DNA of 64,000 nt. Origin: Patagioenas fasciata. Lineage: Eukaryota; Chordata; Aves; Columbiformes; Columbidae. Under the pieces are notes generated by a model. The model had not been told where the DNA came from. It saw nothing but the letters and a program-made list of their open reading frames with translations, and made no database searches. Below are positions 1 to 64,000 of this stretch, one piece after another. Position numbers and translations under genes: made by a program. The stretch lies in assembly GCF_037038585.1 (NCBI RefSeq), contig NC_092520.1, positions 3,362,501-3,426,500 of the forward strand, in the 5' to 3' direction. The number at the start of each line of letters is the position of its first letter. Positions within the stretch are counted from its first letter, which is position 1.

Positions 1-9
1 CCACTTAAA

Positions 10-222
10 TTTGAGAAGAGACTTCTTCATGGTGAGGGTGGCAGAGCCTGGCCCAGGCTGCCCAGGGGGGTTGTGGAGTCTCCTTCTCTGCAGACATTCA
101 AACCCGCCTGGACACCTTCCTGTGGAACCTCAGCTGGGTGTTCCTGCTCCATGGGGGGATTGCACTGGATGAGCTTTACAGGTCCCTTCCAACCCCTCAC
201 ATTCTGGGATTCTGTGATCTGG
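10..222 (+). repeat. CR1 LINE 3' fragment
   Basis: The pattern 'gtgagggtggcagagcctgg' through 'ggtcccttccaacccc' and a 'ctgggattctgtga' tail is a truncated CR1 3' end; its 5' limit is near or beyond the window edge. Confidence 0.8.
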
Positions 223-659
223 ATGGTCAAAGAAGAAATAGTACTGACACAATCAGATCATAGCAACTAGTCAAAATATAAAGGACTTTGGACAGGTTGT
301 GCTGAAGTACATTTCTCATAATTGTAAAGGGTGATAGCCCAGACTCGTGAGAATGGTATCCCGGGCCGGATAATTGCTTCCAAGTACATGCGATGTGTGA
401 ATGTCTTTGGGCCTGGTCTGTGAATGAGTGGGAATGTAACTGAAACGGACATAACATGAGTGTGGTGTGTTTTTAATAACAATTATTGATAAAATATCTT
501 AGTCCAGGCCCATATCTGTAAATCCTGTAAACTGTCAATGGCTAGTAAAGAGGGCCTCAGCCTGGCTCAGCTCTCTGCTCTGCCCGGCTCTGCACTCTGT
601 CTTGAACAAGATCTCTGCCTGTGTGTGCATCTTTGCATCCTGGTGTGCGTTGTCTCTCA
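223..659. other. Unique intergenic spacer
   Basis: I see no gene or repeat in this stretch between the CR1 tail and the CA-rich tract. Confidence 0.5.
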
Positions 660-2285
660 TTGCCATACACATGCATGCAGACATAAGTGTGTGCATGCAA
701 ATGCAAGCCAGCACACGTGGACACACGTCCACATACATACACATTTGCAGGTATGCACACTCAATGTGCACAGGCGCCTGCACACGTGTGTGCACATGTT
801 CCTGCACAAACACACATGTATGTGATCACACACATACCTGCACCTATTTATACAATACACGTGGAAAGACATATGTAAACTGACACACATGCATCTCATC
901 TGTGCACGTGCACACTCACACACAAACGCAAACACACGAGACACATCTCCGTCCATGCACCTGCACACATATATGTGCACATACCCACAGGTGTGCACTT
1001 GCAGAAATACACGCACTATACGTGCATGCACACACATTTGTCTCATGCACATTCACACGTATGCACTTAGGTACATGTACATACATATGCACACTCACAC
1101 ACCTGCACACAGGTATGCACACATATATGTGCACATGCAAGCACATGTACACTCACACCTGTACACATATACACAGCTGCATGCACATGCATGTGTGCAC
1201 ATGCACGCATACATGCACATATGCAAGCACATGTGCACACAGATGCATGCATGCAGACATGCATGCAGACATACAAATATGCACACATGTGAACACATAC
1301 AAAATTGGACAAGTCTATCCACATGCAGAGCTGTGCTCACACTTACACACACATATACACAGACACATGCACATCCGTACATCCACACAGATGCACACAT
1401 CTGCATGCATGCACACCTGTGCACACATATATGTCCCACCACACATGCCCACAAATGTGCATATGCAGGCACAGACATGCATGCTGCACACGCATATGAA
1501 CACATGAACGTATGCACACACATGCATGTGCATGCATGTGTGAACCCACACATGAGCATGCATGCACACACAATACATACACATTTACGTGCACAAATGT
1601 GGGCATACACATGCATACAAGTGTGTGCACACAAGGACAGAGACATGCACAGGCATGCACACACATGTACATGCACAGATGCACACAGAGCTGCATACCT
1701 GCACACACGTGTGGACATTCACCTGCACACACATATTCATGCACACATACACATGCACGCACCCACAGACACACACGTACATACACATTTGCACACACAT
1801 GCACTCACACATTGAAACAGGAATGCACGCAGGCACAGTGACACTTATTCACGTGTACACCAGCACACACACGTGCAACATGCACAGCCATACATCTGCA
1901 CACACAAGCACACCCTTGTGCGTACACACACACCCGCATACAGATGTGCCCTCAGATACACACACACATACACGTGCTTGCACACAGATGGACACACAGT
2001 CACACACACATGCACAGATACTTGTATACACACATGTGGACATGCATGCACACACATACATTCTTGCACGCATATTTATGCCTACCTACATACAGGCATG
2101 CGTGCAGATATTAGCACATGCATATTTGTGCACATACACACTTGTGTGCACAGATACACCAATACCCATATGCACACACAGACTTACAGATATGCAAGCA
2201 CATGTGTGCGCACAGACCTGGACACCTATACAGCCCCTGCATGCACATGTGCACACGCACGTGTGCACAAATGCACATATAGATC
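660..2285. repeat. 1.6 kb CA-rich alternating purine/pyrimidine tract
   Basis: The + strand is built of ACAC, ATGCAC, CATGCA, ACGTG and ACATAT words in irregular order, so purines and pyrimidines alternate over most of the length. No fixed unit repeats exactly, but short cores such as ACACATGCAC recur many times. The open frames here (CHTHMHTH-type peptides) are a by-product of the composition. A short echo of the same composition lies at about 2345-2385. Confidence 0.9.
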
Positions 2286-2616
2286 TTTAATGAGCTGCTG
2301 GGAACCCGTTTCCCCTTGTTGAGGCTCTTATGTATAAAAAACGAACCGAACACACATACACGTGCACAGCCATGCACATACACAAACTTTATGATTTTAT
2401 TTTGGCTGGTTTTCATATTTCTTTGTGGACCTGCAGCTGCAAAACCAAACCAAAACTGCCCCCCTACCAAACACCCTTCTGCTGCAAGGCCGACTGATGG
2501 CTGCCTCTTAATTCTTATTCTCAGGGGAAATTCGCAATCCCAAATCCAACCCCATCCTCAAGTCCCTACCCTCCTTTCCAAACTTGCCTTCACCTTTTCT
2601 CTGACCTTCTTCACTG

Positions 2617-3340
2617 CATCCCTCCATCCTTCCATCCCTCCATTCTCCATCCCTCCTTCCTCCATCCCCCATCCCTCCATCCTTCCATCCCCCATCCCTC
2701 CATCCCCTATCCCTCCACCCCCCATCCCTCCATCCTTCCATCCCCCATCCCTCCATCCCCTATCCCTGCATCCTCCATCCCTCCTTCCTCCATCCCCCAT
2801 CCCTCCTTCCTCCATCCCTCCTTCCTTCATCCCTCCTTCCTCCATCCCTCCACCTCTCCATCCCCATTCCTCCATCCTTCATCCCTCCTTCCTCCATCCC
2901 TCCACCTCTCCATCCCCCATTCCTCCATCCTTCATCCCTCCTTCCTCCATCCCTTCTTCCTTCATCCCTCCACCTCCCCATCCCTCCACCTCTCCATCCC
3001 CCATTCCTCCATCCTTCCATCCCTCCATCCCTCCTTCCTCCACTCCTACATCCTTCCACCCCTCCTTCCTCCATCCCTTCTTCCTCCATCCCCCATCCCT
3101 CCATCCTCCATCCCTCCACCCTCCATCCCTCCTTCCTCCACCCCTACATCCTTCCATCCCTCCTTCCTCCATCCCTTCTTCCTCCATCCCCCATCCCTCC
3201 ATCCTCCATCCCTCCACCCTCCATCCCTCCTTCCTCCACCCCTACATCCTTCCATCCCTCCTTCCTCCATCCCTTCTTCCTCCATCCCCCATCCCTCCAT
3301 CCTCCATCCCTCCACCCTCCATCCCTCCACCCTTCCCTCT
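2617..3340. repeat. Pyrimidine-rich CATCC/CTTCC minisatellite with 98-bp higher-order unit
   Basis: The + strand is almost entirely C and T with spaced A, built from CCATCC, CTCCTTCC and CCCCCATC words. In the right half a larger unit recurs: the marker CTACA appears at 3046, 3144 and 3242, a period of 98 bp. The reading frames across it (IPPS repeats or GWRDGG repeats) are artefacts of the repeat. Confidence 0.93.
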
Positions 3341-5378
3341 CTGCCTGCATCTTACTCTTTATTCTCTGAACCCCATAAAGTCCATTTTCAGCCCAACTGC
3401 ATCCACCGTCTCATCTAACCACATGAAGAAGACCCCAAAATCAAAGCCATCGGGGCTTTCTCAACACAGCTGCGCTGCCATTATTTCCACTGGGAACACA
3501 ATTCCAATAAAAACAGTGATCCCGGTGCCTCCGAAATCCACACATTCAAAAACTGAATTACAACAACAGAAAACAATTCCCACCAGGCAGCGACTGCAGC
3601 TGCTGGGAGTAAAGTGAAAAGCAGGATTATTCCTGCCAGGATTGTTTCTTTAATCCAATGCTTTGCATCCCCTTATTGAGTCTTGGACCCTGAGGTTTGG
3701 GTTTTGTTTTGTTGGTTTTGGGGTTTTTTCGCTTATCTTTGCCTTGATTTGCTTAATTTCATTCTTGCTTTTAGGTAAATTGTGGTAACCCATTTTATGG
3801 ATGGGACTGGAGCACTCGCTGATAGGGATGGTTGAATGAAAAGCGCAGCTTTTGGAAAAAAAATGAATAAATTACAATGAGAGGTGTCTATACACAGGCA
3901 ATGGCTTTGTCAACAAGGATTATATCATCCCTGCTTTTACATCCAGTGCAATTAGAAGTGGTGATTACAGTTAAGGATTTAGGAAGCTCCTCAGTATCTC
4001 CCAGATTGGGAACAAGCAAAACATTTCTGAGACCTCAGTAAGTATGGTACATGCTCCTTTGCACCCATGATAGAAGTGCTAATCACTTTTTAGGCTGATT
4101 TTTGCCTTTAAAAGCAACATTATAAAGGCACGTTGCTCTCATTGCACTGCACTTTCCATTTGCAGAAGATGAATCCGCTGTTTTATCCAGGTCATGCATC
4201 AGAAGTGGGAGATTCGTCCCAAAACTGCTGGTGTCAAACCCCAACCCTGTGTTTCCAAACACGCTGCTTTCTGCAAAGGATGGTGGCAAACACCTTTTTG
4301 CATCCAATGGGCTGTGGTATTAAAAAATATACAAATTAATGGGAACAGCAATGAGGAAAAGGGGGAAAGCATCACTCTATGATGGTGACCTCAGGTCTGC
4401 GAGGAAGAGGTGCCATCAGAAGACCATGATGGGACTGATCTTTCAGCTGGTAAACCTCACAGATGTGCTTATTTTTAAATCTTCTCTATAATTTCATTTA
4501 TCTCATAGATGCCACAGTGATTTGTGAGGCTGTAAACCCATCTTGGTCTAAGATCTGATGCTCACAAAAGACTCACATGTGCTTGGGTGCCTCCCGCATA
4601 AAATATTTTCAATTTTGAATTTCATCTGCCATTGCTGTTTTGGGGTTTGCTGCACTAAAAGCTATTAGTGTAATTAATCGCAATTAGTATAACGTGGAAG
4701 TAATATTTTAGTGTGTTCCTGGTGGGCGTAAGTCCATGAAAACCCTTGGCAACAGCTCCCATTTGGAGCTACAGGGTGTCCCAGCTCTGCACCCAGCAGT
4801 GCCTTCGCACCGGGGTTTGCACAAAACCTCACACTCATTTTGGTGACCAGGGATTTGTACATTCACAAAGCGATTTTGAACCTTTTTCTGAGCTTCCTTC
4901 ACCTGCAATGAGCCCGGGCTCATCTCACATGGAAACGCTTGGTCATGCACTACCCACCTCTTTTCTTGTAAGAAAAGACACGGACAAAACTGCTCTGGGA
5001 GGTTTTGCAGCATCAGGAGATTCTTTGCTGCTCTGCAGATACCGGGAGGACCTGGATGGAGGTAGAAACTGCAGAATGCAAAAAAAAAAATTGCTTAGCA
5101 TCTCCTGCAGGGAAATATATAGTTCTATATAAATCCTGAAGCATGGCCTCTCATTCACTTTCAGGAATCAGCTATGGAAATAATTTAATCACTTACATCA
5201 GGTAAAATCCATTAGTTCTAATCAGGCGAATGGATTCTCTGGCTGCAAAGCTCCCTCAGAGAGGATGGGAGTTAAATAAATAAAAATGCCTCTGTGTTTA
5301 AATTACAGCCGCTGTGGCAGAAAGCAGGAATAGCTTTCTCCTTCTCCAGCCTCTTCTGGGAAAAGGCTGTGGCCGAGC

Positions 5379-5414
5379 GTGACACCAAGTGGTGGCGTGA
5401 CACCAAGTGGTGGG
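5379..5414 (+). repeat. Two-copy 18-bp tandem repeat
   Basis: CGTGACACCAAGTGGTGG occurs twice in direct tandem. Confidence 0.8.
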
Positions 5415-5867
5415 ACATTGGTCTTGGGGATGGCCAAGGACATGGGTGTCACTCAGCATTGGACTGAGCCAGTTTGGGGCACAATCCTACCCAGAAGTTT
5501 GCATGATGCTAAGGGCACCATGGTGGGGTGTAAAGCAAAGCAAGCCCGATACTTTGCAGCACCCAAAAATCTACACTGACTTTGGGTAGACCCCCAGACA
5601 GTGGTTTCTGGTCCCATCCATTATGGGATCCACTGGCATGGAGGCAGGGAATTACCCCAAACATCCCCCAGGAAAAGATAACAGAGGTATTTTGGAAGCT
5701 GATTAACAGAGGACCTGGTGAAGCTGCTTCTCCTGGGGTCCTCGTGTGAAGCTGGGATGCCTTTCGGTCAAACTTAACCTACTGGAAACCATCCTGGGAT
5801 AGGTCTGATGGTCTCTCCTGCTCTTCATGACTGCACAAAGAGCACGCTCACCAGCTAGATGACCCTG

Positions 5868-5930
5868 AGGTTGGAGTCGATGATGTTAAATGTCTTTTCT
5901 AACCAAAATAATTCTATGATTCCATGATGT
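5868..5930 (+). repeat. CR1 LINE 3' tail
   Basis: A degenerate 'gaggttggagtcgatgatg', then 'cttttctaaccaaaataatt' and 'ctatgattccatga' marks the last 60 bases of a CR1. Confidence 0.7.
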
Positions 5931-7883
5931 GAACAGATAATGCCACCATAAGAGCTCACTCAGATCTATGTTCTTCTCTGCTGGACCTGATGATGGAGAG
6001 GGATCGCTTGTTTTCTCAGATCACCAGCTGACCTCTTGTGCTGTCTGTCCTGTGCCCTGTACATGCGTATCTACCAAATTTTGTAGGAAATAAAGACATG
6101 GTATTGCAGGAAGAGTGTGACAAAGCTAGTGCAATACATTATAGGAGGGGAAGGTGGTCGTATTTTTAACAATCCCTGTGTGGTGGTAACCATCTCAAAG
6201 GGAGGCACCTGGCTCCTGACTAATCACCAGCCTCGGAGGAAGAGTATGGTGGCTCTTCCCGTTGCTCACGGAAGATCACCGATGAGAGCTGTAATAAAGT
6301 GAAAATGAAGAAAAGAAATTATAACAAAGTGGGCCTGCTATAAGCCCCCTATCTCATCAGGAGCCTTTCTCCTCCGTTATAGAGGAATCCTGAACTACAT
6401 TCTCCTTGGCTTTTTCCTACCCAGGTATTTATAGTAATTTATCCGATCTCCTATGGCTTGCGTTGAGCCTGGGAACATTAAGTTAGTTTAATCCCTCAGT
6501 GGATTGTCCCCTGTAATCCTTTTATCAGCGGCCCTTGCAACTCAGTTGATCAATGTCCATCTCTGAGTACGAGGAGGAACCATAAAGCCCCGTGTCACCA
6601 AGACGCAGGCTTTGCAAGTCACCAGACTTTGCAAATCAGCGTGGTGGGACATGCCCATGAGACTTCACAAGTGTAGGTTGCACATGGAGACCTGGCCATG
6701 TTCCAGGATCAGGGCTGAGAAAGCCAGACATGGAGGACCTGAAGGGATACATGCAAGGGACAGTGCAGTGGCTTGTAGGAGACATGAGGAGATGCTGTGT
6801 AGATGTCCCACTTTGCCTTGCCAGAAGAAGCTGCTTATGGCTCCTTGTTGAGCCCCTTGTTGAAGGTCCACCACATGTAAATGCTATGGGATTGGTGTCC
6901 CAGCAGAGGAGCTAGAAGCTTTCTCCAGATCACTGCCCTTCTAATCATAGATAAACCTTCTTATTTTCTCTAGAGCCTCTCAGCCATTCATACGTACACC
7001 TAGAGTTTCCCACCAACATAATTTCTCCTCCAGTGGCAAAATTATCAGGAGGAAACTGAATGTGTCTTTTTTGAAGTTGTCCAGTGGTTTGTGTGAGTCC
7101 CATTCCATCTCGGCCCATCAGGCCACCACCACCTGTGGTCATTCTTGCGGGGGATCTTCCCATCACACCAAACCGATGTGATACCATTGCACCAAGCTTG
7201 TTCTTTGTCCATCCCCAGCTTCGAGTAAGAGCATCAGTGTGAGAGAATCCCACTTCCACCTGCTGCTGTTTTTTAAATGCAAATTCTTTCAAAATGAAGC
7301 CTTTAGATTTTACTGCCTCTTCTGCTTGTTGCAAAATCACTCATTCTGACATCGGCCTGTGTTACGTCAGTGATTTCCATTACAGAATTTAATGTCCTTT
7401 TGTGCACTTGAATTAACACTCAAATTCTTCTTTTCATGGACTTGAATTATCCTCTTTATGCAGCACCCCATTATGGATTTTCTTTGGCTCCCATCCCATT
7501 CGGCCTTGAAGCACCCTCCCAACATATATGAATCATAAACAGAGTTGACAAGGGAAACAAGAACACCCCAGGCAGCTCCTCATCCGCAGCAGTTGTGTGT
7601 GATTATTAAATGATTTAAAATGTGAGAGGTCACTAAAAATCCCCTCTAAATCGCCGCCCGCAGTGTTGCATGTTCCCTTGTCCCTGGTGATACATGTTGG
7701 GGATGGGACCAATAAAGAGAAGCATCATTGCTGCAGAAATGGTGCCTGCAAGGCCGTGTGAGAGCCCAGGACAACCCTGCCATGGCTGGGACACAGAGGC
7801 AGAGGTGTCACTGAGGAGAAATATAGGTACATAGAGACTATGTCAGTGACTGTCCCACTGTGCTGGGCACCGGTGAGACCACT

Positions 7884-7945
7884 CTCCAGCACCTCAAAGG
7901 CTTTCTTGGTGTGAGGGGCCCAAAGCTGAACACGATGGACTCATG
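7884..7945 (-). repeat. CR1 LINE fragment
   Basis: 'ctccagcacctcaaaggctt' followed by 'tcttggtgtgaggggcccaa' is the reverse complement of the CR1 block also seen at 57430-57480 and 40540-40575. Confidence 0.65.
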
Positions 7946-9725
7946 AGGTCCTCAAGGCCATGTGTTGACCGTGGTTGCTTTCTTCTTCATTTCCAAAGCA
8001 TTAGAGGAGGCTGAGAGGGATATAGGCACCTTGAATGCTTTCCAGGGGTGATAGATCAACTGTGGAGCCTGAATGGTTTCACGATATCTGATCGTACTCA
8101 GTTTTAACTCTTGATTCAGTCATCAACCATCAACTGGTAACCAAGACCATTATGTGCATAAGGCTGACCTGGGTATCAGGACATGGGCTGTGGAAATCGG
8201 GGTTCAACATTTGGACATGTCTCCTACTCATTGGCTGGTTGAATTCTACAGAACCACAACTCTCCCCTAAAGCAAGCTGCAGATTTCGTTTTATCCACAC
8301 ACAACAAGGAGATGCATCTCTCTTGATTCTTCATGACTGTCTGGAAGTCTCTGATCCCCCTCTAATTTTAGCAGGAGATTTCAAAGCCCTCCATAAGAAG
8401 GTGTTTTTCTCTCCTGATTTAAGCAAGTGAAAAGACAAAAGCAAATGAAATATCCACAGCAGAGCAGGAGATAAATATTTATTACCTAGCTGAGCCTTGC
8501 TTCACTGCTTGGTTAGCTCTTCCAAGGGGACAACTCATACATAATAAATCCAGAACGTGGGGCTTTCTTTATCATAAAAAGCCACAAGCAAAGAGCTGAA
8601 ACTCTTTGCAATACAACTACTTGGGGAACCAGCAATACGACTGCTCCATGGCTTAGTCTGAAGTTCCTGGGAGCAGAAAATGCTTTGCACATGTCTGGGT
8701 GTCCCCATGGCTCAGGTGTGATCTTTTGCACTAACAAAACCCATAAAGAGCTCCTTGGCATGGCTGGGCTCCAACAAGGACAAGATTGCAGGATGGAAAA
8801 CACCTTGAAACATCATCTCCGGACCTGGGAGGTCCCTACAAGGACTTTCCCCTTCTTGGTCCCACCATGCACCTCCCTGACTGTGTTGGAGTTTGCACAA
8901 CCCGGGAAGACCAGGAGCCCTGGACCTGCAGATCTCCCCACAGCATTTCGGAAATTGCTGGTAGTTTCTCACCAGGAAACATCTCGTCTCCAGGCAACAG
9001 AGCCGAAAGCGTTAAAAGCCTCCTTTGCTTTCTCAAAGCACACAGGGTCCGGACATTTGCAGCAAAAGACAAAGGACAAGGAGAGATTCAAGTGAGATCT
9101 AAGCCAGTTTCAGCTCAATTAAAGCAACCGGTGTCTTTAGGAAAGTGCCCTTGGGGTTTCACAAGAGCTGTGTTGTTTCTAGTGACTCTGGAAAATGGAA
9201 ATACATAAATTCCTCACAGCCCAGCGTCTTCTTAAGGCCTGACAAAGAAGGGGGATTATTTTTCAGCCTAACACTTCTGATTTGCTTTTACCAATTTTAT
9301 TTATTTAGTTTTGTTCTGTAATTCTTGGCTGCGGTGACCTCGGGGATTTGAAATACCCCTTAGACAAGCAAGTGACGCCTTTGTATGTGTGCCGGTGCTT
9401 GAGCAGTGGATCGGCTTATTGTTTAATTCAGTCTGTTCATGGTATTATTCTGTATCCTGGTTACAACAAGACCCCTGGTTTTCGCAGGCCTCTCACGAGA
9501 TGGTTTCTTTGTTTACCTGAGCAGCCTGTCAGTTCCCCAAGGACTTTATTTTTCTTCCAAATTTCTGATTATTTTTCCATCCAGTAAATTGCAGCTCTTT
9601 GCATGTGATGAGGCCGAGGCTCAGACCGTTCCACTTGGAGGCAGAAATGCAAAAGGGAGGTAGTATTTCCTTTCTCATATACACACATAGACATGTGTGA
9701 GGATGCATATAGACACTTTTCTGCC

Positions 9726-9754
9726 CCATCCATCCATCCATCCATCCATCCATC
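9726..9754. repeat. (CCAT)n microsatellite
   Basis: About seven perfect copies of CCAT. Confidence 0.9.
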
Positions 9755-10044
9755 TCCTGGCAGAGGTGTGAGATTGCTCCTGTAGCCCCCTGCTCAGCAG
9801 TGAAACACCCTTGTGTTTTTCACCCACCTCCTTGACTGAAACTGGGACCCATCCACACCATATCACTTGAAAATACAAGTGGCCTCCCTGTTCTTGTCCC
9901 TTCTTATCGTGCACAGGGTGGTTTGCAGGGGAAAGGGGAGAAAATAAACCCTGCATGGTGATGCCTGGTTCATACACAAAAATGACTCATCCTCTCTGCA
10001 AACATCAAAATATTGCAAAATTTGAGAGAGACAGGCACTTGAAG

Positions 10045-10171
10045 GCAGGATTGGGGGGTTGCACTAGATGACCCTTGAAGCTCCTTTTCAGCCCAAACTA
10101 TTCTGTGATTCTATGATTCTATGATACTATGATTCTATGATTCTATGATACTATGATTCTATGATTCTGTG
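10045..10171 (+). repeat. CR1 LINE 3' end with octamer tail
   Basis: A CR1 3' end finishes in about eight copies of an ATTCTATG-type octamer (about 10109-10171), some with the variant ATACTATG. This tail is diagnostic of avian CR1. Confidence 0.9.
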
Positions 10172-10339
10172 GCTGGGTCCTGAAGGGAGGGAGTTTACCT
10201 CCCAGATTTGGGTGGTAGAAGCATGAAATCCTCACCATCTAACCGTGTGCTGAGTCTCATTGGCATAAAGCTGGTGACACCTCCTGGCAGTGTCCTTCTC
10301 CTCCCCATACGGAAAGGTGACTGCAGGCAGCCACCGCTG

Positions 10340-10459
10340 CCACTGTACCTTGCACAATCCCCTATACTGTAAGGTAAATATTGACCAATGACTTTGTACT
10401 TTGCATTCACCACTTGCAGAGCTTCCTTCTCCCTTCGAGACGCACACGCAAAGCCCAAG
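10340..10459 (+). promoter_or_regulatory. MOGAT2: Possible MOGAT2 5' UTR / proximal promoter
   Basis: Upstream of the start codon there is a CCAAT box at 10385-10389, followed by two closely spaced ACTTTG-type half-sites (about 10391-10403). On the minus strand these resemble nuclear-receptor (HNF4-like) direct repeats, which would suit an intestinal gene. No convincing TATA box was found, and a 3' splice site such as CTTGCAG near 10420 could instead join an upstream noncoding exon. This is inference only. Confidence 0.25.
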
Positions 10460-10550
10460 ATGGTCGAGTTTGCTCCTCTCTCCATACCACTGCAGAGACG
10501 GCTTCAGACGGCATCGGTGGCTCAATGGGTCTTCTCCTTCCTATGTCTAG
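10460..10550 (+). CDS. MOGAT2: MOGAT2 coding exon 1 (residues 1-30 plus one base)
   Basis: The ATG at 10460 has a strong context (A at -3, G at +4) and begins the conserved MVEFAP N-terminus. The exon ends CTAG before GTAAGA at 10551 and leaves phase 1. Reading upstream in frame, there is an additional ATG at 10388 that would add 24 residues; these show no family similarity, so the 10460 start is preferred. The end of the exon enters the first hydrophobic segment (WVFSFLCL). Confidence 0.95.
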
Positions 10551-13500
10551 GTAAGAGACCTCTCCTTTCCCTGAAGGAGAAAAGCCAGAGCAGCATTTGT
10601 CCCACCCCCTCCTCTCCCTGTCCCCAAGGAATACCTGGGACTGAAGGTCTGGGACTGAAAGAAAGTGGCATTAAAGTCATGTTCTGGGAGCCTGCAGTGA
10701 ATCCCAGGCCACGTTAGGAGAAGTGATTAGCAGCAGACGTTGCACTGGCAGGTCTCTGTTTGTCTCGCTGTATGAGGAGCGGTGTGGGAGGCTCTGACTC
10801 ACTAAAACAGTTCTTTTTTTTTTTCCACTTTTTTTCTGATATTTTCATTTTGCTTTGCATTCCACTCGCCAGCCGATCTGAGCACGGTGGCACTAGGGAA
10901 GTGCATGTGTGTGTGTTTGTGCTTGGGTGCTTCTGCTAAACCCATTTTCAGCCTCTTCTGCTCTTTAGATTTAGTGTTTTCCTGGTCTAAGGTGCTGCCC
11001 TGATCAGCATTTTTCATGAGAAATGCCATTCCCATACCTGAGGGGTGGTAAGATGGGATGAGCATGGAGGACTCCGCTTTGCAACCCTGGGAACTTGCAC
11101 TTAACTTTATACAGATGCCCCTGCACACCCCCCAAAAAGACATTTTTTGCCAGGAAAACCCAAGCAGGTTGGGGAACAGACACATTAGTAAACTGGGACC
11201 CAGACAAACTGATTACTGTGCAGAAGGCATTGGGTGCTGGTGGAAATGAGAGACATGCAGTTTTGGATAGGATGCACTGGGAAACAAGGAAATTTGAGAC
11301 CCAGAGGCAGGTTATCTGAGAGTGCAAACTGTCTGGGGTGATTTACAGCCCATCAGGAGCCCAGTCTGCCATTGTCATGCCAATTCCTAATCTCAGATGG
11401 GATACGTGTAAAGCTTCTGCTTTATTGTAGCAGAACAGCTGTTGGATAGACCCAATACACAAAGGCAGCATATCTTTGTGTAAATATGGGTCTTGACACA
11501 TAAGCATCTCCAAAAAAATACCTACAAAGAAATGACAGGCTGTGCTTCAGAGCTTTGTTAAGTTTCTGAGATGTCTCCATCCAAACTCTGCCACAGACCT
11601 GGGGCTGAGTGGTCACCTCTGCACCAGAACCTGGTGGGACATACTGTTCCAGATGGTGAAGCTGTTTGCATGCTTCTTGGCATAGGTTTTATAGAATCAC
11701 ACCATTTATAGAATCATAGAATGTCCTGAGCTGGAAGGGACCCACAAGGATCATCGAGTCCAACTCCTGTCCCTGCACAGGACACCCCACAATTCACACC
11801 ATGTGTCTGAGGACGTTGTCCAGTCCCTTCTTGAACACTGTGAGGCTTGGGGCTGTGACACCTCCATGGGGAGCCTGTTCCAGTGTCCAGCACCCTCTGT
11901 GTGAAGAACCTTTTCCTCATGTTTGGTCTATGGGTTTGGCTCATGCCAGAGTCGGATGGTAACATGGAGCTATTCCAAATGCAGGCTCTGTATCCTCCGG
12001 GGAAATAGAATTTGCTCTGAATGAGGATGAGACCCAAACCCACACCTCCTCTATAATTGGCCTTCCATACATTAGTCTTTTGCTGGAACAGTTTTACTTT
12101 GATTTTGTGTCTGTGTGTGTGTGTGGTACAATCTGAAACTGAAAACGGTTAAGAAATGCTATAAGAAAAGCATTAGAAAGGTGATAACCAAACCTTGTGG
12201 AGTGATTCCAGCTGGTTTGATTCATTTTACAAAGTTTCTTTAAGGCTCTAACTTTCCACCCAAACGCTCCCCGTTTAACAATTGTGAAAGCTTGATGCTA
12301 AGGGGCACCCTTAATTTCATCCCACAAGCTGCCAAACACCCCATGCCACCCTCAGGAGCAGAGATCAGACCTTCCATGGCCAGGATTTGCCTGCCAGCTG
12401 CTTCTTTTTCTCTGAGACAGCCTTGTACTTCTGCTGCCAGAAAAGGGCTCCCAAAAACACGCGCTCAGCCACTGCCAGACATTTGCAGACCAGTGGCAGG
12501 CAGCTGTTGCTATGGTTGTGCAAATGCATCTCCCGAGAAGCCAAGCGCCAGGCGAGGGGCTCATTCATTCTCCACGGGGCGCTGGATGAATGCGGCAGCT
12601 CGACCCTGGTGCTGGCAGGGACCCTGCTGCAGTGCCTCTCACAACAGGCAGGCATTGTCTACACTGTTAGTTTTCCTGAGGATGCTCCTGACAAGGGCAA
12701 TGAGACAAAAAGTGCTGTTTTCTTGAGATGCTGACAGCTGCTGGAAGGAGAGTGCACAGTGCAGGGATCATAGAATCATAGAATCATACAATAGTTTGGG
12801 TCGAAGGGACCTTCAAAGCTCATCCAGTGCCACCCCTGCCATGAGCAGGGACATCTTCACCAGCTCAGGTTGCTCAGAGCCCCGTCCAGCCTGGCCTGGG
12901 ATGTCTCCAGGGATGGTTCATCCACCACTTCTCTGGACAACCTGGGACAGGCTCTCACCACCCTCATTTTAAACAATTTCTTCCTTATAACTAATCTAAA
13001 TCTCCCCTCTTTTAGTTTAAATCCATCACTCCTTGTCCTGTCACAACAGGGTCTGCTCAAAAGTCTGTCCCCATCTTTCTTATCAGTCCCTTTTCAGTCC
13101 GGAAAGGCCACACTAAGGTCTCCCTGGAGCTTCTCTTCTCCAGCTGAACACCCCAGCTCTCTCAGCCTGTCCTCCCAGCAGAGCTGTTCCAGCCTCGCAT
13201 CATTCCTGGGGCTCCTCTGGCCCCTCTCCAGCAGCTCCATGTGTGTCCTGTGCTGAGGACCCAGAGCTGGACCAGCACTGCAGGGGGGTCTCACCAGAGC
13301 GGAGCAGAGAGGCAGAGTCAAGGGTTGCAAGGCATGGACTAAGGACTGCATTGCAGGACCACAGAACTGACCAGTGCCCCCACTTCTAATGCAATGGAGA
13401 CAGGCTTCTGCAGGGCAACAAAATCAACAAGTTGGTGACCAGACCTGCTACACTGCTTCCTGCTGCCTCTCTCATTCCTGTTCTACGTGGACTTGAGCAT

Positions 13501-16500
13501 GGGCATCTATCCAGACACACCATGCAGAAAACCCAGGGAACTACAGGCCGGTCAGTCTAGCCTCCGTGCCTGGCCACATCAGGGAGCAGATCCTCCTGGA
13601 AACTATGCCACAGCACATAGATAATAAGGGGATGACTGATGACAGCAAACATGGCTTCACTATGGGCAAATTGTACCTGACAAATTTGGTGCCCTTCTGT
13701 GGTGGGGTTACAGCATTAATGGATAAGGGAAGGGCAACTGACATCTCTCTGGAATGGAGTGAGTTGAGAGAAGGGAACGGAGCTGGTGAGGGGCTGGAGC
13801 ACAAGTGTGATGGGAGCGGCTGAGGGACCTGGGGGGTTCAGCTGGAGAACAGGAGCTGAGGGGAGACCTTCTGATCTCTGAACTGCCTGAAAGGAGCTTG
13901 GAGCCAGGGGGGTCGGGCTCTGCTCCCCAGGAACAAGCACCAGGAGCAGAGGAAACGGCCTCAAGTTGCACCAGGGGAGGTTGCGGTTGGATGTGGGGAA
14001 CAATTTCTTCCCCAAAGGGCTGTGGGGCATTGGAACAGGCTGCCCAGGGCAGTGCTGGAGTCACCATCCCTGGAGGGTTGGACAGACGGAGATGAGGTTC
14101 TTAGGGATGTGGTTTAGTGCTAGAGCTGGGTTAACGGTTGGACTTGACGATCTTGAGGGTCTTTTCCAACCAAAATGATTCTATGATTCTACCACTAGTG
14201 CAAAACATTTGACACTGTTCCCCATGACATCCTTGGAGTTGGAACTAGATGATCTTCACGGTCCCTTCCAGCCCAAACCATGATATGGTTCTATGACGAT
14301 TCTGCAATAAGTGCAGGGCTGAACCCCTGCAAACAATCCCATTGTCAGGACGGGAGCCCTATGGATGCCACCTCTGCAGATCCAGTGTACGGCACCCAGC
14401 CTTTGAACCCTTTCAATCAGCAAGGTTGGCTCAAAGGGCACATGGTGCCAACGTGAGTCGGGTCCCCTTGTCAGTTGAGCGTAGTCCACAGCTTGGGACA
14501 GCCTGGCCAAGCTGCCAGGCTTGGCTTGGCACAGGATCTCTGCAGGCTGTCACTATTAGGGACTGGGCTGGCACTGGGGACCTCAACAGCATGCATCTTG
14601 CAAACTCTCCAGACAGCTGCAATACGAGTCTGACTCACTCTGGGCCTGCTGTGATACCAAAAATCTATTTCTATAGGTTGCTGTTTTCCTTATTTCAGGT
14701 CGAATGAGCAAATGCTGGGTTAGCGGCAATGTTGGGCACTGCAGCACTTTGATGGGACATGATCCCTGTTCTCCATGTGCTTCTAGTCTGCAGTTCACTT
14801 GGAGCCTGTGGCATATATGTGTGTGTTGTCCATGATATGCCCATATTTTCATCCAGGGAGGCACTTGCAGGTCACAAAAAAGCTGCTTAGCACAAGATGC
14901 CAACCACCAAACACCATTTTTGCTCTTTCTCTGAGGCACCCCAGCCCAGGAAGCCACTTGGCCTGAGAGGGGATCAAAGAAAGCCATCACATCCACATGG
15001 AGGCATTCTCTGGCGAAAATGAGTCCGACACCCCTGATTTAGGATCTGTATGGAACTTTCCTTCTTGTTAAGCGTGCTATGGGTTTGGTTGTAGTTTGAA
15101 AAGGTCTCTCTTATTTTCTATGAGTAGACAGCACAGTAGCTAATCTCAGCCCAGCCCTGTGTTCTCTGGCTATTTTCAGATAACTGAAAAGATGTGACAG
15201 CAAAGACATGCATGATGCCCTTAGATCTCCTCCTGCAGCCCATGGTGATATTTGCCTTGAAAGGACACTTTGTAAGGGCTTAATCTATTTTATAACAATT
15301 TAGCATGTGCAGTTGGGCTGCCTCACAGGAGTCCAGACCTGCAAGAGAGAAGAGATAAGGATCATATCTGTTTGCAACTGCATCTCCAAACCTGTTTGTT
15401 CCTCCTGAATGTACAAGCACATGTAGCCATAGAATCATAGAGTCGTGGAATCATAGAGTCATAGAATCATAGAACAGTTTGGGTTGGAAGGGACCTTCCA
15501 AGCTCATCCAGTGCCACCCCTGCCATGAGCAGGGACATCTTCACCAGCTCAGGTTGCTCAGAGCCCCGTCCAGCCTGGCCTGGGATGTCTCCAGGGATGG
15601 TTCATCCACCACCTCTCTGGGCAGTCTGGGCCAACATACTAAAGGTAATTTCCTCCTCCTTTCCCTTAAAGAACACTGTAAATGCAGCAAGGCAGAGCCA
15701 CCTTACAATCACATCTCAATGCTATTTTTGTGTTTGATGCGCCTGCAGTCCCCATCCTCACAATGGAGAGATTGTCCAAGCTGGGTGTTAGAACTAGATG
15801 GCCTTCAAGGTCCCTTCCAACCCACACCTTTCTGTGATTCTAAGCTGGAGAGCTTGTCTGGCTTTGCAGAGCCCCAGCAGACAGTGGGGTTCAAAAATGG
15901 GTTTCTAATGAAGTGGATACTTTCATGTTTACCCCTGTCCCCACCAAGATACAGACTGCCATCTCTTCCAGTGGTGTTTCCAAGACATGACAGTACTTCA
16001 CAGATTGTGGGCACAATGATCTGTAGGTAGGGTGGAGTTTGGCCCCAGAATGGAAATATCTGCTGAGGTTCCCTGGCCAAGAGCCCAATGCCATTTTCGT
16101 GATATCCTTTGAAGTGTTTGCCTGGCAGGTAGCCCAGAGAACAGTTGTTTGTGGCAAAGCAGGTTCTGAGGGAAATATGGACCTCATCTGGGCAGCTTTG
16201 AGGTGATCTCTAGTCCAGGGAGGGACAGGCAAGAAGCCCTTGTCATTCCTCATTTCCTCTTAGGATTCCCCTCAACGGAAGAAAGCAGTAATTATGGGGA
16301 ACATAATTTAACTGTACACTTTCTGGAAGTTTCCTGTCTTTTTAGTGCCATCCACAGAAACTTTGAGACTGAGGATCCACACAAGAACACAGATACGCTT
16401 CTTTCCCACAGAAACCACTACACTGTCAGATTTTACAAAAAAAAAAAAGGTCTTAAGGTTAAGCAAAGTTCACTGTATGCAAATTCCGCCTGGCAAAATA

Positions 16501-19500
16501 AAAGCTGAACTGGAAATGAATCAAAGGAGTAATTAATAATTATATTATTGCAAGATAAAGCCTCATTTGGATGATAAGTATATGGATTTGGACCAGAACA
16601 ACTCCTTCCTTTTGTAGAATGTACTTTGAGCTTTGCACAGTACGATAAAGAAGAGAACTAAGCGTTGCACGGTTTTGCAGAAGACCTGATGAGCTGGCTC
16701 CCAGGTGCAGTAAAATCGTGACCTCTGCGTTATTCCTCAAGTGGTGTTTGTGTGTCATGTGGACCCTGGAGCTTCATTTCGTGCTGAATCCTATTTTCCT
16801 CAAGAGTTATAAAGGCCATGTCTGTGGCATTTGAAAGGAGTAGCACGAGGTACGAGCAGTGGTTTGTTCTGACCTGGAGGATGTGTTGCAGGTTCGACCT
16901 GTTGCTCTGCAGAGAGCTGCAGCATTTCCCCATGTATGATCTATTTGAAGGCAGGAAGGCTCTACAGAGGGATGTGGACCAGCTGGATCGATGGGCAGAG
17001 GCCCTGCCCAGGTGGCCAAGAGGCCACCAGCATCCTGGCTGGGACCAGCACTGGTGTGGCCAGCAGGCCCAGGGCAGTGAGCGTCCCTGTTCTGGGACCC
17101 AGGGAGGCCAAACTTCAAATCCTGGGCGCAGTTTTGGGCCCCTCACACCAAGAAAGGCATTGAGGTGCTGGAGCAAGTTCAGAGAAGGGGATTGTGTGTT
17201 CCCCTCCAGTGTGGGTTCAGGAAAGACTCAGAATTTGCAGGAGTAGAAATAGATCTTGACTACAGACGTACTTATAGGTCCTTAAGTAAAAGAAAACTGA
17301 AGGTGCAAAGAGGTCTTAACTGAGAGCATCGTGTACCTCCCCTCCGATAGCCCTTAGCTGAGATGAGCTGGAGAAAGCAGATGCCAAGTGACTCCCAAAG
17401 ATGAAAATCCAGGTCTCAGAGGATGAGGGCATGGATATATCTATCTCAGAGCTGAAGCTAAAGCTAAACAGGGCATCTCCATCCTCATGTCCTTAAGCCC
17501 TGGGTTCTGGATCTGTAATAAAGACTCAGAGAAGAACAAAATGTATAGCTCATCACACCATAAGCTGCAGAAGGCAAAGGGCTTGGATGAATTGTTGTGG
17601 GGTTGTTTTTTTTAGCTCAGTCTCCCCCATCCCAGACAACACCAAGGGTTCCAGAGGGACAGATGGAGAGGACGCAACTCTTCCCAGGCACTTTAGAGGG
17701 CATCTGCTTCACCAGGTGACAGCTTGGTGGCCATTGGTGCTTCTCAGTCTGTAGACGGTGTTGGGCTTGGAGGGGATTTGATGTACCAAGTGATGCTTCT
17801 TTGCACACAGACTTCTCTTTTCTTGTTCCCGTGCCAAAACACAGAGCATGAAGGAGATGGGAGGTGGAGGGAAAAGCTGAGCACTGTCTGGAAGCAGCTC
17901 AGAAAAGTCTTTAATGACTTGGGAATGTCCCAAGTCATTAACGTCTTAGGGAATGAAATAGGGCATTCTTATAAAATCTGTGATGACATCAAGTTGAAAG
18001 GACTGAAAATCCTCTAGAGGCCAAGATTATTGTTGATAATGGACCCAAGAAATGGAGCAAAATGTCCAAAATCAATTAAAAAGAAAAACTCAATAAAGAC
18101 TAAAATCTTATATATGGGAAGATAAAAAATTAAAAATCCAAGGCACAATTAAAATGGGGAATCGATAGCTCAGGAACAAAGCTATCAGGGACTGTGCATG
18201 CAGGGTATAGTGCCTCACTTTGCTGATGTTGCAAAATGCTAGGTTATCATCAGGGAGTATTAACAGGAGTTTTGGGGTAAAATACTGGCATTATGGTTGC
18301 AGAGGTCAGACTGACTCCAGAGAAAAGCTGGACAGCAAAGGGACGGAGATCAATGAGGACCCTCTGGATGTTTTGAGGTCCACAAGTCTTGTGAGAAGAG
18401 GGGGACACGGTGGCCTTTGTAGTAAAAGGTGGTTGCTGCAAGGATAGTGCTTGGTTGCTCTCCAGATTCCTGGGGCAGATAGGAAAGAAACCACCTCTTT
18501 ACATCAAGGGTATCTTCACAGTGATTAAATAAATCAGCAGCAAACCCAGTGAAGTCTTGGGGTCCATCCCAGGTCCAAACAGATCGAGTCCCTTCGGTTG
18601 AATCATTCTTATCCCAACACACACCTAACCCGACTGCCAATTCACTTCTTGGCTTTTCTCTCAGCACAGTGCTGCATCGCTGCCTTCATCGCCCTCCTCT
18701 TCACCCGGTTTTGGCTGCTCAGTGCCCTCTATGCTGCATGGTGGTTCCTAGACAGGGAACAACCCAGAAAGGGCGGGAGGAGGATCCATGCCATGCAGAA
18801 CAGCGTGGTCTGGAGGTACATGAAGGACTATTTCCCCGTCACGGTAAGTGCCACCGATCCCATTGGCTTTTAAGAGATTAAGGGACCAACTTTGAACTTG
18901 CTGTTTGGAGGCAGATCTGGGGCCAGTGGTGATGGCATTGGGTGCTTGGACATCAGTGTTGAAGGACTGAGGCAGGATGGTCTTCCCAGCTCTCAGATTA
19001 CTGCAAAACCCAGAAAAAATATAAAACCACCATTTTCACAACCACACTCTTTAACCATCTGAATTCATGCATGCATTTAATATTGGTTCATTCTAGCAGT
19101 TCAGAAAAATCTCCCCTTGCCTGTCTTCCCATGTGCATATTGTGACACTTCTGCTCTTCAGGATGCTCAGCATTTGCCCAGTAGACACAAAGCCAAGTTT
19201 TGACCAAAACCCAACTGGTTCTGGTGCCCTGTTAAGTCAGCATCCCCTTCTGCTCAGGAAGAGGCTGGGTGGGTGTGTACAGGGCAATCTCACAGAGCTG
19301 CTGATCCACTGACGTCTGTGGCATTTCCAGATTTACTTTAATCATAGAATCACAGAATCATTTTGGTTGGAAGAGACTCTCAAGATTGTTGAGTCCAACC
19401 ATTAACCCAACACTGTCACTAAATCATGTCTCTAAGAACCTCATCTCTGTGTTCAACCCCTCCAGGGATGGTGACTCCAGCACTGCCCTGGGCAGCCTGT

Positions 19501-22500
19501 TCCAATGCCCCACAGCCCTTTGGGGAAGAAATTGTTCCCCAGATCCAACCTCAACCTCCCCTGGCACAACTTGAGGCCGTTTCCTCTGCTCCTGGTGCTT
19601 GTTCCTGGGGAGCAGAGCCCGACCCCCCTGGCTCCAAGCTCCTTTCAGGCAGTTCAGAGATCAGGAGGTCTCCCCTCAGCTCCTGTTCTCCAGGATGAAC
19701 CCCCCAGGCCCCTCAGCTACTCGCTGTCTCTCATAAGACTTGTGCTCCAAATACAGCAGATCTTTGACCTCTTTATCTGGTATCCCCTTGGTATGGTATG
19801 AATGCACGGACCAGTACAAAATCCTGCTTCAGAGCCATCACGAGTCAATACAAATCTGAGCAATGCAGCAGAAGAGTTCGTGGGCCATGCAAAGGAGTGA
19901 GTTTCTAGGCTAGACCGTTCTATGGGAACTACGTCTCCAAGTTGCCTCCCTACCAGACTATCTATGAGTATGTTCACCTTATATGCACTCTGCCACCATT
20001 GAGTTTCTTTGCTCAAAGGCATGGCGGAAAGTGATGCTGAGAGCTCGCCATGAATTATTTTATGGCTACTCTGAGAGCTTAACTTGTGATTTAAAGGCTT
20101 CTGGATGAACTTCAAAGCAAGGCCCCCAGAAGGTACATAATAGTCTTCTGGGGAGGAATGGGAACACATCCCAGGAGAGCTTGTGGTGAGTTTTACCATA
20201 AAGGACGGGTAATATTTTATGATGTTTAATAGGAAACACCAAGTGGGTTCCCAATAAATTATTCTCGAGGTTGCCTTAAGAAGTGCTAAAATTGCTATGA
20301 GCTATTCATGTGGCTGTGATGATCATATGCAATATATATCCTGTACATTATTTTTGGCCATAAACCACTGTTTGAGAGGCGTCGGACCATCCCTCTGCTA
20401 AAACTTAGCTGGTAGCCCAGTGACACTTCTTCTCCTGTCCTTTTGTAAGGTGATGCAACCCACCCGAATGCTACACTGCATTGTCTGTCTGTCCTTCCCT
20501 CCCTGGGTGTCACTGTCAGGCCGTGAGGACCTGGCAGGAGGACCAGTAGGACCAGTAGAGGGAGCATGTATACTGGGTTTGGCTGCAGCTCACTGGGTGA
20601 AGACAGGGAGGGTTGGATGGAGCCTTTCTCCCTACTGGGCTGTGCGAAGTCAGAAGGGGCACTGCAAAACGACAGAGGAAAACAAAAATATAATTAAAAG
20701 GGTATTATAACCAAGCAATCACATAATATTATTTCCTTAAAATATTTTCTCCGTTTTCAACATTAGTTTGCTCAAGGACTTTATAAGCCAGAATATAGAA
20801 TTTATCCACTCTTACTGAATGGTTCTGCTACCTTTTGTCAGTCCAAGGGTGTGGAAAAACACTTGATATCCCCAGCATCCCACAGCAAGGAGCTCACCAG
20901 CTGAACCACACAGTGTGAAGATCACCCTGCTCATTTCACTGGAAACTCCCTGGTTAGCCCAAGTGAATCCTGTCCCACCTAGCCATGCCACTCCAGGTTT
21001 TATACTCTGTTATATCCCACATCTGCCAGCTTATTTCCCCACCTAAAAAATAAATCCAAATGTGTTTACTTCCTTGAACTGAAGGCATTTAATTTCATAC
21101 TGCAGAACATGGGCTGGTTTGTTCTTAGCAGAGTCGAAGTTAAGCATGGTAAATATTGCTTTAACTGTCCTGTAAACTGCGCTCATGATAAACTAAGCTG
21201 AGCTTTTGGTTTGAGCATGCACGGCTGGATGGTCCCACGGACCTCTCACTTGCCCAAAGCCCCATTCAGAACAGGGGCACAAGAAGTGGGATTTGGGGAG
21301 ACAGACAGGGTGGGCACCCAGCACCCCAGGGCTGTATTTGTGTGTAGATTGAGTTCATTCAACCCTGCAGGATTAGTCATTCTGGGAAGATTAAATGTGG
21401 CTCCTAATCCTCCCAGATCCCATCAACAAACTTAGCATGGCCAAACACCAGCGTTTGGAGGCAGGAAGAGCTGCTTGCTATTTTATTTTAGGAATCAGCT
21501 TTAAATGCGGCTTTTAAAGCATCCCTGGGCATGTTAGCTGTGGCGAAAGCAAAGAAAGGTTGAGATGAGCATCTGTTTTCCAGGAATCTGGGCAGTGTGA
21601 ATTTGCATTTTGCTGCAGCGAGCGTCTGGTACGTGGAAATGTTTGGGCTCCGAGCTGTGACTCTATGGAGCGTGCAAGGAGCACCCTCTGCTGATATCAG
21701 CCTTGCACAAGCACCGCTTTGCTACTCAGTTGATTCCCCCTGGAGATAAGCGTATTTTAGTTAGCGGTTTGGGAGCTATAGGGTCAGGCAGGAGCTGAAT
21801 GAGTTTGGGTGATTTTAAAAGAGGGATGAGGGAAAAGCACTGAGAGTCTAAGGGAATGTCCAGTGCCTTGCCCAGGAAAGTTATTTCTGCTTCACTCCCC
21901 TGGATTTTAAACCTATTCTAGTCCTTCTTTTTTATACATCCTCCTGATAGGCCTGCAATACATGCCTGAGTTCAGCTGGGTCTTAATAGTGGTGGGAAAT
22001 ATACCAAAAGGTGCAAAATGAATCTGTTTGGGCAGGCTATGGTTGAACAGGTATGCAATGATGTCTGCTGTGAGATGATGTTGCCTCCAGAGAGATTTTG
22101 GATACTTTGGACTGCTCCACCTATACTATGTTCATCCAAGAGTCAATAATATGTCTGCCACTGCCAGGTCTCTGCCAAAACTTTTATCTCCATTCATAGA
22201 ATAATAAAATAATTTTGGCTGGAAAAAACACTTAAGATTGACTCCAGCTATAACCTAAATCTAGCGCTAAACCATGTCCCTAAGATCCTCGTCTACATGC
22301 CTCTTAAACCCCTCCACGGATGGTGACTCCACCACTGCCCTGAGCACCTTGTTCAACCCTTTCCAGGAAGAAATTGTTCCCAATATTCAATCTAAATCTT
22401 TCCTGGAACAACTTGAGGCCATTCACACAGTTTCTTCCCAGTCATTTATCAACACATCTTTATTATGAAGGATACACCGAGTGTTACAGTAAAAACAAAT

Positions 22501-25500
22501 TTCTCTGTTGCATGGCCAAGGGAATGCACATCTTTGCTGCTTCTTCCCCCCATCCCCATCCCCTCCTGTCACTGTAAGATTGCTGTCACCAACATCCCTC
22601 ATAGTGCTCTGGTAACCTCAGCTGAGGAGCACCATGGATCTTCAGAAGGTGAGAAGGGGCATGAAATGGGGAAAGAATAAGCTTGACAAGATCCATCCCT
22701 ACTTCTCAAACAGAAGTCACTGTTTTTTCTTCCTGACTATACACTGGGGCTGGATGCTTGGCTTAGACAAGATATTTCATCTTTAGACCACACAACCTGG
22801 GTTACGAATGAAATACAACAGCAGGAAGCTAAAATTGAGGTCTTAGAGGGACAAATCTTGTCTTCAGGTTTTGGCATCATTCAGAAAAACACCAGCAAAC
22901 ACCATCTCACCGGCTGTCATTGTACTTGAGGACTTGCTGGAGTTATTTTTTTGTTTTTAGAATAACTAAAATGAGAATTAGTTGATCCCTTGGAGCTCTG
23001 ATTTGGGATGTCTCCGTCCAATATCTCATTCATTCTCATAATTACATAAATAATGAAAGGGCTTTTTGAATGTGTTGTGGTTCTGGGAATGTACAAAGTG
23101 TTGCAGAGAGGGAACAGCCCAAGTTCGCTTGAATCAAGCCCTACCAGGGCTTTGAATAGAAGAATGGTATTATTTGTAACTGGGGATTTTGTGCCATGGC
23201 CTATGACATTAAATATAATCTCTGATTTCTAGCAGTCTTGGCTGTTCACTTTCCTTCCTTCTCTTGGCTCCAGGAGAGAAGAGGGGTTGTTAGAGCAAAA
23301 GCAAGACATGGCTAGATGGTCCAAAGTCCTACAAGTCCCCAAAAGCAGCAAAACAAAAGAACAAGGGAAGATTCAGGCGTTTTGGAGCTGCCATGCTTAT
23401 CCAGCTTTGAGTGAGGGTCATGAAGTCCTATCCTAACTCAATTTAAACCCACCTGGCTGGTCTGACTCCCTGATGCTTACTGAAAACCCATCTCTGACCT
23501 AGCATTGGGTCACCTGGAGAAAACCCCAGTGCCCAAAGTCCTCTTTCTCCAGCTGTCCCTCTCAGACTCTCATCATTGCTGTGGCCTAAAACCTTCCCAG
23601 CTGCCGCCAATACTCAGATGTTTTCCTTTCCTTTGGTCTCCCATCCAGACACTCTGGTGTGGGCTTCCGTTTCTCTTCACCTTGGCATGATTTCTCCTCC
23701 TTTGGGTCTCACTGGGTTTCTGGATTTCTCTGTGGGGTTTCATCCCCCAGAGAATCTGGTTGCATGTTTCCTCCTGGAAGAGGTGCTCTTTGGAGGTGCC
23801 TGGGTGGACAGCAAGGCACCTGAGGATTTGCTTAGGACAAAGCTGAAAGGAGGTTTGTCCTACTTAAGAGAGGATTAATCATAGAATCATAGAATAGTTT
23901 GGGTTGGAACGCACCTTCAAAGGTCATCTAGTCCAGTCCAAACGAACAATAAAATCCTTGTTCACCCTTGTTAATGTTATATTCATCTATGTTAATTAAT
24001 AGAACATCCTTGAAAACAGATTTTGGGGGCAGAGAAGGTTAGAAATACACTAAAAATTTGATTTGGGAGACTTGAAGAAGGCAGAATCTTTCTGACCAGT
24101 TTTCCTGATCACAGCCTCCTCTGCTCTGTGAATGGCTGTGGGGGTGATGCCATGCAAGTCTGCATCTCCCATCACATGTTCATCCATCCCTAAGGATGCG
24201 ATGTCATGGCAGGTCAGTGCCCTCCCTGACTTCACGTCCCCTGGCACAGAAAGCACCGTGCGGTGCCCATACTCATCTCAACTTGTTTTCATCTAATTAC
24301 TCACTTAACAATATTTTAATCCTTTCAGCTCTGGGCAAACAGTGCTGGCTGGGGACTGGGTAGGGCTTTATCTACAGGGTGTGCTGGAGCACCCAGCTCT
24401 CCAACCCTTTGTACTCAGGGAGAGTTTTACTTTCTTCAAGCTTTAGGATACCAGCATCACGTGGGGAACCACCCATCCTCCCTCCTCCCATGGTTTTGGG
24501 GCAGGACAGTCTAGTCTATAGGGGACCGCCAGGAAACCCCAGCCACTTCTCAAGGAGTGATTTAAAGCAGCCTCGTTAAACCAGTGCTGAACTCCTGGGC
24601 TGATACAGTGTCTCAGAAACCCTAATTCCAATTAGCCTAATTCTACTCCAAGATGAATTTAAAACAAAACAAACAATCAAACAACAAAACAAACAAAAAA
24701 AACCACCACCAAATACCAAGTGAAGGCCACTTTAATTCCAGCTAAGAGCATCTACTTGGGATGTTAATACAGTTTAACTAATCCAGTTTAAAATCAATTT
24801 GGATTAATTTGCTTGAGATCCTTGCCAGTACATTGGCTCGTATCAGAGCTCCTGAAAGTCTGTGTGTGAGTTTCCCTAATGCAGTTGACAGTATGTGGAG
24901 AAGGTCTCACCACATCTCTATGGGAGCTTGGAGAACTGGAACAGGGTTTTACCTATGTCTTAGGCCCACATACATAAAATAAAGGGAGGTTAGTGCTACA
25001 GAATAATCACTGTGAGCACTGAACAGCTGTACCTATCAAGATATTTCTCATTTAGGAGAAGTCTTCAGTAGATCTCACCCTTCAAAACACAAATATAAGT
25101 TAATTTGTTGGGAAGGCCAAGACCTTTGAAGGTCCTTTGCAGCCCAAACTATTCTATTATTCTATGATCACCCCAGATCTGAGATCTAGAAGGCCTCATA
25201 ACACTTTGACAAGGATTCATTACCACTGTCAGTGGTCAAGACCTCAACCAGCATCCCAGCCATGTCAAGGAGAAGCTCAGGGAAGACAACAAACCCATGG
25301 CTTGGTTTGGAGACCACAATCCTGAGCCGATAACAGCTCTTTCCCTTTGGACCACAGGTCATATACATTACTTTGTCACCCCTCAGGCCTCTGAGATGAG
25401 AATCTGATGTTTTCTTAGAAAGAAAACATTTGATGAAGCCCTTGTCTCACTTAGATGTTTACGCACAGACTGGGTTGGCTGGACGCTTAAGTCCTTAGAC

Positions 25501-28500
25501 AATTATTAAAGGTTCCACTCATCCAGAAAGACCAAAGCAGCAAATGCCATCCAGTGGGTGTGGAAATGATACCCTGGCCAAGGCAGGAGGGAGGACAATC
25601 CCACCCCTCTGTACCTCAACCCCAGCCCCAGTAAGCACTTTGGGGCTGGAGTACAGGAGTAAACTGGGCTGGTGCAGAGTCAGGTATTAACTTTCCTGGC
25701 AGCCTGGGAACTGAGATTGACCTCTGGCAGGAGGGGGAAGAAACAAATACACAGTGGGAACAATCCAGATGGGAGGATTGAGTTTCTGCTTTAAATAGTT
25801 TCCAGAAGAAGGGTGGTTTAGAGTCCAGGGGCCTGACCTACGGCATAAGAAACTTTGCCCAAGTCTCTCCTCCGCTACAGATTTCTTCTCAGTCTTGTCT
25901 TTGGTTTCTGTGTAAGTTCTGGACAAATCATCCAAATGTGAACAGATTCTGTGACTAAAAGGGGACCTTCTCTCCCTTCCTTTGCTTCTGCCCTGAAAGG
26001 AGCCCAGTCTACAAAGCTGAAAGAGGCAAATAATTCAACCAGGTCACTAAGATGTGGTCAGTGCTGTCACAGGGAACAGCTCTTGCAGAAACATTAACCA
26101 GATCCACGAACTCCTGAGTGACCAGACAACTACCGTCTAGCTGCCCATGGCTTAGAGCAGGGGTACACAAATCACAGAATCAAACTGGCTGAGGTTGGAA
26201 GGGACCTCTGGAGGTCATGTGGTCCAACCTCCTGTGCTCAGGCAGGGCCACCTAGAGCTGGTTGCCCAGAACCATGCCCAGATGGCTTTTGAGTATGTCC
26301 AAGGATGGAGACTCCACAACCATTCTGGGCAAACTGTGCCAGTGCTTAGTCACTCTCACAGTGAAAAAGTGTTTCCTGATGTTTGGAGGGACTATCCTGT
26401 GTTTCCATTTGTGCCCGTTGCCTCTGGTCTTGTCACTGGCCACCATTGCCAAGAGCCTGGCTCCATCCTCTTTGCATCACCCCATCACATATTTATATAC
26501 ATTGATGAGATCCCCCTGAACTTCCTCTTCTCAAAGCTGAACTGTTGCTGTTCTTTCAGCCTTTTCTCATAGCAGAGCTGTTTCAGTCCCTCTATTAGCT
26601 TTGTGGTTCCTTTGGTCTCTCCAGTATGTCTGTGTCTCTCTTGTACTGAGGAGCCCAAAAGTGGAGCCAGCACTCCAGGTGTGGCCTCACCAGTGCTGAG
26701 CAGAGCAGAATGATGACCTCTTTCCACCTGCTGGCAATATATCTAATTCAGCCCAGGATGCAATTTGCCTGCCTTGCTGCAAGGTCCCGTTGTTGGATCA
26801 TGTTCAAATTGATGTCCACCAGGACCCCTAGGCCCATCTCTGCCAAGCTGGGTGGCCTCCAGCATGTATTGGTGCTTAGGGTTGATCTTCCCCAGGTGCA
26901 CATCTTCATCATTTTACTTGTTGAACTTCATGAGGTTCCTGCCAGTCAGATACATAAGATACACAGAAGCAGATATACAAATCATGGTCAAGCTCCAAAA
27001 TGCTTATGTGGTTTAAAAGGCCTGATTGAGAACAAACAGCAAATGTAGCATGAATGGTATCAGTCTCTTTTCCCAAGTGACAAGCAATAGGATGAGTGGA
27101 AATGGCCTCAAGTTGTGCTAGAAGAGGTTGAGGTTGGATCTTGGAAACCATTTCTTCCCCAAAGGGCTGTGGGGCATTGGAACAGGCTGCCCAGGACAGT
27201 GCTGGAGTCACCATCCCTGGAGGGGTTGAACAGATGGAGATGAGGTTCTCAGGGATACGCATTGGTGCCAGGTGTGGGTTAATGGTGGGACTCGATGATC
27301 TTGAGGGGCTTCTCCAACCAAAATGATTCCATGATTCTATGATTCTATAATACATTAATGCAAAGCAAGATTAAAAATGCAGTATCTGAAAATAGGTGCA
27401 CACTACAACAAGTAAAATAAATCACAAGGTGATCTCAATAGAAAACATCAAGAGAAAATGTGAACAACCAGAAAAAGAGCTGGAAAGATTGCTGGTTGGT
27501 GGATGCCCAGTCCTTTGTAAGGGAACACAACCTCCCTCTTATCTTCCCTCACTTCTTATCATAGAATCATAGAATGATTCGGATTAGAAGGTACCTTTAA
27601 CATTCACCTAATCCACCACCCCTGCCATGAGCATGGACAACCCAGCTCAGGTTGCTCAGAGTCCTGTCCAGCCTGGCCTGGCATGGTTCATCCACCACCT
27701 CTCTGGGCAACCTGGGTCAGGTTCTCACCACTCTTAGGGGCAACAATTTCTTTGCATCTAGTCTGAATCTCCACTGTTTTAGGTTTAAACTGTTATCCCT
27801 TGTCCTATTGTTACAAGCCCTACTCTTCATTTTTTCCTCTCCTTTCGTTGTGGTGGACACCAAGGCAGCAGCTGAATGTCTCCTGGGAGTGCTTTTATGG
27901 ATGTTTGGCATCTTAGCACAAGTGAACTGTCTCCCTGAAGCAGTTTGCACAGCTCAGTGGATACCCTGACTTCAGCTCTTCATTAGCAAGAAGGGCAGTG
28001 TGATCTTGGGGTGCACCCAAGCACTGAGACTGTTCTCACCCCCGCCTTTCTTGTCACCCCGTGCACACACAGCCAGAGATTTACTGGTTTCCAACACACC
28101 CGAGCATCTCGCCTCCCTGCTTATAAATCACGCTAAGATGAAAGGTTGTTTGGAAGCCGAAGATGAATGCAGGAAACATTGATGTAAGCTGAGATTACTC
28201 AAAAATGAGCAAATGGTCACAGGGGCCCTGGGCACTTAGTAATTCAAACATCTGCCCCTCTTCGTGCCGCGGCACCTCCGTACCCGGGCAGTGGTGGGAC
28301 TCTTGTTTGTCCGTTCCCCTCATTAGGAGCAGGCGCTTGAATGGGCACATGTGTACAGTCAACAGTGCTTTAGGACAGATGGGAAATTAGCCATGATGTA
28401 AGAAAGTAAAATACACCCTCATGATTAACCTGCAGTTCTAGGAAAAACATGCACCATTAGCTGCTCCCCGAGTGTGGACAGGAGTAGGGTACTCAGAAGG

Positions 28501-31500
28501 CTGATGCGCCATGGGTCTTGGGTTCTTTTAGTGCACAAGTGCCTTTGAGCTGCCTGGAAGTTCGTAATGGCTCTGTGGTGGGTAACCTTGAGGAGATTCA
28601 TGCTTTCATGGTGATGTGAACATCCTTGGCACCCACAGAAGAGTGCAGAGGCATCAGTGTTCAGTATTGATTGCTTCTACCAAGGTTATTGTCAAGGTCA
28701 TTTGGTTTGTTCATTCTGAAGAAGAGGAGGTTGAGGGGAGACCTCATCATGGCCTACAGCTTCCTCACAAGGGGAGGAGAAAGGGCAGGTTCTGATCTCT
28801 CTGGCAACCAATGACAGAACCCAAGGGAATGGCAGGAAGATGCGCCAGGGGAGGGTCAGGTTGGACATGAGGAAAAGGTTCTTCACTCAGAGGGTGCTGG
28901 ACACTGAACAGGCTCCCCAGGGAGGTGTCACAGCCCCAACCTGACAGTGTTCAAGAAGAGACTGGATAACATCCTCAGACACACGGTGTGAACTGTGGGG
29001 TTGTCCTGTGCAGGGACAGGAGCTGTACTCGATGATCCTTGTGGGTCCCTTCCAACTCAGGACGTTCTATGATTCTATCATTATTCATGTGGTCGCTGAT
29101 GTTGGCATGGCAGGGTCTTCCTGGTGACAGAGCTGGAGGGTGAGTTTATCACACCAGCCACTTTCCTCTGGGTGGTCCATAGCCAGTGTAACCCACCGAG
29201 TCCAAGTCCTGGCTGTTCCTTATCTCCCTTTAATTGTCCCCTTTCCTGCTGTGGCCCATTCTTCCATGTTAATGGCTGGACTTGATGATCTGAAAGGTTT
29301 TTTCCAACCAAAACGATTCTACGTTTTTATAGCATCTTCCAGCCTCCAAACCCGCTTTCAGACTGGCCAAGTATTTCAGCTGGTTGTTTAGCCAGTGCTC
29401 AAGGACTGGCCACGTGCTCCACTGTATCTGCAACCCATGCTGTCCATCTCTAAAGGCTGGACATAGAGGTTCCCCATTCCCTCCTCTCAGTAAAGTTACA
29501 GCAACCTTGGGCAGATATCCATTGCTCTTTGATGGACACACAGATTACCTGGGCACTTAGACACAGGCTCGATTCTTGCAGGCTTTCCATGATGGAAAGA
29601 AAACTATCAGCCTGTTCTCTGTTAGATGTCTGGGCTCTGGATCTCACCCCACCATGTACAAAACCATCCTTGAATCTCCTGACATGAACTCCAGAAGAGG
29701 ACAACCCTTTGGTCCACACTGTGCTGTTGAGCAGGGTTGTGCAGCTTTATGTAGATGGTTACCAGAGCAATTCTTTGCTACCTTTGCTGTTCTGGGACAG
29801 AAATAATCACCCTTTTCTCACTTGTTGGTGTTTGTTTGGTTGGTTGGTTGGTTTGTTTCTGGTTGTTATTGTTTTGTTTTGTTGTTTTGTTTTATGTTTT
29901 TCCCCATATTAGAAACTATATTGGAGGATATTTTAAACAAAGTAGGTTCCTAACAGCACTTAGGCCAGCTCAAGGCAACACAAGGTATTCTGTCATTGGA
30001 AAACAACACATTGGGACAGTGGGTGGGAGGAGATGGAAATACAGACAATGAAATACATCTCAGTGAAAAATGATAGAGTTGTTCCAGTTGACTTTTTCCA
30101 ACAGAATGCATGGTGGATGCTAGGGACCCCACTCCAGAAATCCCTAATCTGGCCTCCATAGCAAATGCTCCATCCTCCCACGGTGAAAGCACTAACTCAT
30201 GGCCCCTTTTTTGGCTCCATCCCTGTGCCCAGCTGGTGAAGACGGCGGAACTGGACCCTCGGCAGAACTACCTGGTGGGATTTCACCCCCATGGGGTCCT
30301 GGCAGTTGGAGCCTTCATCAATTTCTGCACAGAGGCATCGGGCTTTTCCACGTTCTTCCCGGGCATCACCCCACACCTGATGATGCTCTCCTTGTGGTTT
30401 CGTGTCCCATTCTTCAGGGACTACTTGATGAGTGGAGGTAAGAAGAGTGACAGCGTGGGCCAATGTCTCTGGCAAGTGGTGGGATGGGTGGGTGATTTTT
30501 TGGGGGGCAGAGACTGAAGACACCAGGGGAAGATGAGTCAAGGTTCTGTTTGTTCCTATCTGTGGCCAATTGGATCCCACACATGGACACAGTTACTGGA
30601 GGTGGCACCCAAAAACTCTCTGAAGTTAAAAATTACCCTTCCAGCTGTTTGTTGTTCAACTTCATAGAGCTCAGGGCATCGTTGCACTAGGTGCTGCGTA
30701 ACAGCAAAATGCGGAGCAAATCATGAGCTGAAATGCTGAGGATGCGTCTGGGGACAGAGGATGCAAGTAGCAGCTCACACTGCTGCAAAACCACATTGCG
30801 AGAGAAGAAGAAATTAAATAGAATAGATAAAAATTAAATGAAAAGAGGAGAAAGGGAGTCCTGAGACATTTTTGGAGACCATCAGGAGATTACTTCCATC
30901 ACCCACTGGTGGGCTCGGGGCATGACCACTTCTCCATCCAAATAGGCTCATGTCATGGGCAGGATTCAACAGACTAAACAGAGTCATCCAGCTCCATCTG
31001 AGATACCCCAGGGCATTCATCACCCTGTTTTCCACATAAGCTCTGGCTCTTGCTGCTGAAAAAATATTTACATGGAGAGCGAGGAATCATAACAGTGAGA
31101 TATGAGAGAATTATGGCCCAGGTGAAAGAAGCTTTAATCGCTCTAATGTGCGAGTTCGGTGCACAGCTCATTTTCAGGTCGATTGAATCCATGTGACAAG
31201 GAGGTTTTAATTTACAAATTATTTCAGCACCAGAAACAAGGATTTTTTTATTATTATTATTTTTTAAATCAGAACAAAATTGCTTTGTCATTTCTGAATT
31301 AAAGATTTCTAACTTTTGAAAGTAAATAACAAGGGGCGAAGCTCTGCATTAAATTCCACTTTAAATAAGCAGCATCCAGTGAAATTTGTGTGTGTTTTGA
31401 CCTTAAGCAAATGTTTCACTGCCTTCAAAATTATTCAGGGTTGGACATGGTTTCATCTGACAACAAACCAAAACAGATTTCCCTGGGGTTTAAGTGCCGC

Positions 31501-34500
31501 TAGTTCTCAGTCTACATTTTTTCCTAACATTTTTTTCTGTTTCTCACTTCTGGGCCAGACAGCAAAGGGATAATTGTATATTCACACAACAGATCTGTTC
31601 ATGAACCCAGCACTTTCCAGGGGACCTGGCCTGAGATTGCCAAAGTGCAGGAAAACTCTGAAAATAAAGTGTCTAGCACCCCTCGGGAGCTGGATAACGG
31701 AGGGGAAAAAGGTACAGAGCAAACCACACTCATGTGGATTTTATAGATGCTCATTTTTAATTCCTCTCTGCACCCCAGGCCTGGTCTCCTCTGACAAGGA
31801 GAGCGCATCCTATGTGCTGAAGAAGCCAGAAGGTGGGAACATGCTGGCCATCATCGTTGGTGGGGCTCAGGAGGCTCTGGATGCCCGGCCGGGATCCTGC
31901 ACCTTGCTGCTGAAGAACAGGAAGGGATTTGTCCGCCTGGCCATCGAGCACGGGTGACGCAGGGGATGGGTCAAGAGGCATCTGGGGCTGGTTAATGGGG
32001 CGTTCCTGCTGATTTTGGAGAAGGGAGGGAAGGTGTTTTGGGGTGAGCTTTGCTAATCCAGAGTGTCCAGAGGAAGGCCATGAAGTTGGTGAAGGGTTTG
32101 GAGAGGAAGCCGCATGAGCAGGGCATAAAGTCACTTGGTCTGTTCAGCCTGGAGAAGGGGAGACCGAGAGGAGATAGCAGTCCATCTCTTCTCTCTGGTG
32201 ACCAATGACCGAATCCAAGGGAATGGCAGGAAGATGTGCCAGGGGAGGTTTAGGTTGGACATGAGGAAAAGGTTCTTCACCCAGAGGGTGCTGAACACTG
32301 GAACAGGCTCCCCAGGGAGGTGTCATGGCCCCAAGCCTGACAGTGCTCAAGAAGAGACTGGACAACGTCCTCAGACACACGGTGTGAACTGTGGGGTTGT
32401 CCTGTGCAGGGACAGGAGTTGGATTCAATGATACTTGTGGGTCCCTTCCAACTCAGGACATTCTATGATCCTATGGTTCTAATCTTCATGCTCCTAACTG
32501 GGTTCAACTCCTCACAGCACCCCGCTGGTCCCCTGCTTTTCCTTTGGTGAGACTGACCTCTATGATCAGGTGAACAACCCCAAAGGTTCCTGCTTGCGTT
32601 GGATCCAGCACCGGCTCCAGCAGATCATGGGCATCTCCCTTCCCCTCTTCCATGCACGAGGCATTTTCCAGTACAGCTTTGGGCTGATGCCATACCGGCG
32701 GCCCATCTACACTGTGGGTAAGTCCTTCCTTGGCACACTGGTTTGGGACTCTGTCTTGATCTAAAAACAGAGCTCAGGTCATCTGGGCTGTGCTGGGCAA
32801 GCCCCGGAGCAAACATGGCCACCTCATCATTCTTTGGCCTGGAAAAGAGGACGCTCCAGGGAGACCTTATTGTGGCCTTTCCATACTACAAAAAAGGCCA
32901 ATTAGAAAGATGGGGACAGACTTTTTATCAGGGCCTGTTGTGATAGGACAAGGGGTGATGGTTTTAAACCAAAGGAGGGGAGATTCAGGCCAGACATGAG
33001 GAAGAAATTATTTTCACTGAGGGTGGTGAGAGCCTGGCCCAGGTTGGCCAGAGAGGTGGTGGATGAACCATCCCTGGAGACATCCCAGGCCAGGCTGGAC
33101 GGGGCTCTGAGCAACGTGAGCTGGTGAAGATGTCCCTGCTCATGGCAAGGGTGGGCACTGGATGAGCTTTGAAGGTCCCTTCAACCCAAACTATTCTGTG
33201 ATTCTATGATTCTGTGATTACCCCTGTTGGATGCAGACAGCTTCAATGCCAGCATGAACCACTGCAATAGTATTGCCTTAAACTTTCCAAGACCATTTTA
33301 CAAACACAAGTAGGACAACACCTAAGCAGTTTGCAGGTTTGCTCGGTGTCCCATGCAGACACAACCACAAATCCCAACCTATTTGTATGTGAACGAGGCA
33401 AATCATTTTGACCAGAAACCATGCCCACAGGACAATAGGTTTCAAAAAAGTCTGATTTTGAAGAAGTTTTCCTTGGTTTGTTTCAACAACTCCGTGTTCG
33501 GCCCACCAGCGTGGCTGGCGCTCTGCGAATTGGTCTAATCAAAGAGGCTGTTTGGCAAGGTCTGAGCTCACCCCTCTGATTAAGTTTGACAACCAGCAAT
33601 TACTTCTAATTGTTTTACAACCTGTTTGGATTGTCTCAATGGTTTTATGAGCTGTGCAGTATCACAAGAGCTCTTCATTAGTCTGATGAGGAGCAGCATT
33701 ACATGGTGATGAAACCCTCTGTCACTTGACAAACACAATCTGAGTAAGAGACCAGAGCAAGAGAGGTATTATATATAATAATATTATATATTGCAATTAT
33801 ATACATGATAATGTTCTATGCTATATATTATATTGTAATTATATTATAATATGTAGTGTCATATATAATTATGTGTCATTTAATATTTACTATATGAAAT
33901 AATAATATATAATGTCTATATTATATATATATATCATGTGATATATAATACCTCATGAACTTTCCTGTCCACTGCAGGCACCTGATCCTACTTCTCGTGG
34001 CTCTGGGAGATGGGAAGGGGCTTCTTCTAGTACTAGGAATCAAACTAATCAGATTTGCCCTTGAAAAACAGGATGATTTTCTAAAGATAGGTGGGTTACC
34101 TGGTTCCTAATAAAAATTAGAGGTTTCACTGAGGTTTTGACCTGAGCAAAGTGGAAGGACCTCAGTTGTTAGTGTATTTAGGTAGTCTTGGGCTTCCCCG
34201 TGCCTCAGTTTTGCAATGGAGGTTCCTAGGGCAATGTGGGAACAGCTTGGAAAGTCCAACCCAAATATTAGGATGATGTTGTCTTTATCCACAGCAGATC
34301 TGAGATGTTCAGAGCAGCAGTAGGGACTGCATTGAGATTCACTACAGCTACACAGTGGGTCTTTGACATTACCCAGCTTTGCAGATGGGGAAACTGAGGC
34401 AAGGAAAGAGGCAACCTAAGACATCTCCCTACCTCCACCTCTCAACCTTCTTGGCTGTACTACCTCCCAAACCCCAGAACGTGACTGGTCATATCAATCC

Positions 34501-34766
34501 ATCCACCACATCCTTGGGGAGGTGGACCCCAGCTCCATGCTGATAAATGCAAAGTGTCCAAAGGGACCTGACACTGGCTCATCCTAACGCCTGTGCTTTT
34601 ATTTTTTCCAGTTGGGAAGCCAATTCCAGTGCAGAAGAAGTACAGACCCTCTGAGGAAGAGGTTGCTGAAGTCCATCAGAAATACCTAAATGAATTGTGC
34701 AAGCTCTTTGAGGAGCACAAAGCGAAATATAACATCCCAGAGGACAGACACCTGGAATTTATATAG
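10460..34766 (+). CDS. MOGAT2: MOGAT2: monoacylglycerol O-acyltransferase 2, complete six-exon gene
   Basis: This ER membrane enzyme transfers an acyl group from acyl-CoA to 2-monoacylglycerol, giving diacylglycerol; in mammals it drives fat resynthesis in the gut. Six exons join in frame (phases 1,0,1,2,1) into 334 codons plus TAG, the same length as human MOGAT2. The protein opens [17 protein letters not shown], almost as in human MOGAT2. A hydrophobic hairpin spans about residues 20-59. YFP is at 86-88, the catalytic HPHG at 108-111, VGGAQEAL at 185-192 and the family motif NRKGFVRLA at 205-213, followed by [10 protein letters not shown] at 219-228. No frameshift, internal stop or lost catalytic residue was seen. 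MOGAT1, MOGAT3 and the wax synthases are less likely given the N-terminus, length and DGAT2 next door. Splice sites were assigned by eye against remembered family sequences; no transcript was available. Confidence 0.97.
11690..11930 (-). repeat. CR1 LINE 3' end
   Basis: Read on the minus strand this is the CR1 subtype whose 3' end contains 'ggacacaccgtgtgaa'-like wording (here degraded), a GGGAGG block and the 'tccaactc' end; it matches copies at 28712 and 32048. Confidence 0.85.
12767..13315 (-). repeat. CR1 LINE 3' end (about 550 bp)
   Basis: It opens on the + strand with repeated 'atcatagaatcatagaatca' and runs through the conserved 'cacccctgccatgagcaggg' and 'ggcctgggatgtctccaggg' blocks. 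This is one of the longer 3' fragments of its subtype in the window. Confidence 0.92.
13527..13753 (+). pseudogene. CR1 reverse-transcriptase remnant (left part of interrupted element)
   Basis: The + strand translates to a [12 protein letters not shown] motif (frame starting near 13539), then [12 protein letters not shown] and KHGF, the conserved N-terminal part of the CR1 LINE reverse transcriptase. The element is cut at about 13754 by a younger CR1 and resumes at about 14194. It is a dead retrotransposon fragment and not a host gene. Confidence 0.85.
13754..14193 (+). repeat. Younger CR1 3' end nested in an older CR1
   Basis: It runs from 'gagtgagttgagagaaggga' through 'ccccaaagggctgtggggca' to 'atgattctatgattct'. 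Old CR1 reverse-transcriptase sequence lies on both sides, so this copy inserted into it. Confidence 0.85.
14194..14303 (+). repeat. Right part of the interrupted older CR1
   Basis: 'tgcaaaacatttgacactgt' corresponds to the FDTVPHDIL motif of CR1 reverse transcriptase that should directly follow the left part. The copy then jumps to the CR1 3' end, indicating an internal deletion. Confidence 0.75.
15428..15631 (-). repeat. CR1 LINE 3' end
   Basis: It starts with several 'atcatagaat/gtcatag' tail units, then 'ggttggaagggacct' and the CCATGAGCAGGG block. Confidence 0.9.
15752..15842 (+). repeat. CR1 LINE 3' tail
   Basis: The + strand ends 'gaactagatggccttcaagg' then 'tcccttccaaccc' and 'ctgtgattcta', a short CR1 3' terminus. 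Confidence 0.8.
16950..17190 (+). repeat. CR1 LINE internal fragment
   Basis: 'ggtggccaagaggccaccag' and 'ccctcacaccaagaaaggca' match the longer CR1 at 40070-41019; the start shows a deletion relative to that copy. Confidence 0.85.
17905..18330 (+). repeat. Old, degenerate CR1 reverse-transcriptase region
   Basis: Heavily mutated sequence still follows the CR1 order: a degenerate ICDDIKL (for the catalytic FADDTKL), then an 'aactcaataaagac' stretch, an 'aaaatggggaat' stretch and 'gtattaacaggag'. It belongs to an older CR1 lineage than the other copies here. Confidence 0.6.
17911..17941. repeat. Perfect 14-bp inverted repeat with 3-base spacer
   Basis: TTAATGACTTGGGA at 17911-17924 is followed by ATG and then its exact reverse complement at 17928-17941. 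It lies inside the degenerate CR1 of MOGAT2 intron 1. Confidence 0.95.
18665..18843 (+). CDS. MOGAT2: MOGAT2 coding exon 2 (residues 31-90)
   Basis: The acceptor CTCTCAG ends at 18664 and the donor GTAAGT begins at 18844. The first base pair completes the split codon A31. The exon carries the rest of the membrane hairpin ([17 protein letters not shown]), then the [11 protein letters not shown] stretch, the basic RKGGRR segment typical of the DGAT2 family, and YFP at residues 86-88. The 179-bp length brings the frame to phase 0. Confidence 0.96.
19342..19752 (-). repeat. CR1 LINE 3' end (about 410 bp)
   Basis: This is the 'ccccaaagggctgtgggg' subtype read in reverse, from 'aatcatagaatcacagaatc' to 'cttgtgctcc'. 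Confidence 0.92.
22195..22437 (-). repeat. Older CR1 LINE 3' end
   Basis: It keeps the order of the 19342 copy (ccatgtccctaag, cctccacggatggtgactcc, aacttgaggccatt) but with many more substitutions. Confidence 0.8.
23880..23941 (-). repeat. CR1 LINE 3' tail
   Basis: Only the terminal 'catagaatcatagaatagtt' and 'aaaggtcatctagtcca' remain. Confidence 0.85.
24659..24712. repeat. A-rich (AAAC)n-like low complexity
   Basis: Irregular AAAC/AAAACAA runs end in CCACCACC. Confidence 0.7.
25105..25166 (+). repeat. CR1 LINE 3' tail
   Basis: 'ctttgaaggtcctttgcagc' followed by 'ccaaactattctattattct' is a degenerate CR1 terminus. Confidence 0.65.
26170..26942 (-). repeat. CR1 LINE 3' end of a distinct subfamily (about 770 bp)
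   Basis: On the + strand it opens 'ggttggaagggacctctgga' and 'ggtcatgtggtccaacctcc' and lacks the CCATGAGCAGGG block. It extends far past the usual truncation points, to 'gttgaacttcatgaggttcc'. It has no ATTCTATG tail and belongs to a different, older CR1 branch from most copies here. Confidence 0.85.
27085..27350 (+). repeat. CR1 LINE 3' end
   Basis: The 'ccccaaagggctgtggggca' subtype ends in 'atgattccatgattctatga'. Confidence 0.92.
27558..27830 (-). repeat. CR1 LINE 3' end
   Basis: It has the CCTGCCATGAGCA block and 'cctctctgggcaacctgggt', in reverse orientation, with small internal deletions. Confidence 0.88.
28712..29078 (+). repeat. CR1 LINE 3' end
   Basis: It runs from 'gaggttgaggggagacctca' through 'agacacacggtgtgaactgt' to 'gacgttctatgattctat'. 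Confidence 0.92.
29271..29322 (+). repeat. CR1 LINE 3' tail
   Basis: 'ggacttgatgatctgaaagg' then 'ttccaaccaaaacgattcta' marks a short terminus. Confidence 0.75.
30233..30437 (+). CDS. MOGAT2: MOGAT2 coding exon 3 with catalytic HPHG
   Basis: The acceptor is GTGCCCAG and the donor GTAAGA begins at 30438. The exon starts LVKTAELDP and contains the active-site motif HPHG at 30284-30295 (residues 108-111), followed by GVLAVGAF. It then encodes [16 protein letters not shown] and FFRDYLMSG. It ends in phase 1. All residues expected for an active family member are intact here. Confidence 0.97.
30438..31778 (+). other. MOGAT2: MOGAT2 intron 3
   Basis: This 1.3 kb GT-AG intron is free of recognisable CR1. 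A short ATT run lies near 31248-31265. Confidence 0.85.
31779..31953 (+). CDS. MOGAT2: MOGAT2 coding exon 4
   Basis: The acceptor CACCCCAG ends at 31778. The exon encodes [13 protein letters not shown], the [14 protein letters not shown] loop and the NRKGFVRLA motif, ending in phase 2 inside the codon for G217. The donor reads GTGACG at 31954, which lacks the usual A at +4 and G at +5, so it is a weak 5' splice site; the protein alignment leaves no other in-frame choice. Confidence 0.94.
32048..32481 (+). repeat. CR1 LINE filling MOGAT2 intron 4
   Basis: The copy runs from 'gtgtccagaggaaggccatg' to 'ggacattctatgatcctatg'. It accounts for about 434 of the 564 bases of intron 4 (31954-32517) and stops 36 bases before exon 5, in the same orientation as the gene. 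Confidence 0.92.
32518..32717 (+). CDS. MOGAT2: MOGAT2 coding exon 5
   Basis: The acceptor CTCACAG ends at 32517; a CTAAC branch-point-like pentamer lies about 20 bases upstream. The exon completes the second half of the family motif ([10 protein letters not shown]), then encodes [12 protein letters not shown] and [13 protein letters not shown]. The donor GTAAGT begins at 32718 and the exon ends in phase 1. Confidence 0.96.
32830..33218 (+). repeat. CR1 LINE 3' end in MOGAT2 intron 5
   Basis: It begins 'ggaaaagaggacgctccagg' and ends 'ctgtgattctatgattctgt', with the CCCTGCTCATGGCA block intact. Confidence 0.92.
33766..33950. repeat. AT-rich low-complexity tract
   Basis: Mixed TATA, ATAATAT and TATATGAT words run for about 185 bases with almost no G or C. 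Confidence 0.9.
34366..34416 (-). repeat. MIR-like SINE fossil
   Basis: 'cagatggggaaactgaggca' is the reverse complement of the most conserved part of the MIR SINE 3' region. It lies in MOGAT2 intron 5, about 200 bases before exon 6. Confidence 0.5.
34612..34766 (+). CDS. MOGAT2: MOGAT2 coding exon 6 and stop
   Basis: A strong pyrimidine tract and CAG end at 34611. The exon encodes [18 protein letters not shown], then [15 protein letters not shown] and the C-terminus DRHLEFI before TAG at 34764-34766. The human C-terminus has the same layout. The 155 bp bring the summed coding length to 1005 bp. Confidence 0.96.
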
Positions 34767-35375
34767 AGCTCCTCAAGCAAGGTGAAACCACAGAGATCAA
34801 GCTTCAAGTTTTCTCCCATATCTCTGGAACTATTATATTTCACAACCTCCACTTAGTCACAGTTAACGTGTGGTTTGAACAGTGTAGGGAGATGACTTGA
34901 TTTTCCCAGTATTTGCATGGATTTAGGGCCAGAGTTTTCAGTTTTGGTCCCTGTAGGACACATAAAAAACATAAGAAGAGAAAAATCCCATCTGACCAAC
35001 CCAACGCTATTGAAACTCTCAGCAGAAAACTCGCACTTCCAGTTTGGCTTGAAGGTCAGCTTTTCAAGGTATTTCCAGGCAGAGATGAATTATCCAAAGT
35101 TCCCTTTGCATTATTTCCATTCAGAAATGGGATGATGCGCCATAATTTCTGCTGAATGCAATCTTTTTTTTAAATATAATTTGTCTAGATCAACACATGA
35201 TAATTGTTTGCCTCGTGCTCTTCAAGTCTTTGCTTGCTCTGGGCTCTTTCTTGCCAACTTAAACACAGTTTATGAGAAAGCTCATACTCCCAGCATGGTG
35301 CTGGGCAACTTCAGCAGCAACACAATGCCGTATCCCACTGGGGCAAAAGAAATAAAACATTTATAAAGGGCAAGG
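34767..35375 (+). other. MOGAT2: MOGAT2 3' untranslated region (predicted)
   Basis: The stretch after the stop codon is free of CR1 and has no recognisable coding sequence. It ends shortly after the first canonical AATAAA. A longer form ending after a second AATAAA at about 36142 is possible. Confidence 0.55.
35351..35356 (+). terminator. MOGAT2: Candidate MOGAT2 poly(A) signal AATAAA
   Basis: AATAAA lies 585 bases after the MOGAT2 stop codon, the first canonical hexamer on this strand downstream of it. Cleavage would be expected 10-30 bases later. Confidence 0.5.
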
Positions 35376-35497
35376 GCTTATCTGGAGGCTTCACCTTATC
35401 TGAGCTCCAGGAGTCCTGCTTAGAATTCTACTTATTTAACCCCAGACATCCCTGCATTGGGACACCTTGGACTAGTCACCAGCACTGTCACTGTGCA

Positions 35498-35535
35498 TTT
35501 CATTTTACAAATGAGACAATTTTCTAAGGAGAATG
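35498..35535 (-). repeat. Possible MIR-like SINE fossil
   Basis: 'ttcattttacaaatgagaca' resembles the antisense MIR stretch 'ttttacagatgaggaaact'. It is short and diverged. Confidence 0.35.
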
Positions 35536-38500
35536 CATGGCCAGGAGGTGGGAGAAGAGAGAAATTATTTGGGACAGGAAATATGGCTCATAAAGCCACA
35601 TTTGGCAGATGATCAAGGCTTTAAAAAGCCGCTTCTTCTTGATATCCAGAACGTTATCAAACTCTGCACTTAATGGGACTTCGCAATGTGGAAGTTTTAG
35701 GTGACAGGAAGCCACCTGCTCCGACAAGCTTTACATCACCCCTATAGAGCCCTTATAGCACCACCTTCTTCTCTCTTCCACTTAATTTCTCCTTCGTTTC
35801 TCCACGTCCTATTCCCCACTTGCAAGGAGCCACCAAAAATCCTACACAGCTCCTGCGCTTCATGCAACCAGGATTTTTGTTACTGCAGCTGCAAGAATTG
35901 CATTTAACAAGGAAAACACACAGAACTGTTTCTAAACTGACAATATTAGGTCCATCCTTGTGCTTTGTTTTCTTTTCCCTTTCCTCTTGCCCTGATCAAA
36001 TTGCCCCACTGTATTCTGAATCTGAATGACCAGCTGCATATCCCTCTTATTCCCAGAAAACACGCAGCAACAGGGAAGAATTTGATCGAGCTCACATCGA
36101 TATTTCTAAGCACTCCTGTAATACCACACTTAATCCAGTCAAATAAAGCAGGTCACCTGCTATGATTTCTTGCTTGCTTTCTATTAATAGACTTTTCATT
36201 TTGTCCTTAATTAAAGACACAGGTGCATGAGCAGGAGGAAGATATATGTACTGAGAAAATAGAAAAAATTCTCTCCCACCCTTTTCTTTTGATGTTCATC
36301 ACCATCCAAACTTTACCCTCTCCTCTCCTCTGTCTTCCTTGCTATTGGCCGTGCCACCTGCAGATCCCATGAAAAGTCACCATGACCTTCTGCAAATATC
36401 CCAATGGGTATCAATGCTGAAGAGGAGCGATGGGGATGTTCCCAGGGTCACAGCGTAGGGTGCTGTGGGGCTGGGGAACATCTCCAGGAGTAAGGACAAG
36501 GCCATGAGATCTTGATTCAGTGGGAAAAGGATTAAAGGTGCTGCTGTTGGGGTGGGAATCAGCACTGCACGAGAGATAATGGTTTTGGGGAGATGTCAGA
36601 TGGGTGGTTGGATTTGGTGATGTAGGAAATGGCAAGGCAGCAGGACACAGGGTCCAGTCCATGGGATGGATAAGGATGGCGAGTGTTGGTACAAGCAAGA
36701 GGGGTTGGATCTGTAGGAGTGACACCATTCTGCCCCAGCCTGGTGGAGGAGCCACGTTAGAAGATGTTCTCCCAAGCCTTGGACCACCTGCTTGGGGACA
36801 AGACATGGTGATGCTTCCAATGCCGGAGATGCACCTACTTGGGAGGTGAGATGGCCCATCACCTTCTTGACTGGTGATGCCATCCTGGAAGAGAAAAAAG
36901 GCAGAAAAGGGGTGGTCAGGAAAAAAATCCCGTGGAGGAATGGGAAGGAGGATGCTGGAGCTGTCTGAAGGGTGATGGGGCGGTCAGTGACACGGAAGAC
37001 CCAACAGCAAAAGAAGACCGCAGTGCTGGAGACAAGGGGTCAGAGAAGTGCATTTGCTATATATAGTTGCCATCTTTTGAGATCAGTTTTATCTCACAGA
37101 CCGGAACGTGTCCTCGATCCCTCAGGGACCTATATAACCCAGGAGGGGTCAGTGCCTGGGCTCGTGTTAAATATAACATTAAGAATAATAATTTATAGGC
37201 GTCCTTGCGGGCAGGGCTACTCAGGGGGCTCAGAGCAATGCGAGGTCTCATTTTCTCAAGAGGCCAGATCTGTCTCTGAGCAAAACAACATAAGACGAGA
37301 AGCTTTTGTGCTATTTTGGCTTTGCACAGAAGTGTCTGGAGGATTAAAAATCCTCTGATGCAACGCAAGGCAGGAGAAACCATAAGAAAAGAGTGTCCAG
37401 ATCAGCCAGTCAAACCAAATTACATTTGAATTTGGACTCTGCAGCTCAGGACTGGTTCAGTTTGAGGCACAAATGTTAGGATTGAGGGGACATGCAAGCT
37501 GTCACCCTAAAATAAGGACCATTTAAAGCTAAAACAATACAGCAGGTTTCTTTCCAGCACGTCCACCCCTTATTTCTGCGACTGGCTCTGAATTGAGAAA
37601 CAAGCCCAAGGGAAGGGATAAATTCATTGCCTCTCTTGCCGAAATTTCAAATTTCAGCCTTTGTGGGACTTCTATGGAAATTCCGAATTGGAAAATACGG
37701 TAAAAAAATAAAAGTGTAGTGATTCAGTATTCCCCTCCTACCTGTCTCTTCCTCCGACCGCTTCCCTCACGATCTCTCCAGTATTTCTGTTGAGAGAGGC
37801 TCTAATCTGGATTTGCCTTACTTAGCGGGTTCAGATCATGAGGCTCAGAAGAAAACCTCCGATGGCTGATGAATGCAAAATACGGACTAATTCCGCAAGA
37901 GGAGGAAAGCCAAGTGAAATACTTTATTTTTGCCATTCTGTAGCTCTAGTCCCGCAAAATTGTTTTACTGACCTGGGAATGGGGTTAAAAGGTTGTTTGC
38001 TTTTGTGGCAAGCAGCTAGAAATAATGTGTGGTTTTCTGCTCAGGGAAAGATTCCCTGCTTTTAATTCAATAAAGTTCCAAAATGCGGTGTGTTAAATAT
38101 CCCTCCCTCGTGCCACAGAGATTTTTCTTTTCAAAAAAAAAGGAAATAAATTTCCTTTTCAAGAAAGGAAATAAAATTGTGAATGCATCTGAAACCCATC
38201 ACTTTGCTTTCAAAACCATTTAAAGTATTTAAAAACCACGGGTCTCCCCAGGAATATGGACGCTTTCCTTATTTTTGATAATTTCTCAGTTGTCTCTGAT
38301 TGGAACCCCTTGAGTCACTTTTCTGCATCATCTCCCATCACCTGAGCTCACCCCTCGACACAGCCTTTCTGGGGGGAACCATGTGACATAGGATTTTGTT
38401 AGATTACCTTTTTCAGATTATAAAAACCCATCAGCAGAGAGATAACCTGCAATGAGCAACATGTCACACAAGGCGGGAGGGTATATAACGGATTTAAGGA

Positions 38501-38904
38501 AATACTGGGTGTGTTTGATCCATTTTTTCAAGCTCTTTCCTACCCTCGCTCCTGCACGTGTCCCATCCTCAGCCCACTCAGAGATGCTAAACCATTAACT
38601 CTGTGCTTGCAGCCTCCTAAGCAAACACATCATGGGGGGTTTCTTGTGTTTCAGACAGCAGAAGACCTTCAAAATAGAGCATGTACTTCTGGGTAGGGGA
38701 AATTTCTGTAAAATCAGGTAGTCATGAGACAGCATTTTGGATGTCAGGATACAAAATAATGCCTACGAGCTAAATGGAATCATGTTTAATTAGGTCATAT
38801 GACCAGTAAAAAGCAGCCTAAACATGATTTCAATGAGCAACTCAAGAGGCACTGAAAATTAAATACAGAAAGCACTATAGAAATTGGATTTATTAAATGC
38901 TTGC

Positions 38905-39078
38905 AAAAAATGCATGTGCAGAAAATCAGGCTGTGCAGAAAACTCATGGACAGAAAATCATGCATGCATAGAAAACCGTGAATGCATTGAAAAAAAAGCA
39001 TATGCATAGAAAAAAAAGCATATGCACAGAAAAAAAATGCATAGAAAATAAAATAATGCACAGAAAAAAAATGCACAC
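38905..39078. repeat. Degenerate 17-20-bp tandem repeat with phased A-tracts
   Basis: Units resemble GCATATGCATAGAAAAAAAA, with TGCATAG or TGCACAG followed by a run of A. Three A8 runs start at 38990, 39010 and 39030, exactly 20 bases apart. Earlier units have shorter A4 runs at 15-18-base spacing. Confidence 0.85.
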
Positions 39079-39834
39079 CGAATTCTTGGGGAAGACAGTT
39101 TTCTGGGTTACTGATCCGTTCTGATCACCTAGAATTGAAGGCGGACAAATGCAGCAGCGCTTTTATCTTCACCACTGTCAGCAAGCAGAGAACTCGGTTG
39201 CTTATTGCAAACAATTCACGGCCAAGGGTACATGTGGATGCCAGAGGAATCCACCTCCACATCACCAAGTACTTTGAACTGGGAAAGCAACTCTGCATTG
39301 CCAAGAGCATGTAAACATGGCTATAGGATTCTTCCACTGAGTGGATACCATAAGGTCAGGATTTTCAGAAATGTTTAGAAAGTGCTTAGCTTCTGCCTTC
39401 TGAAAATGAGATCCTTTAAGCTGCCACACAGCGGGATCTTCTAGCAAGGCTAAGCACCTCATTTTACTCATCAGCAACATGAAATATTGACTTGAGAGAC
39501 TTGGTATCACTACGAGCTTATGCCCTGGAGTCACGGTGTGTCACTCAGATGAAGGAATGAGCTGAGTTACGGGTTTTTCCATGCTGTATTTCGTAACAGT
39601 CCCATGACATTGCCTACAAATCCCATGATGTGCCTTGCTTCCAAGAACTGTCAAGCACTTCACAAGTGAATATGGTTTATAATCCCTGGAGAGGTGGAGC
39701 GGGAGCTTCTTTAACCCCTCCGGTGATCCTGGGCTACTGTCAACCTGAGACCATGAGCATCACAGGGCCAGAGAGCAAGAATAAGCGTGACCCTATGGCC
39801 CAAATCTCTGGTGCGTCTTGACCCAACTGATCTG

Positions 39835-39916
39835 CTACAGGTCACAGGAGATCTGTAGCAAAGCTGAGACCTGAATCCCCCATCCCATGTCCTGTGCTCT
39901 TAACCACAACACTGCC
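39835..39916 (-). repeat. MIR-like SINE fossil
   Basis: 'ggtcacaggag', then 'aaagctgagacctgaatccc' and 'gtgctcttaaccacaacact' follow the antisense order of MIR, including its tRNA-derived head (GTGGTTAAGAGCAC on the minus strand). Confidence 0.6.
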
Positions 39917-40069
39917 TTTCCCCTTATAGCTAAGCTTTGAGGACAAGATTGAGGGCAGATATCTGACCTATTTCAGCCACCATTGCATCCTTTTAAACGT
40001 CCTCTGCTTGATGCCACTCTTGCCAATTTGCCATTTTAAGGTCTCATCCTGGTGGCGGCTGCACAGCCT

Positions 40070-41019
40070 GGCTCCCATCCCTGGCTTCCATTTCTGTTTA
40101 ATCTCTTTATCAATGATCTGGATGAGGGGATCAAGTGCACCCTTAGTAATTTGCAGGCGACACCAAGTTGGGTGGAGTGTTGATGTGCTGGAGGGTGGGA
40201 AGGCCATACAGAGGGGTCTGGCCCGGCTGGGTCGATGGGCTGAGGCCAATTGTCTGAGGTTCACCAAGGCCAAGTGCCGGGTCCTGCACTGGGGTCACAG
40301 CAACCCCAGGCAGCGCTACAGGCTCGGGGAAGAGCGGCTGGAAAGTGCCCGGCGGAAAAGGAGCTGGGGGTGTTGGTACCAGCGGCTGAACATGAGCCAG
40401 CGTGTGCCCAGGTGGCCAAGAGGCCACCAGCATCCTGGCTGGGACCAGTACTGGTGTGGCCAGCAGGCCCAGGGCAGTGACCGTCCCTGTGCTGGGACCT
40501 GGGGAGGCCAAACCGCCAATCCTGGGGGCAGTTTTGTACCCCTCACACCAAGAAAGGCCTTGAGGTGCTGGAGCGAGTTGAGAGAAGGGAACGGAGCTGG
40601 TGAGGGGCTGGAGCACAAGTGTGATGGGAGCGGCTGAGGGACCTGGGGGGTTCAGTTGGAGAACAGGAGCTGAGGGGAGACCTTCTGATCTCTGAACTGC
40701 CTGAAAGGAGCTTGGAGCCAGGGGGGTCGGGCTCTGCTCCCCAGGAACAAGCACCAGGAGCAGAGGAAACGGCCTCAAGTTGTGCCAGGGGAGGCTGAGG
40801 TTGGGAACAATTGTTCTTGGGAACAATTTCTTCCCCAAAGGGCTGTGGGGCATTGGAACAGGCTGCCCAGGGCAGTGCTGGAGTCACTATCCCTGGAGGG
40901 TTGGACAGACGGACATGAGGTTCTCAGGGACATAGGTTAGTGCCAGGGGTGGGTTAATGGTTGGACTCAAGGATCTTGAGGATCTCTTCCAACTGAAATG
41001 ATTCTGTGATTCTGTGATT
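40070..41019 (+). repeat. Long CR1 LINE 3' fragment (about 950 bp) with dead RT
   Basis: The longest uninterrupted CR1 of the window. Its 5' part encodes the C-terminal end of the reverse transcriptase ([15 protein letters not shown] sequence). The catalytic FADDTKL appears as FAGDTKL at 40150-40170, with one aspartate lost, and the frame shifts soon after. The 3' part is the 'ccccaaagggctgtgggg' subtype ending 'gattctgtgattctgtgatt'. It is not a functional gene. Confidence 0.92.
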
Positions 41020-42867
41020 GTCAAACGATTTGCAAAGCCCTGACAAATAAACCAGAGGTGTAGGATGAACACTTTCCCAGATCTTTTGAGTCTCTGGATC
41101 TTACCCCATTACAGCAAGGAGCTCTGAAAGAGACAGAGAGATGTTTTCTCTTCCAAGCACTCAACAACTGATGGTTTGTCACAGCAGCAGTTACACTAGC
41201 ATCACCACCTCCTCCGGTCATTGGTTACCCATGGTCAACGCCAGGATCATCCTGGGTGTTCATCTGTAGAAGTGATGAGTAACCCCTAATGAGAGCAGGA
41301 GCTGATCAAATCCGAGGAGCCATCCCAGCATCTGTACTTGCTTTTAGCATTCAAATGCACAACACGAAGTTTTACTCTATATTCAAACTGTCATCATATT
41401 AGCAAGAAGGGGCCTCTATATGAACACAGCCAAACGTGGATTATTTTGTACGTGACCCCAGAAAATGTCTTGGGTCTTCTTAAGTCATTATGAAGCATCC
41501 TTTTTCTCTACAAGTCACACATTGTGTTTCAAGATGGAATTGAAATTTAGACTGTATTTTGAAATTGGCTTTTGTATAATTATTCTGAGCAGAGAGAAGA
41601 TTCCCTACCAAATAAGCCTGTGGACCAAAGTTTCCTAAAGGCATTTATGTAGGTCCTATAAAAATGCAAGTTTCTGTGTGTAAAGCTGTCTAGAGCAGGG
41701 TCAGCAAGTCCCCTTCTCCCATGGGAGGAGCCCTTTCCTCTGAGGACATCTTTGCTCCTCACATGGAGACAGCTACTCTGGCCAACCCGCACTTGACCGC
41801 TCCAAGGACATACCCACAGAAGCAGGGAATCTGTAGGGTTCTTCATCCCAGCATGGTGGGGAACAAGATCAGTCTGATGTTCTCCCTGGGTGGCTTGGGC
41901 ACTTCGAGGCTTGGTGTCCTCTCCTGGCTCTTTTTTCTGTCTCATTTTGTCACTGATTTTGGTTTGCTCCTGGTTTAGATTCTCATTTCTAGTCTCAGCT
42001 TGAGTTCTGCTTCAGGTCTTGGCTATAGGGTTCTGGCCACTGAACCAGAGGATTATCCAGCCCCGAGACATTAAGAAATCACTTTTCCAGATGAAAATTA
42101 TCTTCTTCTGTGAAAGCACAATAAAGTAGTGTTTGCACAAAGGGCTTGTTCCACTTTGGGTTACTCACCTCCTCTCATTTACAGACAAATCCAGAGGATG
42201 GTCCTGACATTGGCCTTGGGGCTATCAGCCACTGCACTACAAAACCTTCGAGGACAGAGACTGTCCCACTAAAAAAAAGAGGGGTTGAACATTATATATG
42301 ATTGACTAAATGTGAGTCGCAGTCACTCCGAGCTAACCAGGATGGAGGTTAATTTATGGTAATTTTCTGAATAATGAGGTTCCTCTACTCATAGTAGGTT
42401 GTCCCTTGAGGTGAATAACAAAGCTGGAGCAGCCTGTGCTTCGGCTGTTCTCTGATTCCTCAGTCCTGGAGAAGACCTAGGGAGAAAAGGGTGGAAATCA
42501 GAGAAACCTCAGGGATGCTCTAAGTGAGGATGGGGATGGGCTTGGCTCACAAACACATATGAAGAAAAGCAGAAAAGTACCTTGTGCACCTGATCACTTC
42601 CTGAGTCTGTCATCTGCATTGATCTGAGATACAAGAAATTCCTCGACTGAAAATGGACTGGTGTTTTGGGGGTGCCCAAGAACAAACCAATGGCTTTGGG
42701 GTATAAATATGAAGAAGGAAATACTCCTCCCACAGGCCAACTTCCAACAGCTCTTTTCTGCTGGAAGCACTTTCAGACTCGCGGCAATCCTGATAAGCCC
42801 ATGTTCTCGAACTCCCGAAGTTGAGATGAGAATCAAAATATAAATAATTGCACACACATATACATAA

Positions 42868-42927
42868 TAGAATCATAGAATGCCCTAAACTGGAAGGGAC
42901 TTGCAAGGATCATTGAGTCCAACTCAG
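42868..42927 (-). repeat. CR1 LINE 3' tail
   Basis: 'atagaatcatagaatgccct' then 'aaggatcattgagtccaact' is a short reversed terminus. Confidence 0.85.
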
Positions 42928-43194
42928 AACAAATGACTAAGATTCAAGGACAAAAACAAAATTCAAAAATTCAAAACTATGTACATACACACAAGCACCT
43001 ATACCAGTATAGATGATTATGGAGGTTTTGATGGGTCCAACTGAATGGATTAATATGGTATGGTCTGCAGAAGTGTGGATTGATAAGAGACATATAATAG
43101 AAGACAGATACAGAGAAGGGAATGATCTTGTTTTCACGCACATACTGGATGGGAGAAAAAACAATGGGCCTAATTACAGTCAGGAAAATCTGGG

Positions 43195-43376
43195 TTAGGA
43201 ACAGATTGGCCAGAAAGGTTGTGGCATCTGCATCATGGAGAATCTTTAAGAGCACTTTAACACGGTGTCTGCCTGGTGACATATGACATGGATGGACTTG
43301 ATCCTCCCTGGAGATCAAGGGTATGGCCCTGCTGACCTCTTAATATCCCTTCCCAGCCCTATTTCTCTATGATTAC
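43195..43376 (+). repeat. Old CR1-like 3' fragment
   Basis: 'gaacagattggccagaaagg', 'ttgtggcatctgcatcatgg' and a 'ttcccagccctatttctcta' end follow the CR1 3' order at high divergence. Confidence 0.5.
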
Positions 43377-45934
43377 AGTGCTGGGAACAGTAATATCATC
43401 TGTATTCTCACCTCCACTTCTCTAAGAGGATTCCCCCCAGGATGTGCCTTAGCTAATAGGCTTCGGCAGATCTTTCATGAGGCCAGCTTTAGCATGACCT
43501 GCTAGGAAGTGATCAATACCTGTTCCTTCCTACTGACAGCAGTGGCCAAAATTTTTGCCCATTATCAGTATTCATTCCTTCTACTGTTCTGTGCTGGTCA
43601 ATATAAAAGAAAGTGAGGTGGTAGGAGGCCTCTTTACTAAAATAAAGCTTTCAGTGAAGACTTAAAGTTTATTTCTGGACTGAGGTCCAGAATCCAGGCC
43701 CTTGGTGTGGGATGTGGAGGTCACACACCAGCTGGCTTTGGGGTCTTACTGTTCTCTTCATTTCTCCAGCTCTTGGCCCTAGGATTTGGCTCTGTCTTAG
43801 GACTTTCAGAGTTGTGTTCTCGCCTTCGTCTCTCTGAACACCATAGGGAAAGTGCCTGGGGTTCAGATCTCTTTTCTCCCCAAACTGGTGAGCTGTGGGT
43901 AGGCCACACTGACTCAAATGCTACTTCTCCAGCACATGCAGAGCATTTCCAGCTTCAACTTTGTCCTCACAAATCTCCTCCCAGACATAGGTTAAGAAGA
44001 TAGAATAGTTTTATTATTTCAGAGCAAGGCCAAGCTACTTCAGTAGGACTTCTTCATTGGTGACCAACAGAAGATGCCTGAGAAGAATGGGACAAGCACA
44101 AGGTAGAGGTCCTCCATAAGATTTTCCCAGATCCCAGCAATTTGCAATCTGGGTCTTCTTGACCACATGTTATCTTTATATTTAACAGTAAATCCCATGA
44201 ATGCTTTTGCCCAGTTCCCTCAGAAGATTTTTTTTCCAAACCTTTCATCTTCACAGCTGATTCCAAAGTTAGAAACTTTCACACATCTGGACTTCAAACT
44301 TGTTTCATCACATGGGAAGGAGATCTTGGAGTCCTTAAGGGTAGTCCTCTGAAAAGGTGGGCTCTTTCTTAGCGGTGGCTAAAAAAAAAGCAAATAGGAT
44401 GATATGAATTATTAGGAAAGGAATAAAGAATAAAAATGAAAGCACCTCTATACAACTGAATGAATTCATGATGTGAGTCAATATTCAAGCAATGAGTGAA
44501 ATTCTGGTCTGAGGACGACAAAAAAGGATAATCAGAGCTACAAACCTCTTCCATAGATGGAGGCACATGGTAGAAGTCCTCAGCCCAGGAAAGAGATGAT
44601 GGAGGGGATGGCAACAGCAGTTTGTGAAACTCTGAATGGAGAGCGGAAGGTGGTGAAGCAATTTTCTCTTGGAACTCAGGAAATAGGGAACATCCAAGGA
44701 AACCTTTGCCCAGACATTTTTGAAGAAAATCAAAATAAGTTTTCCTTTGTTTTCCCTTTTTCTGGAACACACTGTCAGCAGGAGCTGGGGTGGCCAAAAG
44801 TATGCGGGTTCAAGAAGAATCAGAAAAAATCGTGGAAGATAAGTCCAGTAGACTCCTAAATGCGACACCTGAAATACCATCTCCTGCTCTCCTGGGAGTG
44901 AAAATTACAGCAATATCAGTGTTCCTCTGTTTTGTGAGTCTCACTGTTGACCATAAGAAGAGACAGGACATGAACTGACACCCAAAACCTACATAAGCTC
45001 CTGTGTCCTTCAAAATGTTGAAGCAAACACACCAGGTGCTTCTTCAGATCCCATCACCACTTGGCTGCTTGAGCTATGCAGGAACATGTGAACAAAGGAA
45101 CATCCTTACTTTTGTAGGTTTTCTAAAAAGTGGCTTAAACTCCTTCTCAAGAGCAGCAGATGAAATCAAATAGAGATGATTTAGCATCAAAACAACCCTG
45201 CAGAATTGGGGTGCAGTATGTACTACCCTTGCACAACTGTCTGAATTTAAATTCTCAGTTTCTAGTCATCTGTCCTCTTTCTTATCCACGCAAGATTAAA
45301 CAACTTCTTCATATATACATGACTTCAAATGGATAGCCTGAAATCCTACCCAGATTATGAGAAGTGGAAGGGAATTAACCAAGCAAAATTTTTAATCCCC
45401 GTAGAAGAGCAAAGGGGAAAGAAAATATCTGGGAAATATAATGAAATCCACAGGCTTTATGATCTTCCACATCTCACCTTTCACTCAGTTGCCTCTGTAT
45501 TTAAACTTATAATGTCCATTTGTCTCTGAAGACACAGGTCAGGGAATTTCAGTAGCATGTCCTGGCATCATTAATGTCATGTACAAGGACAGCAGTGACC
45601 TCTGTGCTGCACACATGTTCTCAGCTAAATGTGAAATCCATTCCATCTCAGTCCTTGGCCAAAGGATGTGGACATCCTGGACACAAGGAGGTCTGGTACA
45701 ACAGGATTCTAGGTGTTTCTACAAGGGAGCTGATGCCAACTGGACTGACAGATTAAAAAGGAATGAGAGAGAAAACAGAGACTAACAGAGATGGTCAGCA
45801 AAAGAGGACATGGATCTGCAGGAACTATTGAGCCACAGGGCTAACATGGAGAGGACTTTTACTTTATCTGTGTTATTTACACTTTGCAAGGAAGGGAACC
45901 AGTTTCATACTTAAATACTTGTCAAATAATCATA

Positions 45935-46078
45935 GAAGTGGTGGATGAACCATCCCTGGAGACATCCCAGGTCAGGTTGGACGGGGTTCTGAGCAACCTG
46001 AGCTGGTGAAGATGTCCCTGCTCATGGATGAGCTTTGAAGGTCCCTTCCAACCCAACCCCTTCTGTGATTCTATGATC
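45935..46078 (+). repeat. CR1 LINE 3' end
   Basis: 'gtggtggatgaaccatccct' to 'cttctgtgattctatgat', with a small deletion after 'tgctcatgg'. Confidence 0.9.
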
Positions 46079-46939
46079 GCCTCTTTAATTCTGATTTTTA
46101 AGTATAAATTTAGCAATTCTATTTACTTGCTTTAAAATAATCAGTAATTTCAACTTGCTTCCTTTAAAACAATTGTAATTTCAACCTGTTTGGCCTATTT
46201 ATATTATTCCTTCTCCTTCTCTCTATATATTATACATATTCCTGGAAACCCTTCTTAGACACTCCAGCACTATAGGTTGGGATGAAGAGCCATGTAGAGG
46301 CTCTATAGAGAGTAAATACAACCTCAGGTAACCAGATGAAGTTTTGTCCTTCAGGTTGGAGATGCCACCAACAAGTACCACCCTTACACTGCATTTCCTG
46401 GCCTGATCCTGCAGCTGTGAAGTGCACAGAGAACATCTGCAGAAACATTGTGCAGTCAGCGTGACTCCCCGGGTGAGTAAAGGGTTGCAGGACTTGGTCT
46501 GTCTGGTGCCTGCTGCCCACATGCATCTGTGGAATGACTCCGTTGGGACCAGCAGGAGTTGTGAAATCAGCCTGGTACCTTTTCCCTGCAGACTTGGTTA
46601 ATTCTGAGTTGTTTTATATTACGGCAGTGATGCAACCCCCTAAATTTAACACCATGGGGGACTGAGGTGCCTTTAGTCCATTGATCCACCACACGTGATC
46701 TATAAATAGAGCCCTGCAACTGCAGGACTGTAACAAATATTACAGAAATTATGTGCTATCTATAGCACAGAAATTGCAGGCTATTCTAACATGCTGGGAA
46801 GGCTCGGGTTATTGCCCAAATTGGCTGAGCCAGGAGCAATCGAAAGACAACCTCCCGTGGGATGTCCTGTACACCTTGCAGAATGTGGTAGTAATGATTT
46901 GATAGTGTAGTTCAACTGACTTCCTGAGGGAAGAAGATC

Positions 46940-47337
46940 ATGGAACAGTTTGGGTTGGAAGGGACCTTCAAAGCTCCCCCAGTGCCACCCCTGCCATGAG
47001 CAGGGACATCTTCACCAGCTCAGGTTGCTCAGAGCCCCATCCAGCCTGGCCTGGGATGTCTCCAGGCATGGTTCATCCACCACCTCTCTGGCCAACCTGG
47101 GCCAGGCTCTCACCACCCTCAGGGGCAACAATTTCTTCCTCATGTCCGGCCTGAATCTCCCTCCTTTGGTTTAAAACCATCACCCCTTGTTCTGTCGCAA
47201 CAGGCCCTGCTAAAAAGTCTGTCCCCATCTTTCTTATAAGCCCCATTTTAAATATGGAAACGCCACACTAAGGTCTCCCCATAGCTTCTCTTCTCCAGCT
47301 GAACATCCCAACTCTCTCAGTCTGTCCTCACATGAAA
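46940..47337 (-). repeat. CR1 LINE 3' end (about 400 bp)
   Basis: It opens 'gatcatggaacagtttgggt' and continues through CACCCCTGCCATGAGCAGGG and 'cctcatgtccggcctgaatc'. Confidence 0.92.
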
Positions 47338-48429
47338 GGCTGAGAGATTCAAATACAAATTCCTATTCAAATATCCTTCTTCGTTCATCATGGGGAGGTA
47401 GTCTTCATCTCCTCTCCTTGAGACAAATCCCTGAACATGAATACATACATGGTCTTAACATCAAGGCAACACCTATTGCCTCCAAACTGGCATCTCCCAG
47501 TTCGCAGTCCTAAGGAGCCCTTTCTTACGTCTTAGAAAGATCACCAGCATTCTCCAGATTTCTAAAAAGCATCAGCTTTTCTCCATCCAAGAGATGACAC
47601 ATGACACGGAGCAGAGACCCCCTGGTTGGAGGGAGACAGTCTCCAAGGAAACAACCCAAAACCTCTTCTCATGAACCAGAGGTACTGAGAGTATGTTATG
47701 GCTAAGCCTTGAGAAACCAAACAGCCGTGAAGAAGTGGTTAACTCACCCCTTCGCTCTGTAGAAAGGTGGTCCCTTCTCAGCAGGTTACTGTGCAAGGAT
47801 GGGGTGCATCTTCTTCTCTGCTCCCCTATCAGAAGAGGTCCCACCTGGTGTGCAGGGCTGAAACTCTCAAGGACAATTGCAGGATTTTGTAGCAAATGAA
47901 GGATTTCCCCACATTCTTCTTTTCTCTGCATGAAGAACAAGGGTGCTGCTGCGCAAATGTCACCAAAGGGCTTGGAAAGATTTGCTGTGGCAGGTAAAAT
48001 CCTTAGAAGATGGAAACAACCAGAAATGGGTAGATCCCGTGGTGAGCATCTTGGTTATGTCCAAGCAAATTGAGGGTCATTTGTAGGGCTGATTTCTCCT
48101 TTTTTCATCCGCTTTTCGCTATCATTTTGGGATTGATGGATCCTGCACAGGATTTAGGACCAGAGCTGTCCTGCCCATGGTGGTGGAGATCCCTGGAGAG
48201 GTTGGCCTGGCTGCAGGGTCAAGGGAGGACAGACAGCCTGGGCTAATAATAGCATTACAGCCTCCCTCTCTGGCCCTGGACAAGCCCAGGGGATGGAGGA
48301 TGTAAGAGGCTTTCAACAGGGATTCGCTTGGCGTGAGAGCTGGGATGGAGGTGGGGAGGTGAGGAGGAGAACTTGCCTTGCTGTCATCAGAAACACATGG
48401 TCTGGGCATGGATGGTCACCCCTGCAGGT

Positions 48430-48462
48430 TTGTGCCTCAGTTTCCCCACCTGTGGTAGGAGG
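48430..48462 (+). repeat. MIR-like SINE fossil
   Basis: 'tgtgcctcagtttccccacc' matches the conserved sense MIR 3' stretch. Confidence 0.45.
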
Positions 48463-49030
48463 CTGGTGCTGTCCCAGGGCTGTCTGGTTTCAAACACAGA
48501 GTTTTGAGGAGTTCGCAGGGAAACCTTTAGGAAAATGCAGTCTTCATCATGGGGGAGAGCTGAAAATGCCAATTTTACTTTGGAGAAGTATAACACAAGA
48601 TTAATATGATGCTTCCTAAAAGAACATGGAAGCCTCCAAGCTTTCAACAAGTGGGAACCATGTTTTCCCTATTATATTTCAACAGTTCCCTATGCCTCAT
48701 TTCCCAACACCCTTCTTAATGAAAGCAGTAAACATAATTGAGAAAAATACTAATCCTCCCTCTTTTTTTATGGTGTCAAATCTTGTTTTGCAAAAACCTT
48801 CCAATTGGATTAAAGCGTAGCTGGTTAACTGCTTATTACTAATTCTCCAGTCCTCATTTTATGCAGGGACCAAAGTTCTTTAGCCATACAGTTAATTTTT
48901 AAGTGCTCTAATTTTAGACTGTATCTAGGCAGCTCTACCCTGACTTGCCGCCAGCAGCCAAAATCTGGCTCTGCTCAGTGACTTGCATAAATCTTCCTAT
49001 CTGTATGGTGGTGAAAAGCAAGGGTTGGGC

Positions 49031-49063
49031 TTTTTTTATATATATATATATATAATATATTTA
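49031..49063. repeat. (TA)n microsatellite
   Basis: About ten TA copies follow a T run. Confidence 0.85.
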
Positions 49064-49516
49064 TATGTCTTATTTTGGTTTTAATACCCTCCAGCACAAA
49101 GCTCACTCTGAAGTCTCTCTCACAGTTTTGGCCTGAACTTTGCTTCTACTTGTGAAAAAAAGAGGTGTAAGTGCAGCTTAAAATGACAACACATAGCTAC
49201 ATTTCAAAACCTCTGTAATGTTAAATGACTTTTAACTCCATGAACAGAAAACACAAGTGCTATGAAAATAGCTGATTCCAGCTTTGGGCTCCAAAGCAGT
49301 TTTACCATTAAATAGTGAGTAGCAGAGGATGCACTCTTTGCCCCAATACTACCCAAAATACTGTCTGTGTCCCCACTGAATGTGAGATGAGGATTTATTG
49401 TGTTGGTTCTCCTACCCAAGATTGCACCTAATTTATGGTGAGCCATCAGAAAGGATACAGGACCATATGTCCTACAGGTGGACATAACAACTGGTGGGAT
49501 GCCCATTGGCCTTTGA

Positions 49517-49712
49517 CCCCCTTCCCTTCCCTTCCCTTCCCTTCCCTTCCCTTCCCTTCCCTTCCCTTCCCTTCCCTTCCCTTCCCTTCCCTTCCCTTCC
49601 CTTCCCTTCCCTTCCCTTCCCTTCCCTTCCCTTCCCTTCCCTTCCCTTCCCTTCCCTTCCCTTCCCTTCCCTTCCCTTCCCTTCCCTTCCCTTCCCTTCC
49701 CTTCCCTTCCCT
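49517..49712. repeat. Perfect (CCCTT)n microsatellite, about 39 copies
   Basis: An uninterrupted pentanucleotide array of 196 bases without a single variant unit. The minus strand reads AAGGG, a pure purine strand with GGG runs spaced by two adenines. The repeated FPSLP or GREGK frames are artefacts. Confidence 0.97.
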
Positions 49713-50097
49713 GATGGGATGCTCTTCACTCAAAATTGATTTTAACACAGTCTGGATAACTGTAAACTTTGCCACACTGGCTGCACTATTTTTCTTTATT
49801 TATTTCTTTCCTGGGAATGTCCAGATGAATAAGTCCCAGGGATGTGTTGATGCACGCCTGAGGTGCCCATGCTATATGCAGAAATCCCTCTGCAGGAAAG
49901 GCTTTGCTCTGCATTGCAAACATCCCCTTCCTAAGCAAATTCTTTGAAGGACAAACCTGATAAATACCTGTGAGATAACAGTTCAGTGTGACACCAAAGT
50001 CTGGGGAGGGTGTAAAGCACGACTTGGCTGAAAATCAGACTGGGGTTGGGGTTAGGAGACATCTGTGGCCACATGAGGTGGATCCTCAGAACTTTAA

Positions 50098-50422
50098 AGG
50101 GACCTATAAGGAAGATGGGGACAGACTTTTGAGCAGGGCCTGTTGTGACAGGACAAGGGGTGATGGTTTTAAACTAAAGGAGGGAGATTCAGGTTAGACA
50201 TGAGGAAGAAATTTTTTGCAATGACAGTGGTAAAATACTGTCCCAGGTTGTCCAGAGAGGTGGTGGATGCTCCATCCCTGGAGACATCCCAGGCCAGGCT
50301 GGACGGGGCTCTGAGCAACCTGAGCTGGTGAAGATGTCCCTGCTCATGGCAGGGGTGGCACTGGATGAGATTTGAAGGTCCTTTCCAATCCAAACTATTC
50401 TATGGTTCTATGATTCTATGAT
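50098..50422 (+). repeat. CR1 LINE 3' end
   Basis: 'gggacagacttttgagcagg' to 'ctatggttctatgattctat', with the CATGGCAGGGGTGGCACTGG block. Confidence 0.92.
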
Positions 50423-51098
50423 CCAGCTGCAGATGCAAAGGCCAACCAGTGCAATGACCATGGTGATGCTCAGACATGTGCAGGTATCTCAGTATGGGCT
50501 CTGTTGAGCTCTCCTGGAGAGGGGGGTGTTGCTCCCTGCTCACTCAGCTCTTTCTGGCTCTGGACATGGGGGTGCATGTCTTTGCACCTTGGCAAAAAAC
50601 AAGTCAGCATCACTGAACCATGCAGGTGGCCTTGCCCATAGTGACTTTATGCATCTATAACACATTGTCCTGCCATGCTCCAGTTGTCAAGTGTATGACC
50701 CCTGGTTGTTGTTTGTGTAATGAGGAATAGGCCATGAAGAGTTTGTTGACAGGTTTACAGATACCCCTGTACACAATTATTCTGTATGTTTGAAGTGTGG
50801 CTGGTTCCTGCCCATTCAACTTTTCTAGGGGTGGAGCACTGGAAAAGACCAGTCCTGACTCCTAAAATCATAACACCTAACTCAAAAGCATGCACAGAAA
50901 ATCAAATCCAGGCATTGCTGTTCACCTGGGGTGACAAAACATTTCCCCACACACATTTGCGAACACAACTTGCAGGATCCCACCAGAAGTCACAACCAGG
51001 AAGCAGGAGAGACCAAGGGGAGCTTTGAAGCTGATGGAGTCCAGACTAAGGAAAGGGGTGAATGACCGAGCATGAAATTTCTACAGTTACCTAGGATT

Positions 51099-51129
51099 AT
51101 AGAATCATAGAATAATTTGGTTTGGACGG
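51099..51129 (-). repeat. CR1 tail, left of LTR insertion
   Basis: 'tagaatcatagaataatttg' and 'gtttgga' match a reversed CR1 terminus that stops abruptly at the LTR. Confidence 0.8.
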
Positions 51130-51183
51130 TGTCACGGAGGCACCCCGAGGTTAGTTTAAGGGACAACAGGGTCCAAAACAACT

Positions 51184-51189
51184 TTTATT
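51184..51189 (-). terminator. LTR poly(A) signal AATAAA
   Basis: TTTATT on the + strand lies 55 bases from the LTR's 3' boundary, where a retroviral poly(A) signal is expected. Confidence 0.6.
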
Positions 51190-51409
51190 AAACTGGTGAG
51201 AAATAGGGTTTTAGCACTCCAAAAATGACTTAAATACAGGTTCGGATGTCAGTTGAGGAAAATTATTAAAGGGCAGCAACTAATACAACAGGCGGTCCAC
51301 AGAGTGCATGCACGTGGCTTCACCAAAACAATGCAGGAGCCGCCCCTGAGTCCCGGAGGAGTCCACACTTGCCTGAACACGGTGTGGAATTATTTTAAAG
51401 AGATACATA

Positions 51410-51779
51410 TACTCGTAGTGAGTACAGAATGTGTACACTCGCGATTCTACGAGGGTAAATTTATAATACATTTGCAATCCTGCGAGGGTTAATACACGTG
51501 CAAATGTGCATGGAATATTACACATGCTTATGTGGAAGCACGGGAGGAAAATACACTCGCAGTTGTGCAGGGAAATAATTTATACACATGCTCATATTGA
51601 GCACGGAAAGTTACACGTGCAAATGTGCACGGAAAGTTACACGTACTTATGTGGAAGCACGGGAGGAAAATACACCCGTGATTATGCGAGGATTAATTTT
51701 ACACGTGCTCATATTGAGCATGGAAAGTTACACGTGCATATGTGCACGGAAAGTATAAATACACTCGCAATCCTGCGAG
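51410..51779. repeat. Array of about 13 tandem hairpin-forming units inside the LTR
   Basis: Nearly every unit begins TACA and contains an inverted repeat. Stem classes are CTCGCA/TGCGAG (51764-51779), CGTGC/GCACG (51616-51631 and 51733-51748), CGTGCTC/GAGCATG (51704-51722) and CGTACTT/AAGCACG (51642-51661). Units starting at 51493, 51519, 51552 and 51583 are echoed in the same order at 51612, 51638, 51671 and 51700, a higher-order period of about 118 bp. Some stems have lost one or two pairs, mostly by C-to-T or G-to-A changes at CpG; the unit at 51671 is the most decayed. Confidence 0.85.
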
Positions 51780-51907
51780 GAGAAGTTTTACTCACACCCA
51801 TGGCAGCAAGGCAAGCGGAGTCTCCATCCCGGGGGGCTCTCGGCGGTAGAATCTCGCTTGTGCTCCCAGAGACCCGCGACAATGGGCAGAGCCTCAATGA
51901 GAGTCCC

Positions 51908-51917
51908 ATTTTTATAG
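51908..51917 (-). promoter_or_regulatory. LTR TATA box
   Basis: The minus strand reads CTATAAAAAT here, about 280 bases from the LTR's 5' end, which fits a U3/R promoter. Confidence 0.6.
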
Positions 51918-52197
51918 CCTGATCAGACCTGACTGTGGGCATTCCAGAAGCTTCTCTGCACCCCCACACTGGCTGTGGGTGCCCCTGAAGCCTCCAAACA
52001 TCCCCCACATTGGCCGCGGGCGCCCAGCGGCTCCCTGGCACCTCGGCACTGCCTTCTCCTAATGGCCCTGGCCAGGGGGCTCTGGGGCCAAACAAAAGAA
52101 GCTGTCAGCCTCAAACAGCAGAGAGAGAGGGAGATGTGTTTACTCCTTCCATGATGAAGGAGGGAGAGGGAGAAAGGGGCTTTTGCATCCTGCCACA

Positions 52198-52300
52198 AAT
52201 GGGACCTCCAAAGGTCATCTGCTCCAAGACACCTGCCATGGACAGGTAGGTTTTCAGCTGGATTATGTTGCTCAGAGCCTCGTCCAGCCTGGCCTTGATT
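52198..52300 (-). repeat. CR1, right of LTR insertion
   Basis: 'gggacctccaaaggtcatct' continues the CR1 interrupted at 51129, followed by 'gttgctcagagcctcgtcca'. Confidence 0.8.
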
Positions 52301-53252
52301 TACCTAAATCTGCAATGCTTCTTCAGAGGGATATGACAGCTCAGCTCCCCAGCAAGCTTGTGCCTCAGTTGCCTTCTCCATACTCAGGTTTACACAGCTT
52401 TGGGGCTTATTTGAAGGTCTGTAGAGAAGCAGGCCACATGTGGGTATGTGTGAATAAATAATTTCTGCCTTAGCTCAAAATTCAGATCCAGCACTCAGGC
52501 GATGTATGAGCCAAAAGCACACTTCCATAAATATTACCTGGACTACAAACTGTTCCCAGCAAGGCAGGAAAAAGGCTGGAAGAGAAGATGAACCCTCCCA
52601 TGACTTTCTGATATCTCTGTACAAAATGCTAAAAATACCCTCAGGGACGTGATGGATGGACCTTCGTCAAGGCGAGCGCAGATGACAAAGTAACGTCTTG
52701 CCAGCATCGGGGCTTGTGAGAGCCTCCCAAGTGGCACCTTGAGGCTCAAGTTACATTTTGGGCTCATGTGAGCAGTTCCTGGGCTGAATAACTGGCAAAG
52801 AATGAGGACACAAGGCCTCGGAGAGAGAGAGGAGAGCTGCAGAAGTGAACACCATAGGAGATACACAACGTGAAGTAGGCACGGCCAAAGTCATGTTTAC
52901 GGCAAGTACGAAGTAACCACTGCAGGAGTGAGAAAGGGTTTTGTCTCTGTTCTGCCTGCTTGGCAATTGGATGAAGCAAATCTTGCTCGCTGGATGACTT
53001 GAGTTCAAACTCCTCATTAAATCCCAGCTCTCATCATCTGGTTTGTCGTTTACATCACTCATGATAAGACTTGAATCACTCGTGGTGAGGGGATGATTAT
53101 GGCTCAGAGGAAGATGCAGGAATGAAAGCAGAAGTGATCCAGGGGTTCCTGTGGTCTGGTGGGAGCTCTTCGGTGAGGCACAATTTGGCAGCACAAACTT
53201 TCGGTGCTTGTAAAGTCCTCCTGCTCCACACAAGGCTTTCTCTTTCCATGAG

Positions 53253-53497
53253 AATCACAGAATCATAGAATGGTTTGGGTTGGAAGGGACCTTCAAAGCT
53301 CATCCAGTGCCATGAGCAGGGACATCTTCACCAGCTCAGGTTGCTCAGAGCCCCGTCCAGCCTGGCCTGGGATGTCTCCAGGGATGGTTCACCCACCACC
53401 TCTCTGGCCAACCTGGGCCCGGGTGTCACCATGTCTTTGGCCTGAATCTATCCTCCATTAGTTTAAAACCGTCACCCTTTGTCCTATTTCAACAGGA
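53253..53497 (-). repeat. CR1 LINE 3' end
   Basis: 'agaatcacagaatcatagaa' through 'gttgctcagagccccgtcca' to 'cctatttcaacagg', with a 12-15-base deletion before 'ccatgagcaggg'. Confidence 0.92.
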
Positions 53498-54810
53498 TGA
53501 GGATGGTCCCCATGCAGCATGAGAGCACACCTTATTTCCAACCCAAATTCATCGTGCTGAAGGCACCAGAAGAAATACACAGTAACCTGGACATGATCAT
53601 GGAACCTGAGATACGGTGTCTGCTGCAGAGTTGGCCCCATCATGATGCTCTTAGTGGGCTCAGGGGGAAAAACTGGGGAGAAAATGTCCTTTTCAGATGC
53701 TGTGGTTGCAGACTGCAGACAGAGATGGTTGAATTAATAGACAACCCTGGCAGTAGTAAAACCCTTTGTGTTTTAAGGCTTGGAAACAAAAACCTACTAA
53801 AACCAATACTCCTGGAAAGAGAAAACTTAAACATTGATAAACAGAGGGTTAACCACAGGCAGGGAAATGAATCTCTGTTTTTAAGTCAGAGAAGGGGAAT
53901 TACAAAGATAAGCTTGACTTGAGTGTATGTCCCAACATGCCAAATACAGGCAGTTTCATACATGCATCCAACCACCTGGCCCCTGGGTGAATACACTGCA
54001 CATGGAGTCTTTGAAAATAGGGCATTTTCTGCTGTTAAATAACTGTATAGAAAAAAAAAAGGCTACAAGCTGTATGCAAATAGCTGACTCAAGGTACTAC
54101 AAACCTGCCCCATGCCCAACAAACAGCTCTCAAGTTCTCGAATAGAAGTGGAAAGAGGAAAATAAATGTGTCCTCAAAAGATGTATTTGATAGGCATCAA
54201 CTTAAAAATTCAATATGTGCATTAAAAAAAAACACTGTGTAAGGGTGCATTGCTGCTTTGCTGTGAGATTTACCTGCTGCTAAAAAATTATAACAAAACC
54301 GAAATAAAGGAGTCTAAAAGTGCTGTGAATTGTTCTTGGCTGCAGAGAGCTGCAAGACTGGCTCCTGCCCACGTTATTCCGTCCACAACCCGTGTTTTTC
54401 AGGCTCAGGTGCTTCGGTAATAGTAGGGTATTTGAAAGGATGTTATTGTTCTAGAATAATCGTCCCAGACACGCGGGTTAATAATAGACAGGGTTGTATA
54501 TCTCCTGCGCCAACGCAAGCACCGAGCAAAACAAACCACGCATGTTTCCAAAAACATCTATCAAACCAGCACGGCGATGCATGGCTTCTTGGTGGGAAAA
54601 CATATCCTCACGGGGAACAGAGCCAAGAGATCTCTAATCTATTCTTTTGGACCGTTTTCTGATTTTCAGTGGGTTGAACGGGAGAGGAAAGAGGGGGGAA
54701 AAAAAAAGTTGCAGGACAAGTACCGGTAAAACAAGTGAGACGGGAACTGGGTGGCAGCCAGCTCCCTGTCGCTGCTCGAGTCACATGAAGGGTGTCCCGG
54801 GGCTCGGTCG

Positions 54811-55016
54811 TATCACCACGGATTTAGGCTCGACTTTTCTTTCTTCCCAAGAAATGCGGTGACACAACGTGCACCTGCAAGTCATACGTTCAAGCTGCAG
54901 CTCAGCGTGGGTGTATTGTCATGGATTTGGGCTCGACTTCTCTTTCTTCCCAAGAAATGCGGTGTCACAACTTGCACCTGCAAGTCACACGTGCGTGTTG
55001 CTGCTCGGCCTGGGGC
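54811..55016 (+). repeat. Two-copy 103-bp tandem duplication
   Basis: 'gatttaggctcgactt' at 54821 recurs as 'gatttgggctcgactt' at 54924. The two units share 'tttcttcccaagaaatgcgg' and 'gcacctgcaagtca' and differ by a modest number of substitutions. The block lies 2.8 kb upstream of DGAT2. Confidence 0.85.
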
Positions 55017-55204
55017 TGTGGCGGTTGTGTCTTTACTTCTGGAAGTTGTGATGCTGCATTGAGCGCTGAGGTTTTAATTATTATTAATTTTCATGATGTT
55101 TTTATTTATTATTAATCTTCAGAATTCGTTTTATTAATGTATTCTCCTAGGCTGGGACCCCACTGCAGCCTACGGAGCAAGAAGATGATCAGGATTTCTC
55201 TTGT

Positions 55205-55482
55205 CAATAGGATGAGAGGAAATGGCTTCAAGTTGTGCCAGAAGAGGCTAAGATTGGATATTGGGAATAACTTCTTCCCCAAAGGGCTGTGGGGCATTGG
55301 AACAGGCTGCCCAGGGCGATGCTGGAGTCAGCATCCCTGGAGGGTTGGACAGACATGGAGATGAGGTTCTCAGGACATGGAGCAGTGCCAGGGGTGGGGT
55401 GATGGCCAGACTTGATGATCTTGAGGGTTTCTTCCAAGCAAAATGATTCTATGATTCTACAGTTCTATGATTCTATGATTCA
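55205..55482 (+). repeat. CR1 LINE 3' end with octamer tail
   Basis: 'ccccaaagggctgtggggca' subtype ending in 'atgattctatgattctacag' and further ATTCTATG units. Confidence 0.92.
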
Positions 55483-56621
55483 GAGAATTTACCCACAAAA
55501 TGTATAAAAAAGGTGAATACAGGTCAATAGAAAGATGATGAATCTGGACAGATGATGGTCCCAGAACACTAATATCTTTCTATCTCACGTCACAACCTGG
55601 CAGTATAATTTTTTGCAGGTTTTTATCCCAGTTACAATAAGAAGAGACACTTCTTTCCTTACTTCGCTTGCAGATAACTCTATGTCAACAGGGGACATGG
55701 GCAGAAAACCATTCCCCTTTCACTCAGCACTATTTTAGTGGTGATTTATTTCTGTTCTGAGCTCCCTTTTGGAGGTCTTATCCAAGAGTTGTTGGGCAAG
55801 ACCCTTTCTTCAGACATTCTCTTACAATTTTCTATTTTTATACGTATTTCAACAGGCCGCTACAACTGTTGGAAGACAGCCCTTTGGCCAAACGGCAACC
55901 GAACAAGTCCTGGTGCCAGTTTGACTCAAAAAGTTGGGTATGGGAATGCCTCAGAGGACTGAGAAGAAAAACAAATCACTCTTTCACCTCTGAATCTCCA
56001 ATTTAAGCTCCCAACAGCTGAAAATACAAGGGTTTTTTTTTTGTGAAACACACTGGTAGACACGTGTGTCTGGGCCAAAAAGTGGACGTTGCATCAGCAT
56101 CTCCAGGATCAACAGGAGAAAAAAAGTTGCTGGCTCAGCAAAGCGTAATCCTCCTCCCAACCTAAAAACCAGGCAAAAGTTGAGGAGTTTTTTAGGGTGT
56201 TTTGGTGGTGATTGCTACCTGCTCTCCACAAATAGGCAGCTCTGCATGTTCCTTGCTTTCAATGGGCTTTTCCCTGAGGGATCTCAAGGTGCTTATCTTT
56301 TTATTTTCCCCAAATTATAGAAGATGAAGCTGAGATTAGGGAAGGAGGAGAGGCCTGATTCTTTGCTCAGGGGTGTAGCAAAATCCCCCCCTTTAACAAT
56401 AGGGCCAGACATCACCCCGTTTTAAAGAATCTGGTTTAATATTATAGGATCTGGGGCAGATGCATCTGTCCCTATCTGCGAAAATGTCTTGCAGGTGCAG
56501 CCATGTTAAAACCTTGATAAAAACTTAAATGTCACCTCATTTCTTACGGCTCTTGCGAGTAGATCCATAAACATGTTGTCAGGAGCAGAAAATGAGGTTT
56601 GGTCAGTGGTTTCTACAGGCT

Positions 56622-56687
56622 ATCTTGATGGCTGGGCTCAATAATCATGAGGGTCTCTTCCAACCAAAATGGTTCTACTGTTCTGTG
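56622..56687 (+). repeat. CR1 LINE 3' tail
   Basis: 'gctgggctcaataatcatga' then 'cttccaaccaaaatggttct' is a short terminus. Confidence 0.75.
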
Positions 56688-57001
56688 AAAATGAAACTTA
56701 AAGAAACCATTAAAGCTTCTGTTAAAAAAAAATTCTAAAATTTTATTTTTTCTACTTTTTTCCTCTTAATGTCATGATGCTTTTAGGAATCTGGATCTCC
56801 CAGATCCCGCTGAGGAAGTTAAAATCAGCCAAGAATGAGGTGGGAGAGCATCTGAGCAGGAAAGGGACCACAGTGCCTTAAAATGTCCATCACTAGTGGG
56901 GACTTGGGGGGATTTTTCCCCGCTTTGTGTTGAGGGGAAGGAGAACAAGGAGGGAAACACCTTGCAGAGGGTGTGGGGGTGCCCCCTGCCTTGTCTTACT
57001 A

Positions 57002-57510
57002 TCATAGAATCATTTTGGTTGGAAAAGACCCTCAAGATCATCGAGTCCAACTGTTAAACCACCCCTGGCACTGTCCCATGTCCCTGAGAACCTCATGTCC
57101 ATCTGTCCAACCCTCCAGGGATGGTGACTCCAGCACTGTCCTGGGCAGTGTGTTCCAATGCCCCACAGCCCTTTGGGGAAGAAATTGGTCCCCACATCCA
57201 ACCTCAACCTCCCCTGGTGCAACTTGAGGCCGTTTCCTCTGCTCCTGGCGCTTGTTCCTGGGGAGCAGAGCCCGACCCCCCTGGCTCCAAGCTCCTTTCA
57301 GGCAGTTCAGAGATCAGAAGGTCTCCCCTCAGCTCCTGTTCTCCAGCTGAACCCCCCAGCTCCCTCAGCCGCTCCCATCACACTTGTGCTCCAGCCCCTT
57401 CCCCAGCTCCGTTCCCTTCTCTCAACTCGCTCCAGCACCTCAAGACCTTTCTTGGTGTGAGCGGCCCCAAACTGCCCCCAGGACTCGAGGTTTGGCCTCC
57501 CCAGTGCCCA
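57002..57510 (-). repeat. CR1 LINE 3' end adjoining the DGAT2 promoter (about 510 bp)
   Basis: It runs from 'atcatagaatcattttggtt' through the reversed 'ccccacagccctttggggaa' block to 'gaggtttggcctccccagtg'. It ends about 145 bases upstream of the DGAT2 TATA box and is opposite in orientation to the gene. Confidence 0.92.
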
Positions 57511-57654
57511 GTATCCCCCAAATCCCCACCCCATGCAGCAAGTTGGATCACCTAGACCAAGAGCTCCCTCCCCGTCCACACCCCGGGCTGAGGGACCCAG
57601 GCGTCCTGCCTGGCCCCGCCCCTCCCCGCCCTCTTCCTCCTCCTCCTCCGGGTC

Positions 57655-57660
57655 TATATA
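57655..57660 (+). promoter_or_regulatory. DGAT2: DGAT2 TATA box
   Basis: TATATA occurs 110 bases upstream of the DGAT2 start codon, preceded by two GC-box-like CCCGCCC motifs between about 57615 and 57631. Transcription would be expected to begin near 57685. Confidence 0.7.
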
Positions 57661-57730
57661 GGGATGTGCGGCCGATCCCTTCCCTACTCGCTGCACCGGG
57701 GCTGCGGAGCCGGGTCCTTTTTTCCATCCT

Positions 57731-57751
57731 ATGGCCCTGGCCGGGACCTGA
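57731..57751 (+). CDS. Upstream ORF in the DGAT2 leader (6 codons)
   Basis: An ATG at 57731 followed by GCC opens a six-codon frame (MALAGT) ending in TGA at 57749-57751. It lies entirely in the predicted 5' UTR and stops 13 bases before the DGAT2 start codon. Its context is moderate (C at -3, G at +4). Short leader ORFs of this type often lower translation of the main frame; whether this one is used cannot be seen. Confidence 0.5.
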   Translation: MALAGT

Positions 57752-57764
57752 CCCCCCCTCCGCA

Positions 57765-57804
57765 ATGAAGACCATCATCGCTGCCTATTCCGGGGTGCTG
57801 CGAG
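57765..57804 (+). CDS. DGAT2: DGAT2 coding exon 1 (partial gene; continues beyond window)
   Basis: DGAT2 is the ER and lipid-droplet enzyme that acylates diacylglycerol to triacylglycerol. Only the first coding exon is here: it reads MKTIIAAYSGVLR plus one base, then a donor GTACCA at 57805 (phase 1). This is the DGAT2 N-terminus; the human protein differs at one residue over the same stretch. The start codon has G at -3. It lies 110 bases downstream of a TATA box and 23 kb downstream of MOGAT2 on the same strand, the order known from human. No second DGAT2 exon was recognised before the window ends, so intron 1 exceeds 6 kb. Confidence 0.93.
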
Positions 57805-60390
57805 GTACCAAAGGGGGGGTCTGGGGACGTAGAGACGCGTCCCGGTACCGTGGGGATGCTGCGGTGCGGGAGCAGCATCCCGGCGGTTCAAGGTGCAGGG
57901 TCGGGCAGAAGCGACACAGAAACGCTCAGCTTAATTTCTAATATCCCCCTTTTTCTTTCTGCCTGGAGCAGTGCTTGTTTAAGAGGGGGGAGGATGGTGG
58001 GAAAAGAGCAAAATGCAATGGCGGGGAGGCTGGCTGTGGTTTTTCTTAGTGGCTCCCTGCGCAGGTTTTGCTTTTAAGCGAGCTTGGAGGGTCGGGCTGG
58101 TTTTCTGAAGCTGTTGCAAACGGCTCAGGTTTATCTAAGCCACTTTGCACCCTGGAAAAATGTGGGCGTGTGGCATTTGCTTAGGAACGAGCGTTTATTT
58201 TATTTTTACTTATTTTCTCTCCTTGTGATGGCAGGAAGGGAGGTGTAGTAGTTTTATCAACACGGCGTGGCTGGTAAAAATTCACTGTTGCAGCCTTATT
58301 TTGTAATACGTTGTCGCCCATACCTACATCAACAGAGGAGAAGATAAAAAGAGCACTGCTATTTTTTGTTGTGTTATCATGGGGAGTTGAAGATTCAGTG
58401 TCAAAGCAAGGTTTTACATTAGGAACTACATCCAAGTTCGCTTTTGCAATGCTCTGCACTGGTAAGTCACTTCCTTGGTGAGAGGAACAGGTTGGGTATC
58501 CATGGCTGCCACCCATCGTGGGCAGAGCTGCGGATGCCAAGCGCTTCCTGCTGCAGGCTGAAACACGTAGGTTATAAACATATCGGAGAGACAATATGGG
58601 AAATCTCAGTTTGCAGCCTCCCTCGTGTGCTTGTAAAAGCAGCTCTGGGTATCTCACAGGAATAAATTTAGCAAGTCTAAATATGTTGCTTGGTGGAGCC
58701 TCCTAACCCTCCTGCGAGGGTGCTTGTTTAGAGAAGTGTCATGGCTTGCAAATAGTGGGGGTTTTGCAGGAAAATGCGCTTGGACAGTGATTTGCCCCGT
58801 GCCTTGTGGAGGGCCCTGGAGTGATTGCTCTGTCTGTGTTGCAAAAGGCTTTCTGCCCTGCAAAAGCACACTCTGAATTCCTCTTGGGCTGAAGAGACCT
58901 TTGAAATGGCTCCTTGATTAAGCAAATCGTTAGCAGAGCTAAAAGGACCTGAACCTGGTGAATTAACCCCTCAGCTCTTGCTTTCCCACCGTGTCCTGCA
59001 TGTCGAGCTGCTGGTGCTCATCTCCATCAGAAAGATGTGGCACCTGCCAATATTGGGGATGGATCCGCAGGATCAGTTGTGAACGGATTGGGGAAAAAAA
59101 TCTGCATGTGTTTCCCAAGCTCAGCTCTGGTCCTTAAAGTATCTTAGCTTGCTTATACAACTAGCATGATGCCAAGTGATGTTTTGAGATGAGAGGTCAT
59201 TTGAATTGACAGCATGTGAACTGTTGAATTGAGAGTTAACCACAAGCCAAGTCCAGAGAATAAATCATTCAGGAGACCTATAAAATATGTAGGGCTGACC
59301 TGAGACCTCAGTGGCCACCTTGGCGGCATTGACGTGTTAATGATGGATCTAGGACACGTGCATAATTCAAAATGGAGTGTGGTTTAGGGACAGTGATTGG
59401 CCTCATCTCTAGATAATCCTGCTTAGCAATGGAAAGCTGTCTTAATGCTCCTCAGGTCAGTTTTCCTCTGAGGCACCTCATGGGGGTCCTGCAGTGATAT
59501 TTGTTGTTTCCTTACTCATTTCTTCACGTGCTTCTGCCCGGGGAGGTGCGAGATGTTGCCTTGGTGACTGCAGCATCCGCCAACGCAACCCCTTGCCAGC
59601 TCTGTAGCCTGTCATGGGCAAGAAAATGCAGGACCAGCTTCAAAGCCTGCTGGTCCAAAGCCAGGAGCTCAGACTCAGGCTGGGCTTTGGGGATGATGAT
59701 GTAGGACCTTGCAGGTCAAAGATGGGCAGAGGTGACGTGGTGTAGCAGTTCATGCATGGGACCTTAGGCGCTGCTTGATCATGTTAGATAACATCCTGCC
59801 CCCACCCATGTAGAATATTTAGAACAAATCCACTAGACTTTCTTTTCTCCCTATCTTTTCCAAGTATTTTGCCTGTGTGAAGAGCTGATTTATGTGGGCT
59901 GAGAGTCTGAATGGCTTATACTGTCCTTTAGCCCCCAGCCTTCATGTTTGCCTGACACCTGACTTTGTCCCAGTGCTTGTAAGTTTGGCTGAATTTGTTT
60001 GAAAATCTGATCCTATTAAAAACAAGAAAAGGTGCAGACATCTGCCTCTCTAACCATCCCTGTGTGTATGCAGGAGAACTCTGTTTTGGACGCTAACCCG
60101 GTGTTGCAAAGATCAGAGCAGATCTTGGACCAATATCTAGGGTTGGAGGATGCTTTGAGATGCTTTGGGTGGAAGGGTTTGTCATCTCCTCATCTTGACC
60201 TGACTCACTTTGGCCATGTGCTGGCCGGGTATTCTCCTCCTTGTGTTTGGCAGAGCAGCAGGGAGGTGCTCAGCTCTCCTGAGGAAGGATGCTGGTGTGG
60301 TCAGGACATTTAAGGGCTGTCTTTTGAAGTATCTGCTCTTATCTTGTTTCATCTTGCAGAAGCTCTTTCTCTCCTTTATTTTGGCTGGAC

Positions 60391-60565
60391 TGTGGCATTG
60401 GAACAGGCTGCCCAGGGCAGTGCTGGAGTCACCACCCCTGAAGGGGTTGAATAGATGCATAGATGAGGTTCTTAGGGACATGGTTTAGTGGTGGGCTTGA
60501 TAGTGTTGGGTTAACAGTTGGACTCAATGATCTTAAGGGTCTTTTCCAACCTAAATGCCTCTAGG
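60391..60565 (+). repeat. CR1 LINE 3' end in DGAT2 intron 1
   Basis: 'gtggcattggaacaggctgc' through 'ggactcaatgatcttaaggg' to 'ccaacctaaatgcctctagg'; the ATTCTATG tail is decayed. Confidence 0.88.
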
Positions 60566-62394
60566 ATGCTATAAAAGCAATATTAAACTTTAGCGATGCG
60601 GAACAAAATTGTAGAATAGTTTGGGGTGAGGAAGATAATTTCCCTCAGCTTAACCTTGGGGTTAGTCTTGTGCTGCACCTGAGGTTTGCCAGACCTCACT
60701 TCTGCTTGGGGGTGGACTTTTGAGTCCTGTTTTGGGATCACAGCATCCCTGCTAGCTGTCCTGTGGTGTTTCCTCTTGACCAAGCTGCCTGGGAGGTGGA
60801 GGTTTGGCCTCATGACTGAGCCCTTCTTTTAGAGCTCCTGCACTCTGCCCCGTGCACACTGACGAGATGTAGTAGGATGGTTTCCTTTTTCTTGTCTAGA
60901 GCTATTAGACCTTGCTGACTTACATCTAAAACTGTTGGCTGGTTTAGGGCAGCTGGGTCTATGCTCGTGTTACTTTACTCTGACCAACACACAGCTGCAA
61001 GCGTCGAGACCGAAGGCCAAGTTCAGTGTTGCGAGTAAATGCAGATCTACCACGAGATAAATGTCATAACAAATTTGTTTATTTGCTATGCAGAATCCCA
61101 GCTCCTTTTTAAAGAGGTTGAAATAAATGTCTCCCCATTAACTATGTCATTGACCTCCAGTCACAGCCATTCTTTACCGCAGATAATATGGGATTATTAA
61201 GTATTATTTCTCCCCTGGGGCATGAGCAAACTGCTATACAGCTATGTGCAGGGCAGGAGAACTATACTTCATGCTGGTAATTCGTTATTCTCTAACAAGT
61301 AATTGACTATCTAACAACACAAACAGCAAAACTGGAAGCGGAGAGAGCTTGTGTGCTGCAGCTGGGGCATCTGAGTGAACTTAAGATGGAACAACTTGTG
61401 TTGCTTAAGAGGTTTTACAGACGTCACATCTGATGTAGCAGCTTCCCGTGCAGACTCCTGCTCTTGCATGGGAGGCTGAGTCCTCACAAGTACCCTAGAA
61501 TTGGTCTGTTTATCTATTCTGGCTTTTATACGCCTCCGATGTCAGCTTTTCTGCCAAATGCATAGCTCAAAATGTCCATTCACACCTTATGCTTTGGAGG
61601 GGCACAGCTACACTACGTCTAATTTGGTTTCCCTCTAAATTATCTGTGTGTTGCAGCATAATTCTTGACCCAGAATTAACATGCTAATTGTCTTGAAAAG
61701 GTAGCAGATGAAGCTTGTCTTTAAGAAGCTTTCAGTATATTTTTAACTATCTGTAGCACTTGTACTTCCTCTCAGCTAATTTATCTGACTATTCCTTAAT
61801 TAAGTGTTGTGAATTGGGTTTCCTGGTGCCCAAGTGTCAAGTTCTGTTTACTTCTTCTCCTGGGACCTTTGGGTAAAGGTATATCATGATTTTTGCACAT
61901 TTTATCTGAAATAAACTGTGCTGGAAGCATATCAGATGCTGTCCATGGCTGAGTCTGTGTTGCAGACATGAGTCTGCTTGGTCAAACCCTTCATCGACTC
62001 CTTGGTAGCATCTCTTGTGCTTGACTCTGATGGCTGCTAGAATTTAGTAACTCCATCACTATTTGGGGAACAGATGTCAAATGTCATTGGGCTTCTTTGG
62101 AAGGCTGCGGATGGCTCTTATCACTCAATAGCAGTGAGGTGTCCTGGAGAAGTCACTTGGGGCCACCTTGGCAAGTAGCATCCTTGAGCTGTGCATGGCT
62201 TGGTGCAGGCAGGATCCCGCCAGTGCTCCAGGGCGTGGGCTGCAGTGAGAGTCTGGAGGACTCCGGATCTCATCTGAGATCAGGAAAGCTATTAAAGATC
62301 TCTGCTGTGTAGGCATGTGTTGCTAAGGGTGTGATCCCAAACAGCCAGGCTGTCTAGTCCTGGGACAGGTGCCCTGGAAAACAGAGCAACTGGA

Positions 62395-62618
62395 CGGTTT
62401 AGGCTAGACATTAGGAAAAGGTTCTTCACCCAGAGGGTGCTGGACACTGGAACAGGCTCCCCAGGGAGGTGTCACGGCCCCAAGCCTGACAGTGTTCAAG
62501 AAGAGACTGGACAATGTCCCCAGACACACGGTGTGAACTGTGGGGTTGTCCTGTGCAGGGACAGGAGTTGGACTCCATGATCCTTGTGGGTCCCTTCCAG
62601 CTCAGGGCATTCTATGAA
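62395..62618 (+). repeat. CR1 LINE 3' end in DGAT2 intron 1
   Basis: 'ggtttaggctagacattagg', 'agacacacggtgtgaactgt' and a 'gggcattctatga' end. Confidence 0.92.
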
Positions 62619-64000
62619 AACTCTCCAGGAGCTGTGTTGGATGGCCAGCACACAACAACTGTCTTCAGCAGTAGAAGATGGAGATTTGTGTTCTTGCAAC
62701 ATTAAAAATATTTCCTTAGGAAAAGACTGATACAAAACGGTACCAAATACTGAGATATACAGCATTATTTGCCTTAAAATTTATCATAGGTATGTCTGAT
62801 AAGCCTTATTAAACTCAATTATTAGGCTAAGTATTCCGTGAAAATTAGAAATACTGCCTTTCCTGTGCTTAATTCTCCTTTGGGTTTTTAATATGTGAAT
62901 GATGTTTGGTGTGGGCCCACAAGTGAGTCCTGGAAAGGAAGGGTTTTCTTCAAAGAACTGAATCCAAGTATCAGTGTTCAGTTATTCTGCTGTGGCAAAG
63001 ACCCCAAAATAAAGCCACGTTTCTGTTGGCTTGTTAAAGCTCTTGTGTCACCAGCAACCAGCCTGGTTCTCCAGAACATGGATTCCCCCAAATCCCCCCT
63101 GGCTACTACAGTTGAAGGAGAAAAGAAGCAAGGCTTGTATGGAGGGTTGAGTATACGAGGTGTGAAGTCTGGCACTATGGACAACAAGCTCAAGACTGGC
63201 TGGAAATGGCTGTGTCAGCACTAACAATCTATAATTACTCAACCTGCAGTTGACGCACTGGGTCCATCTGGAGTGTGCAGGTTGTTGGTGCAAAGGTGAC
63301 ACCTCTGCCCATTCTCACAGTCCTTTTCATTTCCACTGGACTTCTATATCCTTAACTGTGAATTAAACATTAATATTATACATTCCATGGTAACTATTGG
63401 CTTTGCTGGTGTTGGAAGCCTTGATCTCTGTGAAGGATGTTTTTGCTTTCAGCAAATAACTGACCCAGGACACCACTTGTCCAAGGGCAGATGCTCAGCT
63501 GCCTGCTGAACTCGTGCCTTCCCTCTGTCTTAATGCAGTTCGGGAAACAAATTGACAGGTTGACTTACGCCACCTAATACTGGTCTATTTACAGGGCTAG
63601 TAATCCCTGCAATTTGTTAAAGCATCTAGAAAATGCTGAAGTACAAATTCTCATCTGGAAGGAACAACAGTTGTCCTCTTTGGGGGAAGAGGATGGGGAT
63701 TTATCTGATCCAAGGCGGGAGTGTTGGATTAATCAATCCAAAGATGCTTTGGTAGTGTTACTACAAATGCTGGAAGGATCAGTTACACAAGGCTGGGCTT
63801 TTATTGTGGATCACAAATAATCTCTAAGACTCTTGACTTATTTTGAGGTTATAGCGGTGTCACTGACGATATCTCTATTGCTAAAGCTCCCTTTAAACTA
63901 GTATCTAGCAGTCCTCAGGCCACATGAGGTTTGTCCATGTGCGATTTTGTAAAGCAGGTTTTTGGGACAGCAAGTTTGTGGAGCTGGAGCAGCAGCTGCC

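Follow-up and report, generated by a model that had tools for sequence, protein, structure and literature searches.

Within the window, by which we mean the whole stretch of 64,000 nucleotides of Patagioenas fasciata DNA that was analysed, the LTR of a dead copy of a bird retrovirus-like element was found to carry thirteen contiguous hairpins, each followed by TGTA. Judged from the surrounding sequence signals, the array lies in predicted R, the part of the LTR that was probably transcribed. Whether it represents a structural RNA module of a spuma-like bird LTR element, in which pairing was kept while the number of units was left free, is in our estimate evenly balanced. We infer that the array was present in RNA and that selection acted on this RNA; the evidence includes a set of paired stem differences between unit types and subfamilies.

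The LTR and its hairpin array

The LTR has TG...CA termini on the minus strand and was inserted at the 3' end of a repeat that we take to be CR1; once joined, the two flanks match further CR1-like sites elsewhere in the window, and the CR1 copies by themselves point to a bird as host. In the bird's own genome (1.45 Gb), 43 match rows were obtained (40 scored of 2712 candidates), most of them spanning nearly all of positions 1-1068. The target duplication of the window copy is inexact (GACGG / AATGG); among 29 same-subfamily copies, 5-bp duplications were exact in 14 and had at most one mismatch in 19. These copies and the minus-strand signals support the LTR identity and orientation proposed in a preliminary description of this DNA, and the TATA box and poly(A) signal that it had placed near 51912 and at 51184 were located there (Table 1). 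On the minus strand of the window copy, TATA box, GTGAGT, array and AATAAA follow one another in this order.

Table 1. Positions of the LTR, its signals and the hairpin units (U1 to U13) in the window.
Feature	Coordinates	Strand	Basis
Solo LTR, TGTGGCAG...CGTGACA ends	51130..52197	-	match rows in own genome
TATA box	51909..51916	-	sequence; variants among 29 copies
Splice-donor-like GTGAGT, just upstream of array	51790..51795	-	GTRAGT motif across copies
Array, 13 contiguous hairpin + TGTA units	51404..51779	-	unit dissection, TRF, copies
U1, type A	51760..51779	-	
U2, type B	51729..51748	-	
U3, type C, AATAY loop, pair 7 C-G (T-A in most older copies)	51700..51722	-	
U4, type A, loop-closing A.C in 23/29 copies	51671..51690	-	
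U5, type D	51638..51661	-	
U6, type B	51612..51631	-	
U7, type C	51583..51605	-	
U8, type A	51552..51571	-	
U9, type D	51519..51542	-	
U10, type B	51493..51512	-	
U11, type A, aligned with first hairpin of young subfamily	51467..51486	-	
U12, type A, aligned with second hairpin of young subfamily	51434..51453	-	
U13, type C variant, pair 4 A-T for G-C in 27/29 copies	51404..51426	-	
Poly(A) signal AATAAA	51184..51189	-	sequence; 24/29 same-subfamily copies

About thirteen units with inverted repeats, and a block of four hairpins recurring every 118 bp or so, had been described previously. Both features were recovered: the units number thirteen, and TRF reported a block repeat of 119 bp, with block spacings of 119 and 117. 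Read 5' to 3' on the minus strand, the unit order is A B C A D B C A D B A A C, with the stems CTCGCA/TGCGAG (type A), CGTGCA/TGCACG (type B), CGTGCTC/GAGCACG (type C) and CGTGCTT/AAGCACG (type D) and with loops that are not alike among the types. The 83 stem pairs of the window copy comprise 68 Watson-Crick, seven G.U and eight A.C pairs and no others. TGTA follows 13/13 stems and occurs 14 times in the array, where a first-order Markov model predicts 4.4. In the 3' flank of U1 (51760-51763) it is present in 16/29 copies and replaced by TATA in 10/29, which may separate two lineages within the 13-unit subfamily. Directly after the array, outside the unit pattern, an extra hairpin CCACAC...GTGTGG (51355-51395, -10.7 kcal/mol) was observed.

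Compared with dinucleotide shuffles, the array folded with z scores of -5.5 (minus strand) and -5.4 (plus strand). Such similarity is expected of DNA inverted repeats, so that the fold itself names no strand, and in isolation the two strands were about equal in energy (-78.4 vs -79.5 kcal/mol). When predicted R of the window copy, which has decayed, was folded in full, the intended stems reached a mean probability of 0.45 on the minus and 0.25 on the plus strand, the modest minus-strand value counting against a strong claim about RNA. A perfect six-pair stem abutting TGTA was found on the minus strand at 3/14 sites in the array vs 0/245 elsewhere, and at 0/173 plus-strand sites outside the array; with one mismatch allowed, the minus-strand counts were 9/14 vs 13/245. 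The array was not set apart by a cruder tally of short stems, in which it scored 9 against a mean of 3.6 and a maximum of 9 over 172 window tiles, the maximum belonging to a tile other than its own. Folded singly, 8/13 units beat at least 195 of 200 shuffles and U13 beat 191, while U4, U8, U10 and U11 of the window copy did not stand out. Local folding was strong in the copies as well (mean z -5.8 in the 29 same-subfamily copies; -4.3 to -9.4 in 14/14 older arrays tested). Rfam gave no match in the window at gathering score; seven weak matches in the LTR all fell below it.

Pairing within one subfamily and between unit types

For the same-subfamily set, 30 loci were fetched and one (L058) was dropped because its flanks are the same as those of L056. 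No two of the remaining 29 copies have adjoining sequence in common, so most of them are solo LTRs. At L077, which has an array of the 13-unit type, the internal end of the element is present on the 5' side (matching the young subfamily described below at 82% across 479 bp), from which it follows that a provirus once stood there; to this extent the earlier reading, for which a provirus with the same array had been named as support, is upheld. Mean pairwise identity was 0.895 in the array and 0.907 outside it. When the commonest state over the 29 copies was taken at each site, 79/83 stem pairs were Watson-Crick, the exceptions being one G.U (U4 pair 2) and three A.C pairs (the loop-closing pair of U4, U8 and U12). 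The source element therefore had intact hairpins.

The differences that have since accumulated follow CpG content: arm sites in CpG differed in 18.9% of cells vs 2.7% at other arm sites, bearing out the earlier view that most mismatches look like CpG decay. CpG-site divergence was 19-28%, and non-CpG divergence was 2.7% in arms, 3.7% in loops, 4.0% in TGTA, 3.3% in spacers and 3.9% outside the array. Single-sided changes at Watson-Crick pairs produced 159 A.C pairs, 156 G.U pairs and 33 transversions. Two-sided changes numbered 22, with 26.7 expected by permutation (1789/2000 permutations reached the observed number). Among stem changes in the 29 copies neither covariation nor a preference for wobble pairs was detected, and the paired substitutions anticipated across copies did not materialise within this subfamily. 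Changes after insertion look neutral, as is expected of dead copies, and selection is consequently not seen directly within a single subfamily.

The proposal that pairing was kept while the letters changed is supported when unit types and subfamilies are compared. Two stem pairs are exchanged on both arms between types A and B, and pair 6 separates type B from types C and D. Pair 4, exchanged in U13 (Table 1), is G-C at U3 in 28/29 and at U7 in 27/29 copies. A pooled set of 57 sequences was then considered, consisting of the 29 old copies, eight extra old ones and 20 older pieces, with L081 left out since it repeats the LTR of L078. At pair 7 of the AATAY-loop hairpin, the 69 matches were C-G in 48, T-A in 16 and otherwise in five. 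Pair 4 was G-C in 47, A-T in 25, G.T in three and A.C in one of 76, and its state followed the loop, 46/47 of the G-C forms standing on AATAY and 23/25 of the A-T forms on ACTAY loops. Both pairs lie outside CpG. In the counterpart of U12, the fourth outer pair is A-T in 30/30 young LTRs and C.T in 25/25 old and 7/7 extra old sequences in which it was found; among 14 older ones found, 12 had a mismatch, L125 had G-C and L126 had C-G. The prevalence of mismatches at this pair outside the young subfamily speaks against the structural reading. These paired differences between unit types and subfamilies indicate that pairing was kept while the source elements were active. As the units share ancestry, independent paired events are few, and by our own count, which is uncorrected for kinship among subfamilies, they may come to only about seven.

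Unit number and element type across the genome

In a sample of 37 loci, obtained with a query that included the array, array length was 369-387 bp in 34, the others being 353 bp (L063), 252 bp (L082) and 430 bp (L078). An older sample was drawn by searching with internal sequence from L077, which gave 42 rows (40 of 420 candidates scored), and 20 LTR pieces were fetched after young-looking rows, duplicates and short matches had been left out; no pair of them was >97% identical across >500 bases. In the 15 with measurable arrays, length was 26 bp in one and 249 to 441 bp in the rest, i.e. about 1 to 15 units. The array of L128 is about 329 bp with part of its 5' flank missing, and the measured set does not include L127, L130, L131 and L139, which are without one or both flanks. 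On a single contig (G000:C47:45.6-66.0 Mb), which may be the W chromosome or another repeat refuge, 22 of the 42 listed rows for the older internal sequence were located.

The 430-bp array of L078 belongs to an old LTR at G000:C1:204972898-204974830 (L078 / L081) that has a young LTR with two hairpins some 40 bp away. Searching with this 763-bp neighbour yielded 42 rows (40 scored of 2268 candidates), 40 of them 99-100% identical. Many of the young LTRs are paired 5-6 kb apart and, judged by flank, internal sequence adjoins 28/30 of those fetched. The LTRs of nine pairs were 99.5-100% identical, and exact 5-bp duplications were present in 7/9 proviruses. At two places (G000:C4:51641162-51653564 and C1:31061074-31073334) three LTRs stand in a row, the middle one flanked on both sides by internal sequence; these rows are tandem proviruses of the young subfamily. 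Two hairpins were found in 30/30 young LTRs; in their commonest form the stems measure 9 and 10 bp (-14.0 and -16.6 kcal/mol). In an alignment of one young LTR to the window copy they fell at U11 and U12, with the spacer between them common to both, and in the second hairpin TGTA forms the outer part of the stem.

In all 15 older arrays that could be measured and in 30/30 young LTRs, an equivalent position is occupied by one hairpin or more. Thirteen are not required, since the young subfamily multiplied with two hairpins and a single hairpin is present in one older LTR. The possibility that this is an ordinary minisatellite, against which the hairpins had been set in the preliminary description, is borne out as to the number of units, which varies, but not as to the arms, whose pairing was kept. 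Tandem repeats in LTRs likewise vary in unit number between copies; they are often located in U3 in the portion of PMC3601003 consulted, whereas here they lie in predicted R and nearly every unit is a hairpin. A literature search over titles and abstract openings, with few subscription journals covered, retrieved no such array in an LTR.

RT, RNase H and integrase domains were recognised in pieces of one young provirus. For a 466-aa RT/RNase H piece, the best five PDB matches had E values of 2e-32 to 1e-26; two are named Peptidase A9 or Protease/reverse transcriptase/RNase H and three Pr125Pol, names that we take to denote foamy virus Pol. PDB entries named p80, presumably gammaretroviral, matched the same piece at 8e-21. 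Close to the internal 3' end lies the integrase core; apart from it, the final 1500 nt of this provirus contain no sense-strand stop-free stretch of at least 90 aa, and hence no env-sized frame. Target duplications of 5 bp are the rule for ERVL / class III elements. The 5-bp duplications, the foamy-like Pol match and the lack, in the single provirus read, of an env-sized frame downstream of integrase are shared with that class, so that, judged from sequence matches, ERVL-like (spuma-like) LTR element is a fitting name. The distance from TATA to AATAAA differs, being about 720 bp in the window copy vs 180 bp given for class III in the consulted part of PMC3601003.

Possible roles and rival explanations

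When the 80-85 nt upstream of the array were searched, GTRAGT was found in 76/79 copies, namely 28/29 of the same subfamily, 18/20 older and 30/30 young ones. AATAAA is likewise present in 30/30 young copies (same-subfamily count in Table 1), and an AATAAA-like motif, with up to two changes in 14, in 16/20 older pieces; the array ends >200 nt upstream of the signal. In retroviral-type elements generally, a poly(A) signal is ignored at one end of the RNA and the same signal is used at the other. In foamy viruses, the consulted part of PMC3694450 places the major splice donor upstream of the poly(A) signal within the LTR, and describes suppression of the 5' poly(A) site via U1 snRNP and use of RNA structure at the 3' end. 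The order of donor-like GTRAGT, putatively structured RNA and AATAAA is the same here as far as sequence tells, while a tandem array of covarying hairpins finds no mention in that part of the source.

Because of this shared order, control of donor and poly(A) use is the most concrete role to test, although as an argument from analogy we consider such a role for the array tentative and rather unlikely. Short stem-loops would have been multiplied head to tail, and their number would be free to rise and fall while pairing was kept; an RNA structure placed between the donor and the signal might let the 5' R be read through and the 3' R be cut, a task for which many small hairpins or two long ones could serve alike. 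A modular RNA device tolerant of copy number, which would grow and shrink by whole hairpins, trade many weak ones for few strong ones and so tune donor and poly(A) use, is more doubtful. With one to about 15 hairpins in a single genome, the subfamilies would form a natural comparative series for the function of RNA between donor and signal, and their different ages make this a case for separating selection on pairing from mutation by template switching.

Such mutation is at the core of the most serious rival, an origin without function in which units were duplicated by unequal exchange or strand transfer of the reverse transcriptase and template switching copied one arm onto the other. We regard this as quite possible, if somewhat improbable. 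It would accommodate the wide range of unit numbers and the neutral-looking decay after insertion, as well as two between-type exchanges, T-A to G-C and A-T to T-A, which allow no G.U intermediate. Template switching reportedly creates and maintains perfect stems, and the paired changes, perfect stems and common four-base loops in the consulted part of PMC8794818 resemble those seen here, although its subject is RNA genes and not LTR arrays. Against it, all types are still paired even though loops and spacers have diverged, and every measured older array and every young LTR has retained one hairpin or more in the equivalent position, which is more than drift needs.

Readings that assign the array another function fared less well. 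Hairpins suit Gag binding in known retroviruses, and a location in the early part of predicted R, towards the 5' terminus of genomic RNA, would fit a packaging or dimerisation signal; yet by inspection the window units have no six-base palindromic loop and no loop motif common to the types, and spliced RNA would be without the 5' array if the donor-like site is used, which makes this very unlikely. UGUA is a CFIm-type motif, and its excess and its place after nearly every stem might suggest a poly(A) enhancer. This is highly improbable, however, since TATA takes its place in the U1 flank of many copies and after the hairpin in 9/10 T-A forms of older copies, since it is built into the outer stem of the second young hairpin, and since the AATAAA lies so far downstream. 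It is equally hard to credit that the units act as palindromic DNA sites for a protein of the host or of the element: the inverted repeats are as good on one strand as on the other, but CACGTG, which occurs four times in the array, is absent from type A, and with arm sequences differing between types no common protein site was kept. A Pumilio reading was rejected, the Pumilio motif TGTAHAWA having one match in the array. Scanning IMG/VR with a 16-base near-palindrome gave 49 stretches whose matches to the LTR, 18 to 24 bases long, were attributed to chance, and longer array patterns found nothing in scans of viral contigs and genome contigs.

Elsewhere in the window, TRF reported a perfect CCCTT array at 49519-49712 (38.8 copies at 100%) and, at 2617-3333, a C-rich minisatellite of the CATCCCTC type with a 98-bp higher-order period. 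An open reading frame at 30110-30517 resembles, by eye, what we take to be a diacylglycerol/monoacylglycerol acyltransferase exon.
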